64,000 nucleotides of DNA, taken from NCBI GenBank assembly GCA_003388505.1, contig QQVO01000010.1, positions 62,001 to 126,000 on the forward strand. The letters are read 5' to 3'. The position numbers were made by a program, and so were the translations under genes. The first letter of the stretch is position 1. Every line of letters begins with the position of its first letter. This DNA comes from Planctomycetota bacterium (GTDB lineage: Bacteria; Planctomycetota; Planctomycetia; Planctomycetales; Planctomycetaceae). Shown here piece after piece: positions 1-64,000 of this stretch. Under the pieces are notes generated by a model. The model was not told where the DNA came from and did not search any database. It worked only from the letters and a program-made list of their open reading frames with translations.

Positions 1-704
1 TGAGCCTGCTGTGCAAGCCGTGGCTGTTCCAACGGACACACGAAGAACTGACGCGGCGGACCGACGCCATTGCCGTTGCAGCGGGCGTCGATCGGTCGTC
101 GATTGCTGAGCGTCTGGCAAGGATCAGGAACTCGCCCGATCTGGCGGCCGCCTGCCATCGGCTCGGGGGCCGTTACCGGGCGCCTTTCGATACAAGCCGG
201 CTTCCCTACAAGGACGGAGAGGCCGACCTCCTGGTCAGCAACCTTGTCCTGCAATGTGTCCCCCCGGAAATCCTGCCCCCCCTCCTGAGCGAGACGTACC
301 GCGTGCTCAGGCCGGGCGGATTCGCGATTCATCGTATGCGGCTCTCCGATGAGTTTGCCGTGCGTGATCCGCAGCGCAACCACCTGGAATTCCTGCGTTA
401 TTCCCGCACCCGATGGAATCTTTGGTTCAACAGCTCCCTCAAGCATCAGAACCGACTCCGCGCCTCCCAGTTCGAATTGTTGTTCACAGAAGCCGGTTTC
501 CGGGTTCGAAACTGCGACCGGACTGTCGATGAAGAGAGTCTGCCGGTCGTTGAGAATCTGGCTCTCGCGGAGGAATTTCGAGACCTGGATCCGCGCGATC
601 TCGCGACGATCAACCTCGACGTTGTCTTGCAGAAACCGTCGCGACAACCCGCAAGCAGCGGCGCATACCGAATGCCCGCCCAGGATGCGGCGCATGACGT
701 TTGA
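1..704 (+). CDS. SAM-dependent methyltransferase, C-terminal part (5' end outside window)
   Basis: The reading frame is open from base 3 to the TGA at 702-704, so this is the 3' end of a gene that begins before the window. About 233 residues are visible. They contain a class I methyltransferase core signature: an acidic DLLVSNLVLQ stretch (post-motif II) followed by VLRPGG, the usual strand-turn before the last core helices. A C-terminal TEAGF segment resembles the end of BioC/UbiE-like methyltransferases. The SAM-binding glycine loop is not in the window, so the substrate cannot be judged. Its neighbours downstream are envelope and exopolysaccharide-type genes on the same strand, which suggests modification of a glycan or lipid, but that is inference. 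Confidence 0.72.
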   Translation, partial: SLLCKPWLFQRTHEELTRRTDAIAVAAGVDRSSIAERLARIRNSPDLAAACHRLGGRYRAPFDTSRLPYKDGEADLLVSNLVLQCVPPEILPPLLSETYRVLRPGGFAIHRMRLSDEFAVRDPQRNHLEFLRYSRTRWNLWFNSSLKHQNRLRASQFELLFTEAGFRVRNCDRTVDEESLPVVENLALAEEFRDLDPRDLATINLDVVLQKPSRQPASSGAYRMPAQDAAHDV

Positions 705-770
705 CAGGAATCCCTCAAGACGAACGCCGCACCGACGGTGCTTGTGTCATTGCCCCAATCCTCCAACACC

Positions 771-1964
771 ATGACTTTATTCGACGCCTTGCTCTGGATC
801 GTCACCGCACTCGTCGCGTGCTGCGCCGCGGGGGTGATCGGCGTCTGGTTTCTGCTGCGAACGCGAAACATGCAGAACTGGATCGTCCCGTACGTTCGCA
901 GCAGAAAACAGCGAGTCGATTGGCGCGAGTGTGACGGCCCGCGCGACGTCTTCATCGCAGTCTGCGACCACTATGAGCCGGAGTGTTACGGCGCGTCGCG
1001 CCGGATCGCCGCAGAGCGAGTCGACCGGTGGGTTCGTGAGTACCCCGAGTTGTTCGAGCGGTATCGGGACTCCAGCGGCCGCTGCCCGCAGCACACGTTC
1101 TTCTTCCCGGAAGATGAGTATCGGCCGGAATATCTCGATGCACTTGCGGAACTCTGCGCGCAGGGTTTCGGAGATGTCGACGTGCACCTGCATCACGACC
1201 ACGACACGGCCGAAGCACTCGCCGAAAAGCTGCACCGCTTTCGCGACGCCCTCCACAATCGGCACGGACTGCTGCGCACCGACCCGGTGACGGGACAGGT
1301 CGTCTATGGATTCATTCACGGCAACTGGGCGCTGTGCAATTCCCGTCCGGACGGCCGCTTGTGCGGCGTTGACCAGGAGTTGTCGGTGCTGCTCGAAACC
1401 GGCTGTTACGCCGATTTCACGTTGCCGTCCGCGCCCAGTCCCGCTCAAACGCGGACGATCAACTCCATCTATTACGCGCAGGACATTCCCGGCCGCCGCT
1501 GTTCGCACGATCACGGATATCGCGCCGTCGCCAATCGAACGGCTCTCGCGGACCACCTGCTGATGATTCAGGGCCCGCTGTTGCTGGACTGGGAGCAGCG
1601 GAAGTTCGGCGTCGTGCCGCGCATCGAGAACGGCGACATCCATGAAGGGCGGCCGGCCACTTGGCGGCGACTGGAGCAGTGGATGCGGGCGAACGTACAC
1701 GTCGGCGGACGGCCCGAATGGTTGTTCGTCAAGCTGCATACACACGGCTGCAAGGATGGCAACATCGACACCTGGCTCGGCCCGGAAACGCAGAGGTTTC
1801 ACGAAGAACTCGCGCGTTGCGCGGCCCGAATTCCGGGTTTTCGCTATCACTACGTAACCGCCTGGGAAATGGCCCGGCTCGTGCATGCGGCGGAAGCAGA
1901 CGGCCCGCTGCCTGATCCTTCAGACGTGTTCTCCAGCAGCACCCTGGAGTACGCGGCGGTGTGA
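771..1964 (+). CDS. Membrane-anchored barrel protein, polysaccharide-deacetylase-like
   Basis: A 397-residue protein counted from the ATG at 771. An in-frame start 33 nt upstream would only add residues without sequence character. The N-terminus (about residues 7-30) is one hydrophobic helix ending in LLRTRN, so the protein is probably anchored in the membrane with its main domain outside. The body has a histidine and aspartate-rich stretch ([10 protein letters not shown]), a GFIHGNWAL motif and [10 protein letters not shown]. These suggest a metal-dependent beta/alpha barrel of the NodB/polysaccharide deacetylase type, but the fit to a named family is weak. The next gene starts 70 bp downstream. 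Position between a methyltransferase and a Wzc-like kinase fits a role in surface glycan processing (inference). Confidence 0.6.
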
Positions 1965-2034
1965 GCCCCCTCGATCTCTCTCGCTCGCTTCAGCGGCATG
2001 TGCTACACAACGCACCCGGAATCGGACGGCTCGG

Positions 2035-3144
2035 ATGGCAACGACAGTGAAGACCACTGGAACGCGGCGAATTCGCGCGGAGGCGAACAGCCCCGTCTCG
2101 CCTCAGCAGAGGCTGCGGGTCTGGACGCGCCGCTTGACGATCGTCAACACCGTCATGGTCCTCGCGGTGCTGTTCCTGCTGTGTGTCGTTTCGGAAGAGT
2201 GGTGGATCAGCGCCGCCCTGGGATACCTGCCGCGCGCACCGTACCTGATTCCGTCGTTGTTTCTGATTCCACTCTGCCTCGTCTGTCAGCGAAGTTTCAC
2301 CTGGGCGAACGTCCTCTGCACAATCGTCGTCCTGGGACCGGTGATGGGCCTCTGCGCGCCGCTCGAGCGCGACCCGCCGCCTGACAACGATTCGCGCGTG
2401 CTGACCGTCGTTTCCTGTAATGCCCAGAACGGCGCGTCGGACCTGCACAGAGCGCTCAGGGAGATCGAGGCGCTTCACCCGGACGTCGTCGCGCTCCAGG
2501 AGACGAAATGGGGCATCGACATGCTGGACGAATTCTTCGTCGACTGGGAATCGATTCACGTCGGAGAATACTGGGTCGGCTCCCGGTTTCCGTTACGTCT
2601 CGTCGGGGAATTGAATCCCGAGGCGTTCGAGAGATCGAGCGGGCTGATGGTCGAGGTCGAAGCGCCGCAGGGAACGTTCCTGCTGGCGAACGTGCACCTC
2701 AACACCGCCCGCCACGGGCTCTCCGAACTGCAATGGCACTCCCCCCTCACCGGGGCCGGTGTGGACGATTTCGAATGGCATCAGTGGCGGCGGCAGTTGG
2801 AGGCGGAGGAAACGGTCGCTTTGCTCGCGAGCCGGGCGACCAGGCCCCAGCTTCTGCTCGGCGACTTCAACGCCCCGACCACGAGCAGTCTGTTTGCCGG
2901 CGTCTGGAACGGTTACCGCAGTGCGTTCGACACGACCGCCGTCGGCTACGGGTACACCGCGCCCTGCAACACGTCGCGTTTCTGGCCTTCCAACACGCCC
3001 TGGCTCAGGATCGATCACATCCTGTGTGATTCCACCTGGAATGTGCATGCCTGCGGGATCGGCGAGTCCGATGGCTCCGATCACCGGCTGATCTGGGCGC
3101 AGGTCTCGCTGAAGGCCGAACCGGCCGACCGCACCGCGCAGTAG
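2035..3144 (+). CDS. Membrane endonuclease/exonuclease/phosphatase (EEP) family protein
   Basis: 369 residues from ATG 2035; the frame is open further upstream but that part overlaps the previous gene. The first ~110 residues hold three hydrophobic segments (TVMVLAVLFLLCVV, a segment near PYLIPSLFLIPLCL, and VLCTIVVLGPVMGL), so the catalytic domain sits at the C-terminus behind a membrane anchor. The catalytic part has the EEP signatures in order: VVSCNAQNG, DVVALQE (metal-binding Glu), LLANVHLN, LLLGDFNAP (Asp and Asn) and the terminal SDHR with the catalytic His. This layout matches VanJ-like or other membrane-bound EEP phosphatases, which act on lipid-linked pyrophosphates. The actual substrate is unknown; an undecaprenyl-phosphate role is a guess from context. 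Confidence 0.82.
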   Translation: MATTVKTTGTRRIRAEANSPVSPQQRLRVWTRRLTIVNTVMVLAVLFLLCVVSEEWWISAALGYLPRAPYLIPSLFLIPLCLVCQRSFTWANVLCTIVVLGPVMGLCAPLERDPPPDNDSRVLTVVSCNAQNGASDLHRALREIEALHPDVVALQETKWGIDMLDEFFVDWESIHVGEYWVGSRFPLRLVGELNPEAFERSSGLMVEVEAPQGTFLLANVHLNTARHGLSELQWHSPLTGAGVDDFEWHQWRRQLEAEETVALLASRATRPQLLLGDFNAPTTSSLFAGVWNGYRSAFDTTAVGYGYTAPCNTSRFWPSNTPWLRIDHILCDSTWNVHACGIGESDGSDHRLIWAQVSLKAEPADRTAQ

Positions 3145-3278
3145 GTTGCCGGAACCGCCCTGCGGGTTGTGTCGAGTGAATCGATCACCCGGCCTGTTGC
3201 AGCGCGGCGACTCTCTCGGCCGCAATGTCGCGTTCGGACAACGCGAAAAAACCGGGCGCGAATGCCTCTGTGGAGACA

Positions 3279-3298
3279 GCGTCAAGATTTCTTGACGC
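3279..3298. promoter_or_regulatory. Perfect 8-bp inverted repeat upstream of the Wzc-like gene
   Basis: GCGTCAAG and its reverse complement CTTGACGC are separated by ATTT, giving a perfect 8-bp stem with a 4-nt loop. It lies about 140 bp before the ATG at 3440 in a 295-bp spacer that otherwise shows nothing recognisable. It could be an operator or a stem-loop in the leader. No run of T follows on the plus strand, so a simple intrinsic terminator for the gene ending at 3144 is unlikely. Confidence 0.4.
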
Positions 3299-3439
3299 CG
3301 ATTGTCCCGACTCGGCTCGATTTGTGACAGATACTTGGTCGGGTTTCGCCCGCCCGGCGAATCCGGCACGGCGTTCGCCCTGACGGTCTCCAGACCGCCC
3401 GTTGCGCCCTCCGCGCGGCATTCACACGAGAGAACCGAC

Positions 3440-5767
3440 ATGCCAGCTCCGCAGCACAACGTTGATTTCGCCCCCCTGGGATACCGCCAGCCGGACGAAG
3501 GCAAGAGCATCGACATCCTGAAATTCACGATGTCGATCCGCAACATGCTGATCGCCGGACTCGCGGTCGGGCTGCTCGTGGGAGTGGGCGTTTACATGTG
3601 CCTGGGGCCGGCGTACCAGGCTGATACCCGCATCGAGGTTTCGCAGAAGTCGGCGATCCCGATGGATGAGCGGTCGATCAACTTCTCCGGCGAGCGAACC
3701 GAACACGTGCACCTCATCAAGAGCGACGCGATTGTTTCACGGGCAGTCCGCGACCACGGTTTGGGCGAACTGCCGGCGTTCCAGAAATCCAAAGACCCGG
3801 TGATGGACATCATCGATTCGCTCACGGTCAAGCGATCGGCCGGCAGCGACCAGTCGTTTGTCAATCTGATCGACATCTCCTATCTGCATCCCGACAAGAA
3901 CGCAGCCGGCGCGGTCGTTCGCGGCCTGGTCGCTGCCTACGAAGATTACCTCGAAGCCAAGCAGGACTCGAATTCTCAGGAACTGCGTGAGAGTCTGGCT
4001 CGGCGGCAGACGGAACTGGCTGAAGAGATCGAGCGGCTGCAGTCCGAATACCATGCGTTCCGCGCCGACTCTCCCTATTATCTTCCGACTCCGCCCACCG
4101 TCGCCGTCAACGGCAGCGTGATTCCCGGCAAGAATCCCTATCAGGCGCGGGTCGAGAAAATCGGCACGGACCTGAGCCGCAATCGCGTGCTGCAATCGGA
4201 GATCGCGTCGAGAATCGCGACTCTGGAGGAATTGCAGGCCTCCGGGGAATCGCGCGAGGCGCTGGAATTCTTCGTGATCCACTGGATGTCGCAAGGCAAG
4301 AGCAGCAGCGGAGACGGCGAAAGCGGCGGTGGCGGAGGCAGCCTGCTCACGGAGCCTCCCGTAAGAGCGGAACTCGACAAGCGTTTCCTCGACCTGCAAC
4401 TTATGCGGGACCGCTTGACCGTGCAGTTGGGCAAGGACCACCCGAACGTTATCAAACTGCATCAGCAATTGGCGACGCTGACCGACTTCTACAGGCAGAA
4501 GGGGCACACCCCGCCGCGTTCTCACGGACCCGGAGCAGACACGACCGACGATGCCGGTCCGATTGACCTGGTTGCCGCCTACATTCGAATTCAGCAGCAG
4601 GAACTGATGCACCGCCAGGATCTCGAACAACGCCTCACGGCTGATCTCGCGAGCGCCGAATCGGAAGCCAAAGCGGCCGGGCTGTTTGAAGTCGAGGACC
4701 AGAAGCGGAAGGACGAAATCGCCCGCCACAAGAAGCAGTGGCAGGACGTCATCGTCGAACTGGAATCGTTCGGCGTGCGCAAGGAACAGGAGGGTTACCG
4801 CGTCAACCAGATCGCCCAGGTGCGCGTCGAGAAGTCGATCAAGCGAATCATCAAGATCGTCGGCGCCATGGGTTGCCTGGGAGTCGCCGTCGTCTTCGGA
4901 CTCTCCTACCTCAAGGAATGGACCGACATGACGCTGCGGACGGCCGACGAACTGAAGGCTCTGGTTCCGGTGAGTGTTCTGGGCGAAGTCCCGGAATACT
5001 CGCCTTCGGCCGCTGCGGCGCGCTCCGCTTCAGCGCTCGACCCCCGGCTGTGCTACTACCACCGCCCCGGTTCGCGCGAGGCCGAAGCCTATCGCTCAGT
5101 CCGGATGGCCGTACTCAGGAACCAGCCGGAATCGGGCGGACAGGCGGTCCAGATGACCAGCGCCGAACCGGGCGACGGCAAGAGCGTTTCGGCGGCCAAT
5201 CTGTCGCTGGCGATCGCCAAGTCGGGCAAACGGGTGTTGCTGATCGATGCCGACATGCGGCGGCCGACCGTCCATGAGTTGTTCCGGATCAAGCAGGACA
5301 TCGGACTTTCTGAAGTGCTGCTGGGAGAGATCGAATGGATGAACGCGCTCCGTGAGACGCCGGTCGAGGGGCTCTCGGTGATGACGGCGGGCGCCTGTCC
5401 CGAGAACCCGGCGGAACTCCTCACGGCAAGTGATCTGGACGGGCTGCTCAGGGCGGCCCGCGAGGAGTACGACGTGGTCATTGTCGATACGCCGCCGGTC
5501 CTCGCCGTCAGTGATCCTTCCATCGTCGCTCCGCATGCGGACGGAGTTGTGCTGATCGTCCGCATGGAGAAGAACAAGCGGGCCGCCATCCGGCGGACTC
5601 TGGAAACTTTGGGCGGACTCGACGTCGAACTGCTCGGCGTCGTCGCCAACGGCGTATCCCCCGCCGCGGACGACTACCGGGCGAATCAATACAACTCATA
5701 CTACAACCCGAACCAGCGGCCCGACCACGCGGCCGAATCCCGGCAGCCCGTCGCGGCCGACGCGTAG
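3440..5767 (+). CDS. Wzc/GumC-type polysaccharide co-polymerase fused to BY-kinase
   Basis: 775 residues from ATG 3440; GAGAG lies a few bases upstream. The N-terminus is cytoplasmic, followed by a transmembrane helix at about residues 33-55 and a Wzz domain. A long coiled coil (about 180-480) contains a Gly/Ser-rich linker (SSSGDGESGGGGG) near its middle. A second membrane helix around 475-495 (IVGAMGCLGVAVVFGLSYL) precedes the tyrosine kinase: Walker A PGDGKS (K581), Walker A' LLIDADMRRP and Walker B VVIVDTPPV. The tail is tyrosine-rich (DDYRANQYNSYYNPN), the expected autophosphorylation cluster. Such proteins control chain length and export of capsular or exopolysaccharide. The single-chain form matches the Wzc arrangement rather than the split CapA/CapB one. 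Confidence 0.92.
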   Translation: MPAPQHNVDFAPLGYRQPDEGKSIDILKFTMSIRNMLIAGLAVGLLVGVGVYMCLGPAYQADTRIEVSQKSAIPMDERSINFSGERTEHVHLIKSDAIVSRAVRDHGLGELPAFQKSKDPVMDIIDSLTVKRSAGSDQSFVNLIDISYLHPDKNAAGAVVRGLVAAYEDYLEAKQDSNSQELRESLARRQTELAEEIERLQSEYHAFRADSPYYLPTPPTVAVNGSVIPGKNPYQARVEKIGTDLSRNRVLQSEIASRIATLEELQASGESREALEFFVIHWMSQGKSSSGDGESGGGGGSLLTEPPVRAELDKRFLDLQLMRDRLTVQLGKDHPNVIKLHQQLATLTDFYRQKGHTPPRSHGPGADTTDDAGPIDLVAAYIRIQQQELMHRQDLEQRLTADLASAESEAKAAGLFEVEDQKRKDEIARHKKQWQDVIVELESFGVRKEQEGYRVNQIAQVRVEKSIKRIIKIVGAMGCLGVAVVFGLSYLKEWTDMTLRTADELKALVPVSVLGEVPEYSPSAAAARSASALDPRLCYYHRPGSREAEAYRSVRMAVLRNQPESGGQAVQMTSAEPGDGKSVSAANLSLAIAKSGKRVLLIDADMRRPTVHELFRIKQDIGLSEVLLGEIEWMNALRETPVEGLSVMTAGACPENPAELLTASDLDGLLRAAREEYDVVIVDTPPVLAVSDPSIVAPHADGVVLIVRMEKNKRAAIRRTLETLGGLDVELLGVVANGVSPAADDYRANQYNSYYNPNQRPDHAAESRQPVAADA

Positions 5768-5801
5768 GCCGACCGGATCCGCGTGCTTTGCATCTGACTT
5801 C

Positions 5802-5818
5802 GGCCGGCACAGCCGGCC
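5802..5818. terminator. GC-rich stem-loop between convergent genes
   Basis: GGCCGGC-ACA-GCCGGCC is a perfect 7-bp stem with a 3-nt loop, placed between the stops of the converging genes at 5767 and 5829. A nearly identical sequence (with CCTAC following in both) occurs at about 50467-50485, so it is a small dispersed repeat. There is no T-tract, so action as a terminator is inferred from position only. Confidence 0.45.
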
Positions 5819-5828
5819 CTACGGGAGG

Positions 5829-7148
5829 TCACAGACCAGCGACGTCCCACCCCTCGCGATACGCCCGGCGGATGAACCGATCGGCGTCCGGCGTCCCCAC
5901 CGCTTCCAGCGTCTCGCTGTCCCATTCGATCGTCTGGCCGCTGCGGTAGGCCACATTGCCCAGCAGCACGGTCTCAGTGAGCGGACCGGAATAGGAGAAC
6001 GGGCACGACGTCTCCGCGCCACTCACGATCGCCGACGTCCACTCGGTGTAGTGGTTGTGATCTTCCCTGGCCGGCAACTCGTAGTCGGCGAAGTCTCCCT
6101 TGGGAAACAATTCCGGCATCTCGGGGAAGCCGACGAACAGGTTGCCCTTCTCCCCGATGAACAGAACGCCGTTCTTCGATCCGGGCCAGTCGTCCGGGGC
6201 CAGAAAAATGTCGCGCGGCGGCTGCTTCCCCGCTTCGTACCAGGTCAGCTTGAGGTTGTCGGTCGTATGCGGCGTGCCGGGAAATTCGTAACGCACGATG
6301 CACCAGAGCGGTCCGCTTTCGGGATGCGGCGGGGGGCCTTCCGCAGAGATCGTGTTTGGCGGTCCTAACTCCAAAGCGTTGACGACAGGATCGAGGATGT
6401 GGCAGCCCATGTCGCCCAGCGCCCCGGTGCCGAAATCCCACCAGCCACGCCAGTGGAACGGGTGATAGAGCCCCTCAACATACGGCCGCTCCGGAGCAAC
6501 GCCCAGCCACACGTCCCAGTTGATGTGTTCGGGGACTGGATCCGCACGATCGGGTCGCTCCAGTCCCTGCTTCCAGAAATTCCCCGGCCGGTCGGTCCAG
6601 GTGTGAACTTCGCTGACCTTTCCGATGACTCCGTCTCGAATGACCTGCACGGCGATCTTCAGCCGGGCCGACGCGTGGTGCTGGATTCCCATCTGCGTGA
6701 CGAGGCCTTTCTCAGCGGCGACCTCCGCGAGCCGCCGGGCTTCGTACACGTTGTGCGTGAGCGGCTTCTGCGTAAATGCGTGCAGACCGAGCTGCATCGC
6801 TGCCATCGTGGCCGGCGCATGCGTGTGGTCCGGCGTAGACACCGTCACGGCGTCGATGTCGCCTTGCTCCAGCAGCTTCCGCCAGTCGGTGTACCGCTTC
6901 GCATCGGGGAACCGCTCTCCCGCTTGCCCCAGCCGCTGCTCGTCAATGTCACAGATTGCAACGATGTTGTGCCCGACCGACGTTTCGGCCAGATCTGAGG
7001 CGCCTTTGCCCCCGATCCCGATGCACGCGATGTTCACTTTCTCGTTGGCCAATGCCGCGGAGAGTGGAGAACGTGCGATCGGGGCGGCAAACGCCGCGGC
7101 TCCGATCTGACACAGAAAACTGCGACGAGTGGAGTTATGGGGAATCAT
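5829..7148 (-). CDS. Tat-exported Gfo/Idh/MocA family oxidoreductase
   Basis: 439 residues starting at the ATG 7148-7146. The N-terminus has a twin-arginine signal (TRRSFLCQIGAAAF, RR at 8-9), so the protein is likely folded with NAD(P) and exported. The Rossmann fold begins at about residue 38 (VNIACIGIGGKGAS), followed by VAICDID for the ribose and TQKPL, the family's EKP-like motif with Gln in place of Glu. The second half contains WDFGTGALGDMGCHILDP, typical of the large planctomycete subfamily. Substrates of these exported members are generally unknown; oxidation or reduction of sugars or sugar-derived polymers is the usual assumption. It is transcribed divergently from a DUF1501 gene and converges with the Wzc-like gene. 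Confidence 0.9.
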   Translation of the reverse strand: MIPHNSTRRSFLCQIGAAAFAAPIARSPLSAALANEKVNIACIGIGGKGASDLAETSVGHNIVAICDIDEQRLGQAGERFPDAKRYTDWRKLLEQGDIDAVTVSTPDHTHAPATMAAMQLGLHAFTQKPLTHNVYEARRLAEVAAEKGLVTQMGIQHHASARLKIAVQVIRDGVIGKVSEVHTWTDRPGNFWKQGLERPDRADPVPEHINWDVWLGVAPERPYVEGLYHPFHWRGWWDFGTGALGDMGCHILDPVVNALELGPPNTISAEGPPPHPESGPLWCIVRYEFPGTPHTTDNLKLTWYEAGKQPPRDIFLAPDDWPGSKNGVLFIGEKGNLFVGFPEMPELFPKGDFADYELPAREDHNHYTEWTSAIVSGAETSCPFSYSGPLTETVLLGNVAYRSGQTIEWDSETLEAVGTPDADRFIRRAYREGWDVAGL

Positions 7149-7532
7149 GGCAAGTCAATCACTTTCGGGAAGAGAATCCGGCGGACAACAACGGCACAAC
7201 CGCGCTATCAATCATCCCAGCGCGACGGGTTGGCCACAACCAAGTCGTTCAAGTGGACAGAAGGAAACAAAGAGGTCCAAGCCTGGAGGAAATGCGGCCG
7301 GCAGCAACTTCGCGAATCGGCTCGGCGGCTACAATTCCAATCCTGGGAGTCAAGAGATCGGGAAACAAGGAACCCCTTCGTTCCCTGAACAGGTCGACCC
7401 AGAGTGAAACAACCGATCGCGTTGGCCTTGCAAGTTGCTGGTTTCCGAGGAACGAAGAACGCGCCGCTGAGCATTTCTCATTCGCTTCCGTAAGTGTCAT
7501 ACTGCGGGTGACTTCCTCATCAGCAGGTCATC
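7149..7532. other. 384-bp divergent spacer
   Basis: This spacer separates the divergent Gfo/Idh/MocA and DUF1501 genes and should hold both promoters. No convincing -35/-10 pair, strong inverted repeat, RNA gene or credible small coding sequence was recognised. Its base composition is visibly less GC-rich than the flanking genes, as expected for non-coding sequence here. Confidence 0.6.
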
Positions 7533-8996
7533 GTGGAACGCAAGCCTTCTCCCGCCGGATTGTCTGAAACATCCCCGGCCGCGTCCTCCGGCCGCTGGGC
7601 GCGGAGAGAGTTCCTCCAGCGCGTCGGCCCCGGTCTCGGTGCGCTGGCCGTGGCGGATCTGCTCGCCGGAGACGCCGCCCGCTCTGAGGCCAGAGGTGAT
7701 TCACAACCTGCCTCTCGTCCGCCGCACTTCGCGCCCCGTGTGAAGCGCGTGATCTGGCTGTTCATGCACGGAGGTCCGAGCCACGTCGATCTGTTCGACC
7801 CGAAGCCCGATCTCGTCCGCTACGCCGGACAACCGCTGCCCGAGAGCTTCGGCGCTGTGATGACACGCCGCAAAGTCGCCGAGAACCCGCTGCTGCCGCC
7901 CGTCAAACCGTTTCGCAAACGGGGCGAGTCGGGTCTGCCGATCAGCGACTTTCTGCCCCACGTCGCTGCCTGCGCCGACGAACTCTGTGTGATCCGCAGC
8001 CTCCACGGCGACAGCGTGAACCATCCGCAGTCGGTCTATCAGATGAACACCGGCAGCATCCTTACCGGCCGGCCGTCCGTCGGCAGTTGGGTCAGCTACG
8101 GACTCGGCTCGGAGAACCGGAATCTCCCCGCATTCGTCGTTTTGCCCGACCCCCGGGGCGGCCTCAAAGGCGGACCGCCCGCCTGGGGCAGCGGCTATCT
8201 CCCGGCGACCTACCAGGGCACGACCGTCCGCCCCGGCCCCAACCCGATTCTGCATCTCTCGCCGGCCGGTGAAACGGACCCGACGAGGCAGCGCCGCATC
8301 CTCGATTTCATTCGTCGCGAAAACGAGCAGCATCAGCAGGCGAGGGACGACGATCAAACGCTCGCGGCCCGCATCAAGTCGTACGAACTCGCCTTTCGCA
8401 TGCAGGCGGAAGCGCCCGATGTCGTTGATCTCACCCAGGAAACAGCAGAGACCCACCGCCTGTACGGAATCGGCGACGAGCAAACTGATGACTTCGGCGC
8501 CCGCTGCCTGCTGGCTCGCCGACTCATCGAGCGCGGCGTCCGCTTTGTTCAGCTCTACTCGGGCGACACCAACGGCTGGGACGCCCACAAGGACGTCGCC
8601 TCCAACCACGCCGAACATTGCCGCAAGACCGACCAGCCGGTCGCCGCGCTGCTCACCGATCTCCGCCGACGCGGACTGCTCGATGAGACGCTCGTCATCT
8701 GGGGCGGCGAATTCGGGCGGATGCCGATGAGCGAACAGGGAACCGGCCGCGACCATAACCCGTGGGGCTATACCGTCTGGCTGGCGGGCGGGGGTCTCAA
8801 GTCAGGGATCGCCTACGGCGCCACCGATGCGATTGGACTTCGCGCCCAGGAGAATCCCGTGCACGTGCACGATCTCCACGCCACCATCCTCCACCTGCTC
8901 GGTCTTGACCACGAAGCGCTGACGTTCTTCCACAACGGACGCGACGACCGGCTCACCGACGTCGCAGGCCGAGTCGTGCACGAGATTCTCTCATAA
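7533..8996 (+). CDS. Tat-exported DUF1501 protein (sulfatase-like fold)
   Basis: 487 residues, starting at a GTG (7533); no better start is available before the signal sequence. RREFLQRVG (Arg 24-25) is a twin-arginine signal. The mature part begins with VIWLFMHGGPSHVDLFDPKP, the hallmark N-terminal motif of DUF1501 proteins, and ends with the family's second signature, GRDHNPWGYTVWLAGGG, plus VHDLHATILHLLG. The family is related to alkaline phosphatase/sulfatase folds. In planctomycetes it is usually encoded beside DUF1553/DUF1549 cytochromes, but no such partner is adjacent here. The biochemical function of the family is not established. It is transcribed divergently from a Tat-exported oxidoreductase. 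Confidence 0.92.
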   Translation: MERKPSPAGLSETSPAASSGRWARREFLQRVGPGLGALAVADLLAGDAARSEARGDSQPASRPPHFAPRVKRVIWLFMHGGPSHVDLFDPKPDLVRYAGQPLPESFGAVMTRRKVAENPLLPPVKPFRKRGESGLPISDFLPHVAACADELCVIRSLHGDSVNHPQSVYQMNTGSILTGRPSVGSWVSYGLGSENRNLPAFVVLPDPRGGLKGGPPAWGSGYLPATYQGTTVRPGPNPILHLSPAGETDPTRQRRILDFIRRENEQHQQARDDDQTLAARIKSYELAFRMQAEAPDVVDLTQETAETHRLYGIGDEQTDDFGARCLLARRLIERGVRFVQLYSGDTNGWDAHKDVASNHAEHCRKTDQPVAALLTDLRRRGLLDETLVIWGGEFGRMPMSEQGTGRDHNPWGYTVWLAGGGLKSGIAYGATDAIGLRAQENPVHVHDLHATILHLLGLDHEALTFFHNGRDDRLTDVAGRVVHEILS

Positions 8997-9034
8997 ATCC
9001 GCCCGCTCCCACCGCGCACCGTCACAGATTTCGC

Positions 9035-9054
9035 CGCACGTTATTCGACGTGCG
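9035..9054. promoter_or_regulatory. 7-bp stem-loop downstream of the DUF1501 gene
   Basis: CGCACGT and ACGTGCG flank a 6-nt loop (TATTCG), a perfect 7-bp stem 38 nt after the stop at 8996. No T-tract follows, so it may be a factor-dependent terminator, a 3' stabilising hairpin, or an operator for the downstream phosphatase gene. Confidence 0.35.
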
Positions 9055-9078
9055 AGATTGCATGCGCTGTGATGATAT

Positions 9079-9118
9079 GGGCAAAATGTCTCATTCCGGG
9101 TATATTCGAATTTTGCCC
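9079..9118. promoter_or_regulatory. Long-spaced 9-bp inverted repeat upstream of the PP2C gene
   Basis: GGGCAAAAT (9079-9087) and ATTTTGCCC (9110-9118) are exact reverse complements 22 nt apart. The spacer is AT-rich and contains TATATTCGAA, which could include a -10 element. The geometry resembles a dimeric operator around a promoter. It lies about 110 bp before the phosphatase start. Confidence 0.35.
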
Positions 9119-9227
9119 GACTTATCGAGCCGGGCCTGCGTTCAATGGGCCGTCCGTCTGACTGCGGCAGCGACCATGTTCCCGCTTCAGTCATACGGAC
9201 CTGCTGCCGCGTCGGGTTAAGCAATTG

Positions 9228-9977
9228 ATGGGTGGTGGTGTGAAGCTGAGAACCGGATCGGTCAGCATCACGGGAAATTTCCGTGAAAACAACGAAGATC
9301 GCTGCCATGTCGACCCGCAGGGGCGGTTCGTCCTCGTCGCTGACGGCATGGGCGGACAATCCGCGGGGGAGAAGGCCAGCGAACTCGCGATCGAACTGGT
9401 CTCCGCGCGCCTCGCCCAGTCAATCGACTTCGACAAGGCCGCTCCCGAAGCCGTCTCCAAGGCCCTCGATGCGGCCGTCGCTCACGCCAACACGGAGATC
9501 ATGGCCCTCGGTGAAATCGAGCCCTCCTACCATAACATGGGCACGACGATCACCTTCCTGCTGCACGTCGACGACCGGTTATACGCCGGCGGCGTCGGCG
9601 ACAGTCGGACCTACCTGCTCCGGGACGGCAAGCTGGAGCAACTCACCAAGGACCACTCCCTCACGCAGGCCCTGGTTGACGCCGGCACCATCTCCTCCGA
9701 AGAAGCCGCCAATCATCGTTATCGCAACGTCCTCTGGCGTTACCTCGGCACCAAAGAGGGCAATACGTCGGTCGACCCGAAGGTGATCGACCCTCAACCG
9801 GGAGACCGGTTCCTGCTTTGCTCCGACGGCGTCTCGGACGGCGTCGACGCGGACAGCCTCGCCACGCTGCTCACCTCGACGGACGACCCGCAACAGGTCG
9901 CCGAAGAGATCGTCAAAGCCGCCCAGGCCGGCGGCTCGCGCGACAACATCACCGCTGTCGTCGTGTTCGTCGACTGA
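9228..9977 (+). CDS. PP2C-family Ser/Thr protein phosphatase
   Basis: 249 residues from ATG 9228 (a TTG lies one codon upstream and a GTG four codons downstream). The ladder of PP2C metal-binding motifs is complete: NNEDR with its Asp/Glu near residue 22, VADGMGG, NMGTT, GVGDSR, KDHS, LLCSDGVSDGV and SRDNIT. The short length means a bare catalytic domain with no sensor, like PstP/Stp phosphatases without a membrane anchor. It reverses Hanks-type Ser/Thr kinase signalling in the cytoplasm. Its neighbours downstream on the same strand are an exported protease and a giant exported TPR protein, 251 bp away, so co-transcription is possible but not shown. Confidence 0.93.
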   Translation: MGGGVKLRTGSVSITGNFRENNEDRCHVDPQGRFVLVADGMGGQSAGEKASELAIELVSARLAQSIDFDKAAPEAVSKALDAAVAHANTEIMALGEIEPSYHNMGTTITFLLHVDDRLYAGGVGDSRTYLLRDGKLEQLTKDHSLTQALVDAGTISSEEAANHRYRNVLWRYLGTKEGNTSVDPKVIDPQPGDRFLLCSDGVSDGVDADSLATLLTSTDDPQQVAEEIVKAAQAGGSRDNITAVVVFVD

Positions 9978-10228
9978 CGGTCGACTTTCCGACCTCGCGC
10001 GTAAACGTTGCCGATACGCAGCGCCGACGCAGACCCGGCGCATTCCCGCCTGCTGGCCGCCGGCAACCGGCGCGGCCCACGAAACTCGATGTACGCGGCA
10101 ACCGGTGAGCCGCTAGACTTTATTCATGCCGCCCTGCCGGCTGCCGAAGTTCGGCGAACCGGGAGCAGGAGGAACCAGGCGGCGGAGGCGAAATGGCATT
10201 GAGATTGGTCTTGAGAGGAGAGTCGTTG

Positions 10229-12868
10229 ATGAAGTTCCGTTTCAGCGCAGTTGCGACGTTGTTGGTCTGTCTCTTTCCGTTCGGAGGGAACATCGCCCAG
10301 GCCCAGGAAGCCGAGCAACCCTCGAAGTTCCAACAGGCGATCAAGGGGCTGACCCGGCAGGACAGCGACGGCAAGGAGATGTGGACGCTCTATCACAACG
10401 ACCAGAAACTCCTCGTCGAACTCGACGCCAACGACCTCAACCAGGAGTACATCATCCTCACGTCGATCGCCCGCGGCATCGGCAGCGGCATGGTCATCGG
10501 CGGGATGAGTTGGGGCTTCGGCGACGAAGTCATCTGGAAGTTCCGCAAGTCGGGCGAAAAGATCTACGTCCTGCGCCGCAACGTCCGGTTCCGCGCCGCT
10601 CCCAAGAGCCCCGAAGCGAGCGCCGTCGAACTCGCCTATTCCGACAGCGTCCTCTACGCGCTCCCCATCGTGGGCAAGTCTCCCAAAGGCGCCGACCTCG
10701 TCGACATGACCCGCATCTTCATGAGCGACGACCAGAAGATCGGCCAGGCGATCGGCCTCGGTTTCTCGTTCGCCGCCGACCGGTCCACCTGGGCGAAGGT
10801 CTCCGCCTTCCCCGGCAACGCCCAGTTGCAGCTCAACGCCGTCTATTCCGGTCCCGGAAATCTGGAAAAGGTTCCCGATTCGCGCGGCGTGCAGGTCAAC
10901 GTGCACTACAGCATCAGCACGTTGCCCGCACTGGGATCGTACAAGCCCCGCCCCGCCGACGACCGCATCGGCCATTTCCTCACCGTGCTCAAAGACTTCT
11001 CGGACCAGGACGACCCCGAACATTTCGTCCGCTTCGTCAACCGCTGGCAGCTTGAAAAGCGCGACCCCGGCATCGACCTGTCTCCGCCGAAGGAACCGAT
11101 CGTCTTCTACATCGAGAAGACGGTTCCGGTGTTTCTCCGGCCGACGGTCGAAGCCGGCATTCTCGAATGGAACAAGGCGTTCGAGAAGATCGGGTTTTCG
11201 AACGCGATTCGCGTCGAGCACGAAGAGGACGTCGAGGCCAAGTACAACATCGACATCGATCCGGAAGACGTGCGTTACAACTTCTTTCGGTGGATCACGT
11301 CGGAGGCCGGCTTCGCCATGGGGCCGTCCCGCGTCGATCCCCGCACCGGACAGATTCTCGACGCCGACATCATCTTCGACGCCGGCTTCCTCGACTCGTG
11401 GAAGCAGGAATACGAAACCCTGACCGAACAGGAAGCGCGCTTGCTTCTTCCCAACCGCTCGCTCCTGTCCGAGCAGTCGTCCGCGATGGAAGCAGGAGCC
11501 CCCTTCAATCTCACCGCTCACTGCGGCTACGGACACGAGATGCAGCGGCACATCGCCTTCGCGGGCGCGGTCCTCTCCTTGCGCGGCCTGACCTCCGCCG
11601 AAGGCGAACTTCCCCTCAAGCTCGTCCACGAAGGCATCAAGGAAGTCGTGATGCACGAAGTCGGCCACACGCTCGGTCTCCGCCACAACTTCAAGGCCAG
11701 CACGTGGAAATCGATGGAAGAACTCAACGATGCGGAGAAGTCCCGGCAAGAGGGCACCGTCGCCAGCGTGATGGACTACTCACCGGCCAACATCGCTCCC
11801 AAGGCTGAAGAGCAGGGGCTCTACTACACGCAGACGATCGGCCCCTACGACTACTGGGCGATCGAGTACGCCTACAAACCGATCGAGGGCGACGAAAAAG
11901 CCGAACTCGCAAAGATCGCCGCCCGCTCCGGCGAACCGGGACTCGATTACGCAACCGACGAGGACGTCGAAGACACAGACCCCGATCCCTACGCCAACAC
12001 GTTCGATCTGGCGAAGGATCCGCTGGCGTTCATCCGTCGCCAGATGCAGCACACCGAAGAACTCATTCCGCTCGTTGTCGAGAAATCGGTCGAAGAGGGC
12101 GAAGGATACCAGCGGGCGCGGCAGGCCTTCGGGCTGCTGGTCAGTGAATACTGGCGCGCCGCGTTGCTCGCCTCGCGCTTTCCGGGAGGCGTCGCCGTCC
12201 ACCGCGACCACAAAGGAGCCGAGGACGCCCGCCCGCCGCTCGAAATCGTCGATCCGGCCGTCCAGCGGGAAGCCATGCAACTGGTCGTCGCCTCCGCCTT
12301 TGCATCGCCCGAATACGACGGGGCGCTGCTGAACCACCTGGCTGCGACGAACTGGAATCACTGGGGGCTGCAGCCGTCGTCCCGCACCGACTACCCGGTG
12401 CACCGCGTCGTTGAATTGTTCCAGTCGCTGATGCTCACGCAACTCATGAACCCGGCTACCTTCGAGCGGATTCTCGACAACGAATACAAGACACCGACCG
12501 AGCAGGACGCCTATACGCTCGCCGAGCATCTCGACGCGCTCGTCAGCGGCGTGTTCACCGAGTGGCAGGCCGAAAATCCCGCCGGCGAGCACACCAACCG
12601 CCAGCCCTACATCAACAGCATGCGCCGCAACCTGCAGCGTAATACGTTGAAGCGGCTGGCGATCCTGGTCACGGGAACAGCCGCCGTGCCGGCCGACGCC
12701 CGCACCCTCGCGCGGATGCACCTGTCCCAACTGAATGAGGGGATCGACCGCACTCTCGCCGCCGAGGGCCTCACGCTCGACGATTACAGCCGGGCCCACC
12801 TCATCGATTGCCGCGAGAGAATCCAGCAGGCGCTCAACGCCGAGTTAAGGGTGAATTCGGTCAATTAG
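10229..12868 (+). CDS. Exported zinc metalloprotease (metzincin-like, DUF5117-type)
   Basis: 879 residues. ATG 10229 is chosen because GAGGAG lies 8 nt upstream and the N-terminus then becomes a clean signal peptide (FRFSAVATLLVCLFPFGGNIAQAQ, cleaved after AQA); an upstream in-frame ATG at 10193 lacks both. The catalytic motif HEVGHTLGLRH is at about residues 476-486, the full HExxHxxGxxH of metzincins, followed by a VMDYSPAN Met-turn-like segment. The flanks match the large zinc-dependent metalloproteases with DUF5117/DUF5118 regions found in Bacteroidota and planctomycetes. The protein probably acts in the periplasm or outside the cell. The stop lies 35 bp before the start of the giant TPR gene, suggesting an operon. 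Confidence 0.9.
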   Translation: MKFRFSAVATLLVCLFPFGGNIAQAQEAEQPSKFQQAIKGLTRQDSDGKEMWTLYHNDQKLLVELDANDLNQEYIILTSIARGIGSGMVIGGMSWGFGDEVIWKFRKSGEKIYVLRRNVRFRAAPKSPEASAVELAYSDSVLYALPIVGKSPKGADLVDMTRIFMSDDQKIGQAIGLGFSFAADRSTWAKVSAFPGNAQLQLNAVYSGPGNLEKVPDSRGVQVNVHYSISTLPALGSYKPRPADDRIGHFLTVLKDFSDQDDPEHFVRFVNRWQLEKRDPGIDLSPPKEPIVFYIEKTVPVFLRPTVEAGILEWNKAFEKIGFSNAIRVEHEEDVEAKYNIDIDPEDVRYNFFRWITSEAGFAMGPSRVDPRTGQILDADIIFDAGFLDSWKQEYETLTEQEARLLLPNRSLLSEQSSAMEAGAPFNLTAHCGYGHEMQRHIAFAGAVLSLRGLTSAEGELPLKLVHEGIKEVVMHEVGHTLGLRHNFKASTWKSMEELNDAEKSRQEGTVASVMDYSPANIAPKAEEQGLYYTQTIGPYDYWAIEYAYKPIEGDEKAELAKIAARSGEPGLDYATDEDVEDTDPDPYANTFDLAKDPLAFIRRQMQHTEELIPLVVEKSVEEGEGYQRARQAFGLLVSEYWRAALLASRFPGGVAVHRDHKGAEDARPPLEIVDPAVQREAMQLVVASAFASPEYDGALLNHLAATNWNHWGLQPSSRTDYPVHRVVELFQSLMLTQLMNPATFERILDNEYKTPTEQDAYTLAEHLDALVSGVFTEWQAENPAGEHTNRQPYINSMRRNLQRNTLKRLAILVTGTAAVPADARTLARMHLSQLNEGIDRTLAAEGLTLDDYSRAHLIDCRERIQQALNAELRVNSVN

Positions 12869-12903
12869 CCGTGCGTCTGAGCGTCCAATCCGCGGAGACA
12901 GAT

Positions 12904-15900
12904 ATGCCGCGCCGCTGCGTCGAATGGCTGCTTGCTCTCTCTCTGGCAGTGGCGACCGGAGTCTGCGGGCCAACCCCGCCGCTCGCTCCCGCTCAAGACG
13001 CGCCGCTCTCTCCCGACGAGCAGCGCGCCCGCAAGGCGCTCGACCGGTTCGTCGAGATTCTGGAATCGAATCCCCGCTTCGGCGTCGCGCTCGACCGCGT
13101 CTACGGGCATCACGTCGAGCGCGGCACGATCGACGACCTCACGCAAAGCTACCGTGATCGCATCGCCGCAGACTCCGCAGACGGAACCGCCTGGATGGTG
13201 CTCGGGCTGATCGAGTTTCATCGCGGCCGCGATGCGGAAGCCGTCGAGGCGTTTCGCGAAGCGGAACGGCATCGTGCCGACGACCCGCTCGCGTCGTACT
13301 ATCTCGGCCGGGCGCTGCTCCTCGTCGGTCAGACCGATGCGGCTGTCGAGGCGTTCGAGCGAGCCATCGAACGCGCACCCCAACGCGCCGACCTGCTCGA
13401 GATCTGTCAGGCCCTGGGTCGGGTCCATCAGCGAGCCCACCGCAACGAAGAGGCCCTGGCCGTCTGGAACCGCCTCGAGGAAACGTTTCCCGACGACCTT
13501 CGCGTGCAGGAACAGATCGCCCGCACGCTGGCTGAAGAGGGAGAGCATGCAGGCGCATTGACCCGCTACGAGAAGCTGGCACAGCAATCGGACGACCGGT
13601 ATGAGAAGGTTCAGTACTCTCTGCGGGCCGACGAAATGCGGCTCAAGCTGGGACAAACCGAGGCGGCTGTCGATGACATGGAACAACTGCTGGCCGACCT
13701 TCGGCCGGAAAGCTGGCTCTATCGCGACGTCCGTCAGCGGATCGAAGAAGTCTTTCTGCGGACCGACGACTATGCCGGACTGGCGGAGTACTACGAGCGC
13801 TGGCTCGAGCAGCACCCCGACGACATCGACGCCATGACGCGGCTCGGCGAAGCGCTCGCCGTCCAGGGCCGAATGCCCGAAGCCCAGGAATGGTACGCCC
13901 GCGCCATCGAGCGGGCGCCCTCCAACGTCACGTTGCGGCTCGCCTATATCGAACAGCTTGCGGCCGAACAAAAGTACGCCGAGGCGGTCGAGCAGTACGA
14001 ACAACTCGAAGAGATCGACCCCCGCAACCCCGACCATATTGCCGAATGGGGACGACTGATCGTCGAGGACCGTTCTCTGGACGAAGCCGACCGACATGCG
14101 CGGGCGTCTGAAGTCTGGAAGAAGCTGCTCGAGGCCCACTCCGACGACCCGGTGATCGTGACCCAGGTCGCCGATCTCCATCGCCACGCCGAACTGAACG
14201 ACGAGGCGATCGAACTCTATCAACGCGCAATCGAACTCGCGCCCGATGACCCGCAGTATCGCGAGTATCTCGGCGAGTTCTTTCATCGTCTCAAGCGGCC
14301 GGAAGACGCGCAGGCGACCTGGCAGGCGATCGTCGCCGGCGACAACCGGACGACGCGCAATCTTGTGCGGCTGGCGGAGGTCTATTTCGGATTCGGCTAC
14401 ACCGCAAAGGGCATCGAGACCATGCGCGAGGCGTGTGAACTCGATCCCGAATTCGGCGATCACCTCCGCTTCGCCGAGATGCTCCGCGAAGAGGGACAGG
14501 TCGACGAGGCGCTCTCCCGTCTCGCGATCGCCGCCCCCCTCGCCGAGTCGCCCGACGAACGGCAGACCGTCCTCGGCGAGCAGATTCAATGCTACCAGGC
14601 GTCCGGCCGCCTGTCGGAACAGATCGACGCGCTCGCAGCGGAGATCGACGGCAGCGACGCCCCCTCGGCGGAACAGTGGCAAACACTCGCTCTTTACTAC
14701 GAAGCCGACCGCAACCTCGAAGCCGCCACCGCCGCCGTCCGTCAGGCGCTCGACGTCGATTCGGACCTGATCGCCGTCTGGACGACGGCCGCGCGGATCT
14801 TTGAAGCCTCGGGACAACTCGGGGACGCGGCCGACGCCAATGCCCGGCTGACAGAACTCGATCGCCGCTACCGCACGGAATATCTGACCGAAATCGCCCG
14901 CCTCCGAATCCGGCTGGGGCAGTCCGACGAGGCGATCCAAGCTGCCGACGACCTCATCGCGGCGGCGCCCGGCAACCCGGAGCATTACCAGTTTTACGCC
15001 GACGTCTGCTTCCAACTCGGCCGGCCGGACGAGGCTCTTGAGGCGCTTCGCCGCTCGGTCGCCGTCAACCCGGCCGACGAAGCCGCACTCCTGTCCCTGG
15101 CCGGTGCGCTGGCCGATCAGTTCCGCACCGATGAAGCGATCGACCTGTACTGGCGGGCCTTCGAGCAGAGCCCCGATCTCGACGGTCAGATTTCCATCGT
15201 CACGCGGCTGGCCAACCTCTACCTCCGCACGAACCACTTCGACAGGCTCGTCACGCGGCTGGAAACGATGGCCCGCAATTTCGATCGTCAGCGCGACATG
15301 GCGATCTGCCTCGCCAACGCGCACGCCGCGGCGGGCGATCTCGGCAGCGCCCGCATCACGCTGGAAGCCCTCATCACCGAGGACTCCCGCGACGTCCAGC
15401 TTCTCTCACAACTCGTCCGCCTCTCGGAACTCGAAGAGGACTACGAGACCGCCGTCCGCTACCAGAGGCGGATCAACGAACTGGCCCCCAGTTCGGAAGG
15501 CGCCCTGCGGCTGGCGAACCTGCTCATGAACACCGGCGAAGTGGATGAAGCCGAAATCGTCTGGATGCGCATCGCCGAAGAGGCCACCGAACCGCACCGA
15601 GTCTACCAGTCGATCGACCGGCTGCTCCAGGGAGGAAAGTACGAAGTCGCGCAGTCGATGGTCGAACGCCTGCTGGCCGACAATCCGCGCGACTGGGAAG
15701 CGCTCATCCGCTCGGCGATGGCGCTCTGGTATCTCGATGAGCACGCCGCCGCCGCCGAAGCCTGCCGCGCACTGCTTGAGATCAACGAGGCCGACGACGC
15801 GCCGAATGCCCTCATCGCGCACAAGCTCAAACAAGAACAGAGCTCCGGTGCCCGCACGGCCAGCCTGCGGTCGAACCAGTATCCCGAAGTGTTTCTCCGC

Positions 15901-18900
15901 ACGTCGGCCGTCTACGAAGTCCAACAGGCCATCGGGATGAGCGAGCAAGTGATCGGCTTCAGCTCCCAGCGAGCAACCTGGTCCCCGCAATCGTTCGGCC
16001 AGGCCCGCATCGGCGCGCTGACGATCCTGTTTATGCAAGCACGAGAGCAGGAGGGGCTGGACGAGTTGACCGCGCCTTACCGTCAGGCAGCGCACGCAAA
16101 CAGTGCATCGGGGCGTGACCTGTGGGACTGGTACTATCTGCTGAGCGTCCAACAGTACATAGGCGACGACAATCACGATCTCCGCGCCGACATGTATGCA
16201 ACCGTCCGGCGCCTCTCACAAGGCCTCGATCCGGACGCCTGCCTCATTTTTCTGCAAATGGCATCCAACCGCTCCTATTTCGCTGCCAGCCCCCCGGCCG
16301 TCGGCGATCCCGCTGCTGACGGCGTTCCCCAGCCGGAGGCACTCAACGACGAGCAATTGGACCATCTCAAGCGGTGTTTCGACATCGTCCGCTCCTCCAG
16401 CGACGAATGGACGAACTTCCCGGTCCTGCATCTGCTGCAGACGATTGTTCAGGAGTTGAATCTCGCAGGGAAAACCGAGGAAGCCGACGCCTACTACGAA
16501 GAAGTCATCAACAACGTCACCACTGAGTCCGATCTTCAGGCGGGAATTCAACTCGCCCTGCAGCGCAGGGAATACGAACGGGCTCTGGAATTCGCGTTGA
16601 GGCTGGAACAGCGACAAGTCGCGTCCGGCTCACGAAGGCAGCAGAATCCCCAAAACTACGGCGAGGACGTGCTGTATTTCCTCGCTCAACTCATGGCCGC
16701 CCACGCCGCCGAGGACCGCCCTGCCGACGTCCTGCCGGTTCTCGACGCGAGCCTCGACATCCTCCGCGACCGGCTGGTCAATCGCCCTCCGTCGAGATCG
16801 CCAGCGGCAACTGCCCGGAGTCAGGGGCGGATTGAGATTTCGATCCCGATCACCAGTGTCACCTTCTCCGGCGACCCACCGGCGGCCCACTTCGACAGCA
16901 ACCGCTACGTGCAACTCGAATACCCCCAGCCGAGCGAGTTCTTCGATTACGGTGGACTCATCGCGCTCCGCAACGCCTACGAGATCTACAACGAGAAAGA
17001 CATTCTCATCCGTCTGGTCAACCACTTGCAGCAGACCGCGGAAGACGGCGACTCGGGAGCGGCCCTCTTCGCCCGTTTGGCGCTCGTCTACATCTACTGG
17101 TGGCACGACCTGAAGCAGGACGCCGCCGACCAGATGGAAGACGTGGTTGCCGCAGAACCCGGCAACCTCCCGCTCCGGCTCGAACTCGCGCTGATGCTCC
17201 AGCACCAGGGAGAGACGGAGCGCGCGCTCGAGGTGATTGACGAGGTCGATCCGCTCAATCACGAGTTGCTGCTGCAACGCGAAATGATGGCCCTGCAGTT
17301 TGCGACCGCCACCGGCAATCGCGAGCGGTCCCGCTCCGCCGGCGAACGGCTGTTCGGCCTCAGGCTGACCACCGAAGTGCAGTTGCAGCTCGCCGATTAT
17401 CTCCACCAGGCCGGCATGCACGACCTGGCTGAAGGTCTGCTCGCAAGGGCCCGCAGCCGAGCCGGCAATCGCACCTCCAGCCTGCTCTCCCTCCTCCAGC
17501 ACTACCAGTCTCAGGGAGACACCGAGACATCCATCGAAATCGCCTTCCAGATTCTCCGCCGCTCGAGCTCCCGTTCGGACGACGACGGCGCCCGCCAGAT
17601 GGCGGTGGCAGTCCTCGCGCAATCCGGCCGGCTGGACGCTCTGATTACCCGCACAAAGGAGCAGCTTGAGAGATCATCCAACTCGCTCACACTGCACCAG
17701 ACCCTCGCCGAGTACTATCGCGCCGCCGGCGACAACGAGAACCTCGCGACGATCCTGAAAGACATCGCTGCCCTGCGTCCCGAAGACGCCAGGCTGCAGT
17801 TCGACACCGCGGGCGAACTGATCGCGGTCGACGCGGCCGACGCCGCCTGCGATCTCTATCTCGCCGCTCTCAAGGTAGAGCCGGCGTTGCTCGCCTACGA
17901 CTACCGCAGCATCCAGAACGCGTTTGTGAACGCCGGGCGAACCGCCGATCTCGTCGAGTTCTTCAGGGAAGTCGATCTCACCAGGATCGGCCAGTACCAC
18001 TACGTCATGGAACTCATCACCGCGCTCCTTGAAGACGACAAGTCGCGCCCACAGGGACTCGAACTCTTCGCGCGGGCCTGGGAATCGTTCCCCGATTCGC
18101 GCCAGGACTTCCTCGACAACATCAGTCAGGATGCCGTGTGGCAACTTTCCGTCATGTACGACTACGCGAGCGATGCGGTCATACCTGAGGTCGATGTCGC
18201 CTCCGAAAACCCCTGGTACGGGACTCAGAATTCGAGCATCCTGCAGCGGCTCATGCAGTCAGCCGCGGCCCAGGAACGGTTCGACGAACTCATTGAACAG
18301 GTCGCCGCGCGCCAGACGGAGCAGCCCGACTGGCACGGCGGAGCCGCCGTCCTGGCCGTCATCGAGGCCCACAAGGGCGACGTGGACGCCGCAGCGACGC
18401 GCGTCGAAGACCTGATGGACAGTCTCGCAGAAAAGATTCCGCTTGCCACGCGCTATCAGGTCGGAATGCTGCTCAAACCGTACGATGAACTCACGCAGCC
18501 GTTGATTCGCTGGTACGAGGAAGGGATGCACGAGTATGAGCCGACGAATTGGAGTTGGGGTTCCGGCCCGAAACACGAACTGGCCGACCTGTACCTCAAG
18601 GCAGACCGCCGGATCGACGCCCGCGCCGTGTGGCTCGAACTCTGGCGGACGCAGGATTTGAGTGCCTACTACCAACATAACGCCGGCTACGCGGTCTACG
18701 CGAAGATCTCAAACGCAATGGAACTCGGTCAGCGGCTGACGAACGCCAGGTTCCCCGTCGACGCCCTCCGCATCTTCGACGAGGCCGAACCCGACGCCGC
18801 CGAGATCAACAGTCTGACGCAATTCGTCAGCGGCCAGTATCTCGACCAGTTCAAAGACGCGCAAAGAAAGGCCGCCGCTGCAATCGACGCCGAAGCACTC

Positions 18901-19647
18901 AGCGAAGCGCTCACTCTCTGGTTGACGCCCGACAGCGACCCGCAGGCCGCCGCGGAAGCAGACTCGGAAACCGGCGACGGGTCTCCCCCCGCCGACTCGA
19001 TCAGCGCCCACGGGATCGATCTGCTGCTGACCGTCACTCCCGGTTCGGTGCGCGAAGCGCGCGTCTCGAGCATCTTTGAAAAGTCGATGTCGACGCTCGC
19101 CCAGGACGAAGCCAGTTTCGACCAGATCCGGCAGAAGCTCGCCGCCGTCCGCAAGCAGCAACCGCGCGACGTGTCGCTTGCCATCCTCGCCGCCCTCGCG
19201 GCATTCATCGACGCCGACGACACCGAAGCGCAACAGGCCCGGGTGCGGGAACTCGTCCGTCTCGTCGAAGAGACTCCGCTCACGCCGCTCGAATCAACCG
19301 ACCCGCAAACAGCCTCCACCGAATCGAGCGAATGGCTGGGACTCTGGCTCGTCGCGCGCGTCGCCTACGAACAGGAATCGACGCGATCCGCTGCGAAATC
19401 CCTCGCCGAGCGGGCCCTCGAGGCCGCCCGCGGGCAACCGGATGAGAAGTGGACCCTCGCCATGCTCCGCGAGCAGGCCGAAACGGCGCTCGACGTGGGA
19501 GACCGGCAACTCGCCGAGCAACGATTCCTCGAAATGCTCGAAATCGTGCTGTCCCCCGCCGTCGCCGCGAGCGAAACGCCCCGGCCGAAAAACAAGTTCT
19601 CCCGCCGGCCCACCCAGCAGACGATCCGGGGAGGCGGATTCTTCTGA
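12904..19647 (+). CDS. Giant exported TPR-repeat protein (2,247 residues)
   Basis: Start ATG 12904 is preceded by GGAG 6 nt upstream and opens a signal peptide (WLLALSLAVATGVC...PLAPAQ). Nearly the whole remainder is tandem tetratricopeptide helices: repeated units such as GLIEFHRGRDAEAVEAFREAE and AIERAPQRADLLEICQALGRVH, followed by dozens of less regular ones. An alanine/serine-rich low-complexity segment lies near residues 2010-2040 (AAAEADSETGDGSPPADS). The last residues are basic (KNKFSRRPTQQT). No enzymatic domain was recognised. Such proteins act as large periplasmic scaffolds. The gene follows the metalloprotease by 35 bp, so the protease and scaffold may work together (inference). 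At 6.7 kb it is the largest gene in the window. Confidence 0.88.
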   Translation: MPRRCVEWLLALSLAVATGVCGPTPPLAPAQDAPLSPDEQRARKALDRFVEILESNPRFGVALDRVYGHHVERGTIDDLTQSYRDRIAADSADGTAWMVLGLIEFHRGRDAEAVEAFREAERHRADDPLASYYLGRALLLVGQTDAAVEAFERAIERAPQRADLLEICQALGRVHQRAHRNEEALAVWNRLEETFPDDLRVQEQIARTLAEEGEHAGALTRYEKLAQQSDDRYEKVQYSLRADEMRLKLGQTEAAVDDMEQLLADLRPESWLYRDVRQRIEEVFLRTDDYAGLAEYYERWLEQHPDDIDAMTRLGEALAVQGRMPEAQEWYARAIERAPSNVTLRLAYIEQLAAEQKYAEAVEQYEQLEEIDPRNPDHIAEWGRLIVEDRSLDEADRHARASEVWKKLLEAHSDDPVIVTQVADLHRHAELNDEAIELYQRAIELAPDDPQYREYLGEFFHRLKRPEDAQATWQAIVAGDNRTTRNLVRLAEVYFGFGYTAKGIETMREACELDPEFGDHLRFAEMLREEGQVDEALSRLAIAAPLAESPDERQTVLGEQIQCYQASGRLSEQIDALAAEIDGSDAPSAEQWQTLALYYEADRNLEAATAAVRQALDVDSDLIAVWTTAARIFEASGQLGDAADANARLTELDRRYRTEYLTEIARLRIRLGQSDEAIQAADDLIAAAPGNPEHYQFYADVCFQLGRPDEALEALRRSVAVNPADEAALLSLAGALADQFRTDEAIDLYWRAFEQSPDLDGQISIVTRLANLYLRTNHFDRLVTRLETMARNFDRQRDMAICLANAHAAAGDLGSARITLEALITEDSRDVQLLSQLVRLSELEEDYETAVRYQRRINELAPSSEGALRLANLLMNTGEVDEAEIVWMRIAEEATEPHRVYQSIDRLLQGGKYEVAQSMVERLLADNPRDWEALIRSAMALWYLDEHAAAAEACRALLEINEADDAPNALIAHKLKQEQSSGARTASLRSNQYPEVFLRTSAVYEVQQAIGMSEQVIGFSSQRATWSPQSFGQARIGALTILFMQAREQEGLDELTAPYRQAAHANSASGRDLWDWYYLLSVQQYIGDDNHDLRADMYATVRRLSQGLDPDACLIFLQMASNRSYFAASPPAVGDPAADGVPQPEALNDEQLDHLKRCFDIVRSSSDEWTNFPVLHLLQTIVQELNLAGKTEEADAYYEEVINNVTTESDLQAGIQLALQRREYERALEFALRLEQRQVASGSRRQQNPQNYGEDVLYFLAQLMAAHAAEDRPADVLPVLDASLDILRDRLVNRPPSRSPAATARSQGRIEISIPITSVTFSGDPPAAHFDSNRYVQLEYPQPSEFFDYGGLIALRNAYEIYNEKDILIRLVNHLQQTAEDGDSGAALFARLALVYIYWWHDLKQDAADQMEDVVAAEPGNLPLRLELALMLQHQGETERALEVIDEVDPLNHELLLQREMMALQFATATGNRERSRSAGERLFGLRLTTEVQLQLADYLHQAGMHDLAEGLLARARSRAGNRTSSLLSLLQHYQSQGDTETSIEIAFQILRRSSSRSDDDGARQMAVAVLAQSGRLDALITRTKEQLERSSNSLTLHQTLAEYYRAAGDNENLATILKDIAALRPEDARLQFDTAGELIAVDAADAACDLYLAALKVEPALLAYDYRSIQNAFVNAGRTADLVEFFREVDLTRIGQYHYVMELITALLEDDKSRPQGLELFARAWESFPDSRQDFLDNISQDAVWQLSVMYDYASDAVIPEVDVASENPWYGTQNSSILQRLMQSAAAQERFDELIEQVAARQTEQPDWHGGAAVLAVIEAHKGDVDAAATRVEDLMDSLAEKIPLATRYQVGMLLKPYDELTQPLIRWYEEGMHEYEPTNWSWGSGPKHELADLYLKADRRIDARAVWLELWRTQDLSAYYQHNAGYAVYAKISNAMELGQRLTNARFPVDALRIFDEAEPDAAEINSLTQFVSGQYLDQFKDAQRKAAAAIDAEALSEALTLWLTPDSDPQAAAEADSETGDGSPPADSISAHGIDLLLTVTPGSVREARVSSIFEKSMSTLAQDEASFDQIRQKLAAVRKQQPRDVSLAILAALAAFIDADDTEAQQARVRELVRLVEETPLTPLESTDPQTASTESSEWLGLWLVARVAYEQESTRSAAKSLAERALEAARGQPDEKWTLAMLREQAETALDVGDRQLAEQRFLEMLEIVLSPAVAASETPRPKNKFSRRPTQQTIRGGGFF

Positions 19648-20152
19648 ACCGCTCGCCGGCACGGAACTTCGCCGTTTCCGCCGGTTCGAGGCGCTCGATG
19701 CAGTTTGGCCGGTTTCATCCAATCTTCAAGAGGACTGGTTGACCTTCCCGACATCCCCCGCCATAATGAGCCGTTGACTTGCAATCGAGTGGTCGCAACT
19801 ACGCCCGGAGGAGTGATCGAGAAGGTTTTCGCACGCAATTCTGCAGTACGCCGATTCTCGATGGCATTGTGAAGTAACCGGGCGGGAAGGCACATTCGAG
19901 AGGACGCGGCCAGCCGTTCATTTCCAGGCCGCGTAAGTCTCCAAGCCTCAACATTTCCACAGCCCTGAAACCTCAGCAACGCAGGTGTGTTGCGCACACT
20001 CTTCGCAATCCGCGAAAGCGTGCGGTCTCCGTCTGAAGCAAAGGTTTTTGGTTTTGACCGACACTCTTCCGCACAACGCGGATTCGAACAACGGACGCAA
20101 GCCGCATCAGGATGTCCGGCCCGCGGCCTCTCCCCACGAAAGCGAGGACAAG
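19648..20152. other. 505-bp spacer before the ArsR-type regulator
   Basis: Nothing coding was recognised. Several frames are open for 60-140 codons, but all are GC-driven shadows without start signals or composition typical of the neighbours. Only a short stem (GCAAC...GTTGC around 19977-19995) stands out. The spacer must hold the promoter of the regulator at 20153. Confidence 0.55.
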
Positions 20153-20548
20153 ATGATTACCCCCGTCGCGGCGCCCCCCCGCGCGTCGCATCGTGAGTCC
20201 CGGTTCCCGGAACTCTCCCGGCGGCTCGAGAAGGACCTCGTACAGGTCTTCAAGCTGCTCGCTGACGAAACCCGGCTGAAGATCCTCCTCTACCTCACGC
20301 GCGAGGGGGAGTTGAACGTCACCGCCCTCTGCGACCGGCTGCACCAGAGCCAGCCGGCCGTCAGCCATCACCTGGCGCTGCTCCGCGACGCCCGCTTGAT
20401 TGAGCCCCGCCGGGACGGAAAACACAATTTCTATTCCGTGCAGAAGTCGCACTTCCATCACCTCATTCACCAGCTCTTCGAAAGCATGTCGGACAACGGC
20501 GACCACCCCGTCCGCATCGACGACCTGGTCATTACGCAGGAGAGTTAG
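20153..20548 (+). CDS. ArsR-family winged-helix transcriptional regulator
   Basis: 131 residues from ATG 20153, with AGCGAGGA a few bases upstream; the open frame extends further 5' without any domain content. The core VFKLLADETRLKILLYL, then LCDRLHQSQPAVSHHLALLR (recognition helix) and LIEPRRDGKHNFYSV (wing), is a textbook ArsR/SmtB fold. The classical metal-binding ELCVCDL box is replaced by ELNVTALCDRL with one cysteine, so metal sensing by the alpha3 site is not supported. The N-terminal ~30 residues are polar and probably disordered. No adjacent target gene is obvious. The TAG stop is the first triplet of a dispersed repeat element. Confidence 0.9.
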   Translation: MITPVAAPPRASHRESRFPELSRRLEKDLVQVFKLLADETRLKILLYLTREGELNVTALCDRLHQSQPAVSHHLALLRDARLIEPRRDGKHNFYSVQKSHFHHLIHQLFESMSDNGDHPVRIDDLVITQES

Positions 20549-20648
20549 AGCAAATTGCTCTACCATGTGTCCGCGTCGAGCGGTTTTTTTGGACTGTAGA
20601 ACCCGAGATTCCGCGAGACAGGACGTCAACACTCATTCGCAAAGCGCC
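20546..20648 (+). repeat. Dispersed ~105-bp element, copy A
   Basis: First of four copies (others at 23618-23722, 25677-25783 minus, 34850-34954 minus). It begins with the 17-nt palindrome TAGAGCAAATTGCTCTA (8-bp arms, one central base) whose first three bases are the stop codon of the ArsR gene. CCATGTGTCCGCGTCGAGCG and a GC-rich middle follow, and it ends at GCAAAGCGCC. This is the most diverged copy: it has seven T where the others have a mixed sequence, and its distal end lacks the TATAA. Confidence 0.85.
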
Positions 20649-20694
20649 CTCAGCGAACTCCTCGCCCGGCCTCCCGCGAATTACGATCTTCGCT

Positions 20695-20852
20695 GAAACC
20701 CGGTTTCCCAGAGAAACCGGGTTTCTTCACGCGCCGCTCCACGCCCCGGTTTCCAACCCGCTCATTCGTCCGCCGGTCGCCTTTTTTTCACGCTTTCGGT
20801 CTGATAAAACCGACCCATCGGGAAACCCGGTTTTCACGGAGAACCGGGTTTC
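20695..20852. promoter_or_regulatory. Twin identical hairpins in the carA leader
   Basis: Two strong hairpins share the same arms. Hairpin 1 (20695-20725) has 12-bp arms GAAACCCGGTTT / AAACCGGGTTTC around CCCAGAG. Hairpin 2 (20822-20852) has 11-bp arms GAAACCCGGTT / AACCGGGTTTC around TTCACGGAG. Between them lie a T7 tract (about 20782-20788) and a small stem TCGGT...ACCGA. Because arms are shared, alternative pairings between the two hairpins are possible, as in attenuators. Hairpin 2 ends 38 nt before the carA ATG. They may equally be two copies of a repeat acting as terminators of the upstream gene. Confidence 0.5.
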
Positions 20853-20890
20853 TTCTCCATCTGGACCACACCACGCGCCTCAACTTGCTC

Positions 20891-22042
<1,152 letters not shown>

Positions 22043-22175
22043 TCTCCCCCTGCAGAGAAATCGCCAACCACTTCGTATCCGCGCACGGAATACCCATCCC
22101 CCAACGGGTTGCCGTTTCGCAAGAGTCTTGCCAGTTCCCATCCCTTACCAACCACCCACGCCCCACTATCAACCC

Positions 22176-22643
22176 ATGGCCACCGAACGCACGCTCATCC
22201 TCTTCAAACCCGACGCCGTCCAGCGCAGACTCTGCGGACGTTTGCTCTCACGCATCGAAGAGCGCGGCTTCAAAATCATCGGCCTCAAGATGCTGAATGT
22301 CACGACTGAACTCGCGCGCGAGCACTACGCCGAGCACGTAAAGAAGCCGTTCTATCCGCTCCTTGAAGAGTTCATCACCGCCGCACCCGTGGTCGCCCTG
22401 GTTGTGGAGGGACCGGAGGCCATCCGCGTGGTGCGGGACATGATGGGTTCCACGAACGGACGCGACGCCGCTCCCGGAACGATCCGCGGCGACTACGGCG
22501 TCTCACGCCAGATGAACCTCATCCACGGCAGCGACGGCCCCGAAGCGGCCCAGCGTGAAATTTCCATCTACTTCCGCGACGAAGAGATCTGCGCCTACGA
22601 ACCAACCCTCGGCCACTGGGTCTGCGCCGACGACGAAAGATAG
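22176..22643 (+). CDS. ndk: Nucleoside diphosphate kinase
   Basis: 155 residues from ATG 22176, aligned to the family start (ERTLILFKPDAVQR). It transfers the gamma phosphate of ATP to other NDPs through a phosphohistidine. The active-site His is His117 in NLIHGSD, and the nucleotide-binding MGSTNGRDAAPGTIRGDYG stretch is intact. The C-terminal CAYEPTLGHWV is the usual Kpn-loop-distal tail. Length is normal. It lies 133 bp after carA on the same strand, so two pyrimidine and nucleotide genes are neighbours. An unrelated amidase gene follows 92 bp later. Confidence 0.97.
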   Translation: MATERTLILFKPDAVQRRLCGRLLSRIEERGFKIIGLKMLNVTTELAREHYAEHVKKPFYPLLEEFITAAPVVALVVEGPEAIRVVRDMMGSTNGRDAAPGTIRGDYGVSRQMNLIHGSDGPEAAQREISIYFRDEEICAYEPTLGHWVCADDER

Positions 22644-22735
22644 CGCCGTTTAATCGCGACCCACACGGGAGCGCTCATTGGCGCTGCCAGCGTTCCAAGC
22701 GCGAAAGAAGAACCTCCCGTCGAAAGCACCTTCCC

Positions 22736-23620
22736 ATGCCGGCTGACGACATCGTCCGCATCGCTCTCATCCAGCGGCCCGCCGGCCTCGATCCGCAGGC
22801 CAATCTCGATGCGACGCTCGCCGATCTCCGCGCCGCGGCGTCCCAGGGAGGTCAGATCCTCTGCACGCAGGAACTCTTTCGCTCGCAATACTTCTGCCAG
22901 AGCGAAAACCACGCCCACTTCGATCTGGCCGAACCGATCCCGGGGCCCACAACCGAAGCCCTCTCCGCCCTCGCCCGCGAACACGGCGTGGTCATTGTCG
23001 GTTCGCTCTTCGAACGCCGCGCTCCGGGGCTGTACCACAACACCGCCGTCGTCATCGACGCCGGCGGCGACCTGCTGGGCCGCTACCGCAAGATGCACAT
23101 CCCCGACGACCCGCTCTTCTACGAGAAATTCTACTTCACGCCCGGCGACCTCGGTTTTCGCACGTTCGATACGAAGTTCGGCCGCATCGGCGTGTTGATC
23201 TGCTGGGACCAGTGGTATCCCGAAGCGGCCCGCGCCACGGCCCTGCAGGGCGCAGAGATCCTGCTCTATCCCACCGCCATCGGATGGCATCCCGCCGAGA
23301 AATCGCAGTTCGGGCAGGCGCAGCACTCCTCCTGGGAAACCATGCAGCGCAGCCATGCCATCGCCAACGGCGTCTTCGTCGCAGCCCCCAACCGCGTCGG
23401 CCACGAGGGAGACCCGGAGGGAGGAATCGAGTTCTGGGGCCAGAGTTTCATTTGCGACCCGGCCGGAACGGTCTTGAAACGGGGCGGCAGCGATCACGCT
23501 GAGATCATCCTCGCCGACTGCGACTTCTCGATGATCGACGCCCACCGCACCCACTGGCCCTTCCTCCGAGACCGCCGCATCGACGCCTACGAGGGTCTCT
23601 CACAGCGATACCTCGATTAG
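22736..23620 (+). CDS. aguB: N-carbamoylputrescine amidase (nitrilase superfamily)
   Basis: 294 residues. The protein hydrolyses N-carbamoylputrescine to putrescine, CO2 and ammonia, the last step of the plant-type arginine decarboxylase route. The nitrilase catalytic triad is present: Glu46 (QELFRSQYF), Lys119 (RYRKMHIPDD) and Cys156 (VLICWDQWYPEAAR). IGWHPAEK and QRSHAIANGVFVAAPNRVG match the N-carbamoylputrescine amidase subfamily specifically. The partner, agmatine deiminase, is encoded 568 bp downstream on the same strand, which supports the assignment. The pair is separated by repeat DNA, and the stop codon TAG is the first triplet of dispersed repeat copy B. Confidence 0.94.
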   Translation: MPADDIVRIALIQRPAGLDPQANLDATLADLRAAASQGGQILCTQELFRSQYFCQSENHAHFDLAEPIPGPTTEALSALAREHGVVIVGSLFERRAPGLYHNTAVVIDAGGDLLGRYRKMHIPDDPLFYEKFYFTPGDLGFRTFDTKFGRIGVLICWDQWYPEAARATALQGAEILLYPTAIGWHPAEKSQFGQAQHSSWETMQRSHAIANGVFVAAPNRVGHEGDPEGGIEFWGQSFICDPAGTVLKRGGSDHAEIILADCDFSMIDAHRTHWPFLRDRRIDAYEGLSQRYLD

Positions 23621-23722
23621 AGCAAATTGCTCTACCATGTGTCCGCGTCGAGCGGTGTTCGGACTGTCGAGGACGAGAGTCCGCGAGACAGATCGCCAAC
23701 ACTGACTTGCAAAGCGCTATAA
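23618..23722 (+). repeat. Dispersed ~105-bp element, copy B (best reference copy)
   Basis: Begins at the TAG stop of aguB with the palindrome TAGAGCAAATTGCTCTA (23618-23634) and ends GCAAAGCGCTATAA. The two ends are imperfect inverted repeats: TTA-AGC-TTGC at the left can pair with GCAA-GCT-TAA at the right. The middle contains GGACT...AGTCC and TGTCCGCG...CGCGAGACA stems. From the ATG at 23637 an uninterrupted 22-codon frame runs to TGA (peptide MCPRRAVFGLSRTRVRETD plus RQH). Confidence 0.9.
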
Positions 23723-23853
23723 CGAGCCCCAACCCACAACCTGATCCCTGGGGATCGCATCCGCGACGGAAGCACAAGCCTACCCAATGGACAGTTCGAC
23801 ACCGCGCGCAGAGAACAAGTCCGCCATGACCATCGAGAGACGCACGAACGCTG

Positions 23854-23950
23854 TCGTCTACGGACATCTCTCGATCCCCGATGGAGTGACTCTCCGAGAG
23901 GATCGAATGGAACGCGGATGCCCACGGATTGGACCGATTTTCCCTGATTG
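23854..23950 (+). repeat. Second dispersed repeat family (R2), copy 1
   Basis: About 97 bp that realigns without gaps to 57461-57557 at a little over 80 % identity counted by eye. The best block is TCGAATGGAACGCGGATG, with CATCTCTCGA and CCACGGAT also shared. Both copies are in non-coding spacers and in the same orientation. Confidence 0.8.
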
Positions 23951-24020
23951 TTTCCTTGGGTGTCGACGCCATGCGCTCTTGGATCAATGCAGTCTCGGCG
24001 CTGCCGCCTCTTGAGGAATA

Positions 24021-24136
24021 CCCCCTAATCCGTGCTGATCCGCCGAATCCGCGAAAATCTGTGTCCTATTCGAGGATCCCTTGGGCCTGGTTTCCCGGGG
24101 CCGGGCCGTAGCCGAGTTGGGTGTAGCTGACAGCAC
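24021..24136 (+). repeat. Third dispersed repeat family (R3), copy 1
   Basis: About 115 bp related in inverted orientation to 44561-44688. Shared blocks include AATCCGTGCTGATCCGCCGA, ATCCCTTGGGCC and GCCGAGTTG...CTGACAG. A partial relative (CCGCGAAATCCGCGGTCTAT) is seen near 57650. Together with copy B and the R2 copy, this fills most of the 568-bp spacer between aguB and aguA. The last part of that spacer is a CTCCGTGCCTCAGTGCCTCC motif just before the aguA ATG. Confidence 0.78.
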
Positions 24137-24188
24137 ACGAACGTCGCCTGACCCCCTCCGTGCCTCAGTGCCTCCGTGGTAAAAACCG

Positions 24189-25247
24189 ATGCCTCATCAA
24201 CCCCCTCTCCCCACCTCGCTCGGCTATCGCATGCCGGCCGAATGGGAGCCGCACGAAGCCACCTGGCTCTCCTGGCCGCATAACGAACAGACCTGGCCGG
24301 GCGCCTTCGAGCCGATTCCTGATCTCTTTGCACAGATCACCGCCGTCCTCACCGAATCCGAACTCGTCCGCATCAACGTCGCCGACGCGGAGAGGGCGGA
24401 AGACGTCTCGCAACTTCTTAAGCGCGGCGGCGTCCATCCCGATGCGGTCCGCTTTCACTTCAACCCGACCAACGACGCCTGGGTCCGCGATCACGGTCCG
24501 ATCTACATCGTGCGAGAGGACACCGCCGCCGATTCCCCGCGGGCGATCCTCGACTGGCATTACAACGCCTGGGGCGGCAAATATCCGCCCTACGATCTCG
24601 ACAACGCCGTCCCCTCCCGCATCGCTGAGGAATCGGGCGAACCCCGCTTTGAGCCGGGAATGGTCCTCGAAGGCGGCTCCATCGACGTCAACGGCCGCGG
24701 CGCATTGCTGACGACCGAATCCTGCCTGCTCAATCCCAACCGCAATCCCGATCTTTCGCGGGACCAGATCGAGCAAGCGCTCAAAGACAACCTCGGCGTC
24801 ACGCACATCCTCTGGCTGGGCGACGGCATCGCCGGCGACGACACCGACGGCCACGTCGACGACCTCACGCGTTTCGTTTCGCCCGACACGGTCGTCACCG
24901 TCGTCGAGGAAGACCCACAGGACGAGAACTACCAGCCACTGCAGGAGAACCTCGCCCGCCTTAAGTCGATGACCGATCAGGACGGCAAACCGCTCCGAGT
25001 CGTCACCCTGCCGATGCCGCGAGCGATCTACTTCGACGACCGCCGCCTCCCCGCCAGCTACGCCAACTTCTACATCGCCAACCGCCGCGTCCTCGTCCCG
25101 GTCTTCGGCGACAAGCACGACCAGCCGGCCCTGGAGACGTTGCAGACGCTCTTCCCCGACCGTCTCGTCGTCGGCATCGACTGCACCCCCCTCGTCTGGG
25201 GCCTCGGCGCCATCCACTGCGCCACCCAGCAGCAACCGGCCGTCTGA
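24189..25247 (+). CDS. aguA: Agmatine deiminase
   Basis: 352 residues. Converts agmatine to N-carbamoylputrescine and ammonia, the step before AguB. The guanidine-modifying fold motifs are present: MPAEWEPHEATWLSWPHN at the N-terminus, NDAWVRDHGP, FEPGMVLEGGSIDVNGRG, GDDTDGHVDDLTRFV (catalytic His) and the terminal GLGAIHCATQQ with nucleophile Cys344. Length is normal. The start has no strong ribosome site; the 40 bases before it are a low-complexity CTCCGTGCCTC-type repeat common in such genomes. With aguB it forms a complete agmatine-to-putrescine route. No arginine decarboxylase gene is in the window. Confidence 0.95.
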   Translation: MPHQPPLPTSLGYRMPAEWEPHEATWLSWPHNEQTWPGAFEPIPDLFAQITAVLTESELVRINVADAERAEDVSQLLKRGGVHPDAVRFHFNPTNDAWVRDHGPIYIVREDTAADSPRAILDWHYNAWGGKYPPYDLDNAVPSRIAEESGEPRFEPGMVLEGGSIDVNGRGALLTTESCLLNPNRNPDLSRDQIEQALKDNLGVTHILWLGDGIAGDDTDGHVDDLTRFVSPDTVVTVVEEDPQDENYQPLQENLARLKSMTDQDGKPLRVVTLPMPRAIYFDDRRLPASYANFYIANRRVLVPVFGDKHDQPALETLQTLFPDRLVVGIDCTPLVWGLGAIHCATQQQPAV

Positions 25248-25926
25248 ATCGAACGCCGGCCCGCATCAGGCGGCGAGCGGCCGGCATCAGCCGGCCGATG
25301 CGCTGGAGCGATCAACCCGCAGCGGAAGCTGTGAAACGTGCCTCCCCACGTCCGGACTCAGCCCTCTCTGCGTCTCCGCGCCTCTGCGAGACCCAACCCC
25401 CGGCGCAACCATGCCCGAAACACAGAGGCCCCCGAATCTGCACCACTCAATGGCAGACCCGCCCCGTGCGCACCCCGTGCGGCTCCCCTGTCTTTCGCAG
25501 CTCTTCAATGACCGCAACAGTCGTCCGCATCCTCCAAATAGTAAAGACTTCAAAGACTTGCCAATTCTCCCCGCAAAATCGCCCCTCAACTCTACGGACG
25601 AGCGCTCGCCCCAAACGGTTCTCCCAGCCGCAGTTCAGTCCCCGCGCACCCCCACGTCAGGCATGCCGGCAACGAGTTATCGCGCTTTGCAAAACCAGCG
25701 TTGGCGATCTGTCTCGCGGATTCTCGTCCTCGACAGTCCAAACTCCGCTCGACGCGGACACATGGTAGAGCAATTTGCTCTAACCGTCCCCGAGCGCTCT
25801 TCATCCGAGTATGACCGCCTGCGAGGAACTTCACCGGGCTGGGGCCCCGTTCCACCGCCTGATAAGCTGATCGAATACCAATCCCGCATGGGCTTCATCT
25901 CAACCAACTGCTGAAGTCGATCCCGA
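25248..25926. other. 679-bp spacer with repeats
   Basis: No gene was recognised. The spacer holds a GGCCGGCATCAGCCGGCC palindrome (about 25279-25296), a CTCTGCGTCTCCGCGCCTCTG low-complexity stretch (about 25354) and dispersed element copy C (25677-25783). It must also carry the promoter of the propeller/cytochrome gene at 25927. Open frames here have no coding character. Confidence 0.6.
25677..25783 (-). repeat. Dispersed ~105-bp element, copy C (inverted)
   Basis: Reverse-complement orientation relative to copies A and B. It runs from TTATCGCGCTTTGCAA to the palindrome TAGAGCAATTTGCTCTA (25766-25782). The 22-codon frame is retained with V-to-E and V-to-I changes, but here the TGA is lost and the frame runs on for a few codons. 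It lies in a spacer and does not touch a gene. Confidence 0.88.
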
Positions 25927-28900
25927 ATGAATCGCCTTTACTCACTCGTCTGCATTCTGATCGCTCCCGCAGCCGCGAGCGCCGACGAGCCGCCGCGATC
26001 CCTCGATCCGCGGATCAAGATCGAACTCTTCGCCGAGCAGCCACAGGTCCGCACGCCCACCGGCGTCGACGTCGACCGTCAGGGCCGCGTCTGGGTCATC
26101 GAGAGCAACACGCACTTCCGACCCGACGACTACGACGGTCACCCCAGCGACCGGTTGCTCATCATGACCGACACCGACGGTGACGGCCGCGCTGACGAGG
26201 TAAAGACCTTCGCCGACGGCTTCACCCACGCCATGAGCGTCGCCGTCCGCCCGGTGTGGATGGATCGGGTGCTGGTCGAGAGTCGAGAGACGAGCATCGA
26301 GAGCGATCGGAGATCCGAGGAATCACCCTCGACCCTGGATTCTCGTCCCTCGCCCCAAGTCTTCCTCGCCACCCGCCGCGAAATCCTTCTCCTCGAAGAC
26401 ACCGACGGCGACGACCAGTGCGACCGGCAGACCGTTCTCGTCCGGCTGGAAACCGAAGGCGACTACCCCCACAACGGACTCGCCGGCTTCGCCTTCGACG
26501 CCCTCGGCTGGATGTACTTCGGATTCGGAGAAAACCTCGGCGCGCCGTATCGGCTTGAAAGCAGAGAGTTCAGAGCCGAGAGCCAAGAGAAAGACGGCGA
26601 ATCGGGCGATGACGCGGATACCGACTCCACTCCTGGCTCTCCCCTCTCAGCTCGCCCCGCTTCCCTCTCCGGCGGTGGGGAAGGGGGCAACCTGTACCGG
26701 ATGCGGCCTGACGGAACGCAGCTCTCGCATTGGGCGACCGGGTTCTGGAATCCGCACGCCTCGTGCGTCGACGCATTCGGCCGACTGTTCACCGTCGACA
26801 ACGATCCGGACAGTCTGCCTCCCTGCCGACTGCTGCATATCATCGAGGGCGGCGATTACGGCTACCGATTCCGCAACGGCCGCAAAGGGCTGCATCCCTT
26901 CACCGCCTGGAACGGGGAAATCCCCGGCACCCTCCCGATGGTCGCCGGCACGGGCGAAGCGCCCAGCGGCATCCTCGCCTACGAACACGACGCCTTCCCC
27001 GAGGAGTATCTCGGCAACCTCATCGTCACCAGCTGGGGCGACCACCGCATCGACCGCTTCGTCCTCAAACCAAAAGGCGCCTCATTCGAATCAATCGCCG
27101 AGCCGCTGATCCAGGGGGGCGAGAACTTCCGCCCCGTCGGCATCGCCCTCGCTCCCGACGGCAGCCTCTACTGCAGCGACTGGGTCCTCCGGGACTACAA
27201 CCTGCACGGGCAGGGACGCGTGTGGCGGATTTCGGCGGTCGAAGAGCAGACAGCGCCGACAGATCAGAAAAACGGATCGGCGTCCGCATACATCCACGAG
27301 CGGCGAGCGAAAGCGCGGGAATTGAATAGGACTCGGGAGGGCTGGAATGTGCTGACCGACACGCTTTCGGATGTGAATGCATCGGCTCGCGCGCGCATCG
27401 AAGCGCTCTGGGCAATTTGTGTTCTGCCGGATGATGTCGGTCCATTGTTCAAGCAGGAACCGCCCGAACAGGCTCCGATTGCCTACGCTTTTGACGAAGT
27501 AGCCATCGAAGCTGCCCGATTGCTTGCTTCCCCCAGATTCTCGCTGGAAGGCATACCGGAAGACACCTTCTGGTTCGAACGGACGGACGGGAGGACCTAC
27601 TTCCGTTCTCCACCGAACGGCGAGGTAGACAAGACCCAACTCATTCACTTTCACGCGGCTCTCGCATGGAATCCGTTTCCACAGCAGGATCTCTTGTACT
27701 ACGAAGAGAGCGTTCATGTGAATGAAGATCCAGAGTACTACGTTACGGACCCGTTCGCGTTTGCGTCAGAGATTCACTATCGACTCCAAGCTTATGATTC
27801 CGCGCAGGAACTTCTGATTGGCGTCCTTGAGCACGAGCCCGGTTGCATTTTGTCCTTCACAAATCTTGAGTTGAGAGAGGTGTATTACCTTCTCGCCGCG
27901 CGCAGATTGAATCCGGAGTTCGAGGACTACGTGACGTATGGTCTGTCCAATGAGTACCCAGAAGTACGTCGCTCGGCCGTCCAGTGGGCCGCTGAGGAAG
28001 GGATGACCGACCTCCGGCCGCAGGTGGAGGCGGTGTTGCAGTCGGAGCCGATGACGACGGACCTCTTCCTCGCCACGCTCGCCGCGCTGGAAATGCTCGA
28101 CGGAAAAGATCCGAAAGACTTTGATCAGACGCCGGCCGGGCAGTACGTTTTGCCGTTGCTCAAGGACGCAGAGACGCCGGCTTCCGTGAAAGTGCAGGCC
28201 CTGCGGTTAGTTGACCCGGCAGACGAAGGGCTCGATCAGCCATTGCTGGAACAACTCCTGACCTCCGACGATCGCGCACTACGCCTCGAAGCCCTCCGCA
28301 CGCTCGCGGCTTCGCCCTACGCAACGGCAGACAGACTCCTCGCACTGGCCGGCGATGATGACGAGACCGACATCATCCGCGCTGAAGCGATCTTGGGACT
28401 GGCGCACGCCGTTCTGCGGAACGGTGATTCTGCGAAAACCGTCGATGCGATGTTCGACCTCCTGCTCACGCTCACGCCGCCCCTGCAAATTGAGATGCTC
28501 CGCTCGCTCCGTGCGGCCGCCCTGCGAGAGCCGGATCTCGCGGAAGCGCTCGTCAATGGCGTGCTCGAACAGCCTGATCCGGAGGGCGGTTGGGCGGAGA
28601 TCGAGGCGCAGCTTGCTCTGCTCTCGCCCGACGGCAGGCCTCAATCGTCCAACGAAGTTGACCGTAGTAACCGGCCGCAGACCGACGACGAATGGCGAAC
28701 GGCGTTGCAACACGAAGGAGACGATGGTGAAGCGCAACGCCGGGCCGCCGGACGCCGGGTCTTCTTCCACCCCAACGGACCTGCCTGTTACAAGTGCCAC
28801 ACGGTCAACGGCCGTGGGGGGCGGATCGGTCCGGACCTGTCGAACATCGGGCGGTCGAGTTCACGCGAGAAGCTGATCGACTCCATATTGGAGCCGAGCA

Positions 28901-29157
28901 AGGAGGTCGCTCCGCAGTTCACGACGTGGAATATGCTCGATACCGGGGGCGTTGTGCATACCGGGATGATTGTCCACGAGAACAAGGGCAAGACAGTCCT
29001 GGGCGACGCCGACGGCAAGACAACCGAACTGGAAACAATCGACATCGACCTCCGCACGCCGCTGCGGACTTCGGTGATGCCGGAGAAGCTGGAAGACCGG
29101 ATGACAGTCCAGGAATTCCGCGATCTGCTCGCGTTCCTTCAGTCGCTGGGAAGCTGA
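25927..29157 (+). CDS. Exported beta-propeller/HEAT/cytochrome c protein (PVC-type membrane-bound dehydrogenase)
   Basis: 1,076 residues with a short signal peptide (LVCILIAPAAASA). The N-terminal half is the PVC-type dehydrogenase propeller (VDVDRQGRVWVIESNTH, DTDGDGRADEVKTFADGF, FTVDNDPDS, SWGDHRIDRF, GIALAPDGSLYCSDWV). HEAT-like helices follow at about 640-900. A heme c site CYKCH (Cys954, Cys957, His958) opens a DUF/Haem-bd1-type domain with GPDLSNIG and ILEPSKEV. The protein is expected in the periplasm, oxidising an unknown sugar-like substrate and passing electrons to the heme. Two palindromic insertions add low-complexity residues at about 111-144 and 211-252. Residues about 445-690 use noticeably more A/T-ending codons than the rest, hinting at different ancestry. 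Confidence 0.9.
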   Translation: MNRLYSLVCILIAPAAASADEPPRSLDPRIKIELFAEQPQVRTPTGVDVDRQGRVWVIESNTHFRPDDYDGHPSDRLLIMTDTDGDGRADEVKTFADGFTHAMSVAVRPVWMDRVLVESRETSIESDRRSEESPSTLDSRPSPQVFLATRREILLLEDTDGDDQCDRQTVLVRLETEGDYPHNGLAGFAFDALGWMYFGFGENLGAPYRLESREFRAESQEKDGESGDDADTDSTPGSPLSARPASLSGGGEGGNLYRMRPDGTQLSHWATGFWNPHASCVDAFGRLFTVDNDPDSLPPCRLLHIIEGGDYGYRFRNGRKGLHPFTAWNGEIPGTLPMVAGTGEAPSGILAYEHDAFPEEYLGNLIVTSWGDHRIDRFVLKPKGASFESIAEPLIQGGENFRPVGIALAPDGSLYCSDWVLRDYNLHGQGRVWRISAVEEQTAPTDQKNGSASAYIHERRAKARELNRTREGWNVLTDTLSDVNASARARIEALWAICVLPDDVGPLFKQEPPEQAPIAYAFDEVAIEAARLLASPRFSLEGIPEDTFWFERTDGRTYFRSPPNGEVDKTQLIHFHAALAWNPFPQQDLLYYEESVHVNEDPEYYVTDPFAFASEIHYRLQAYDSAQELLIGVLEHEPGCILSFTNLELREVYYLLAARRLNPEFEDYVTYGLSNEYPEVRRSAVQWAAEEGMTDLRPQVEAVLQSEPMTTDLFLATLAALEMLDGKDPKDFDQTPAGQYVLPLLKDAETPASVKVQALRLVDPADEGLDQPLLEQLLTSDDRALRLEALRTLAASPYATADRLLALAGDDDETDIIRAEAILGLAHAVLRNGDSAKTVDAMFDLLLTLTPPLQIEMLRSLRAAALREPDLAEALVNGVLEQPDPEGGWAEIEAQLALLSPDGRPQSSNEVDRSNRPQTDDEWRTALQHEGDDGEAQRRAAGRRVFFHPNGPACYKCHTVNGRGGRIGPDLSNIGRSSSREKLIDSILEPSKEVAPQFTTWNMLDTGGVVHTGMIVHENKGKTVLGDADGKTTELETIDIDLRTPLRTSVMPEKLEDRMTVQEFRDLLAFLQSLGS
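26258..26358. repeat. In-frame palindromic insertion 1 in the propeller gene
   Basis: Encodes a polar insert (LVESRETSIESDRRSEES...) between AVRPVW and VFLATRREILLL, which are contiguous in typical family members. The DNA is an imperfect inverted repeat: CGAGAGACGAGCATCGAGAG on the left matches about 15 of 20 positions of the reverse complement of CCCTGGATTCTCGTCCCTCG on the right. The frame is preserved. Confidence 0.6.
26557..26682. repeat. In-frame palindromic insertion 2 in the propeller gene
   Basis: Encodes a polar, Ser/Glu/Pro-rich insert between GENLGAPYRL and GGNLYRMRPDG. The left arm AGAGCCGAGAGCCAAGAG resembles the reverse complement of CTCCTGGCTCTCCCCTCT on the right. It is compositionally similar to insertion 1 and again keeps the frame. 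Confidence 0.6.
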
Positions 29158-29386
29158 TCGGAATCCCGATTACGGCGCCTCCAAAGCCCGCCGGATGCGA
29201 CGTGCGGGAAACCTTCGGCAATACCTGCCGACGAGCGACACGCACGTCCGTTACAACCGTCACAAGCCGACCGCCGTGCGAGTGGTAGCGATTGCGCGGG
29301 TTGATCCGTGTCGAACGGCGATTCCGCTTGTGCCGATAAGCGTGCGGGGAGACACGCCTGCCGACTGCTTGATGGAGGGACGTCTG

Positions 29387-29812
29387 ATGAATCGCTGTTT
29401 CGCTGCACTAGTCCTCGTCGCCTTCGCGACGATCGCTTCGGATTCCCGCGCCGACGACTGCGCGCGTCCGCCCGTGTGCTGCAAGCCGGCCGGGAGCTGT
29501 GCGACGGCGATCGAGTGCATCTACTGTTGCCGCCCTGTCGTGAAGCGTGAAACCGTCGAGAAGGAAGGTTTCGACGTAGAGTGCGAGTACATCTGCGTTC
29601 CGGGCATCAAATGGCCGTGGCAGAAGTGCTGCGAAAAGCCAAGCTGCGGGAAGGTCAAAAAGGTCCGCAAGCTCGTGAAGCGCGAGTGGGAGTGCGGCGA
29701 GAAATGCGTGTGGGAGTGGGAACTCTCCTGCTGCTGCCGGGCCGTGGATTGCAAGCCGTTCGGTCTTCAGGACCGCTGCGCCGCAGCCGCCCCCTGCGCC
29801 CCGATGCACTGA
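29387..29812 (+). CDS. Small secreted cysteine-rich protein
   Basis: 141 residues from ATG 29387, chosen because GGAGGGA lies 6 nt upstream and a signal peptide follows directly (NRCFAALVLVAFATIASDSRA). The mature part of about 117 residues has 20 cysteines, many as CC or CCC (PPVCCKP, IYCCRP, KCCEKPSC, LSCCCRA). It also has basic Lys/Arg stretches (KVKKVRKLVKREW) and aromatic residues. This is the composition of a disulfide-rich exported protein. Planctomycetes are known for proteinaceous, cysteine-rich envelopes, so a structural envelope role is plausible, but no named family was recognised. A 16-nt perfect palindrome follows the stop. The gene is monocistronic. Confidence 0.85.
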   Translation: MNRCFAALVLVAFATIASDSRADDCARPPVCCKPAGSCATAIECIYCCRPVVKRETVEKEGFDVECEYICVPGIKWPWQKCCEKPSCGKVKKVRKLVKREWECGEKCVWEWELSCCCRAVDCKPFGLQDRCAAAAPCAPMH

Positions 29813-29835
29813 TCGACTTGACCGGCGCAACGCCT

Positions 29836-29851
29836 GCCGGTTGCAACCGGC
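29836..29851. terminator. Perfect 16-nt palindrome after the cysteine-rich gene
   Basis: GCCGGTTGCAACCGGC is a perfect palindrome 23 nt downstream of the stop at 29812. Without a T-tract it is at best a factor-dependent terminator or a repeat. Similar GGCAACCGG motifs occur around 10065-10105. Confidence 0.35.
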
Positions 29852-29979
29852 GGGACTCTGCGCCTGATCGCGCGTCGCTCCCGATTCACCTGCTATACTC
29901 GAAGACCAGGCCGCAACCGGCGAATCATGGATTAACGTGAGATTTCCGGCCGGGTTCCGTCACTTCGCTGCAGAACAAG

Positions 29980-31902
29980 ATGTCGGCACAATTCGCCACG
30001 TACGCCGAGACGATCCGCCGGCTGAATGCGTCGCTGATTGCGCTGGAGGACGCGGCCCACACGGCGTCGGTCCCACCGCTGGCCGGACGCGAATGGTGGG
30101 AACTGCTGCAGCGCAAGCTCATCCCGCAGCTTTCCGACGAAGCGTACCTCGTCGTGGCGGTCGTCGGCGGAACCAACATCGGCAAGAGCGTCATCTTCAA
30201 TCATCTGGCCGGCACACAGGCCAGCGCGACCAGTCCCCTCGCCTCGGGAACCAAGCACCCGGTTTGCCTGATCTCGGAAGGCTTCGACCAGCAACACGAT
30301 CTCTCGGCCGTGTTTCCCGGCTTTCAACTGATCGAGTGGAACGACCCGGCCGCGGCGCTGGAGGAGACCGACGAGCATCGGCTGTTCTGGCGGGCCTCAC
30401 CGGACTGCCCGGACAACCTGCTGATCCTCGACACGCCCGACATCGACAGCGACGCCCGCATCAACTGGGAACGAGCCGACCACATTCGGCGCTCGGCGGA
30501 CCTGCTGATCGCGGTGCTGACGCAACAGAAATACAACGACGCAGCCGTGAAGGCGTTCTTCCGGAAGGCGGCGGAGGAAGACAAGGCGGTGATCGTCGTC
30601 TTCAACCAATGCCTGCTGCCCGAAGATGAAGAATTCTGGCCCCGCTGGCTCGACACCTTCTGTACCGAAACCCGCGTCGAGCCTGAGTGGATCTATGTCG
30701 CGCCGAACGACCGGCGGGCCGCGGAGTCGTTGAAACTGTCCTTCTTCGAGCGGAGTCGTCCCGGGACGGACGAGCCGGACGACGCGAATCGAGATTTAGC
30801 CCGCAGCCTGTTGGAAGACCTCTCGCGGCTCCGTTTCGGCGAGGTCAAGGTCCGCGCGCTGCGCGGGGCGATGCAGCACCTGGTCGATGAAACCGAGGGG
30901 GTGCCGGCCTATCTGCGGGAGATCCGGCAGGCGTGCCGGGAGTTCGCGTCGGCGGCTGAACTGCTGACCGCGAACCAACTGGCTGAAGTCAAAGAGTGGC
31001 CGACCGTGCCGAATCCGCTGCTGATCGGCGAGATTCGCACCTGGTGGCAGCAGCAGCGCACCGGATGGACCGGTCAGGTGCACGGCGCCTACAACGCACT
31101 GGGCCGAGGCCTGACCTGGCCGTTTCGGGCGGCCCGGCAGAAACTGAAGGGCGAGACCCGGTCCGCCTGGGAGATCTACCAGGAACGGGAATGGTCGGCG
31201 GTTCTCACGGCGATCGAAAAGGTCTACTCGAAGCTGACATTCCTCACGGAACTGGGCAACGACGTTCTCAAACCGCGGCTCGAACGCGCGCTGGCGGGCA
31301 CGTCCCGCAGCGCCCTGATCGAGCGAGTCCGGTCGCGGCACCGGGAACTTGACCTGCAGCAGGAGCTGCATGCTCTGGTGGCACGGGAACTGGCCGGATT
31401 TCGCGAGGAGAGCCCCCGGCATTACGAGTTCTTCCGAAGGATCGACATGGCGGCGGCGGCGGCCCGTCCGGCGACGAGCGTCATTCTGTTTGTCACGGGA
31501 TTCGCGCCGGTCGGTGAGGTGATCGCGCCGGTCGTCGCTGATTCGGCGATGCAGGGGGCGCTGCACGTTGCCGGAGACGTCGCCGGCGGCACACTGACGG
31601 CGGCCGTGGGGGACACGGTTCTGAGCGAGGGCGCCGCGAGCGGGACCGGTTACCTGGAAGCGAAATTCCGCAGGCTGCACGCCGGCTTCGCGGCGCAACG
31701 GGCCGCGTGGCTGGCCGGAATGTTGAGCGAGCATCTGCTCGGAACGCTCCCGACCGAAGTGCAGGCGGCGGCCGCGATCCCGCAATCGGAACCGTTTACG
31801 GACGTGACGCGGCTGATGGGCGAGATTCGCGAGTCGCTGGCGACGGTCCCGGCGTCGGACACCGAACCTCAAAGCACTGGTCAATCCGTATCGGCCGAGT
31901 GA
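29980..31902 (+). CDS. Large dynamin-like/YfjP-type GTPase, first of a tandem pair
   Basis: 640 residues. The GTP-binding domain has Walker A GGTNIGKS (residues 63-70), G3 as DTPD (Asp151) and a possible but degenerate G4, FNQCL, where NKxD would be expected. LTQQKY follows G3 and is shared with the next gene. Helical regions follow, with a hydrophobic segment at about 495-550 (SVILFVTGFAPVGEVIAPVV) that could insert into the membrane. The overall plan (GTPase head, helical stalk, membrane segment) is like bacterial dynamin-like proteins, though no strict family match can be claimed. The next GTPase starts 9 bp downstream, so the two are surely co-expressed, as expected for partners that form hetero-oligomers. 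Confidence 0.8.
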   Translation: MSAQFATYAETIRRLNASLIALEDAAHTASVPPLAGREWWELLQRKLIPQLSDEAYLVVAVVGGTNIGKSVIFNHLAGTQASATSPLASGTKHPVCLISEGFDQQHDLSAVFPGFQLIEWNDPAAALEETDEHRLFWRASPDCPDNLLILDTPDIDSDARINWERADHIRRSADLLIAVLTQQKYNDAAVKAFFRKAAEEDKAVIVVFNQCLLPEDEEFWPRWLDTFCTETRVEPEWIYVAPNDRRAAESLKLSFFERSRPGTDEPDDANRDLARSLLEDLSRLRFGEVKVRALRGAMQHLVDETEGVPAYLREIRQACREFASAAELLTANQLAEVKEWPTVPNPLLIGEIRTWWQQQRTGWTGQVHGAYNALGRGLTWPFRAARQKLKGETRSAWEIYQEREWSAVLTAIEKVYSKLTFLTELGNDVLKPRLERALAGTSRSALIERVRSRHRELDLQQELHALVARELAGFREESPRHYEFFRRIDMAAAAARPATSVILFVTGFAPVGEVIAPVVADSAMQGALHVAGDVAGGTLTAAVGDTVLSEGAASGTGYLEAKFRRLHAGFAAQRAAWLAGMLSEHLLGTLPTEVQAAAAIPQSEPFTDVTRLMGEIRESLATVPASDTEPQSTGQSVSAE

Positions 31903-31911
31903 AAGACTGCC

Positions 31912-33726
31912 ATGCACGAACCACAAGTGGCTCAACTCGAGATGCTGGCGCGGCTCGACCAGGCGACGTCTCGCGCCGCCGAATGGGCCGACCGCCGGAC
32001 CGCGTGGCAACCGTTGTCACAGGCCCAGACGATGGTGAAGCGCGCCCTGGGCCGCGCGGAGACGTTGCGGGTGCGGCTCGAGGCTCCGATTGTCGTCGCA
32101 ACCTTCGGTGGCACGGGAACGGGGAAGAGTTCACTGATCAACGCCATCGTCGGCGAAGAGTGCACGCAGTCGGGAAGGGAGCGGCCGACGACCCGCCGCC
32201 CGATCGTGATCGCGCATCCGAAGGCCGATCTCGAGCCGATCGGCCTGCCGCTGGACGAAGTCGAGATCGTGAGACGCGACGCCGAGATTCTCAGAGATCT
32301 GGTGCTCATTGATTGTCCCGATCCCGATACGAGCGAGACCGAGGAGGCGGGGAGCAACCTGCAACGGCTGCATGCGCTGCTCCCCTACTGCGATGTGCTG
32401 ATTTACACGTCGACGCAGCAGAAGTATCGTTCGGCGCGGGTCGCTGAGGAACTGGGCCAGGCGGCGGCCGGTTGCCGGCTGGTCTTCGTGCAGACGCATG
32501 CAGACCTCGACGAGGACGTTCGCGAAGACTGGCGGGCGCGGTTGCGCGAACACTACGAAATTCCCGACGTCTTCTTGATCGATTCGCTGCGCGGACTGCA
32601 GGAGCAACAGGCGTCACAGAGACCGAGCGGGGATCTGGCGCGGCTGCAGGACCTGCTGACCACCCAGCTTGCTGCCTCGGAACGGATGCGGGTTCGCCGC
32701 GCCAACGTCGTCGACCTGCTGTTGGGCGTGGTGGGGCGGTGCCGGGAACTGCTGCAGCCGGAGGCGCCCCGTCTGGATGACCTTGAAGAAGCCCTCGCGC
32801 AGCAGAATGCCGCGCTGAGCGAGTCGCTCTCGACGACGCTGCGCGGCGAACTGATCGGCAGCCGGCATCTGTGGGAGCGTCGGCTGCTGGCGGCCGTGAG
32901 CGCAACCTGGGGCTTCAGTCCCTTCTCGGGATTGTTGCGGCTCTACCAGGGATTGGGCGCGCTGATCGCTTCGTTCGCGCTGTTCCGGTCGCGGAGCGCG
33001 GCTCAGATGGCTCTGGTCGGCGCGATGCAGGGGGCGCGGTGGTGGTCAGGCCGCCGGGCCGAGAGGCAGGCGGAGGAGAACTTGGAGTCGGCGTTCTGCC
33101 TCGACGACGCGACCCTGCGGGAGGCGAGCCTGGTTGTGGACGGGCATCGGCGGAGCGCCGGCATGCTGCAGACGGAAGAGTCGACCCGCTCCCTGACCGA
33201 GTTGCAGGGGCGCGCTGCGCAACTGGAGCGGGATTTTCTCACCGACGCGGCGCGACGAATCGACGACGTGATCGACCGGCTGGCGCGACGCAACTCGCGG
33301 TGGTTCGTGCGGCTGTTCTACGAACTGATGTTCGCGGCTTATCTGATGTTCGTACTGTACCGGGTGGGGAAGAACTTCTTCTATGATTCGTGGATTCACG
33401 ACGCTCCCCTGCTCTCGACCGATTTCTACATTCCGGCGTTGCTGTTCTTCCTGCTATGGGCGGGGCTCCTGTTGATGGCGTTTACGCACAGGCTGCGGAG
33501 AGGACTGAACGCCGAAATCGATGAACTTGCGCGGGAGATGGTGCACCGACGCTTCGGAAGCGGGCTGTTCCCTGACCTCGAGGAGAGTTGCCGTCAGGCG
33601 CGGGGGGCTGTGATGGAACTCGACGCAATCAACGCATCGCTCGGGGCCCTGCGCGACGAGATCGCGATATCGACGGCCCTGGGCGGTCGGCGGGCTCCGG
33701 GTGCAACGGTTGTCAGTGATGTCTGA
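31912..33726 (+). CDS. Large membrane GTPase, second of a tandem pair
   Basis: 604 residues, starting 9 bp after the previous gene. Walker A GGTGTGKS (66-73), a switch-like RPTTRRP (a G2 Thr candidate), G3 DCPD (Asp134) and G4-like THAD (195-198) instead of NKxD. TSTQQKY after G3 mirrors LTQQKY of the neighbour. The central part is helical and amphipathic. Around residue 465-525 there are two clear transmembrane helices (YELMFAAYLMFVLYRVG and FYIPALLFFLLWAGLLLMAF), so this member is an integral membrane protein. The pair is best viewed as a two-subunit membrane-remodelling or stress GTPase; that function is inference. It converges with the J-like gene. Confidence 0.82.
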   Translation: MHEPQVAQLEMLARLDQATSRAAEWADRRTAWQPLSQAQTMVKRALGRAETLRVRLEAPIVVATFGGTGTGKSSLINAIVGEECTQSGRERPTTRRPIVIAHPKADLEPIGLPLDEVEIVRRDAEILRDLVLIDCPDPDTSETEEAGSNLQRLHALLPYCDVLIYTSTQQKYRSARVAEELGQAAAGCRLVFVQTHADLDEDVREDWRARLREHYEIPDVFLIDSLRGLQEQQASQRPSGDLARLQDLLTTQLAASERMRVRRANVVDLLLGVVGRCRELLQPEAPRLDDLEEALAQQNAALSESLSTTLRGELIGSRHLWERRLLAAVSATWGFSPFSGLLRLYQGLGALIASFALFRSRSAAQMALVGAMQGARWWSGRRAERQAEENLESAFCLDDATLREASLVVDGHRRSAGMLQTEESTRSLTELQGRAAQLERDFLTDAARRIDDVIDRLARRNSRWFVRLFYELMFAAYLMFVLYRVGKNFFYDSWIHDAPLLSTDFYIPALLFFLLWAGLLLMAFTHRLRRGLNAEIDELAREMVHRRFGSGLFPDLEESCRQARGAVMELDAINASLGALRDEIAISTALGGRRAPGATVVSDV

Positions 33727-33823
33727 AGCGACCTGGCACGCCGGCGAATCGCGATTTGTAATCACAGACGATTGGTCCTGAGAGCGGCCCCTCCTGGAGC
33801 TGATTTTCCGCCGCGCGGGACCG

Positions 33824-34843
33824 TCACTTCCAGTAGTTCTGCGTGACCCACCAGCCTGCAAGGCCTCCGGCGACGGCAGCGAGCGCCAGGCAGGGGAAGA
33901 AACCGAGCAGAGGGACCGTCGTCACGCCGACGTGATAGAGAATTTGCGGCAACATCGGGATGATGAGCGTCCAGCAGATGATGATGTAGCCGATCTGTTT
34001 GCGCTTGTGCTGCTCCTCGGCAGAGAGCTGATTCCAGTTTTTGCGCGGCTCTTTGCTGCGTCCCGAGGATTTCGCAGCGGCCGGTCTGGCGGTTCCGGCC
34101 GTCTGAGCGGCCGCGGCCTCGTCGCGGACTCCGGGCGCGTAGAATTTGGCGATGGCCTGATTGACGGCCCTGGGCGTGGTGATGACAGGGCGGATGGGGA
34201 CGTCGTAGCGGAGGCGGAGTTCCTCTTCGAGTTCGTGCCCCGGTTGGTCAACGCAGGCGATCAACAACCGGTCGTCATCGATGAAGAGTGGCAGAATGGA
34301 GTGCTTCTTGACGAGGGCCCGCGGAACCATGTCGAGAATGTGGTCCTCGGGAAGCATGTCTTCGAGATCGACGTAGGAGAAACCGAGCTGAATCGCGAGC
34401 GCCTGCGCCGCCGGTTCGGGACCGACGAGTTTCATCTGGACGACGGCGTCCCGTTCGGACAAACCGGTCCGGGAGGCGTAGCTTTCAACCTCTTTTTTCT
34501 GCTCCCGCGAGATGTGCTTCTGCCGGACGAGGACGTCGAGCAGGGGCATGCGTCCGAACTCGTCGCGTTGCGGCGCGAACTCGCGGCCGAGAGATTCGTC
34601 GTAATCGCGCTTCCGCTCGGGGTCGGTCAGGCAGAGCATCGCCTTGGCCATTTCGTTGAGCAGTTCCTGCGACTGCACCGAGTACTGGCCGGTGGCGTAC
34701 TTGCGAACGTGGGCGTTCAGCTTCTTATAGTGCGTGCGAATCTTTTCCGGATCGTCCTCAAACCGGACGCAGCGCAGCAGTTCGTAATGGTCCGGCGGAC
34801 GCGGACCCTCGGGGATGCCGAGCCATTCCTTGTAAACATCCAT
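33824..34843 (-). CDS. J-domain-like and MshEN membrane protein
   Basis: 339 residues. Residues 1-85 resemble a J-domain (HYELLRCVRFEDDPEKIRTHY ... AMLCLTDPERKRDYDESLG) but the diagnostic HPD tripeptide is absent; the corresponding loop reads ARKYATG-like basic sequence. Residues about 100-235 match the MshEN/GspE N-terminal fold (LLDVLVRQKHISREQKKEVE, ALAIQLGFSYVDLED, LVKKHSILPLFIDDDRLLIA), known in some proteins to bind cyclic di-GMP. A Lys/Arg-rich linker leads to two C-terminal membrane helices (IGYIIICWTLIIPMLPQILY and the LLGFFPCLALAAVAGGLAGW region). An Hsp70-family gene lies immediately upstream on the same strand, with dispersed element copy D in the spacer ending 6 nt before this ATG. 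Confidence 0.75.
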   Translation of the reverse strand: MDVYKEWLGIPEGPRPPDHYELLRCVRFEDDPEKIRTHYKKLNAHVRKYATGQYSVQSQELLNEMAKAMLCLTDPERKRDYDESLGREFAPQRDEFGRMPLLDVLVRQKHISREQKKEVESYASRTGLSERDAVVQMKLVGPEPAAQALAIQLGFSYVDLEDMLPEDHILDMVPRALVKKHSILPLFIDDDRLLIACVDQPGHELEEELRLRYDVPIRPVITTPRAVNQAIAKFYAPGVRDEAAAAQTAGTARPAAAKSSGRSKEPRKNWNQLSAEEQHKRKQIGYIIICWTLIIPMLPQILYHVGVTTVPLLGFFPCLALAAVAGGLAGWWVTQNYWK

Positions 34844-34849
34844 CAGTCG

Positions 34850-34954
34850 TTATAGCGCTTTGCAAATCAGTGTTGGCGATCTGTCTCGCGGATGCTCGTC
34901 CTCGACATTCCAAACACCGCTCGACGCGGAGACATGGTAGAGCGATTCGCTCGA
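34850..34954 (-). repeat. Dispersed ~105-bp element, copy D (inverted)
   Basis: Runs from TTATAGCGCTTTGCAA to the palindrome core GAGCGATTCGCTC (34940-34952). Compared with the other copies (GAGCAA-A-TTGCTC) the fifth pair of the stem changed from A:T to G:C on both sides, a compensatory pair of substitutions. The 22-codon frame is kept (MSPRRAVFGMSRTSIRETDRQ plus H). On the minus strand the element ends 6 nt before the ATG of the J-like gene, so it forms part of its leader. Confidence 0.9.
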
Positions 34955-35121
34955 GCGGCCTGGAAGAACTGCCTGATCAGTCTGAGTGTACGGCGAGTCC
35001 GCCAAAAAGTCTCACGAATGTCGCTCTCCATCTGCGACGACTCGTCCGGCGGCAGCAGACTGTTGCACTCCGCGTTCCGGAGGGAGGGACCGGACAAGTT
35101 CGATCAACTGGGGTCCGCCGC

Positions 35122-36699
35122 TTATTCGACTTCGTATTGCGAGGCCAACTGCTCGAACACGGAGACGCCCTCCGTATCGAGACCCTGCGCCCGGTCGATT
35201 TCGATCTGTGCTTCGGCGTTTCCCGTCAGTTCGCGGGCGTGCGCGCCGATGCGGCCGTTCTTGTCGTACTCGTAGGTGACTTCGACCGGCGATCCGGCCG
35301 GGAGATTCGGCGGCAGGTTGACGACACGGAAGTCGCCGATGGTGGTGCAGGCGTCTGGGTCGGAGGCTTCGCCTTCGAGCACGCAGATGTGCACGCGTTG
35401 CTGGTTCTGCGAGTTCGTCGCGAACCGCTGCGTCACTTTATGCGGCACGGCGGTGTTTTTGGGGACCATGATGTGGTTGATTTTCCGGGAGCGATCGTTG
35501 GGATCGGTGATCTTCACGCCGAGCGAGTGCGAGTTGACGTCGGTGGTGTTGACCGCCCGAAGCCTGTTGATAATCGCCCGTCCCAGCCGCGTGTCGCCTC
35601 CGGTCGCCCTGGCTTCCAGAATGGCGGCATGAATGCAGGCCCCCTGAGCGACGGCTTCTTCCGGGATGACGTCGCGTGAGGGTTCGCGTCCGGTGACGTC
35701 CTTGAGCATGGCTTCCACGACGGGCATGTGAGTCGACCCGCCGACCAGGACGACCTCGTCCAGTTCGCCCTTTTTCATGCCGGCCTGCTGCATCACGAGT
35801 TCCGTCGTGTCGCGCGTTCTCTGCATGAGGTCGGACGTCATTTTTTCGAAATCGCCGCGCGTCAACGCCACCGTGAGATTCTTGCCCTTGTAGTAGCAAT
35901 TGACCGGCACCTGGGCCTTGTTGCTCAGGTCGCGTTTTGCGTCCTCACACTCCTGGGTGAGGGTCATCATCGATTCCGGATTTTCACGGGGATCTTCGTT
36001 GAATTTGCGATGGAACTGCTCGGCGATGTGGTCCACAACGCGGCGGCTCCAGTCGAGGCCGCCCAGCATGACGTCGCCGTCGGTCGCCAGCACCCGGAAG
36101 GAGGTCGGCGTGTAACGGACGACCGTGACGTCGAACGTTCCTCCCCCGAGGTCGTAAACCAGGATCGTTCGCTCCTTGTTTCCGATGTCCTGCCGTCCCA
36201 GTTCGCCGCGCTGCCAGGCGTATGCGAGGGTGGCTGCGGTCGGCTCATTGATGATGTCGATGACGTTGATGCCCGCGATGCGTCCCGCATCCTGCGTGGC
36301 TTTGCGCCGCACGTCGTTGAAGTAATAGGGGACGGTGAGCACGGCATTCGTGATCGGTCCGATGGTGGCCTCGGCGTCCTGCTTGAGCTTCTTCAGGATC
36401 AACGCCGAGATGAACTCCGGCGTGAGCTTCTTGTTCTGATAGACAACGAAGAAATCCTTGTTGCCCATCTGCCGCTTGATGGCTTCCACGATGTGACTGG
36501 GATCCTCCAGCGACATCCGCTCGAAGGTCGGGCCGACAATGACTTTGCCGTCGTCGCCCAGGAGGACGACCGACGGGGTGATCGTCTTGCCGTCGGCGTT
36601 CTTGATCGAGGTGGGGTTCCCCTCGGGATCAAGCTGCGCAAGCGCAGAGTAGGTGGTGCCGAGGTCAATTCCGACGGTCTGGCCTTCCTTAATTTCCAT
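35122..36699 (-). CDS. Hsp70-family chaperone, short form
   Basis: 525 residues from the ATG at 36699-36697, preceded by GGCGAGA; a start 15 codons upstream is less likely. Actin-like ATPase motifs are all present: VGIDLGTTYS (phosphate 1), AGINVIDIINEPTAATLAYA, VYDLGGGTFDVTVV (phosphate 2) and EVVLVGGSTHMPVV (adenosine). The substrate-binding beta domain follows (SHSLGVKITDP, VLEGEASDPDACTTIGDFRV, NGRIGAHA) and the protein stops shortly after, so the C-terminal helical lid of DnaK is missing. This matches HscC/YegD-like short Hsp70s rather than the housekeeping DnaK. It is upstream of the J-like MshEN gene, suggesting a chaperone pair. A 7-bp inverted repeat (36739-36756) lies 40 bp before the start. 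Confidence 0.93.
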   Translation of the reverse strand: MEIKEGQTVGIDLGTTYSALAQLDPEGNPTSIKNADGKTITPSVVLLGDDGKVIVGPTFERMSLEDPSHIVEAIKRQMGNKDFFVVYQNKKLTPEFISALILKKLKQDAEATIGPITNAVLTVPYYFNDVRRKATQDAGRIAGINVIDIINEPTAATLAYAWQRGELGRQDIGNKERTILVYDLGGGTFDVTVVRYTPTSFRVLATDGDVMLGGLDWSRRVVDHIAEQFHRKFNEDPRENPESMMTLTQECEDAKRDLSNKAQVPVNCYYKGKNLTVALTRGDFEKMTSDLMQRTRDTTELVMQQAGMKKGELDEVVLVGGSTHMPVVEAMLKDVTGREPSRDVIPEEAVAQGACIHAAILEARATGGDTRLGRAIINRLRAVNTTDVNSHSLGVKITDPNDRSRKINHIMVPKNTAVPHKVTQRFATNSQNQQRVHICVLEGEASDPDACTTIGDFRVVNLPPNLPAGSPVEVTYEYDKNGRIGAHARELTGNAEAQIEIDRAQGLDTEGVSVFEQLASQYEVE

Positions 36700-37048
36700 C
36701 GATTCTCGCCTGTTTGCAGACTGTTGGGCCACCGGAAACGTCACGGAATCGTGACGGAGAAATTGCGTCGCCTGAGACGTGCAGTTGAAGAAACGGCGGT
36801 CGATCGGCGATGTTCACAACCGTTCTCCGGGAGCGGTTGCCGACGAGTAGTCATTCTGACGGGCGTGGAGGGGCGTTGCAAGGATGATGCCGGCCGGAAC
36901 CGGGCGGCTGCGGCATTCCGAGTGCGAGACGTCCCGCCGGTTCCCGGGCCCGTCGATTCGGACGAAATCAGCCGACTCTTGCTTGTCGAGCAGGTCTCTG
37001 TTTTGCAAGAATGCGGCCGACGGATGCTGCAGACACGGAGGTTTTGGT
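36700..37048. promoter_or_regulatory. Divergent control region hsp70 / hybrid kinase, with inverted repeat
   Basis: This 349-bp region separates the Hsp70 gene (minus) from the histidine kinase gene (plus). It contains CGTCACG-GAAT-CGTGACG (36739-36756), a perfect 7-bp inverted repeat close to the Hsp70 start, and a weaker AACCG...CGGTT stem near 36828. No CIRCE element and no clear -35/-10 pair was recognised. The repeat may be an operator or a leader hairpin. Confidence 0.45.
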
Positions 37049-39559
37049 ATGGCGTTTCTCTCGGTCGAGCGGGGCTCGTGCGCCGGGCGTTGTGTGGAAG
37101 TTGTCGGGACGCCGTTTCTGATCGGCCGTCACCTGAACAGCGATCTGGTGTTCGAGGATGAGACCATCTCCCGCCGGCACGCGCGGATTCTGCGTACTGC
37201 GAGCGGATACGAGATCGAGGATCTGCACAGCCGCAACGGAACGATGGTCAACGGCGAGAAGGTCGTCGACCGCCGCAGGCTGAAGAGCGGGGACACGATC
37301 GGGCTGTTTGACGTCGTCTTGAAGTTTCTTGAAGACGAGGCCGCCCAGACGCACCGCGAAACGCCGGTGTCTGGCGGTTGGAGCGGTGACGAGACAGCGC
37401 ACTTCCATGTGGGGTCGCCGCTCAACGGCGAGGCGGTCGCCGTCAGGGATGCATACACCGTCAAGTCCGACAGGCAGGGCGACGCAGAGATCCAATTGCA
37501 GGCGGTGCTTGACGTGACGCGCCACATCAGCAACTGGCTCGACCTCGACGATCTGTATGACCAGATCCTGGGCGGCCTGTTTCGCGTGTTTCCGCAGACG
37601 GAGCGGGCCTGTGTGCTGCGTCTGGATCAGGCGACGCGGCGACTGGTGCTTGACGCCGGAAGAGTCCGGAACGGCGAGGTTCCGGGCACGCTCGGCCCGC
37701 TCATGCTCTCGATCGTGCGACGAGCCTTCAAGGAGGGGAAATCGCTGGTGAATCAGGACGTGCTGGAGTCGGAGGGCGCGTCTGACGAATTTTCGATTCA
37801 CGACTTTGAGCAGAGCAGCGTGATGTGCGCGCCGCTGATCGACTCGGCGCGCGAACCCTTGGGGGCGATCTATCTCGACACGAACGATCCGACTCGCCCG
37901 TTCGCCGGCAGGGATCTCGACATGCTGGCGTGCGTCGCGATTCTGGCCAGCCAGGCGGTGGAGCAGGAGACGCTGCACAACACGCGATACCGCGCGGTGG
38001 TCGACACCTCGGTGGACGCGATCATTACGTTCAACGAGCACGGGACGATCGAGTCGATCAACCCGGCGGCGGTCGACCTGTTCGCCTACGGTCCGGGAGA
38101 GTTGCGGGGGATGAACATTGCCACGCTGGTCCCCGAACTCGCCTCGCTGACCGCGTCGGCCGACAAGAGTTCGGTCGTCTCCCTGTTCTGGACGTTTCAA
38201 CGGAGCGGGGAAGCGACCGGGCGACGCTCGGACCACACCGAATTCCCGGTGCGGGTGGCGATTGGCGAATTCGAACTCAGGGGGCGGAAGCTCTACACCG
38301 CGACACTGCACGACATTACCGAACAGATTCGCGTCGAAAACACGCTGAAGACGCTTAACGACCACCTCGAAAAAGAGGTGCAGCGACGGACCGGTTACGT
38401 GCAGTTGCTGCAGGACGTCGCCGTCATCGCGAACGAGACCGACTCGGTCTCGGAGGCGCTGCAGGCGGGGGTGAAGCGCGTCTGCGAATTCATGCAGTGG
38501 GAATCGGGCCATGTCTATCTGCAGGACGAGGAGGAATCGGACATCTATGTGAACAGCGGGATCCGCGTCAGTCTCGACAGCGATCCGTCGGACCTGTGCG
38601 ACGTCAGAGAGTCGATTCGCCATTCGGTGGACGGCCGGAGCGAGTTGCTCGTCCACCGCGTGCTCGCGACGGGCGAGCCCTGCTTCGCGGAGGCGGATGC
38701 GGAGTCGTCGACGGCCAAACCTGAGCGAAATGGCGAGTCCCCTGCATTGCGGCCTGTTTTTTCGTTTCCGATTGTGATCGGAGACGACGTGGTCGCCGTG
38801 GCGGAATTCTCCTCGCGCGATCCGTCGCCCCAACGCGATGAGACGCTGCTCAGCATCATGTCGCACGTCGGCACTCAACTCGGACGCGTGATCGAACGCC
38901 ACCGACTGCAGCGCGACGTGGTCGACGCGGTCTGGCATCAACAGCGGCAGTTCGGCCAGGAACTGCACGACACGGTCGGGCAGGAGCTGACCGGCATCTG
39001 CATGATGGCGAGCAGTCTCGCGCGGCGGCTGACCGAGCGGAACGCTCCGGAAAGCGAGCGGGTGCGGGATCTGGCCAGCATGCTCCAGCACGCCAAGCAA
39101 GGCACGCGACGACTTGCCAAGGGCCTGCTGCCGGTCGAAATCGATTCAGCCGGCCTGCAGCCCGCATTGGAAGAGCTGGGCGAAACGACGCGTGATCGCT
39201 GCGAGATCGCGGTCGACGTCGACTATCAGGCGGGATTGCAGGTCGCCGACAACAGCACGGCGACGCACCTGTTTCGCATCGCGCAAGAAGCCGTCACGAA
39301 CGCCGTCAAGCACGCCCGCGCCCGGCGCCTGGTTCTGTCGTTCACGACGGATGAGGACGGGGCGTCGTGCTTGCGGATCATTGACGACGGTTCGGGAATT
39401 CAGAGGAAATGCAGCCGTCGACGACGAGGCGTGGGACTGCGGGTCATGCGGTTTCGCGCCGCCGTCATTGGCGCCACATTGACCATTCAACCCGGCGAGC
39501 AGAGGGGAACCTCCGTCATCTGCCGCCTGCCAGGGAGTCATGGAAATGTCCAGTGCTGA
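37049..39559 (+). CDS. FHA-GAF-PAS-GAF sensor histidine kinase (NarL/LiaS-type)
   Basis: 836 residues. ATG 37049 has GGAGG 7 nt upstream and begins exactly at an FHA domain (VGTPFLIGRHLNSDLVFEDE, ISRRHARIL, LHSRNGTMVNG), which binds phosphothreonine. A GAF domain (about 160-300), a PAS domain (about 315-430, VDTSVDAIITFNEHGTIESI), a coiled coil, and a second GAF (about 450-615) follow. The kinase core is HisKA_3: QELHDTVGQELTG with phospho-acceptor His640. The HATPase has IAQEAVTNAVKHARA and IDDGSGI. No membrane helix is seen, so sensing is cytoplasmic. The FHA domain suggests input from Ser/Thr kinases. It overlaps the response-regulator gene by 20 bp, so the two are translated together. Confidence 0.93.
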   Translation: MAFLSVERGSCAGRCVEVVGTPFLIGRHLNSDLVFEDETISRRHARILRTASGYEIEDLHSRNGTMVNGEKVVDRRRLKSGDTIGLFDVVLKFLEDEAAQTHRETPVSGGWSGDETAHFHVGSPLNGEAVAVRDAYTVKSDRQGDAEIQLQAVLDVTRHISNWLDLDDLYDQILGGLFRVFPQTERACVLRLDQATRRLVLDAGRVRNGEVPGTLGPLMLSIVRRAFKEGKSLVNQDVLESEGASDEFSIHDFEQSSVMCAPLIDSAREPLGAIYLDTNDPTRPFAGRDLDMLACVAILASQAVEQETLHNTRYRAVVDTSVDAIITFNEHGTIESINPAAVDLFAYGPGELRGMNIATLVPELASLTASADKSSVVSLFWTFQRSGEATGRRSDHTEFPVRVAIGEFELRGRKLYTATLHDITEQIRVENTLKTLNDHLEKEVQRRTGYVQLLQDVAVIANETDSVSEALQAGVKRVCEFMQWESGHVYLQDEEESDIYVNSGIRVSLDSDPSDLCDVRESIRHSVDGRSELLVHRVLATGEPCFAEADAESSTAKPERNGESPALRPVFSFPIVIGDDVVAVAEFSSRDPSPQRDETLLSIMSHVGTQLGRVIERHRLQRDVVDAVWHQQRQFGQELHDTVGQELTGICMMASSLARRLTERNAPESERVRDLASMLQHAKQGTRRLAKGLLPVEIDSAGLQPALEELGETTRDRCEIAVDVDYQAGLQVADNSTATHLFRIAQEAVTNAVKHARARRLVLSFTTDEDGASCLRIIDDGSGIQRKCSRRRRGVGLRVMRFRAAVIGATLTIQPGEQRGTSVICRLPGSHGNVQC

Positions 39560-40223
39560 AGGATCGCACGTGACAGACGTCCTGATCGTCGACGACCACG
39601 CATTCTTGAGGCGGGGTCTGGCGGAGATCATCGACGATCTGCCGGAGACCTCCGTTTGCGGCGAAGCGGCCGGCGCATCCGAAGCGTTGCAGTGCATTCG
39701 GAACCGGCGCCCCGACGTCGCCGTCATCGACATCTCGCTTGGTGACGGGAACGGGATCGAACTGACGAAGGAGATCAAGGCGCAATGGCCGGAGATCAAG
39801 GTGCTGATCTCTTCGATGCACGATGAATCGCTGTACGCGGAGCGCGCCCTGCGCGCGGGGGCGCTGGGGTACATCAACAAGTCCGACGAGGTGGAGCAGT
39901 TCATTCGAGCGCTGCGGCGCGTGATGGCGGGGGAGGTTTACCTGAGCGCCGCCATGACCAATCGCATGCTGAGCCAGGTCGTCTCGCACCGCGACGAGCC
40001 GTCCCGCTCGGAGATGCAGAAACTCTCCGATCGGGAGCTGGAGGTCTTTGAAATGATCGGCAACGGCATCGGCACCAAGGAGATTGCGGCGAAACTCGAC
40101 CTGAGCCGCAAGACCGTCGAGACGTATCGCGAGCACATCAAATCCAAACTCGGACTCCGCAACGGAACGGAACTGACGCAGCATGCCGTGAGATGGGTGC
40201 TGGAGCAGACGCCTGCTGTTTAG
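39540..40223 (+). CDS. NarL/FixJ-family response regulator
   Basis: 227 residues; ATG 39540 overlaps the kinase gene by 20 bp (a second ATG lies two codons in). The receiver domain has DDH (Asp18-19), phospho-acceptor Asp64 in AVIDISLGDG, Thr/Ser-type SSMHDES and Lys in GYINKSDE. A short linker leads to a LuxR-type HTH (KLSDRELEVFEMIGNGIGTK, then IAAKLDLSRKTVETYREHIK, recognition helix). It is the cognate partner of the FHA-GAF-PAS kinase and presumably acts as a DNA-binding activator. Targets cannot be told from the sequence. The distance of 111 bp to the converging TPR/peptidase gene contains nothing notable. Confidence 0.96.
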   Translation: MEMSSAEGSHVTDVLIVDDHAFLRRGLAEIIDDLPETSVCGEAAGASEALQCIRNRRPDVAVIDISLGDGNGIELTKEIKAQWPEIKVLISSMHDESLYAERALRAGALGYINKSDEVEQFIRALRRVMAGEVYLSAAMTNRMLSQVVSHRDEPSRSEMQKLSDRELEVFEMIGNGIGTKEIAAKLDLSRKTVETYREHIKSKLGLRNGTELTQHAVRWVLEQTPAV

Positions 40224-40334
40224 AGCGACGCAGGGATTACCAGTGGGTTCCTGCAAGCGAAGGCGGCCGCAAACGACCGGAAAAAGGTGTTTCCACGCTG
40301 CCACATTGGAGTCCGCGCAGCGATGACGCGGCTG

Positions 40335-42995
40335 TCACGGACTGGGGCTCTCCGAGACTTTGGCTTCCTCTGAAGAGTCGGAGCGGACGATCTTGAGCAG
40401 TAGTTTCTGAGCGTCGCGGAACCGGGGCGCTGCTTCGAGCGACAGCATGACTTCTCTGCGGGCCTCGGCCGGTTGTTCGAGCCGCCACAGCAGATCGGCC
40501 AATCGGTAGTGGGCCTCGGCCGGGTCGGCCGGGCCGAGGGCAATCAGCGACTGCCAGGCGTCCGCAGCCTCCTCCAGATTGTTCAATGGCTCGCCCGATT
40601 CGGCGAGCGCCCGGTGCGGCGCGGCGACGAGAGGATTGACGGCCCGCATCCGCTGCGCGTTGTCGCGAACAGCGTCCCAGTTTTCCCGTTCCGCCTCTAA
40701 CTCGATCAGCCGAAGGAAGACGGGCGTCGCATCGGCGTCAATCGCGGCGAGTCGGGTCAGCACAGACCGCTCCTCTTCCGTCTCACCGAGTTCCCGGAGC
40801 ACCTCGCCGAGCAGGCGCAGCGGGGAATCCGGTCCGGTCTGTTCCGGATAGAGTTCAACCGCCTGCTCGAGAATCGGCCGGGCGTCCGCGAATCGTTCGC
40901 GCTGCATCAGGAACCGGGCGTATTGCACCAATCCACGCAGGTTGGCCGGGTTGTTTCCAATCCATTCTTCGATCGCATCGCCGCCTTGTGAATCGGCAAG
41001 CAGCGGCGCGAGATGCGGCTCGTCCCAATCGACGTTCGGGGCGAGAGACTCCGCTTCAGCGCGGGCGAACTCGGCGAAGGCCGGCTCGAGTTGAGCGAGC
41101 GGCGCCGTGTGCCGCTCGATCGCATCGTTGATGTACACGCCTTCGCGGAGATCGTTGAGAATGCTGAGCAGTGAATCGAAGCCGAACTGATCGATCAGAT
41201 ATTCGACAACGATGGAAGATTGATAATACGCGAACTGCACGTGCAGCGAACTTTTCGGCGAGAGGAAGGCGCCGCTGAGTTCCCCGATGGGCGTCAGTTC
41301 GCCGCCGAGAATCATCTCCCGATACGCCGGGTTCATCCGCTCTCCCCAGGCCGGGTTCTGCCGCCGCTCTTCATAGACCGAAATGCCTTCGCTGAGCCAG
41401 CGGGGCATCTTGTTCTGCGTGAGGTTCAGCGTGACCACGTGCGCAAACTCGTGCCACAAAACGGCCTCCCAATTACTGGGATTGAGTTGGGCCGCCGGAC
41501 TGTTGGCGGTGATCACGTTGCCGAAGCAGACACCGAGATAACCGGAAACGCCCGGCATCCCAAACGTCCGGACGGCGAAATCGTCGGGTTGCGGAAAGAT
41601 CTCCACCGTGACCGGTTCGGTCAGTTCCAATTGATACTTTTCGCACAGTTTTTCGCGCGCCTCTTGCAACAGGTTGTGAACCTGCCGGCCGTAGACGGCT
41701 GATTCCCTGGCATCCATGCGCAGGATCACCCCGTCCCGCTCGGTCGTCTCGAACCGCTCGAGTTCCTCACGGAGCGCAAGCAGGTTGTACATGGCGACGT
41801 CATAGCCGTCGGCTTCAAACGCTTCATCAGCGAGCCGCCACCCTTCGTCCTCCTTGCCCAACCTCAGCAGATCCTCCGCAAGTTGCTTGCGCGCGGGGAG
41901 ATAGTCAGGATCGAACTCAAGCGCCTGCCGCTGATGCGCGGCGCCCTCGGCGAAGCGGTACTTCTGTGAGAGTTCGCGGCCGATGAGGTAGTCGACTTCC
42001 GGATTTGTGCTCCAGGTACTCAGCGCCTCATCGCGGAGAGCCGTCTCGGTCTCATGATCGCTTTTCAGATGGGCCAACGCCGACCAGTATGCCAAGGCAG
42101 CGGGATGTTTCGGATTCACGTCGAGGACCTGATTCAGTGAGAACTCGGCGTCGTCGTACCGCTCGCCGTCGATCAATCGGTCGGCCTGCAGGAGCAGGCT
42201 CGGCGCGTGGCGGGGGTTGCAGGTGAGCGCTTGTTCGAGAGCTTCGCCGGCCGCCTGCGGGTCGCTGGAAAAGAGAGCGGCCGCAAGGCCGTAGTGGACG
42301 TCCGGATTGTCGGGGAAGCTTTCCGCGGCTTTTGTGAACTTTTCCGCTGCGAGGGCAAAGTCGCGCTTCTCCAGGGCGAGATTGGCGAGCGCCAGAATCG
42401 GCTCCGCGTGGCGGGGGTTGTTCCGCTCGGCCCGCTTGAAAAATGCTTCCTGGACCTCCCGGGCGTCGGCGCCGATTTCAAGTGCAATCCAGCCCAGTGT
42501 GATCAAATTGTCCGCGTCCGTGAATCGCCACGGGGACGCTTCGACAAGCTGCGTAATGGCTGCGGACTGCGCCTCAGCCAGTTCGGGGTCTCCGGTGAAG
42601 CGCGCGGCGTCCCGCAGTTGCCAGCGGAGCCGGATGCTCCAGGCGTATTTCTCAACCGCCGATTCGAGCGTGGCACGGGCCGTCGGGTAGCGGCCGAGCG
42701 TCATTTCCAACTCGGCTTTCAGCACCCGCCAGTCTTCACCGTAGACGTTGTCCTCGATCGCCTTGGTCACCAGTTCGAGCGCTTCCTCGTAATCTCCCGA
42801 GGCGGCCAGGCGGCGTGGCTCGTTGATGTCTGCGGCCGGCGAACGGGATGCTGCGGCGTGCACGAGCGCCATCCCGAACAGGAGCACCACTGCCATTCGG
42901 AACGCAGCAGTGAGCGATGCAAATCCGGTCGGATCGATCGCGGCGGGCTGATCTCCGATCACCGAGACGGTTGCTGAATTGCGAAGACTGCTCAT
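40335..42995 (-). CDS. TPR protein with central peptidase-MA-like metalloprotease domain
   Basis: 886 residues from the ATG at 42995-42993, with GGAGC upstream. A membrane helix or uncleaved signal lies at about residues 33-50 (MAVVLLFGMALVHAAAS). TPR repeats follow (GDYEEALELVTKAI, NPRHAEPILALANLALEK, NPKHPAALAYWSALAHLK). The centre carries HEFAH (515-519), an HExxH zinc motif, followed by WLSEGISVYEE with the third ligand Glu, typical of gluzincin or peptidase-MA domains. More TPRs complete the C-terminus (AEAHYRLADLLWRLEQPAEA). The protein would face the periplasm. It resembles the theme of the 9-19 kb locus (protease plus TPR) but in one chain. It is transcribed convergent to the response regulator. 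Confidence 0.88.
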   Translation of the reverse strand: MSSLRNSATVSVIGDQPAAIDPTGFASLTAAFRMAVVLLFGMALVHAAASRSPAADINEPRRLAASGDYEEALELVTKAIEDNVYGEDWRVLKAELEMTLGRYPTARATLESAVEKYAWSIRLRWQLRDAARFTGDPELAEAQSAAITQLVEASPWRFTDADNLITLGWIALEIGADAREVQEAFFKRAERNNPRHAEPILALANLALEKRDFALAAEKFTKAAESFPDNPDVHYGLAAALFSSDPQAAGEALEQALTCNPRHAPSLLLQADRLIDGERYDDAEFSLNQVLDVNPKHPAALAYWSALAHLKSDHETETALRDEALSTWSTNPEVDYLIGRELSQKYRFAEGAAHQRQALEFDPDYLPARKQLAEDLLRLGKEDEGWRLADEAFEADGYDVAMYNLLALREELERFETTERDGVILRMDARESAVYGRQVHNLLQEAREKLCEKYQLELTEPVTVEIFPQPDDFAVRTFGMPGVSGYLGVCFGNVITANSPAAQLNPSNWEAVLWHEFAHVVTLNLTQNKMPRWLSEGISVYEERRQNPAWGERMNPAYREMILGGELTPIGELSGAFLSPKSSLHVQFAYYQSSIVVEYLIDQFGFDSLLSILNDLREGVYINDAIERHTAPLAQLEPAFAEFARAEAESLAPNVDWDEPHLAPLLADSQGGDAIEEWIGNNPANLRGLVQYARFLMQRERFADARPILEQAVELYPEQTGPDSPLRLLGEVLRELGETEEERSVLTRLAAIDADATPVFLRLIELEAERENWDAVRDNAQRMRAVNPLVAAPHRALAESGEPLNNLEEAADAWQSLIALGPADPAEAHYRLADLLWRLEQPAEARREVMLSLEAAPRFRDAQKLLLKIVRSDSSEEAKVSESPSP

Positions 42996-43415
42996 TCGGG
43001 TGGATTGCTCCGAATCCGAAGTGACTGCACCGGCTGTAGTCTCGTGTTCCCACACCGGACCAATAATCCCGAGTTGCGGACGGGCCCGCAAGACCATCCG
43101 TCGCCGCGCACAAAACTGCAATCGAATATTCGTGGTCCTCAAGCGTCGAAAACGGGCGCACACTCAGTCTTGCGACTAGGCCGGCCGACCGCGCTTCTGC
43201 TGAAAAGCGTCGCGACCGCCCTCTTTGCATTACTCCCGCACGCCGGTTATTGTCGATCGAGATGTCACGCTGAAAGCCGATACCCGTACATCCGCAAGCT
43301 GCGGCCATTCGCATGTCTACACTCAGCGGAGTGAGTCACAGGATTCGTGCAACTCGTCGCTCAGTGGCCATGTGTGTATTCAAAGCTGCCTCAATATGTT
43401 CTCCCAGGTTCCGTG
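42996..43415. other. 420-bp divergent spacer
   Basis: Separates the TPR-peptidase gene (minus) from the acyl-CoA-dehydrogenase-like gene (plus) and should contain both promoters. No convincing promoter pair, repeat copy, RNA gene or small gene was recognised. Composition is less GC-rich than the flanks. Confidence 0.55.
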
Positions 43416-44507
43416 ATGCAGGCTGAAAATCGTTACGAAGCCGGTCCACTCGCCGACCTGTTGGAGAAGCTGGAGCACTCCGCCCCGGAACTGCGCACGG
43501 TCGCCGACTGGCCGGGGGAACAGTTCCAGTGGCTCGCCGAGGCCGGGGTGTTGGGCTGGGTGATTCCGCGGGAATACGGCGGAGAGGAACTGTCGCAGGC
43601 GGAGGTTATCCAGGGATACCTCGAACTCGCCACCGTCTGCATGACGACGACGTTCGTGCTGACGCAACGGAACGGCGCGTGCCAGCGAATCGCCGGGAGT
43701 GAAGATGAACAACTCAAGGCGGAGTTGCTGCCGCAGTTGGCGCGGGGGGAAATCTTCGCGACGGTCGGCATTTCGCATCTGACGACTTCGCGACAACATC
43801 TGAAGCGACCGGTCGTTGAAGCGGAGTTGCGAGACGATGTCATCGAACTGAACGGGGCAGTCCCCTGGGTGACCGGGGCGCCTGCCGCTGACTTCGTGGT
43901 GACGGGCGGCACAACCGAAGACGGCCGCCAGGTGCTCATCGCACTGCCGATGGATCTCGATGGCGTCCAGGTGAAGCCTCCGGCGGAATTGATGGCGTTG
44001 AATGCATCTCAGACGGCGTCCATCGATCTGAGCGGCGTCCGGGCGCCGCGGCGTTTTCTACTAGCCGGACCTATTGAGGGAGTGATGCAGCGCGGCCAGG
44101 GAGGCGGTGCCGGCTCGGTGACGACGTCTTCGCTGGCGGCGGGATTGTCGCTGCGGTCGATCCGGTCTCTGGAAACTGAGGCGAGGCTTCGGGCGGACCT
44201 GGAGGACGTCGTTCGTCCGTTGCGGCAGGAACTCGATGAGCTGCGGCAAGATATCGCTGCGGCGTCTGCGAGAGATGCAGACGGCGATGATCCGCGACTG
44301 GCCGCACCCGCCATTCGGCGACGGGCGAATTCTCTCGTGCTGCGGGCCACGCAAGCGCATCTCGCGGCGACGAAGGGGGCCGGGTTTGTCGCCGGTCACC
44401 CCGCGGAACGGGCGGTGCGGGAAGCGATGTTCTTCCTTGTCTGGTCTTGCCCGCAACCGGTGTTGCAGGCTGCGCTGCGGGAGTTTGCGTGTCTGGGTGT
44501 GGAATAG
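43416..44507 (+). CDS. Acyl-CoA dehydrogenase-like flavoprotein, divergent
   Basis: 363 residues from ATG 43416 (a GTG one codon upstream is equally possible). The N-terminal helical domain and beta domain match acyl-CoA dehydrogenases (EAGVLGWVIPREYGGEELS, ELATVCMTTTFVLTQRNGAC, GISHLTTSR, LNGAVPWVTGAPAADFVV). The C-terminal four-helix domain is short and contains a charged coiled stretch (RPLRQELDELRQDIAAASAR). The catalytic glutamate and the usual QAxQxxGG-type motif were not found, and the total length is below the normal 380-390. It may be a non-dehydrogenase member, such as a flavin-dependent hydroxylase-like protein, or inactive. It stands alone on this strand. Confidence 0.75.
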   Translation: MQAENRYEAGPLADLLEKLEHSAPELRTVADWPGEQFQWLAEAGVLGWVIPREYGGEELSQAEVIQGYLELATVCMTTTFVLTQRNGACQRIAGSEDEQLKAELLPQLARGEIFATVGISHLTTSRQHLKRPVVEAELRDDVIELNGAVPWVTGAPAADFVVTGGTTEDGRQVLIALPMDLDGVQVKPPAELMALNASQTASIDLSGVRAPRRFLLAGPIEGVMQRGQGGGAGSVTTSSLAAGLSLRSIRSLETEARLRADLEDVVRPLRQELDELRQDIAAASARDADGDDPRLAAPAIRRRANSLVLRATQAHLAATKGAGFVAGHPAERAVREAMFFLVWSCPQPVLQAALREFACLGVE

Positions 44508-44560
44508 CGAGCGCGCCGGCGCTGTCTCCGAACGATGGACTGAACGGACTGATTGGAGAT

Positions 44561-44688
44561 CTGTCAGATCCACACAACTCGGCTCCAAACTGTCGAATTG
44601 AGATCCCCCCGAGGAACCGGGCCCAAGGGATTCTCGCACAGAACACGGATGTTCACGGATTCGGCGGATCAGCACGGATTTTACGGGG
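44561..44688 (-). repeat. Third dispersed repeat family (R3), copy 2
   Basis: Inverted relative to 24021-24136. Read on the minus strand it shares AATCCGTGCTGATCCGCCGA, AATCCCTTGGGCC and GCCGAGTTG...CTGACAG with that copy. It fills most of the 240-bp spacer between two converging genes. No protein is encoded. Confidence 0.78.
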
Positions 44689-44710
44689 TAGTCCTCAAAA
44701 GGCGGCTGCC

Positions 44711-44746
44711 CACCGTGGACGACGCTTGCAAGCGTCGTCCACGGTG
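44711..44746. terminator. 36-bp perfect palindrome at the end of the EamA gene
   Basis: The left arm CACCGTGGACGACGCTTG (44711-44728) is the exact reverse complement of the right arm CAAGCGTCGTCCACGGTG (44729-44746), an 18-bp stem with no spacer. It lies one base outside the stop codon of the minus-strand transporter gene and between converging genes, so it may end transcription in both directions. No T-tract is seen. Perfection over 36 bp suggests recent origin or selection for structure. Confidence 0.6.
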
Positions 44747-44747
44747 T

Positions 44748-45704
44748 CTAATCGCTTGCGTCGAGACGGTTCGAGCGATCGATGGTGACGAGGGCGATTC
44801 CGGCGGCGACGCAGAGACCGGAGGCGAACAGCCAGGGGGAGAGGACGTCGCCGCGAAAAATGACGGCGGCCGCGACTCCGAAGACAGGCGTCGAGAAGCT
44901 GAACACGGAAATCGCCGAGGCGCTGTGCCGTTTGAGCAGCCAGGCCTGTGCGGCAAAGCAGAAGCCGGAGATGACAACGCCGATGTAGAGCAGAGCCAGC
45001 GCGGTTTCCGTGGTCAGCGCGATGGAACCGACGTCTTCCCAGACGGCGCTGGCTACGGAGAACAACACGACGCCGACGACGTCGTGCCAGAAAATCAGGG
45101 TGCCGGGCGTCACCGTCCGCACGGCCCGCTTGGTGTAGACAATTTTGATCGCCAGCAGCAGCGCGCTCGTGAGCAATAGCGCGTCGCCGAACAGTGTCGC
45201 CGAGTCGGTCTGCGACTCGGGGGTTTCGTGAGTTCCTGCCGCCTGGACGACGAGGATCACCACCCCGGCCGCGGCGACGATCAATCCCGCGAGCTGGCGG
45301 GCGTTGAGGCGATGATCGTGCGTGATGAAGTGCTCTATCGCAGCCACCCAGAAGATGAACGTGTTGATGAACAGCGTCGCGTGAGAGGCGGTGGAGTGTT
45401 CGGTGCCGAGATTGAACGTGCCGATCTGAACGAACAGCAGTAGGCCGCAAATCAGCACCGGCCGCCATTGGGGCCGTGAAATCCCCAGTGGTGACCGTTC
45501 CATCCTGCACCAGACCAGCATGAAGAGCGCCGCCATCGCGAATCGGAGCCCGCCCAGGGCGAGCGGTGGAACGGCATCGACGGCGATGCGACTGCCGACG
45601 GCCGTTCCGCCCCACAGCATGGCGGTGAGGATGGCCAGGAACGCGGAGAGCGGTCCCAGCGGCTGAACGTGAGCGGCGTCATCTCCGGTAGCGCGGTCAC
45701 TCAT
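44748..45704 (-). CDS. EamA/DMT-superfamily transporter
   Basis: 318 residues with ten predicted membrane helices in two EamA halves. Half 1 starts AFLAILTAMLWGGTAVGSRIAV and includes GLRFAMAALFMLVW and SHATLFINTFIFWVAAIEH. Half 2 includes LAGLIVAAAGVVILV, LLLTSALLLAIKIVY, ALALLYIGVVISGFCFAAQAW and FSTPVFGVAAAVIF. DMT transporters export metabolites such as amino acids; the substrate cannot be read from the sequence. The gene is the last of a minus-strand operon (epmB, cysteine-desulfurase-like, this gene) with spacers of only 12 and 15 bp. A perfect 36-bp palindrome abuts the stop. Confidence 0.9.
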   Translation of the reverse strand: MSDRATGDDAAHVQPLGPLSAFLAILTAMLWGGTAVGSRIAVDAVPPLALGGLRFAMAALFMLVWCRMERSPLGISRPQWRPVLICGLLLFVQIGTFNLGTEHSTASHATLFINTFIFWVAAIEHFITHDHRLNARQLAGLIVAAAGVVILVVQAAGTHETPESQTDSATLFGDALLLTSALLLAIKIVYTKRAVRTVTPGTLIFWHDVVGVVLFSVASAVWEDVGSIALTTETALALLYIGVVISGFCFAAQAWLLKRHSASAISVFSFSTPVFGVAAAVIFRGDVLSPWLFASGLCVAAGIALVTIDRSNRLDASD

Positions 45705-45719
45705 GCGGGGGCAGGCTCC

Positions 45720-46967
45720 TCAGGCGATCACACGGCGCAAAGCGGCGAGCAGCCGGTCGATTTCGTCCGCTGTGTTGTAATGGACCACGCCGATTCGCAA
45801 CGTGCCGTGGGGCTCAAGGCCGAGCGTTTCAGTGAGCGGCAGCGCGTAGTGGTTGCCCGGCCAGACGAACAATCCCGATTCCGCAAGCCGCGCTGCGATC
45901 TCGCGAGGCGTTAATCGCTCGTGAGTGAAAGAGACGGTCGGCACTCGCTGATTGAGCCGGTCTTCGTCGGTGATGCCCCAGACGCGGACGTTCGGGAGTT
46001 CGCGTAACCCGGTGAGTAACTGGCGTCCGAGTTCACGTTCGTGCGGCGTGATGACGTTGAACGCCGCGCGTAGCTTGTCCCGCCGTGACTCGGCTGCCTG
46101 ACCTGCTTGTGCGCCGATGGTAGCGATGTAGTCGATCGCCGCCCGCACTCCGGCGATGCACTCGTGGTTCTGCGTGCCGGTCATCCACCGGCCGGGGAGT
46201 TTGTTGGTCGACGGACGCAGTTTGTAGGGCGTGACGGACTCCAACAGCTTGCGACGCCCCCAGAGCATGCCGACGTGGGGGCCGAAAAACTTGTAAGCGG
46301 AGCAGACGAGAAAGTCGCAGCCGATTTCGCCCACGTCAATCAACCCGTGAGGTGCGTAATGCACCGCATCAATGAAGGAGAGCGCGCCGACCTGCCGCGC
46401 CATCTCTGTGATGCGACGGACCGGATTGATTGTGCCGACACAGTTGGAGGCGTAACCGACCGCAACGAGCCTGGTCTTTTCGGAGAGGGCGTTCTCGAAG
46501 CTCTCCAAATCGAGCGTGCAGTCCGCCGGATCGATTTCGATGTGCTGCACCACCGCGCCGGCGTCCCGGGCGGCGAGCACCCACGGCGTCACGTTCGCGT
46601 CGTGATCGAGGCGGCTGACAATGATTTCATCACCTGCCTGCCAGGTCTTCCCCACAGCGCGGCTGAGCGCGAGCGTGAGCGTGGTCATGTTCGGTCCGAA
46701 GGCGATCTCACCCGGATCGGACGCGCCGAGGAAGTCGGCGACCGCGCGGTGAGCCTCGCTCAGAATCGCGTCGGTTTCTTCACTGGTCCCAAACGGCGCA
46801 CCGCAGTTGGCGTTGTGGTGCGCCAAGTAATCGGCAACGGCGTCGATCACAGCCTGCGGAACCTGCGTTCCGGCCGGACCGTCGAAGTAGGCGACCGGGC
46901 CGGACGGGCCGGTCCGCGCGAGTGCGGGGAAGTTGCTGCGGAGTTCGTGGACGGCTAACTGGTGCAT
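45720..46967 (-). CDS. Cysteine desulfurase-like aminotransferase class V protein
   Basis: 415 residues. PLP fold with the Schiff-base Lys226 in CSAYKFFGPHVG and cofactor residues Asp200 and His203 in FIDAVHYAPHG. The start VAYFDGPAGTQVPQAV and SNCVGTINP match the cysteine-desulfurase-like subfamily (TIGR01976 type), not true IscS/SufS. The C-terminal third contains no cysteine that could be the persulfide-forming residue, so desulfurase activity is doubtful; a different PLP chemistry on an amino acid is possible. It is the middle gene of the epmB - this - EamA operon and may supply or modify a substrate of either neighbour (inference). Confidence 0.85.
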   Translation of the reverse strand: MHQLAVHELRSNFPALARTGPSGPVAYFDGPAGTQVPQAVIDAVADYLAHHNANCGAPFGTSEETDAILSEAHRAVADFLGASDPGEIAFGPNMTTLTLALSRAVGKTWQAGDEIIVSRLDHDANVTPWVLAARDAGAVVQHIEIDPADCTLDLESFENALSEKTRLVAVGYASNCVGTINPVRRITEMARQVGALSFIDAVHYAPHGLIDVGEIGCDFLVCSAYKFFGPHVGMLWGRRKLLESVTPYKLRPSTNKLPGRWMTGTQNHECIAGVRAAIDYIATIGAQAGQAAESRRDKLRAAFNVITPHERELGRQLLTGLRELPNVRVWGITDEDRLNQRVPTVSFTHERLTPREIAARLAESGLFVWPGNHYALPLTETLGLEPHGTLRIGVVHYNTADEIDRLLAALRRVIA

Positions 46968-46979
46968 AGGCTCTTGACG

Positions 46980-48020
46980 TCAAAGCAGCGGCGTCTTGGC
47001 CGCCTCCCCGGCCGTTTCGCGGACGTATTTCGGAACGGCATAACCGGGGAGGCGGCGGCGGAGTGCTTCGATCAGTTTTAGTCCGGTCGCCTCTGGAACC
47101 TCGAAGTGAGCGGCGCCGCGGACGCGGTCGAGTTGGTGCAGGTAGTACGGGATCACCCCAACGTCGATGAGGCGCTCGCAGAGTTCTGCCAGCGGATCGG
47201 CCCGATCATTGACGCCGCGCAGAAGAACCGTCTGATTGAGGGTTGTCACGCCGCATCGTACGAGTGACCGCAACGCCGCGGCGCAGTCGCCTGCGATCTC
47301 GTGCGGATGATTGGCGTGCACGACGACGACCGGAGTGAGTCCGGAATCGCGCAGCAGCGAGATCAACTCCGGAGTGAGGCGGTCGGGAAGGACGATCGGC
47401 AGCCGGGTGTGAATCCGCAACCGGCGGACGTGAGGAATGCGGGCGATTTCGCCGATGAGCGCCCCCAGACGCTCGTCGGTCAGCATCAGCGGATCGCCGC
47501 CGCTGAGGATGATCTCGTGCAGCGTTGCGTCGGACGCAATTTCCGTGAGAGCGGGCCGCCAGTCATCCATCCGGCGGGGCTCCTCCCCGTACGGGTATTC
47601 GCGTCGGAAGCAGTATCGACAGTGGACGGCGCAGGAGCCGGTCGCGATCAGCAGCGCGCGGCCGGAGTATTTGTGGATCAGTCCCGGCGCCCGCCGCGCA
47701 GCGGAATCTCCGACTGGATCGTCGGAGAAGCCGGGGGGGGCCTGAAGTTCGTCGCCGAGGGGGAGAACCTGGCGCAACAGCGGATCCCGCGGGTCGCCCG
47801 GCCGCATCCGTTTCAGGTAGCTTTCCGGGACGAGCAGCGGGAACAGTTCGGCCGCCCGCCGCGCGGGCTGGCGGTGCTCGTCGCCCAGGCAGAGTTGGCC
47901 GACGAGGACATCCGGATCGCGGATCGCTCTCGCGAGCGAGCGTCGCCAGTTTGACGCGACGGGAGCGGCGGCGAGCGGCTCAGACTCCGGCGGAGCAAAT
48001 GTTTCCCCTCTATCAGGCAT
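46980..48020 (-). CDS. epmB: EF-P beta-lysylation enzyme EpmB (KamA-type radical SAM)
   Basis: 346 residues, start ATG 48020-48018. Radical SAM cysteines C130, C134 and C137 in SCAVHCRYCFRR; the SAM motif ILSGGDPLML and PLP-binding C-terminal region are as in lysine 2,3-aminomutases. The length is that of EpmB, shorter than KamA by the missing C-terminal oligomerisation part. EpmB converts (S)-alpha-lysine to (R)-beta-lysine for attachment to EF-P. The efp gene begins 95 bp away on the opposite strand, and its protein carries the modifiable lysine, which strongly supports this function. The attaching enzyme EpmA is not in the window. First gene of a minus-strand operon. Confidence 0.93.
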   Translation of the reverse strand: MPDRGETFAPPESEPLAAAPVASNWRRSLARAIRDPDVLVGQLCLGDEHRQPARRAAELFPLLVPESYLKRMRPGDPRDPLLRQVLPLGDELQAPPGFSDDPVGDSAARRAPGLIHKYSGRALLIATGSCAVHCRYCFRREYPYGEEPRRMDDWRPALTEIASDATLHEIILSGGDPLMLTDERLGALIGEIARIPHVRRLRIHTRLPIVLPDRLTPELISLLRDSGLTPVVVVHANHPHEIAGDCAAALRSLVRCGVTTLNQTVLLRGVNDRADPLAELCERLIDVGVIPYYLHQLDRVRGAAHFEVPEATGLKLIEALRRRLPGYAVPKYVRETAGEAAKTPLL

Positions 48021-48115
48021 CTGCTATTCTCTCGGCCATCGATGCCGCATCCCGGTGGACTCTCGGGTGTCAGCGGCGCGAGCGCACTTGTAACGATTCA
48101 CTCGGGAAAACACCA

Positions 48116-48679
48116 ATGCCGCAGATCAACGCGGGTGACTTCCGTAAAGGCCTGAAGGTCATCGTCGAGGGGCAGCCCTACGAGATGTTCGAATGCAATT
48201 TCGTCAAGCCGGGCAAAGGCCAGGCCCTGTACAAGACGAAGCTGCGCAACCTGCTGACCGGAACGATTCTGGACATCACCTACCGCAGTGGTGAGAGCCT
48301 GGAACAGGCCGACGTCCGCAACACGGACGGCATGTACTCCTACTACGACGGCTCGAACTACGTCTTCATGGACAACGACAGCTTCGAGCAGGTTTCGCTC
48401 TCGGCGGACATCTGCGGCGACCAGATGCGGTTCATCAAGGACGGGACCGCATGCGGACTGATGTACTGGAACGACCAGTTGATCGGCGTGACTCCGCCGC
48501 AACACGTGGTCCTCGAAGTGACGTTCACGGAACCGGCCGCGAAAGGGAATACGGCGACCAATGTCACCAAGCCGGCCACCGTCGAAACCGGCGCCGAGGT
48601 GAAGGTGCCGGCGTTCATCTCGACCGGCGAAAAGATCAAAATCGCGGCCGAGACAGGCGAGTACCTCGGCCGCGCGTGA
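48116..48679 (+). CDS. efp: Translation elongation factor P
   Basis: 187 residues from ATG 48116, the family start (PQINAGDFRKGLKVIVEG). EF-P rescues ribosomes stalled at polyproline. The modified residue Lys34 is present in FVKPGKGQA, in the exact E. coli context recognised by EpmA/EpmB. The three beta-barrel domains are intact, ending in VKVPAFISTGEKIKIAAETGEYLGRA. Divergent from epmB, so factor and modifying enzyme share a 95-bp control region. A GC-rich inverted repeat lies downstream before fabI. Confidence 0.98.
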   Translation: MPQINAGDFRKGLKVIVEGQPYEMFECNFVKPGKGQALYKTKLRNLLTGTILDITYRSGESLEQADVRNTDGMYSYYDGSNYVFMDNDSFEQVSLSADICGDQMRFIKDGTACGLMYWNDQLIGVTPPQHVVLEVTFTEPAAKGNTATNVTKPATVETGAEVKVPAFISTGEKIKIAAETGEYLGRA

Positions 48680-48729
48680 CTTGGAAACTGGAAGACAGTT
48701 TGTTTGCGGGATTCCAGGAAGTCGGGTGG

Positions 48730-48765
48730 CCGGGGCCGGACTGAGCGAAGCGAGGGAAGCCCCGG
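48730..48765. terminator. GC-rich inverted repeat between efp and fabI
   Basis: CCGGGGC (48730-48736) and GCCCCGG (48759-48765) form a 7-bp stem around a 22-nt loop containing GAGCGAAGCGAGG. It lies 50 nt after the efp stop. No T-tract; a role in termination is suggested by position only. Confidence 0.4.
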
Positions 48766-48893
48766 TGCTCTGAAGGAGACGCAGCGGGGTTTCGCGGCGC
48801 TGACGCTTGTTCCAACCCCGGCGACTCCAACAGACGGCTTCAGCAGGCGCGCTGGGAACACGAATAGAATCACCGACAGAAGGACTATCGCTC

Positions 48894-49712
48894 ATGGGTC
48901 TGTTTGACGGGAAGAAGGGGCTGATTGTCGGCATCGCCAACGACCGATCGATCGCCTGGCACATCACCAAACAAGTTCACGCCGAAGGAGCGGAGATGGG
49001 GTTCACCCATCTCCCCGACCGGGATCCGGAACGGCCCAAGAACGAGAAGAAAGTGCGCAAGCTCGTCGATCCGATCGGCGCGAAGTTCCTCGTTCCCTGC
49101 GACGTGCAGGACGACGAGCAACTCGACTCGGTGTTCACAACAACGAAGGAATCGTTCGGCAAGATCGACTTTCTACTGCACAGCATCGCATTCGCGCCGC
49201 CGCAGGATCTGACCGGTCCCGTGTACAACGTCAGCCGGGACGGTTTCAAACTGGCGATGGACATCAGCGCTTACAGCCTGATCGCGCTGGCAGGCCGGGC
49301 GCGGGAGATCATGAATCCCGGCGGCAGCATCCTCTGCATGACCTATCTGGGCGGCGAGCGGGTGATCCCCGGGTATAACCTGATGGGGTTGTGCAAGTCG
49401 GCTCTGGAAAGTGCGACCGAGTACATCGCCTCGGAGCTCGGGAAAGACGGCATCCGCGTCAACGCCCTCAGCGCGGGTCCGGTGCGAACGATCAGCGCCA
49501 GCGGAGTCGGCGACTTCCGCAAGATGTTGCAGCTTTACGAGTCGTTTTCACCGCTGCGGCGGAACGTAACGGAGGAGGAAGTCGGCAAGTCAGGCATGTT
49601 CCTGCTGAGCGATCTCGCGGGCGGAGTGACCGGGGAGACGCTGCACGTCGATTGCGGCTACCACGTCATGGGCGGCCCCCCGCTCGATGCGATTCCCGCC
49701 GGTTCTGGGTGA
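48894..49712 (+). CDS. fabI: Enoyl-ACP reductase
   Basis: 272 residues from ATG 48894, with AGAAGGA 9 nt upstream. Reduces trans-2-enoyl-ACP with NAD(P)H in fatty acid elongation. The modified Rossmann motif [14 protein letters not shown] and the catalytic pair Tyr161-x6-Lys168 ([12 protein letters not shown]), with the additional Tyr151 (MTYLGGERV), are typical of FabI rather than of other SDRs. [15 protein letters not shown] and the C-terminal [14 protein letters not shown] complete the fold. The Nudix gene follows 15 bp downstream. No FabK/FabL/FabV homologue is seen in the window. The product is the target of triclosan-class inhibitors in other species. Confidence 0.96.
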
Positions 49713-49727
49713 TCAACGGCGCCTGCG

Positions 49728-50153
49728 ATGGAGAACGATTCGATCACGAAGGTCGGCATCGCGGTGGTCGAGCACGAAGGCCGGTATCTTGTCGGGGTGC
49801 GAGAGAGTTCCGCTCCCTTGGGGGGCTTGGCGGAGTTTCCCGGAGGCAAGTGTCGTCCGGGCGAATCGGCCGCCGAGTGCGCCATTCGGGAGTGCGCCGA
49901 GGAAACCGATTTACTCGTGGAGATTGTCGAGCCTCTCTTGAATCGCCGGTACGACTATCCGCACGGAGCGGTCGATCTCCATTTCTTTCTCTGCGCGCCG
50001 GCCAACGGAATGGACGCCGACAAGCTGAAGGGAACGTTCGAGTGGATCGAGCTGGCTGCTCTCCGCGAGCGGGAATTCCCGCCGGCGAACCGACCGGTGA
50101 TCGATCGATTGGTTGACCGAGATCAGCGCCCCGCGCAGAGGGGCGTCACGTAG
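49728..50153 (+). CDS. Nudix hydrolase (MutT-like)
   Basis: 141 residues. Nudix box G40-x5-E46-x7-R54-E55-x2-E58-E59 is present (GKCRPGE ... RECAEETD); the terminal glycine of the consensus is Asp61, a tolerated change. The small size, N-terminal VGIAVVEHEGRYLVGVR and C-terminal FEWIELAALRERE are like MutT/8-oxo-dGTP pyrophosphatases, but substrate assignment within Nudix proteins is unsafe from sequence. Starts 15 bp after fabI, so it is probably the last gene of that transcript. A 367-bp spacer with hairpin repeats follows. Confidence 0.9.
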   Translation: MENDSITKVGIAVVEHEGRYLVGVRESSAPLGGLAEFPGGKCRPGESAAECAIRECAEETDLLVEIVEPLLNRRYDYPHGAVDLHFFLCAPANGMDADKLKGTFEWIELAALREREFPPANRPVIDRLVDRDQRPAQRGVT

Positions 50154-50520
50154 ACCCGCCGTCGATTGTGATGCACCGGCGTCCTTGGAAAGCGGCGACC
50201 TGTCGCCGCTTTCGGACGCGCTCAAGAATCCCCCTGAGATCGTTCCAGACGCGATCGAGGCTGCGGTCATCCCTCCCCTGGGGGGAATCGGACCGGGAAT
50301 ATTTCAAAGCGGCGACGAGTCGCCGCACTCCCAAGGGTCGCCGCGTTCGACGAATCTCTGAGCACTGCTCCGGACTTCGCATGACTGGGAGGGACGCCTG
50401 CTTCTGTGTCGGTGACCGCCGTGATAGACTCTCTCCCCGAATCACAGATCGGTTTGGAGAACAGCTGTCGGCCGGCACAGCCGACCCTACTGCTCCCTGC
50501 CGACAGCACAGGGGCAGATT
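50154..50520. repeat. 367-bp spacer with three hairpin repeats
   Basis: Three palindromes are present. GAAAGCGGCGAC-CT-GTCGCCGCTTTC (50188-50213) is a perfect 12-bp stem. GCGGCGAC-GA-GTCGCCGC (50309-50326) is a shorter copy of the same hairpin. GTCGGC...GCCGAC (50467-50485) is nearly identical to the hairpin at 5802-5818, including flanking CCTAC. A CCCCTGGGGG block lies near 50276-50285. No gene recognised. Confidence 0.65.
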
Positions 50521-52116
50521 ATGAAAGTCCTCTCAGGGAGCATCGGCGCGGTTGCCTGCCTTGCAAGCCTCTGCATGCAGATCAGCGCTGCCGATCCGGT
50601 TGAAGTCGACGTTGTTCTGAAGAGCGGCGTGATCGTCGACGGGACCGGCGAGCCGGCGTTTGTGGGACACGTCGGAATCCGCGGCGAGACGATCGTGGCG
50701 GTGGGGGACTTCGAGTATTCGGGGTCGCCGCATGTGATTGACTGCTCGGGCCTCATCGTCGCGCCAGGCTTTATTGACCTGCACAACCACAGCGACTGGC
50801 TGATCGTCGAAGCGCACACGCGCTCCAACATGAACTTCGTGATGCAGGGCTGCACGACGGTCGTCACCGGAAACTGCGGCAGCGGACCGGTGCACGTCGC
50901 GGATTACTACGCAAAGATTGACGAGCACGGCGCAGGGACGAACGTGGCGCATCTGCTGACGCACGGGTCGATGCGAAACGAGGTGATGGGCAGCGGAGAC
51001 CGGCTCGCCGATCCTGACGAAATCGAGGCGATGCGGCGACTGGCCGAAGCGGCCATGCAGGACGGCGCCTGGGGAATGTCGACCGGCTTGATCTACGTTC
51101 CCGGCTGTTACTCGGACACCGACGAACTTGTCGCAATCTGCGAAGTGATCGCGAAATACGACGGCATTTACGTCAGCCACATGCGGAACGAAGGAACCGA
51201 CCTGCTCGCTTCCGTGGCGGAACTGCTGGAGATCGGCCGGCGGGCAAACCTGCCGGTTCATGCGTCCCATTTCAAAGCGTCCGGCCGCGACGCCTGGGGA
51301 CTCGTGAGGCAGGCGGCGGAGATGATCGAGCAGGCGCGCCAGTCAGGCCAGGCGGCGACCGCCGATCAGTATCCCTACATCGCTTCAAGCACGTCCCTCG
51401 ACGCAACAGTCATCCCCACCTGGGCCCGCGCCGGCGGCCGCGAAGACCTGATCGGCCGGTTGGACGATGAGGAAATCGGTCCGAGGTTGCGCGAGGAAAT
51501 GGCCGAGGCGATTCGCAAGAAGGACGACGGCCGCGCCGTGCGGTTTGCCCGTTACTCGCCGCATCCGGAGTGGGTCGGAATGAATCTGCGGGACGTTGCG
51601 GACGCCGAGGGGAAGTCGCCGCTGGAGATCGCTGAAGAAGTCGCCCGCAATGGCGGCGCCACCATCGTCAATTTCAGCATGAGCGAGGACGACGTGCGAG
51701 ACACGATGCAGTGGCCGTGGGTCGCGACGGCCTCGGACGGGCGAGCCACGCTGCCGGGGGCCGACAAACCGCACCCCCGGTTCTACGGCACATTTCCGCG
51801 CAAGATCGGCTATTACTGCCTGCAGGAGAAAGTGCTCCCGTTGGAACAGGCGGTCCGCAGTGCCACGGGATTGCCGGCCGACATTCTCGGCATGACCGAT
51901 CGTGGCTATCTTCGCGAGGGCCAGGCGGCCGATCTCGTCGTCTTTGATCCGGAGCGGTTCATCGACACGGCGACGTTCGACGATCCGCACCGTTACGGGC
52001 AGGGTGTCCAATACCTGTTCGTGAACGGAGTGACCGCGGTCTCCCGTGGCGGCGCAACCGGGGCACTCGCCGGCCGCGCGTTGCGGAAGCAGGCTCGGGA
52101 GGCGTCCGCACCGTGA
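50521..52116 (+). CDS. Exported N-acyl-D-amino-acid deacylase-type amidohydrolase
   Basis: 531 residues with a signal peptide (VLSGSIGAVACLASLCMQISAA). Metal-dependent amidohydrolase barrel: APGFIDLHNHSD (His88, His90) supplies two ligands. ISTGLIYVPG-like MSTGLIYVPGCY, YVSHMRNEG, VHASHFKASGR and TATDQYPYIASSTSL-type segments match D-aminoacylases and D-glutamate or D-aspartate deacylases. Asp near YLREGQAADLVVFDP is the family's C-terminal beta-sandwich return. Exported members may release D-amino acids from N-acylated wall-derived material. Its stop overlaps the GTG start of the next gene by 4 bases (GTGA), so the two proteins are translationally coupled even though the second looks cytoplasmic. 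Confidence 0.9.
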   Translation: MKVLSGSIGAVACLASLCMQISAADPVEVDVVLKSGVIVDGTGEPAFVGHVGIRGETIVAVGDFEYSGSPHVIDCSGLIVAPGFIDLHNHSDWLIVEAHTRSNMNFVMQGCTTVVTGNCGSGPVHVADYYAKIDEHGAGTNVAHLLTHGSMRNEVMGSGDRLADPDEIEAMRRLAEAAMQDGAWGMSTGLIYVPGCYSDTDELVAICEVIAKYDGIYVSHMRNEGTDLLASVAELLEIGRRANLPVHASHFKASGRDAWGLVRQAAEMIEQARQSGQAATADQYPYIASSTSLDATVIPTWARAGGREDLIGRLDDEEIGPRLREEMAEAIRKKDDGRAVRFARYSPHPEWVGMNLRDVADAEGKSPLEIAEEVARNGGATIVNFSMSEDDVRDTMQWPWVATASDGRATLPGADKPHPRFYGTFPRKIGYYCLQEKVLPLEQAVRSATGLPADILGMTDRGYLREGQAADLVVFDPERFIDTATFDDPHRYGQGVQYLFVNGVTAVSRGGATGALAGRALRKQAREASAP

Positions 52117-53765
52117 CAGTTCTGGCGAGCAGGGATCGCGCGACTCGCACACCGGTGGAACCGGTCTTTACCGGCGGCGAAACGCTGCAGTTGCTGGTGA
52201 GCGTGCAGAACGCCGCCGAGGCGGCAGCGGCAGTGGCCGGGGGCGCAGACGTAATCGACGTCAAACAGCCGGCCCGCGGGTCGCTGGGGATGGCGTCGCC
52301 CGAGAACATTCAAGGCGTTGCGGAGTACCTCCAGCGGTCCGGCTGCGAGCGACCGCTCAGTGTGGCGCTCGGCGAAATCGGCGACTGGCGGGACGGTGGC
52401 GAGATTCCGCAACTTCCACAAAGCGCAACGTTTGTGAAGATGGGGCTGACGGGTGCTGCGAGCACAACAAGCTGGGAATCGCAGTGGCTCGCACTTCGAG
52501 AGCGGTTTGAGGAGGCTACGGCACGGTCGTTGAACTGGGTTGCCGTCATTTACGCGGACGGCGAGAAACACGGATGCCCGCCGGCTAACGAGATCATTCG
52601 GGCGGCGGCGGAGAGCGGCTGTTGCGGTGTTCTCTTTGACACGTTCGACAAGTCGACCGGCAACGTGTTTCACCATCTCACGGCGGTCAGGCTGAAGTCG
52701 CTGATGGACTCGGCACGGCAGCGGGGCCTGTTCGTCGCCCTGGCCGGCAGGATCTCTGAACGCGATCTGCCGGGCGCAGCGAACCTGCCCGTCGATGTCG
52801 TTGCAGTTCGCTCCGCCGTATGTGAGAACGGCCTTCGCGAGCGTCCGGTCAGCCGCCGGCGCGTGAGCGAACTGCGAAGTGTTCTCGCTGCGATCGGACT
52901 CGCAACTGATCGACGCGTCGAATCCGCATGCCGCAGGATCAGGGACGAGTGGGCGCGCGCTCCGGAGGTCGGGTTCGTTCTCGGCACCGGATGCGGGCGA
53001 TTGATCGACGATATCGATGCGGAGGCCGCCTTCCCCTATGAATCATTGCCACACTTTCCCACGTCAACCGCGATGGGACATGCAGGACGGTTGATCTGCG
53101 GGCGCTACGGCGATGTCCCGGTCGTCGCCATGGACGGGCGGGTTCATGCGTACGAGGGATACTCGATTGACGATGTGACACTGCCGGTGCGGGTGATGCG
53201 GCGATTGGGGGTGCAGCTTCTGATCATCACGAATGCGTCAGGCGGCTTGAACCACCGGTTGGACGTGGGCGACATCGTGCTGGTTGAAGACTGCATCAAC
53301 CTGATCGGTGGGGTGTTTTCGCGGAGCGCCAATGTGTCTCCGGCGGTGTCCGGTCGCTCCGGGAGGCGACCGGTGTTCGACGCGCGCCGGCATCAGGCTG
53401 CCGTCTCCGCAGCGAAGCGCTGTGGCGTCCCGCTTGAGCGCGGGACGTACGTGGCTGTGACGGGGCCGAACTACGAGACCAGAGCCGAGTACCGGTTCTA
53501 CCGGCAACTTGGAGCCGACGTGATCGGCATGTCGACCGCTCCGGAGTTGGCAGTCGCGAAAGATCTGGGCCTGGAGTGTCTTGCGTTTTCGATTGTGACC
53601 AACAGTTGCAACCCCGATGCGCCGTCGGAGACGGACGGCGCAGCAGTTGTTTCGGCCGCCCGGCGGTCGTCCGGACAGTTGCGGTCTCTCATCGCGGCGT
53701 TCATGGAGTCCTGTGAAGTGCGCGGACGCTGCATCCGACCGTCACGGGACGAGGACGCTGAATAG
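52113..53765 (+). CDS. Fusion: (5-formylfuranyl)methyl phosphate synthase (MfnB) + purine nucleoside phosphorylase
   Basis: 550 residues from GTG 52113, overlapping the previous stop; GGGAGG lies about 10 nt upstream. Residues 23-250 match MfnB (LLVSVQNAAEAAAAVAGGAD, VIDVKQPARGSLG), which makes the furan precursor of methanofuran from glyceraldehyde-3-phosphate. Lys51, Lys109 (FVKMG), Asp176 and Lys180 (DTFDKSTG) fall where the Methanocaldococcus enzyme has Lys27, Lys85, Asp151 and Lys155 (numbers from memory). Residues 285-545 are a trimeric-type purine nucleoside phosphorylase: VLGTGCG, PHFPTSTAMGHAGRL, GRVHAYEGY, ITNASGGLN, GPNYET (Glu455), GMST and SIVTN (Asn497, the residue that selects 6-oxopurines). 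No frameshift or stop lies at the junction (about 255-285), so it is one protein. The functional link is unknown. Confidence 0.88.
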   Translation: MTVLASRDRATRTPVEPVFTGGETLQLLVSVQNAAEAAAAVAGGADVIDVKQPARGSLGMASPENIQGVAEYLQRSGCERPLSVALGEIGDWRDGGEIPQLPQSATFVKMGLTGAASTTSWESQWLALRERFEEATARSLNWVAVIYADGEKHGCPPANEIIRAAAESGCCGVLFDTFDKSTGNVFHHLTAVRLKSLMDSARQRGLFVALAGRISERDLPGAANLPVDVVAVRSAVCENGLRERPVSRRRVSELRSVLAAIGLATDRRVESACRRIRDEWARAPEVGFVLGTGCGRLIDDIDAEAAFPYESLPHFPTSTAMGHAGRLICGRYGDVPVVAMDGRVHAYEGYSIDDVTLPVRVMRRLGVQLLIITNASGGLNHRLDVGDIVLVEDCINLIGGVFSRSANVSPAVSGRSGRRPVFDARRHQAAVSAAKRCGVPLERGTYVAVTGPNYETRAEYRFYRQLGADVIGMSTAPELAVAKDLGLECLAFSIVTNSCNPDAPSETDGAAVVSAARRSSGQLRSLIAAFMESCEVRGRCIRPSRDEDAE

Positions 53766-54074
53766 CGCTCCCAGCAAGGCCAGGCCGACAGCGACCACCA
53801 GCATGTAGAGTCGTTGTTGCTGACGTTCGATCGCCTGCTGCATCTGATCGAGCGTCAGCAGGGCCGTCCTCAACCGTTCTTCCAGGACCGCCGTCTGCTG
53901 GACCAGGCCCGGGCGGCCGTTTCCGCGCACGTACTCGAACAAGTGCAGAACGTCCGTTCGCAACGGGTGAATCTCATCGGACGCGAACTCGGAAAAGGCC
54001 GCCTTCACGGCGGCGACGATGTCTTCCGTTTCGAGGCTTCTGATCCGCTCCGGGCTGCTGTTGGCATCGTGCAT
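53742..54074 (-). CDS. Small membrane protein with C-terminal anchor
   Basis: 110 residues, start ATG 54074-54072. The first ~75 residues are acidic and helical (IVAAVKAAFSEFASDEIHPL, LVQQTAVLEERLRTALLTLD), then an amphipathic Gln/Arg stretch and one hydrophobic helix at about 90-108 (YMLVVAVGLALLGALFSVLVP) ending the chain: a tail-anchored topology. No family recognised. Its 3' end overlaps the 3' end of the MfnB-PNP gene by 24 bp in convergent orientation. It follows the kinase-RDD gene by 146 bp on the same strand and may share its promoter. Confidence 0.7.
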   Translation of the reverse strand: MHDANSSPERIRSLETEDIVAAVKAAFSEFASDEIHPLRTDVLHLFEYVRGNGRPGLVQQTAVLEERLRTALLTLDQMQQAIERQQQRLYMLVVAVGLALLGALFSVLVP

Positions 54075-54220
54075 GGTCGTTCCGTCTTGCGAACATCCGC
54101 GGGTCAGGCTCGTTTCCGCCCCGCCGACAGGAATGGAAGACTGGAGCCTCCGCGATCAGCAATTGCTCGCTCCAACCGATCGGGCGGGGGTGCGCCGGGA
54201 CGTCGACTTCGCGAAATCGC

Positions 54221-55789
54221 TCAGACGTTGTGGAACCCGCCGGGTGATCCGGACGACGGACCGGCTTCAAGCACGACCCGCGTATCCAGCAGCAGGTCGT
54301 GCAGGCTGCGCCGGTCGCGGCGCACCAGGGAGGTGAGCACATCAGCCAAGAGGCCGAGCAAGGCCGCCACTCCGGCGAGCGTTCCGAGGATTCCGACGCC
54401 GGCCGCTGCGCAGACTGTCTGAATCGCGAATTGCCAGAGCGGCAACATCGGCAACACCGTCCGCAGCGCCAACTGGGAAGAGCGCGGCGGAAGCCCGTGA
54501 CGCCCCACGACGCAGATCTGCAGCAGATCTTTCCCGATCGTGCGTTTCCACCGTGCGGCCAGAAACATCACCAGCACCGGAGCGATGAAACCGACGAGTG
54601 ACGCGAAGAGGTTCAGCGCCGGATTCAGGCTGAGATACTCACCGACAGCGCCCTCCGTCACCAGTCCGACGAGAAATCGCTGAAGAGCGGCGGCGAACAG
54701 CAGATCGATCATCCATGCCAGCCCGCGGACGATGCGACCGGCGGCGGGACGCGAAACGGGCTTCAGCGCCCGCAGGTCGGACAACAGCGGTTCATAACTC
54801 CAGTAGCGCTGCTCCGGGTCTTTGGCAAGCAACCGGCCCAGCACGCCGGCCCACTGCTCGGGGATGTGCGCCGGCCATTCGTCAGGAAACTCGATCTTCG
54901 CGTGGCAGTGCGCCCGAATGCGGGCGGCCGCCCCGGAGTGATCGAACGAATACGGCAGACGTCCGAAGGTCATTTCGAACAGCATCACGCCCAATGCGTA
55001 CATGTCGCTGCGGATGTCGGTCGGCTCGCCGCGGCACGCCTCCGGGGAGAGATAGTTCGGCGTGCCGGCGATCTGCTCGGGGTCGTCTTCCGCGACGGAG
55101 AGGCGACGCGCCAAGCCGAAATCGGAGAGCTTGACCTTGTCTTCATCGCAGAGCAGGATGTTCCCCGGCTTGATGTCGCCGTGAACGATGTCGTACTGCG
55201 CCGACTGGCGCAGGGCGTCGGCGATCTGCATCGCAATCTCGACGGTCTCACCGTAGGGCAGGGGTCCGTCGCGCAGACGATCGGCGAGAGTGGGACCGTG
55301 AATCAACTCCATCGCGAGGAACGGATTCTCTTCGTCCTGGCTGACGTAGTAGATGTGGACAACGTTGGGATGATTGACCCGCGCCTGCGCCCGGGCCTCC
55401 TGCAAAACGCGAGCGACGTTCGGACCGTCTTGCCCGGCAGCGCCGCGTGTGATGACCTTCAGTGCGACATAGCGGTGGAGCGAATCGTCGAGCGCACGGT
55501 AGACGGTTCCCATCCCGCCCGTTCCGAGAATCGACATGATCTGAAAGTGATGCAGCCTGGCGCCGATCAGGGGATCGGGTTCCGGGTCGAGCAGACCGTC
55601 GAATTCGGCCCCCAGTTCATCGCCGAAGTATCCAGAGTCCGAGCCGGCCAATGCATCAGCGGGACAGAACTGTCCGCATTGTTCGCACACCCCGCCGGCG
55701 AGCGGGTCGACGGCGATCGTCGCTCCGCAATCGCACGGGTGCGCGACGGTGATGATTTCGGTGTTTTCGGCTGGCATTTGCGCCAGCAT
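54221..55789 (-). CDS. Hanks-type Ser/Thr protein kinase with C-terminal RDD membrane domain
   Basis: 522 residues. N-terminus has a four-cysteine zinc-ribbon-like motif (CDCGATIAVDPLAGGVCEQC). Kinase domain from about 80: glycine loop ILGTGGMGTVYRA, Lys in YVALKV, catalytic HGDIKPGN (with Gly replacing the usual Arg, so a non-RD kinase), DFGLARR, GTPNYLSPEA and DIRSDMYALGVMLFEM. After about 355 comes an RDD domain with four membrane helices (RGLAWMIDLLFAAALQRFLV, NLFASLVGFIAPVLVMFLAA, LWQFAIQTVCAAAGVGILG, AGVAALLGLLADVLTSLVRR) ending in RRSLHDLLLDTRVV, a typical RDD motif. Kinase-RDD fusions are characteristic of planctomycetes. The ligand is unknown. Start may also be the Met four codons in. 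Confidence 0.93.
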   Translation of the reverse strand: MLAQMPAENTEIITVAHPCDCGATIAVDPLAGGVCEQCGQFCPADALAGSDSGYFGDELGAEFDGLLDPEPDPLIGARLHHFQIMSILGTGGMGTVYRALDDSLHRYVALKVITRGAAGQDGPNVARVLQEARAQARVNHPNVVHIYYVSQDEENPFLAMELIHGPTLADRLRDGPLPYGETVEIAMQIADALRQSAQYDIVHGDIKPGNILLCDEDKVKLSDFGLARRLSVAEDDPEQIAGTPNYLSPEACRGEPTDIRSDMYALGVMLFEMTFGRLPYSFDHSGAAARIRAHCHAKIEFPDEWPAHIPEQWAGVLGRLLAKDPEQRYWSYEPLLSDLRALKPVSRPAAGRIVRGLAWMIDLLFAAALQRFLVGLVTEGAVGEYLSLNPALNLFASLVGFIAPVLVMFLAARWKRTIGKDLLQICVVGRHGLPPRSSQLALRTVLPMLPLWQFAIQTVCAAAGVGILGTLAGVAALLGLLADVLTSLVRRDRRSLHDLLLDTRVVLEAGPSSGSPGGFHNV

Positions 55790-55891
55790 AGACCCAAGAT
55801 GACAGTCAATCGTGAAGCGTGAGCCCCCGTAAGGCGGACCAGCGTCGCGCCGCCGTCAGTCGTTCCAGTCGTTCCGATTAAACCGCTTTTG

Positions 55892-57442
55892 ATGCGCACC
55901 TCGACACGCCTTGCACGACTTGCCGCCGGCGGGGCGGCCGCAGCGGGGGCGGGCGTTCTGGCGGCGACGACGACAAGGATGCTGGAGTCTGGCGGGGCTT
56001 CTCTGGGGACCATCGCCGCAGCGCTGATCGGAGCGATTGCTGCCGCAGGCGGGACGCTGCTGGTCGTCGCACCGGATCGATGGTGGCGGCCACTGTTGGC
56101 TCGCTTCGACGCAGTCCTCTCGCGAATCTGCGCGGGCAGGCCTCCCGTCCGCAACCGCGCCGGAGGCGTGCTCGTCCTCGTCGGTTCCGTCAGCTACATC
56201 GCGCTGCTGACCATTCACTTTCCACTCCAGCCGGACCCTGCGACCGACGATCAGGGGGCCTATCTGGAGCGGGCGCAGCAGATTCGCACCAATGGGGGCG
56301 TCACCGGGCTCCTGTCTTCTCTCTTCACCGGCGACTTCGAGGAAGCGAATCGACATCCGCTCTACCTGGCGATACTGTCTCTCGCACCCACTGCTAGAAG
56401 CGGTCAAGTCATCTCCGCGCTCATTGGCAGCGCGGCGTTGCTGGGCTTCACGTTGTTGATCGCGCGGCGCTCCGGCTGGTTCACGGCGGGACTGTTCTGC
56501 ATTCTGCTGGCGACGAACGGGGCGTATTGCCGGTTCTCTGTGCGGGTGGTTTGCGAAGTGCTGCTCGTCGCGCTCTGCGGCGCCGTCTGGTTTGCGGTCC
56601 CGGAGTCAGACCCGGTGAAGCCAGGAACAACTGGTCATGGCAGACACCGTCTGACACGGCACGCCGTGATCGGCTGTCTGCTCGGCCTGGCGTACCTGAC
56701 CAAGGGAACCGGCCTGCTCGTGGCCGTTGGCTACTTCGGCTGGTGTGCTCTTTGCAAGATCTCGTCGATGTGGGCCGCTCGCAAGTCAAAGGCTGCATGG
56801 CAATCGTCAGAACCTCAGAGCGGCCGTGATTGGTGGTTGGCAGCCTGCACGCTGCTGGCGTTCGGAGTCGTCGCCTCGCCGCTGCTGGTACGAAACGTCC
56901 GGCGTTTCGGCAATCCGTTCTACAACGTCAACTCGCTGTTGCTGTTTGCGGATGAATACGCCGACTTCGACGCGATGACGCAGTCCGGCACGTCGACCAG
57001 CGAAGCCGCTGAAGCATACTTCGCCTCACACTCGGTGATGGACATCGTCAGTCGGGAAGCGTGGGGGCTGGTCTGGGAATTGTTCATCATCGTCCGCTCC
57101 CTCGGTCCCGCGCCGCTTGATGACTCGCGGGCCGTGTTTGGAGTCGCGATCCTCGGCGGCGCGCTCCTCGCAATACTCGCCTTGCAACGAGCAAGAGACG
57201 GCCTGCTGCTGACCTGGGGGCTTCTGCTGTGGGTCGTGTTCGCCTGGTACGTCCCGATCGCGGCCGGAGAGCGCTTCGTGCTGCCGTTGTTGATTCCGAT
57301 ACTCGCCTGTGCCGCGGAATTCCTGGCGCGAATCGCCGGCGGACCGGAGCGCGACAATGCCAGTAAGCTGGCTTGGGGAGCGGCGATCTGGGCAGCGTTC
57401 TGGGTCGTCATGACCGGTCTGTTCGCCGCCACATCCTCGTAG
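55892..57442 (+). CDS. Polytopic membrane protein, GT39/ArnT-like glycosyltransferase
   Basis: 516 residues from ATG 55892. About ten hydrophobic segments. PATDDQGAYLERAQQI after the second helix carries the acidic DD of the first periplasmic loop expected for GT-C glycosyltransferases (ArnT/PMT family), and ANRHPLYLAILSLAP has the RHP-like loop. The first ~60 residues are hydrophobic and Ala/Gly-rich. These enzymes move a sugar from a lipid carrier to protein or lipid on the outer face of the membrane; substrate unknown. It stands alone between the divergent kinase gene (about 100 bp away) and a repeat-containing spacer. Confidence 0.8.
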   Translation: MRTSTRLARLAAGGAAAAGAGVLAATTTRMLESGGASLGTIAAALIGAIAAAGGTLLVVAPDRWWRPLLARFDAVLSRICAGRPPVRNRAGGVLVLVGSVSYIALLTIHFPLQPDPATDDQGAYLERAQQIRTNGGVTGLLSSLFTGDFEEANRHPLYLAILSLAPTARSGQVISALIGSAALLGFTLLIARRSGWFTAGLFCILLATNGAYCRFSVRVVCEVLLVALCGAVWFAVPESDPVKPGTTGHGRHRLTRHAVIGCLLGLAYLTKGTGLLVAVGYFGWCALCKISSMWAARKSKAAWQSSEPQSGRDWWLAACTLLAFGVVASPLLVRNVRRFGNPFYNVNSLLLFADEYADFDAMTQSGTSTSEAAEAYFASHSVMDIVSREAWGLVWELFIIVRSLGPAPLDDSRAVFGVAILGGALLAILALQRARDGLLLTWGLLLWVVFAWYVPIAAGERFVLPLLIPILACAAEFLARIAGGPERDNASKLAWGAAIWAAFWVVMTGLFAATSS

Positions 57443-57460
57443 GGCAGGTTTCCAACCCTG

Positions 57461-57557
57461 TCGTTTCCCTACATCTCTCGAACCCCGTTCGAGTGACCCT
57501 GCGAGAGGTTCGAATGGAACGCGGATGACCACGGATGGGACCGATTCCCACTGATCG
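57461..57557 (+). repeat. Second dispersed repeat family (R2), copy 2
   Basis: Gap-free partner of 23854-23950, same orientation. It starts 19 bp after the GT39-like gene stop. An R3-like remnant (GAATCCGCGGCGATCCGGTG, CCGCGAAATCCGCGG) follows at about 57634-57675, so the two families again lie side by side as at 23.8-24.1 kb. The rest of this 280-bp spacer shows nothing else. Confidence 0.8.
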
Positions 57558-57722
57558 TCGTATCAGGTCTTCAAGCGGCTCTTGTGAGGACCGATTCAAT
57601 TGTCGAGTGGCCACCTCACGAAGGGACCCTTGTTGAATCCGCGGCGATCCGGTGCATCCGCGAAATCCGCGGTCTATTCGGTCCTGTGCATCCGCTGTCC
57701 TTTCAGGGGACAGACTGTCGCC

Positions 57723-58787
57723 TCACGATTCGGCAATGCGCGAGGTAACTTCGACGGTGCGCCCGGTGCGCGACGATTCGAGGCCGGCGAGCATGATCTC
57801 GGTCACGTGCCGGGCGGTGCGGGCGTTGGTCAGGGGCGGTTGAATTCCTTCACGAATGCAATCGATCCAGTGTTGGTGGGAGTGGATGTCGGGCCATCCA
57901 GACGTGTCAACCGGCTCTTCGATCAACGGGGCATCTTCATCGACGACTGAACTCGGCCGGTAATGGATCAGCTCTGCCGTGAGGTTCGGATTGACAAGTT
58001 TGCCTGCGGTGCCGTGGACGGAGAAGTCGTAGGTCCGCGCCCCGTCGCACCAGCCGGTCTCCGCCGTCCCGATAGCGCCGTTTTCAAAATCGAGGAGCAA
58101 TGCGGCCGTATCCTCCAACTCCGTCGGCTTCGCGACGGTCGAACACCGGCAGGAGACGCGCGTGACCGACCCGAGCAGCGCCACCAGGTGCGCAATCGCG
58201 TAGACCCCCATGTCGAACAGCGCTCCGACGTCGGCCTGCCGGGCGTCAAAGAACCACAAGTCGTCCTCCGGTTGCTCGCCGAGAATGTTCTGGATCGTGG
58301 CGTAATAGACTTCCGGCCCCCCGTGGCTGAAGCGCGAACGAGCGGACGCAACGCGGCCGAGTTTGCCTTGCCTGATCCATTGGCGGGCCGTGAGAACGTG
58401 GGGGCGGGCCACGTACGGCAACGCCAGGACGGTGCGGTCGGACGCCTCTGCCGCCTGGACGAATCGTTCCGCCTCATCGAGCGAAGTGCTGAGCGGCTTC
58501 TGCATGTGGACATGCTTGCCCGCATCAAGCGCCATGAGCCCGAACCGGACGTGCAACGGGTGCGGAAGCGAGATGACGACCGCATCAATACCGGAGTCAG
58601 CGATGACTTCTTCGTAGGAGTGTGTCCAACTGGGAACAGCGAATTCTGCACAGAGCGTTTCCAGACGAGACTGCTTTCTTCCCGCAAGGACGACGACTTC
58701 CGCCCCCTCCACCGTCTGCAATTCCGGAAGGTGGAGTTTCGAGGCGATCCCGCCTGCGCCGATGATCCCGATTCGAATGTTGCTCAT
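57723..58787 (-). CDS. Gfo/Idh/MocA family dehydrogenase (cytoplasmic)
   Basis: 354 residues from the ATG at 58787-58785, preceded by GAGGA; no export signal, unlike the homologue at 5.8-7.1 kb. Rossmann motif IRIGIIGAGGIASKLHLPEL, VVLAGRK for the cofactor, and HMQKPLST in place of the EKP motif. The C-terminal domain has FFDARQADVGALFDMGVYAI and GTAETGWCDG. Proteins of this type oxidise or epimerise sugars or inositols. The gene lies back to back with a ribose-type ABC transporter (183-bp common region), so a transport-plus-catabolism unit for one sugar or cyclitol is likely, the substrate being unknown. Confidence 0.92.
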   Translation of the reverse strand: MSNIRIGIIGAGGIASKLHLPELQTVEGAEVVVLAGRKQSRLETLCAEFAVPSWTHSYEEVIADSGIDAVVISLPHPLHVRFGLMALDAGKHVHMQKPLSTSLDEAERFVQAAEASDRTVLALPYVARPHVLTARQWIRQGKLGRVASARSRFSHGGPEVYYATIQNILGEQPEDDLWFFDARQADVGALFDMGVYAIAHLVALLGSVTRVSCRCSTVAKPTELEDTAALLLDFENGAIGTAETGWCDGARTYDFSVHGTAGKLVNPNLTAELIHYRPSSVVDEDAPLIEEPVDTSGWPDIHSHQHWIDCIREGIQPPLTNARTARHVTEIMLAGLESSRTGRTVEVTSRIAES

Positions 58788-58886
58788 GAAGTCTTCCTCG
58801 CTCGCGCGTCGATGGCGGGCACGGCCGGCGCTGTCGAATGGCCAAGCCGCGCATGTGTGCGTGGACAACCCCCGATTCTCGGCTGG

Positions 58887-58915
58887 TTGACTTGGCATTC
58901 AGGCCGCGCTAGGCT
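58887..58915 (+). promoter_or_regulatory. Putative sigma-70-type promoter of the sugar ABC operon
   Basis: TTGACT (58887-58892) and TAGGCT (58910-58915) are 17 bp apart, 55 bp before the lipoprotein ATG at 58971. The -35 is good, the -10 moderate. It lies in the divergent region shared with the dehydrogenase. Confidence 0.4.
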
Positions 58916-58970
58916 AGCGAATCCTGGTTTCGGGGAACAATTCGCCGCTCACCTTCTCTGCGAGTAACGG

Positions 58971-60086
58971 ATGTTGAGATATCCATCGCGGCTATCGTCC
59001 GCGCTGCTGTGCCTGGCTCTTCTCGGAATGCTCGGCTGCCCGGGCGGCGATTCCAATGAAGGTTCCGGGAACAATGCTTCGTCGTCTACGCAGCAGAAGC
59101 GGATCATCATTCTGACGAACGGGCCGGATCCATTCTGGGACACTTGTGAAGCCGGGGCGAAGGCAGCGGAGAAAGAACTCGGGCTGAACGACGAGGGCTA
59201 CATCGTCGATTTTCAGCGGGGCGACTTCACCGACAAGAAGCAGATCGACATGCTCAAGCAGTATGCCCTCGCGCCGGATGTGGTTGCGGTCGGCATTTCG
59301 GTCTTTAACCCACAAAGTCGAAATCTCGCCGAAGAGATGCGAGCGCTGCAGGAGAAGGGCATCAAGGTCATCACGATCGACGGCGACGTGAGCCTCGAGA
59401 AGTATCGTGACGCCCGCTTCGCCTATCTCGGGACGGACAACTACGTCGGCGGTCAGGAACTGGGACGGGCGGCAAAAGCCCTCTCACCGGACGGGGCGAA
59501 GTTCGTGCAGTTCGTCGGAAACGTCGGGGCCGCGAACGCGATCGCCCGGATGGACGGCTTTGTGGACGGGGCCGGCGAGGGATTCGAGGAACTGGCCCGC
59601 CGGGACGACGGCGGCGAACGTCCGAAGGCGAGAAAGAACGTCGAAGACGCACTGGACCAGTTTCCCGAATGCGACATGCTGGTCGGCATCTGGGCCTACA
59701 ACACGCCGCAGGCTGTCTCCGTCGTTCGCGATCGCGGCATTCGCGAACAGGTCAAGGTGCTCTGCTTTGACGCGGCCGAGGCCAGCATCCGTGAGATGGG
59801 AGACGGCAACGTCGACGTGATGGTCGTACAGAATCCCTACCAGATGGGATACGAGGGCGTGAAACTGCTGCACGCGCTCGTCACAGACGATCAGGCTCTG
59901 ATCGATGAAATGTATCCGGACTACTCGCAGGACGGCACGGGAGATCTGTACCGCACCGAACTCCGCGTGGTCGTCCCCGACGAGGAGTCGCCCATCACCG
60001 CAGACCTGTTCGAGGAGACGACGGAATTCTTCAAGCTCTCGGAGTTTCAGGAATGGCTTCGCGAGCGGGGTCTGGTCAGTTCCTGA
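58971..60086 (+). CDS. Sugar ABC transporter substrate-binding lipoprotein
   Basis: 371 residues. Lipoprotein signal with lipobox LGMLGC (Cys23) and a Ser/Gly/Asn-rich linker. The body is a type I periplasmic binding protein of the RbsB/XylF class: RIIILTNGPDPFWDTCEAGA, VVAVGISVFNPQSRNLAEEM, KVITIDGDV, YLGTDNYVGGQELGRAAKAL and VDVMVVQNPYQMGYEG. It captures a sugar or sugar-like solute and delivers it to the permease and ATPase encoded downstream. The Asp-rich binding loops are present but do not identify the ligand. The operon (binding protein, permease, ATPase) is transcribed divergently from a Gfo/Idh/MocA dehydrogenase. Confidence 0.94.
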   Translation: MLRYPSRLSSALLCLALLGMLGCPGGDSNEGSGNNASSSTQQKRIIILTNGPDPFWDTCEAGAKAAEKELGLNDEGYIVDFQRGDFTDKKQIDMLKQYALAPDVVAVGISVFNPQSRNLAEEMRALQEKGIKVITIDGDVSLEKYRDARFAYLGTDNYVGGQELGRAAKALSPDGAKFVQFVGNVGAANAIARMDGFVDGAGEGFEELARRDDGGERPKARKNVEDALDQFPECDMLVGIWAYNTPQAVSVVRDRGIREQVKVLCFDAAEASIREMGDGNVDVMVVQNPYQMGYEGVKLLHALVTDDQALIDEMYPDYSQDGTGDLYRTELRVVVPDEESPITADLFEETTEFFKLSEFQEWLRERGLVSS

Positions 60087-60224
60087 TCGGTTTCCGCAGC
60101 GGCCGGCAAACGGTCGGACTCAAGCCGTTGTTCAATCGCGGGATTGACCGCATCCGATCTGTGCCGGCAGACAGTCCACTTCTCTCGGAAATCGCACGAG
60201 ACCAATTCACATCGGCCGCACGTC

Positions 60225-61478
60225 GTGGGTGAGTTCCTTCACAAGCACCGCAACGAACTCGGTCTGGCCGCGGCCATTGTTTTCGTCACGGCGGTGACCG
60301 CAGTTTTCAGCGACGCCTACCATTCCGGGGAAGGGCGCATCGAGGTCGCGCGGATTATTTTCCGCGACACCGCGATGCTGGGAATTTTCGCGCTCGGTGC
60401 GGCGATCGTCATCATCGCCGGCGGAATCGATCTCTCCAGCGGTTCACTGATTGCCTTCAGCGGGACCGTTTTCTTCGGGATGCTGATCCTTCTCGCCCCG
60501 GACGATCCCACCACGCGGTGGGCGGGCGATCCGGAGCGGCACTTTCCGGATACCGAAAACCTCTCGCTGTGGATACCGGCCGCGGCCTTGCTGGTGACCC
60601 TGGGCGTGGCATTTCTGGTGGGAAGCTTTCACGCCTGGCTGATTACGGTCATTGAATTGCCTCCGTTCGTCGCGACGCTGGCTTCGCTGGTCGGCCTGCG
60701 AAGTCTGGCCCGGTTGCTGATCCAGGACGTCACTGCGATCGAATACGGGCAGCGCCAATCGACGATCACCATCAACGACGAACTGCTGACGTCGATCAGC
60801 CGCGAAGGCTGGTGGGTGTCGTGTGTTGTGTGGGTTGTTCTCTCCGCGGCGTTATGGTTGCTCCTCAGCCGGACAGTCGTCGGCCGCCACCTGTATGCCA
60901 TGGGCGGAAACGAAGAGGCGGCGCGCCTGAGCGGCATCCGGACCGATCGACTGAAGTGGCTCGCGTACTGCATCAGCAGCATGACCGCCGCACTCGCGGG
61001 GATTCTCTACGCCTGTTACATCGGCACGACCAGCCCTGCGACGGACGGCATGGGTTACGAACTCAATGCGATCGCCGCGGCGGTGGTTGGCGGTTGCAGT
61101 CTGGCCGGGGGCATCGGCACGATCGCCGGTGTGATGCTGGGGGCCATGTTCCTGCGGGTCGTTATCGACTCGGTCGCCAAGCTGTTTCGCAGCCAGCCCG
61201 ATCTGTTCGAGGGGGTCGTCGTCGGCATGCTGGTCGTTCTCGCGGTCGCTTTCAATTCACTGCGTGGAAGGGGCGGATTGAAGAAACAGTTCTTTCCTGG
61301 CACGCTGGGACTGCTGAATGTGCTGATCCTCTCGGGACTGGCGGGCGTGATGACATCGGTGACCTCGCAGGACGACAAGCTGCGATACGGACTACTCGTG
61401 GGACTGTCGACGCTCGTGATTCTGGGCGGCAAAGCAGTCGCCGAGCGGATCGCCTCACGTCGGGGAGAGGCCGCGTGA
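60225..61478 (+). CDS. Sugar ABC transporter permease (RbsC type)
   Basis: 417 residues counted from GTG 60225. The frame stays open to a TTG at 60144, but those extra 27 residues look non-coding, so the start is uncertain. About ten membrane helices. GIFALGAAIVIIAGGIDLSSG is the signature stretch of RbsC-like permeases, and HLYAMGGNEEAARLSGI is the cytoplasmic EAA-like loop contacting the ATPase. AIAAAVVGGCSLAGGIGTIAG is also diagnostic. An extra periplasmic loop (DDPTTRWAGDPERHFPDTE) lies after helix 3. The stop overlaps the ATPase start by one base (TGATG), so the proteins are translationally coupled. Confidence 0.92.
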   Translation: MGEFLHKHRNELGLAAAIVFVTAVTAVFSDAYHSGEGRIEVARIIFRDTAMLGIFALGAAIVIIAGGIDLSSGSLIAFSGTVFFGMLILLAPDDPTTRWAGDPERHFPDTENLSLWIPAAALLVTLGVAFLVGSFHAWLITVIELPPFVATLASLVGLRSLARLLIQDVTAIEYGQRQSTITINDELLTSISREGWWVSCVVWVVLSAALWLLLSRTVVGRHLYAMGGNEEAARLSGIRTDRLKWLAYCISSMTAALAGILYACYIGTTSPATDGMGYELNAIAAAVVGGCSLAGGIGTIAGVMLGAMFLRVVIDSVAKLFRSQPDLFEGVVVGMLVVLAVAFNSLRGRGGLKKQFFPGTLGLLNVLILSGLAGVMTSVTSQDDKLRYGLLVGLSTLVILGGKAVAERIASRRGEAA

Positions 61479-63061
61479 TGCCGCAGCCGACACAAAACTC
61501 CGCCGGTGCGAAGGAGGTTTCGCCGATCGTTCAGGTCGAATCGGTGACGAAACGCTTCCCCGGCGTCGTTGCGCTCGACGACGTCTCACTGCACGTCCGG
61601 CGCGGCGAGTTTCATGCGATCTGCGGAGAGAACGGCGCCGGCAAGAGCACGCTGATGAAGATCCTCTCCGGCGTGATTCCCGACTACGAAGGGCGCGTTC
61701 TCGTTCGCGGCCGCCCCGTCCGGTTCTCCGGAACCCGCGACGCCGAAGCGGCCGGCATCAGCATCATCCATCAGGAGTTGAACCTCGTCGAGCAGCTCTC
61801 CTCAGCGGCCAATATCTTCCTCGGCCGCGAGAAGACGTCGCTCGGCCTGCTGGACGATCGCGCGATGGAGCGCGAAGCGCGAAGCCTGTTCGAACAACTC
61901 GACTGCGACATCAATCCGGCGCGGCCGGTCCGCGAGTTGCGAGTCGGCGACCAGCAATTGATCGAAATCGCCAAAGCGCTCTCGCTCGAATCGGACATCC
62001 TGATCATGGATGAACCGACCTCGGCGCTCACGGAATCCGAAGTCGAGCGATTATTCCGCGTCGTGGCGAGGCTCCACGAGCAGGGAGTCACGATACTCTA
62101 CATCTCACACAAAATGGATGAGATCTTCCGGCTGTCCGATCGCATCACCGTCTTGCGCGACGGAAAGCTGGTGCGGACCCTCGACCGGAGAGAGACGTCC
62201 CGCCGGGAAGTGACTCATCTGATGGTGGGGCGCGAGATTGAGTCGGTCGAATTCGGCGGCGGAAGGAGCGCCGGAGATCCCATTCTGTACGTCGAGAAGC
62301 TCTCTCTTCCCTGGCCCGGCCACGCGCGGCAGTGGAGGCTGGAGAACATCTCGTTTGAACTCCGCCGGGGTGAAGTCGTGGGACTCGCCGGATTGATGGG
62401 GGCCGGAAGAACCGAACTGCTCGAATGCCTGTTTGGTTCCTCGGACGAGCGGCCTCAGGGCAAGATCGTGCTCGATGGAAAGGAGGTCGCGTTTTCCCAT
62501 CCCTCGGAGGCGAAGGCCGCCCGCGTGGCGATGGTGAATGAGGACCGCAAGCAGTTCGGTCTCTTTGCGCAGATGAACGTGCGCGAGAACATCACCATGT
62601 GCACCCTCGACCGCTCGACGCAGGGCGGACTCGTCAGCACCCGCCGGGAGCGGGCAGCGGCGCTGGAGTCGATCGATCAATTGGGCGTGCGATGCAGCGG
62701 TCCGGAAGCCGCCGTCACCAGCCTTTCGGGTGGAAATCAGCAGAAGTGCGTGATCGCACGGTGGCTGAAGACCGATCCCAAGGTGCTGCTGCTCGACGAC
62801 CCGACCCGCGGCGTCGACGTGGGAGCGAAGGCCGAACTCTACAAGATTATCGATGCGCTCTGTCGGAAAGGGCTCGGAATCATCGTCACGTCGAGTGAGT
62901 TGCCGGAGTTGATCACGCTTTGCGACCGCATTCTCGTGCTCTGCGAAGGCCGCCTGACGGGTCAACTTACGCGGCCGGAATTCAGCGAGCAGCGGATCAT
63001 GGAGTACGCCACAATGCGGGAGGTCGTTCCCTCTTCGCCACCGGACGCCGCCGGCGAGTGA
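61478..63061 (+). CDS. Sugar ABC transporter ATPase (RbsA/MglA type)
   Basis: 527 residues from ATG 61478. Two tandem nucleotide-binding domains. Domain 1: Walker A GENGAGKST (50-58), Q-loop IIHQELNLVE, signature-like LRVGDQQ and Walker B ILIMDEPTSAL. Domain 2: the degenerate Walker A GLMGAGRTE usual for this family, signature LSGGNQQK, Walker B VLLLDDPTRGVDVG. Length and order match ribose/galactose-type ATPases. It energises uptake by the preceding binding protein and permease. A 352-bp spacer with the csrA promoter follows. Confidence 0.96.
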   Translation: MPQPTQNSAGAKEVSPIVQVESVTKRFPGVVALDDVSLHVRRGEFHAICGENGAGKSTLMKILSGVIPDYEGRVLVRGRPVRFSGTRDAEAAGISIIHQELNLVEQLSSAANIFLGREKTSLGLLDDRAMEREARSLFEQLDCDINPARPVRELRVGDQQLIEIAKALSLESDILIMDEPTSALTESEVERLFRVVARLHEQGVTILYISHKMDEIFRLSDRITVLRDGKLVRTLDRRETSRREVTHLMVGREIESVEFGGGRSAGDPILYVEKLSLPWPGHARQWRLENISFELRRGEVVGLAGLMGAGRTELLECLFGSSDERPQGKIVLDGKEVAFSHPSEAKAARVAMVNEDRKQFGLFAQMNVRENITMCTLDRSTQGGLVSTRRERAAALESIDQLGVRCSGPEAAVTSLSGGNQQKCVIARWLKTDPKVLLLDDPTRGVDVGAKAELYKIIDALCRKGLGIIVTSSELPELITLCDRILVLCEGRLTGQLTRPEFSEQRIMEYATMREVVPSSPPDAAGE

Positions 63062-63413
63062 CGGTTCGGGGCGGTGGCGAGACCGGCAGCCGTGAACGTT
63101 TCCCCCAAAGGCTTGACTGCACGTCGCGAATTTGCCCGTGTGTCGGTCGGCTTTTCGCTTGCGCCAATGGCCTTTCAGAAATCTCCATAAGCCCTTACTG
63201 CTAAAAGGTTAAAGGGCATTCCTTTTGGCTGGGCCGGAAGTGCCGGTTCTTTTGGATTGGAACAGCTTGTTGACCGGGGGGAATGGCAGGCATAGAATCA
63301 GCAGTGCCGAAATAGCGGCTTGCTGTCCGCAAACCCAAAGCGCCGGTCCACCGCTGGATGCCTGCAACGAATCACGCACGGCGGTCCGGGGGCAGCAGTA
63401 ACGGAGTGTTGAG
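63062..63413 (+). promoter_or_regulatory. csrA leader with sigma-70-type promoter (63270-63298)
   Basis: TTGACC (63270-63275) and TAGAAT (63293-63298) are separated by 17 bp, a good vegetative promoter pair about 110 bp before csrA. Upstream, AAAAGG...CCTTTT (about 63207-63229) could form a weak stem near the end of the ABC operon. The rest of this spacer has no gene. Confidence 0.5.
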
Positions 63414-63623
63414 ATGCTGGTCCTTTCTCGCAAGAAGAACGAGAGCATTATCATCGACGACCGCATCACGGTGACGGTCGTTGAAATCCGTGGAGACAAG
63501 GTCCGTCTCGGGATCGAGGCCCCGCGGGAAGTGCCGATCCATCGCAGCGAAGTCTACGAAGCAATTCGCCGTGTCAGCCAAGCCGAAGAACCGCAGAGCG
63601 GCATCCCGGCGGCTGACGCTTGA
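63414..63623 (+). CDS. csrA: Carbon storage regulator CsrA
   Basis: 69 residues from ATG 63414, with GGAG 7 nt upstream. RNA-binding translational regulator that docks on GGA motifs in leaders. The sequence is canonical: [20 protein letters not shown], then [22 protein letters not shown], with the RNA-contacting Leu4, Arg6 and Arg44-type residues in place. A short Ala/Pro-rich tail ends the protein. Target RNAs are not evident here. It is followed by tRNA-Glu, and palindromes GATCGGCCGATC and TCGCTC-CC-GAGCGA lie just after the stop. Confidence 0.97.
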
Positions 63624-63699
63624 TCGGCCGATCGCTCCCGAGCGAGATCGTGATCGTTGCTTGTTGCCCGCCCTCTCGCAGTGCGACTTGCGATTCGGC

Positions 63700-63727
63700 T
63701 TGACACTCCCTGTCACGGGGCTAATGT
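63700..63727 (+). promoter_or_regulatory. Promoter of tRNA-Glu
   Basis: Consensus TTGACA (63700-63705) and TAATGT (63722-63727), 16 bp apart, end 11 bp before the first base of the tRNA. Strong vegetative promoter geometry for a stable RNA. Confidence 0.6.
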
Positions 63728-63738
63728 ACGCACCGACA

Positions 63739-63813
63739 GGCCCCATCGTCTAGTCAGGCCCAGGACACTGGATTTTCAGTCCAGGAACAGGGGTTCAAAT
63801 CCCCTTGGGGTCA
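63739..63813 (+). tRNA. trnE: tRNA-Glu (anticodon UUC)
   Basis: 75-nt cloverleaf. Acceptor stem GGCCCCA pairs with TGGGGTC (one G-U), discriminator A at 63813, 3' CCA not encoded. The anticodon arm is CTGGA-TTTTCAG-TCCAG, placing TTC at positions 34-36, hence glutamate. The T arm reads AGGGGTTCAAATCCCCT. It is a lone tRNA gene downstream of csrA with its own promoter and terminator. Confidence 0.97.
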
Positions 63814-63823
63814 ATTCTTACAG

Positions 63824-63848
63824 CCCGCACCCAACCGGTGCGGGTTTT
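63824..63848 (+). terminator. Intrinsic terminator of tRNA-Glu
   Basis: CCCGCACC-CAACC-GGTGCGGG is a perfect 8-bp stem with a 5-nt loop, followed directly by TTTT. It lies 10 nt after the tRNA. This is the only textbook Rho-independent terminator recognised in the window. The remaining 150 bases to the window end contain nothing recognisable. Confidence 0.9.
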
Positions 63849-64000
63849 CTCGTTTGAAGGGCCGTTCAGCCGGCGTGCTGTCTGTCGCCCGTTGGTCCCC
63901 TTCCGTCCGCATCGCCTGGCGCGGTTCCTCCGTCTCGTCTGCAACCTGCTGCTGCTCTTCCCGTCACTTCGCCGATAACTTCTCCGTGAGGCGAGCCGCT

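Follow-up and report, generated by a model that had tools for sequence, protein, structure and literature searches.

Two adjacent dynamin-like GTPase genes of a planctomycete as probable partners in inner-membrane remodelling

The stretch of DNA analysed here (the window, 64,000 nucleotides, within which all coordinates are positions) carries two large GTPase genes, labelled A (upstream) and B (downstream). As the first-pass annotation had it, they adjoin each other: their open reading frames at 29980-31902 and 31912-33726 lie in the same frame, 9 bp apart, and both encode a P-loop GTPase domain with GxxxxGK[ST]. The genes and their features are as follows, with the basis of each in brackets.

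29980..31902, + strand: gene A, dynamin-like GTPase, 640 aa (ORF)
30166..30189, + strand: A, G1/P-loop GGTNIGKS, residues 63-70 (sequence)
30430..30450, + strand: A, G3 DTPDIDS, residues 151-157, DxPD replacing DxxG (sequence)
30520..30534, + strand: A, TQQKY, residues 181-185, in the loop linking strand 4 to the following helix (sequence, model)
30601..30615, + strand: A, G4 position FNQCL, specificity Asp absent (sequence)
31498..31635, + strand: A, candidate membrane hairpin, located at the helical-bundle tip, residues 507-552 (low-pLDDT stretch amid long helices)
31903..31911, + strand: 9-bp gap from the stop of A to the start of B (ORF coordinates)
31912..33726, + strand: gene B, dynamin-like GTPase with predicted C-terminal membrane helices, 604 aa (ORF)
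32107..32130, + strand: B, G1/P-loop GGTGTGKS, residues 66-73 (sequence)
32311..32331, + strand: B, G3 DCPDPDT, residues 134-140, DxPD replacing DxxG (sequence)
32413..32427, + strand: B, TQQKY, residues 168-172 (sequence, model)
32494..32505, + strand: B, G4 THAD, residues 195-198, Asp retained (sequence)
33301..33357, + strand: B, hydrophobic segment 1, residues 464-482 (KD 1.62; within helix 464-496)
33430..33486, + strand: B, hydrophobic segment 2, residues 507-525 (KD 2.27; within helix 503-550)

Against Pfam, A scored over the cut-off for MMR_HSR1 (4.5e-9) and under it for Dynamin_N (0.0017), and B scored over the cut-off for Dynamin_N (1e-7). In 54 aligned rows of A, residues G63, G68 and K69 of G1, D151, P153 and D154 of G3 and Y185 of TQQKY are invariant, and Thr91 in the G2 region is nearly so; in 55 rows of B the invariant residues are G66, G71, K72 and S73 of G1 and D134, P136 and D137 of G3. 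The TQQKY that had been noticed just after G3 in both genes indeed occurs at 30520-30534 and 32413-32427, and it is present in 39/39 aligned family A and 39/39 family B sequences. In the models it lies between strand E175-180 and helix H188-199 of A and between strand E162-167 and helix H175-185 of B. As a unique motif it was dropped, relatives carrying [KR]Y there, often as [ST]-x-E-[KR]-Y; Tyr occupies the column of Y185 in 57/57 A rows, and [KR]Y stands at the TQQKY columns in 47/53 B rows.

The suggestion that neither gene has NKxD at G4 holds for A, with FNQCL and no Asp, but not in the same sense for B, in which THAD is a TKxD variant with Asp. Because THAD still ends in the Asp of [NT]KxD, loss of this residue within the window is confined to A. 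By alignment columns, the G4 Asp is kept in 6/57 A rows versus 52/53 B rows. Within the family, the A position reads [FLV]NQ in 39/39 sequences, and 30 of the 39 B sequences have Asp, the remaining nine reading THAG, THAE or THAS.

The strongest signature of the pair, absent from the first-pass annotation, is the G3 DxPD. It was found in 110/110 A and B rows (57/57 and 53/53) and never as DxxG, and a wider set gave 278/284 (A 132/135, B 146/149), the exceptions being both A and B of L193, L222 and L233, which enter this wider count alone and are not in the tree. The classical dynamin signature of DxxG and [NT]KxD is thus missing from the pair, with DxPD in both proteins, no G4 Asp in A and THAD in B. 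With the Gly of DxxG missing from G3 in all counted rows, the switch may operate differently from that of dynamins. The overall trend is that A is mostly without and B mostly with the G4 Asp while both share the DxPD G3, a split suggesting that the two G domains function as a single unit. Comparison across phyla in this way recasts the degenerate G4, at first an oddity, as an A/B trend.

The same residues could be read as marking A as a pseudo-GTPase or scaffold, in which case the complex would serve as a static scaffold on the membrane, with B as the only subunit that might switch and without mechanical remodelling. Retention of the G4 Asp in so few A rows and the lack of the DxxG Gly from all 110 rows would fit this; however, the G1 Lys of A is invariant and Thr91 nearly so, as expected of a nucleotide binder, and we consider this reading rather unlikely.

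Two strong membrane helices had been assigned to one protein and one hydrophobic hairpin to the other. B does have two segments, but one is strong and the other moderate; A has a single one (residues 498-516, KD 1.71), which sits at the base of the low-confidence hairpin 507-552. At KD 1.6, no segment was found in 21/38 family A proteins, and family B proteins have two segments in 15/38 cases and one in 23/38, so these hydrophobic segments are variable among family relatives.

AlphaFold (AF2) models were predicted with pLDDT 85.8 and pTM 0.78 for A and pLDDT 82.2 and pTM 0.70 for B. The best structural match of both over the G domain and neck is mitofusin/Fzo1, a eukaryotic protein of the outer mitochondrial membrane: the A model matches Fzo1 9kfd_B with Z 24.8 and rmsd 4.2 over 325 residues, and the B model matches Fzo1 9kfe with Z 24.1 and rmsd 3.1 over 299 residues and MFN1 with Z 23.9. 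In both models the match covers the N-terminal helix, the G domain and the C-terminal helix and runs from residue 1 to 586-628 (Z 23-25), the N- and C-terminal helices making up a neck, although identity over the aligned part is 12-14%. Unrelated translation and ribosome GTPases reached Z 13-16 against Z 23-25 for Fzo1/MFN1. A fold without a stalk, which the first-pass annotation had named as the objection to its dynamin reading, is not what the models suggest, since both match Fzo1 through the G domain and the helical neck. In Foldseek, Nostoc BDLP (2j68, 2j69) was the first match, with 2j68 ranked first for both models; both have long helices, but superposition over the whole length of BDLP was poor (TM-score 0.22-0.28).

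Sequence profiles pointed elsewhere: the best solved match was the immunity-related GTPase Irgb10 for B (5.5e-12) and Der for A (8.2e-13), with no mitofusin for either. In NCBIfam and PDB, the top sequence matches of A are Era, Der and HydF, mostly via the P-loop region, and the proteins might on this account be ribosome-assembly or tRNA-modification GTPases with helical extensions. Yet none of these matches reaches the curated NCBIfam cut-off, and the A model is far closer to Fzo1 (Z 24.8) than to Era (Z 14.5) and contains long helices whose end is hydrophobic. This interpretation is already disfavoured, and we rate it as extremely unlikely. As to curated dynamin families, B scored 11.2 bits against the NCBIfam cut-off of 1600 bits for Bacillus DynA (NF052648) and 27.2 bits against that of 1146 bits for CrfC (NF007368), and no profile named YfjP was among the Pfam and NCBIfam matches of A and B.

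Among solved bacterial structures, Campylobacter Cj-DLP and mycobacterial IniA chains also appeared in the Foldseek matches of the B model. Bacterial dynamin-like genes are described as mostly paired, and Cj-DLP1/2 as a 2:2 tetramer (PMC6104087). Cj-DLP1/Cj-DLP2 (5owv, 5oxf) resemble the present pair in being a side-by-side hetero-pair with chains among the first matches of the B model, but match the B profile weakly in sequence (5owv_A 3.8e-6, 5owv_C 2.9e-5). IniA, for which in vitro membrane fission and membrane binding via a lipid-interacting loop are described (PMC6715688), shares a predicted neck and a putative trunk (6j72, 6j73; Z 19.2 for B, yet with rmsd 31 over 334 residues); unlike IniA with its loop, B has two hydrophobic helices.

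We then consider distribution in 150 genomes of the window's family, with a strong match defined as 250 bits or more. Of these genomes, 130 have strong matches to both genes. The two are adjacent in 73 of the 130, every one with A first, and non-adjacent in the assembly in 57, lying more than 320 kb apart on one contig in 8 and on different contigs in 49. Strong A alone occurs in 7 genomes and strong B alone in 8; in G269 (99% complete) a strong A is accompanied by a weak B match, and neither gene was matched in G289 (100% complete), G294, G318, G345 and G356. Given the conservation of A and B across the family, the pair is more than chance.

Widely recurrent neighbours were not found: besides the GTPases, no gene cluster recurs in more than 7 of 59 stretches (the window and L062-L119). 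A chaperone link was dropped, the DnaK-like neighbour of the window pair not being kept beside the pairs of relatives. An anti-phage or stress-response dynamin system of the LeoABC type would find some encouragement in weak PADLOC matches (A-LeoA 6.1e-5, B-mad8 4.5e-5, B-LeoBC 0.0013), which are short and confined to the G domain. In strength, however, these matches do not exceed those to other GTPases, no gene recurs beside the pair across most loci, and the distribution in the family is core-like, which together make such a system very improbable.

Tandems of A followed by B were also found in Chloroflexi, Actinomycetota, Desulfobacteria and Methylococcales. In named genomes, 65/80 loci are close same-strand tandems; the A/B junction overlaps in 53 loci, in 27 of those by 4 bp, start codons having been assigned by script. 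A tree was built from a selection comprising 22 of the 25 two-gene loci of L080-L119 (without L082, L094 and L109), 22 of the 80 named-genome loci, 5 of the 38 family proteins of each kind and 4 A genes that have no B next to them, with L111-L116 as outgroup and L100, L102 and L103 left out. All 57 A rows fall on one side of a branch (SH-aLRT 93), and B as a single clade was not rejected (p-AU 0.259), which is no proof of a clade. Labels of distant pairs were assigned by gene order; the upstream gene scores better with the B profile at nine loci (L084, L089, L105, L107, L109, L110, L193, L233, L245), and the five of these in the tree (L084, L089, L105, L107, L110) are all on the A side. Distances within A and B correlate over 47 loci (r 0.81, shuffles <=0.16), a correlation that a common host history could by itself produce. 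Judged by sequence, the pair represents two old paralogue lineages and is not special to planctomycetes.

Several candidates were rejected along the way. L111-L116 and L119 matched B weakly and, having a G3 of DTPG, were dropped as ordinary dynamin-like singles; L117, a weak match at first, was dropped with no HMM match. A supposed A-B fusion, the 1501-aa frame of G018, is an upstream read-through in GC-rich DNA, because its A and B matches lie in different frames, and other distant single frames of 1000-1500 aa were by analogy taken as read-through.

The two proteins might instead be independent, homo-oligomeric dynamin-like proteins whose adjacency is inherited from an old tandem duplication. 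Non-adjacency in 57 of the 130 family genomes with both (8 on one contig), the 15 genomes with one strong gene only and loci elsewhere in the phylum with an A-type gene alone (L085, L090, L101) are in keeping with this. Nevertheless, both genes are mostly retained though unlinked and are jointly absent in 5 genomes, and tandems with A in front, whose start and stop codons overlap, are maintained across several phyla, so that we regard independence as unlikely. The hetero-pair proposed by the first-pass annotation thus gains sequence-level support from co-retention, the A-first tandems and the two paralogue lineages.

A further comparison is with Streptomyces, whose DynA and DynB are described as partners, with DynB held by two TM segments (PMC8748795). 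We took two genomes with 5-6 SsgA-type genes as Streptomyces-like, and their A-then-B tandem, which we infer to be DynA/DynB, falls within the A and B lineages of the tree. Since it lies in these same two lineages, the A/B pair is probably of the DynA/DynB type. Both systems consist of two dynamin-like partners, and DynB has, and the window B (at KD 1.6) is predicted to have, two TM segments; in contrast, DynA/DynB act on FtsZ rings, and FtsZ (TIGR00065) reached the cut-off in 0/246 phylum genomes, including the 13 family genomes tested.

We consider it fairly likely that A and B work as partners in a dynamin-like system of the mitofusin/BDLP class, hetero-oligomeric and seated at the inner membrane, which as dynamin-class partners they probably reshape together; the remodelling role is one we infer from the predicted fold alone. 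In the models, the G domain of each protein sits on a neck built from N- and C-terminal helices, beyond which long helices continue. B, an integral membrane protein in this view, would anchor the complex, with A joining it, and the two G domains might meet face to face via their identical TQQKY loops, each completing the loop of the other, a role suggested by predicted secondary-structure position and by dynamin structures. B, which mostly keeps the G4 Asp, would be the main GTP-specific subunit, and A, being slow or of relaxed specificity, would trigger or regulate B. Nucleotide cycling would bend the neck and trunk and thereby tether, curve or reseal the membrane, with membrane repair, invagination and division support as candidate tasks in planctomycetes.

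Planctomycetes have elaborate inner membranes. The remodelling role proposed by the first-pass annotation is favoured by the dynamin-class fold of the models, but its tie to these membranes is weak, because Actinomycetota, Chloroflexi and Desulfobacteria have the pair as well and a clear B was found in 47/246 sampled phylum genomes. Nor is the pair a general division factor of the phylum, since outside the family a clear B occurs in 34/233 genomes and the complete G289 has neither gene. Planctomycetes are reported to divide without FtsZ by machinery described as unknown (PMC10632474, PMC12283558), and a bolder proposal would make the pair the FtsZ-independent version of an old membrane-constriction device: actinomycetes would employ DynA/DynB alongside FtsZ, whereas cells of this planctomycete family, lacking FtsZ, would have retained the pair for budding, septum closure or membrane invagination, with the shared DxPD denoting a hetero-dimeric switch unlike known dynamins; we hold this to be quite unlikely.

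In the literature search, no title or abstract reported such a pair in planctomycetes, and neither a paper linking DxPD with dynamin nor newer DynA/DynB papers were found; the words 'dynamin' and 'GTPase' are absent from the main text of the P. limnophila essentiality paper. A mitofusin-class pair kept in 130/150 family genomes offers a deletable candidate for membrane remodelling. In the plasmid collection, P0002 had no match, and the Actinomyces B protein matched one record, from Nonomuraea gerenzanensis.

The window lies within a 6.78-Mb assembly (G000:C6:62001-126000) of the phylum Planctomycetota and carries the following two genes:
29980-31902, forward strand: A, an open reading frame of 640 aa with G1 GGTNIGKS, G3 DTPDIDS, TQQKY and VFNQCL at the G4 position
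31912-33726, forward strand: B, an open reading frame of 604 aa, in frame with A at a spacing of 9 bp, with G1 GGTGTGKS, G3 DCPDPDT, TQQKY and VQTHAD at the G4 position

Indeed, the two adjacent large GTPase genes sharing TQQKY described in the first-pass annotation are both present, and this motif was found in all 39 A and all 39 B proteins from genomes of the window's family. Motifs were counted by alignment column in 116 selected G domains (57 A, 53 B and 6 ordinary dynamin-like outgroup rows), where the motifs of A and B fall in the same columns. G3 was DxPD in 57/57 A and 53/53 B rows; DxxG occurred in none of these and in 6/6 outgroup rows. In a wider set of 135 A and 149 B proteins, DxPD was present in 132 A and 146 B and DxxG in none, the six exceptions being the A and B proteins of loci L193, L222 and L233. 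No description of this G3 signature was found in the literature searched. In the 116-row alignment, [KR]Y was found in 49/57 A, 47/53 B and 0/6 outgroup rows, and Tyr alone in 57/57 A rows. TQQKY is thus the version, particular to this family, of a signature shared more widely.

G4 had been regarded as degenerate in both proteins, which applies to most A rows (Asp kept in 6/57) but not to B rows (52/53). Full [NT]KxD was present in 27/53 B and 4/57 A rows, and the wider set retained the Asp in 8 A versus 140 B proteins. Among family B proteins, 30/39 retain and 9/39 have lost it. Thus, the G4 change is mainly an asymmetry between A and B, with some additional loss among family B proteins.

AlphaFold2 models were built with 54 (A) and 55 (B) aligned sequences (A, pLDDT 85.8 and pTM 0.78; B, pLDDT 82.2 and pTM 0.70). 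For both models, the top Foldseek match was Nostoc BDLP 2j68 (A, 3.1e-8; B, 1.1e-10), followed by mitofusin 1 and Fzo1 for A and by 5oxf_C, of the Cj-DLP pair, and IniA for B. In VIA-align, Fzo1 and mitofusin 1 ranked first for both (A against 9kfd_B: Z 24.8, rmsd 4.2, 325 residues, model 1-626; B against 9kfe: Z 24.1, rmsd 3.1, 299 residues, model 1-586); other mitofusins, IniA (for B), EHD ATPases and SynDLP ranked lower, and Era gave Z 14.5 (A) and 15.8 (B). The structural match runs from the N-terminal helix through the G domain to the C-terminal helix, the neck arrangement of mitofusins. A putative trunk appears as long helices in both models but superposes poorly at full length. By sequence profile only, the best solved matches were Irgb10 for B (5.5e-12; BDLP 4.4e-8) and Der for A (8.2e-13). 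In both models the TQQKY loop is predicted to follow strand 4 and precede the next helix; the corresponding loop of dynamin touches the partner G domain.

B has two hydrophobic segments, 464-482 and 507-525, within late long helices, and A has one, 498-516, preceding and entering a hairpin modelled with low confidence (507-552). With the threshold left unchanged, two segments were found in 15/38 and one in 23/38 family B proteins, and one in 17/38 and none in 21/38 family A proteins; among the listed named-genome loci, 46/69 B proteins longer than 450 aa had two. Judged by these segments, B is predicted to be the more clearly integral subunit of the pair.

In a quick tree of the 116 G domains, with 38/111 inner branches left open and several long terminal branches, a single branch (SH-aLRT 93) separates the 57 A rows from all other rows. 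Grouping the 53 B rows needs two changes, L095_B and L108_B being placed beside A, and a single B clade was not rejected (p-AU 0.259). Gemmataceae, Methylococcaceae with Granulosicoccaceae, Chloroflexi with actinobacteria, and Desulfobacteria each form groups on both sides. A and B distances correlated across 47 loci (r 0.81; maximum of 1000 shuffles 0.16), a value that common descent of the host genomes can by itself account for.

Strong matches (at least 250 bits) to A were found in 137, to B in 138 and to both in 130 of 150 family genomes. In 73 of these 130 the genes are neighbours on the same strand, and A invariably precedes B; in 8 they share a contig but their coordinates differ by 0.32 to 4.8 Mb; in the remaining 49 they fall on separate contigs, in some cases perhaps through a break in the assembly. 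This retention together of unlinked genes speaks for a joint function. A single strong gene was found in 15 genomes, many incomplete (A only in 7, B only in 8); G269 (99% complete) has strong A and a weak B match only. Neither gene was matched in 5/150 genomes: G289 (100% complete), G294 (97%), G318 (91%), G345 (66%) and G356 (59%). The single-gene exceptions and the complete genome with neither speak against a general essential role.

Because the B profile also picks up other GTPases, some match was found in 240/246 phylum genomes; B-type matches (at least 190 bits) numbered 48 places in 47 genomes (family 13/13, rest of the phylum 34/233). Two neighbouring genes of this kind were present in 25 of 40 further stretches (L080-L119). 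Among the matches listed from the named-genome scan (80 of 177 confirmed loci), hosts were Planctomycetota including Gemmataceae, Chloroflexi, Actinomycetota, Desulfobacteria and related groups, Methylococcales, Granulosicoccus and a few others; 65 of these 80 are same-strand tandems, and, with start codons assigned by script, the two reading frames overlap in 53, the overlap being 4 bp in 27 of them. A-type genes without an adjoining B occur at L085 8299-10137 (reverse strand; G133) and L090 9280-11121 (forward strand; G064); they cluster with A genes of family f61, and both genomes also carry a separate full pair.

As far as fold and evolution are concerned, the dynamin-like hetero-pair proposed in the first-pass annotation is well supported by the Fzo1/mitofusin match over G domain and neck, the two gene lineages and their joint retention. 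The fuller explanation, a hetero-oligomeric mitofusin/BDLP-class system of the inner membrane, is probable, with the G4 Asp loss in family B counting against it. That the pair is connected with the internal membranes of planctomycetes is no more than possible.

An A-then-B tandem is also present in Nonomuraea gerenzanensis, whose B protein has matches in 39/119 genomes from the phylum of Actinomyces sp. HPA0247. The 11.85-Mb record NZ_LT559118.1 (L253), filed in a plasmid collection, is, judging by its size, probably a Nonomuraea chromosome. SsgA-family genes, a mark of Streptomyces and its kin, number 6 and 5 in G412 and G496, two large genomes among these 39, and 0 in G431 and G417. Dynamin_N occurs at two places in each of G412 and G496, the tandem's A gene and an ORF of 417-418 aa elsewhere. 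Since these Streptomyces-like tandems cluster with other actinobacterial A and B rows, DynA and DynB likely belong to the A and B lineages. Passages of two papers (PMC8748795; PMC6104087) describe Streptomyces DynB as DynA's partner with two TM segments, comparable to the two hydrophobic segments of window B, and both proteins as stabilising Z-rings during sporulation. In contrast, FtsZ (TIGR00065) was above cut-off in 0/246 phylum genomes, with 9 weak matches and no match at all in the 13 family genomes; the profile found FtsZ in 13/14 control genomes, and its absence from planctomycetes also appears in a passage of PMC12283558. Thus, a Z-ring is an unlikely target of the pair in planctomycetes.

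Other features of the window are as follows:
26280-26360 and 26555-26665: low-complexity in-frame stretches (e.g. SRETSIESDRRSEESPSTLDSRPS) within a DUF7133/cytochrome c protein
29195-29812, forward strand: small cysteine-rich protein in which an internal signal peptide is apparent (by inspection)
33824-34843, reverse strand: weakly DnaJ-like MshEN protein, converging on the GTPase pair
35122-36744, reverse strand: Hsp70/DnaK homologue of 540 aa
36884-39559, forward strand: FHA-GAF-PAS-GAF histidine kinase, divergent from the DnaK-like gene

A Pfam search to E 1 gave nothing for the cysteine-rich protein. The N-terminal DnaJ-like domain is weak (0.002, below the Pfam cut-off) with no HPD motif seen; this protein also has an MshEN domain (7.5e-16) and hydrophobic segments at its C-terminal end. 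The match of the Hsp70/DnaK homologue stops at 511-513 of DnaK profiles of 596-625, indicating that most of the C-terminal lid is absent. The low-complexity stretches look like inserted sequence, but a check of 26200-26800 for direct repeats found none.
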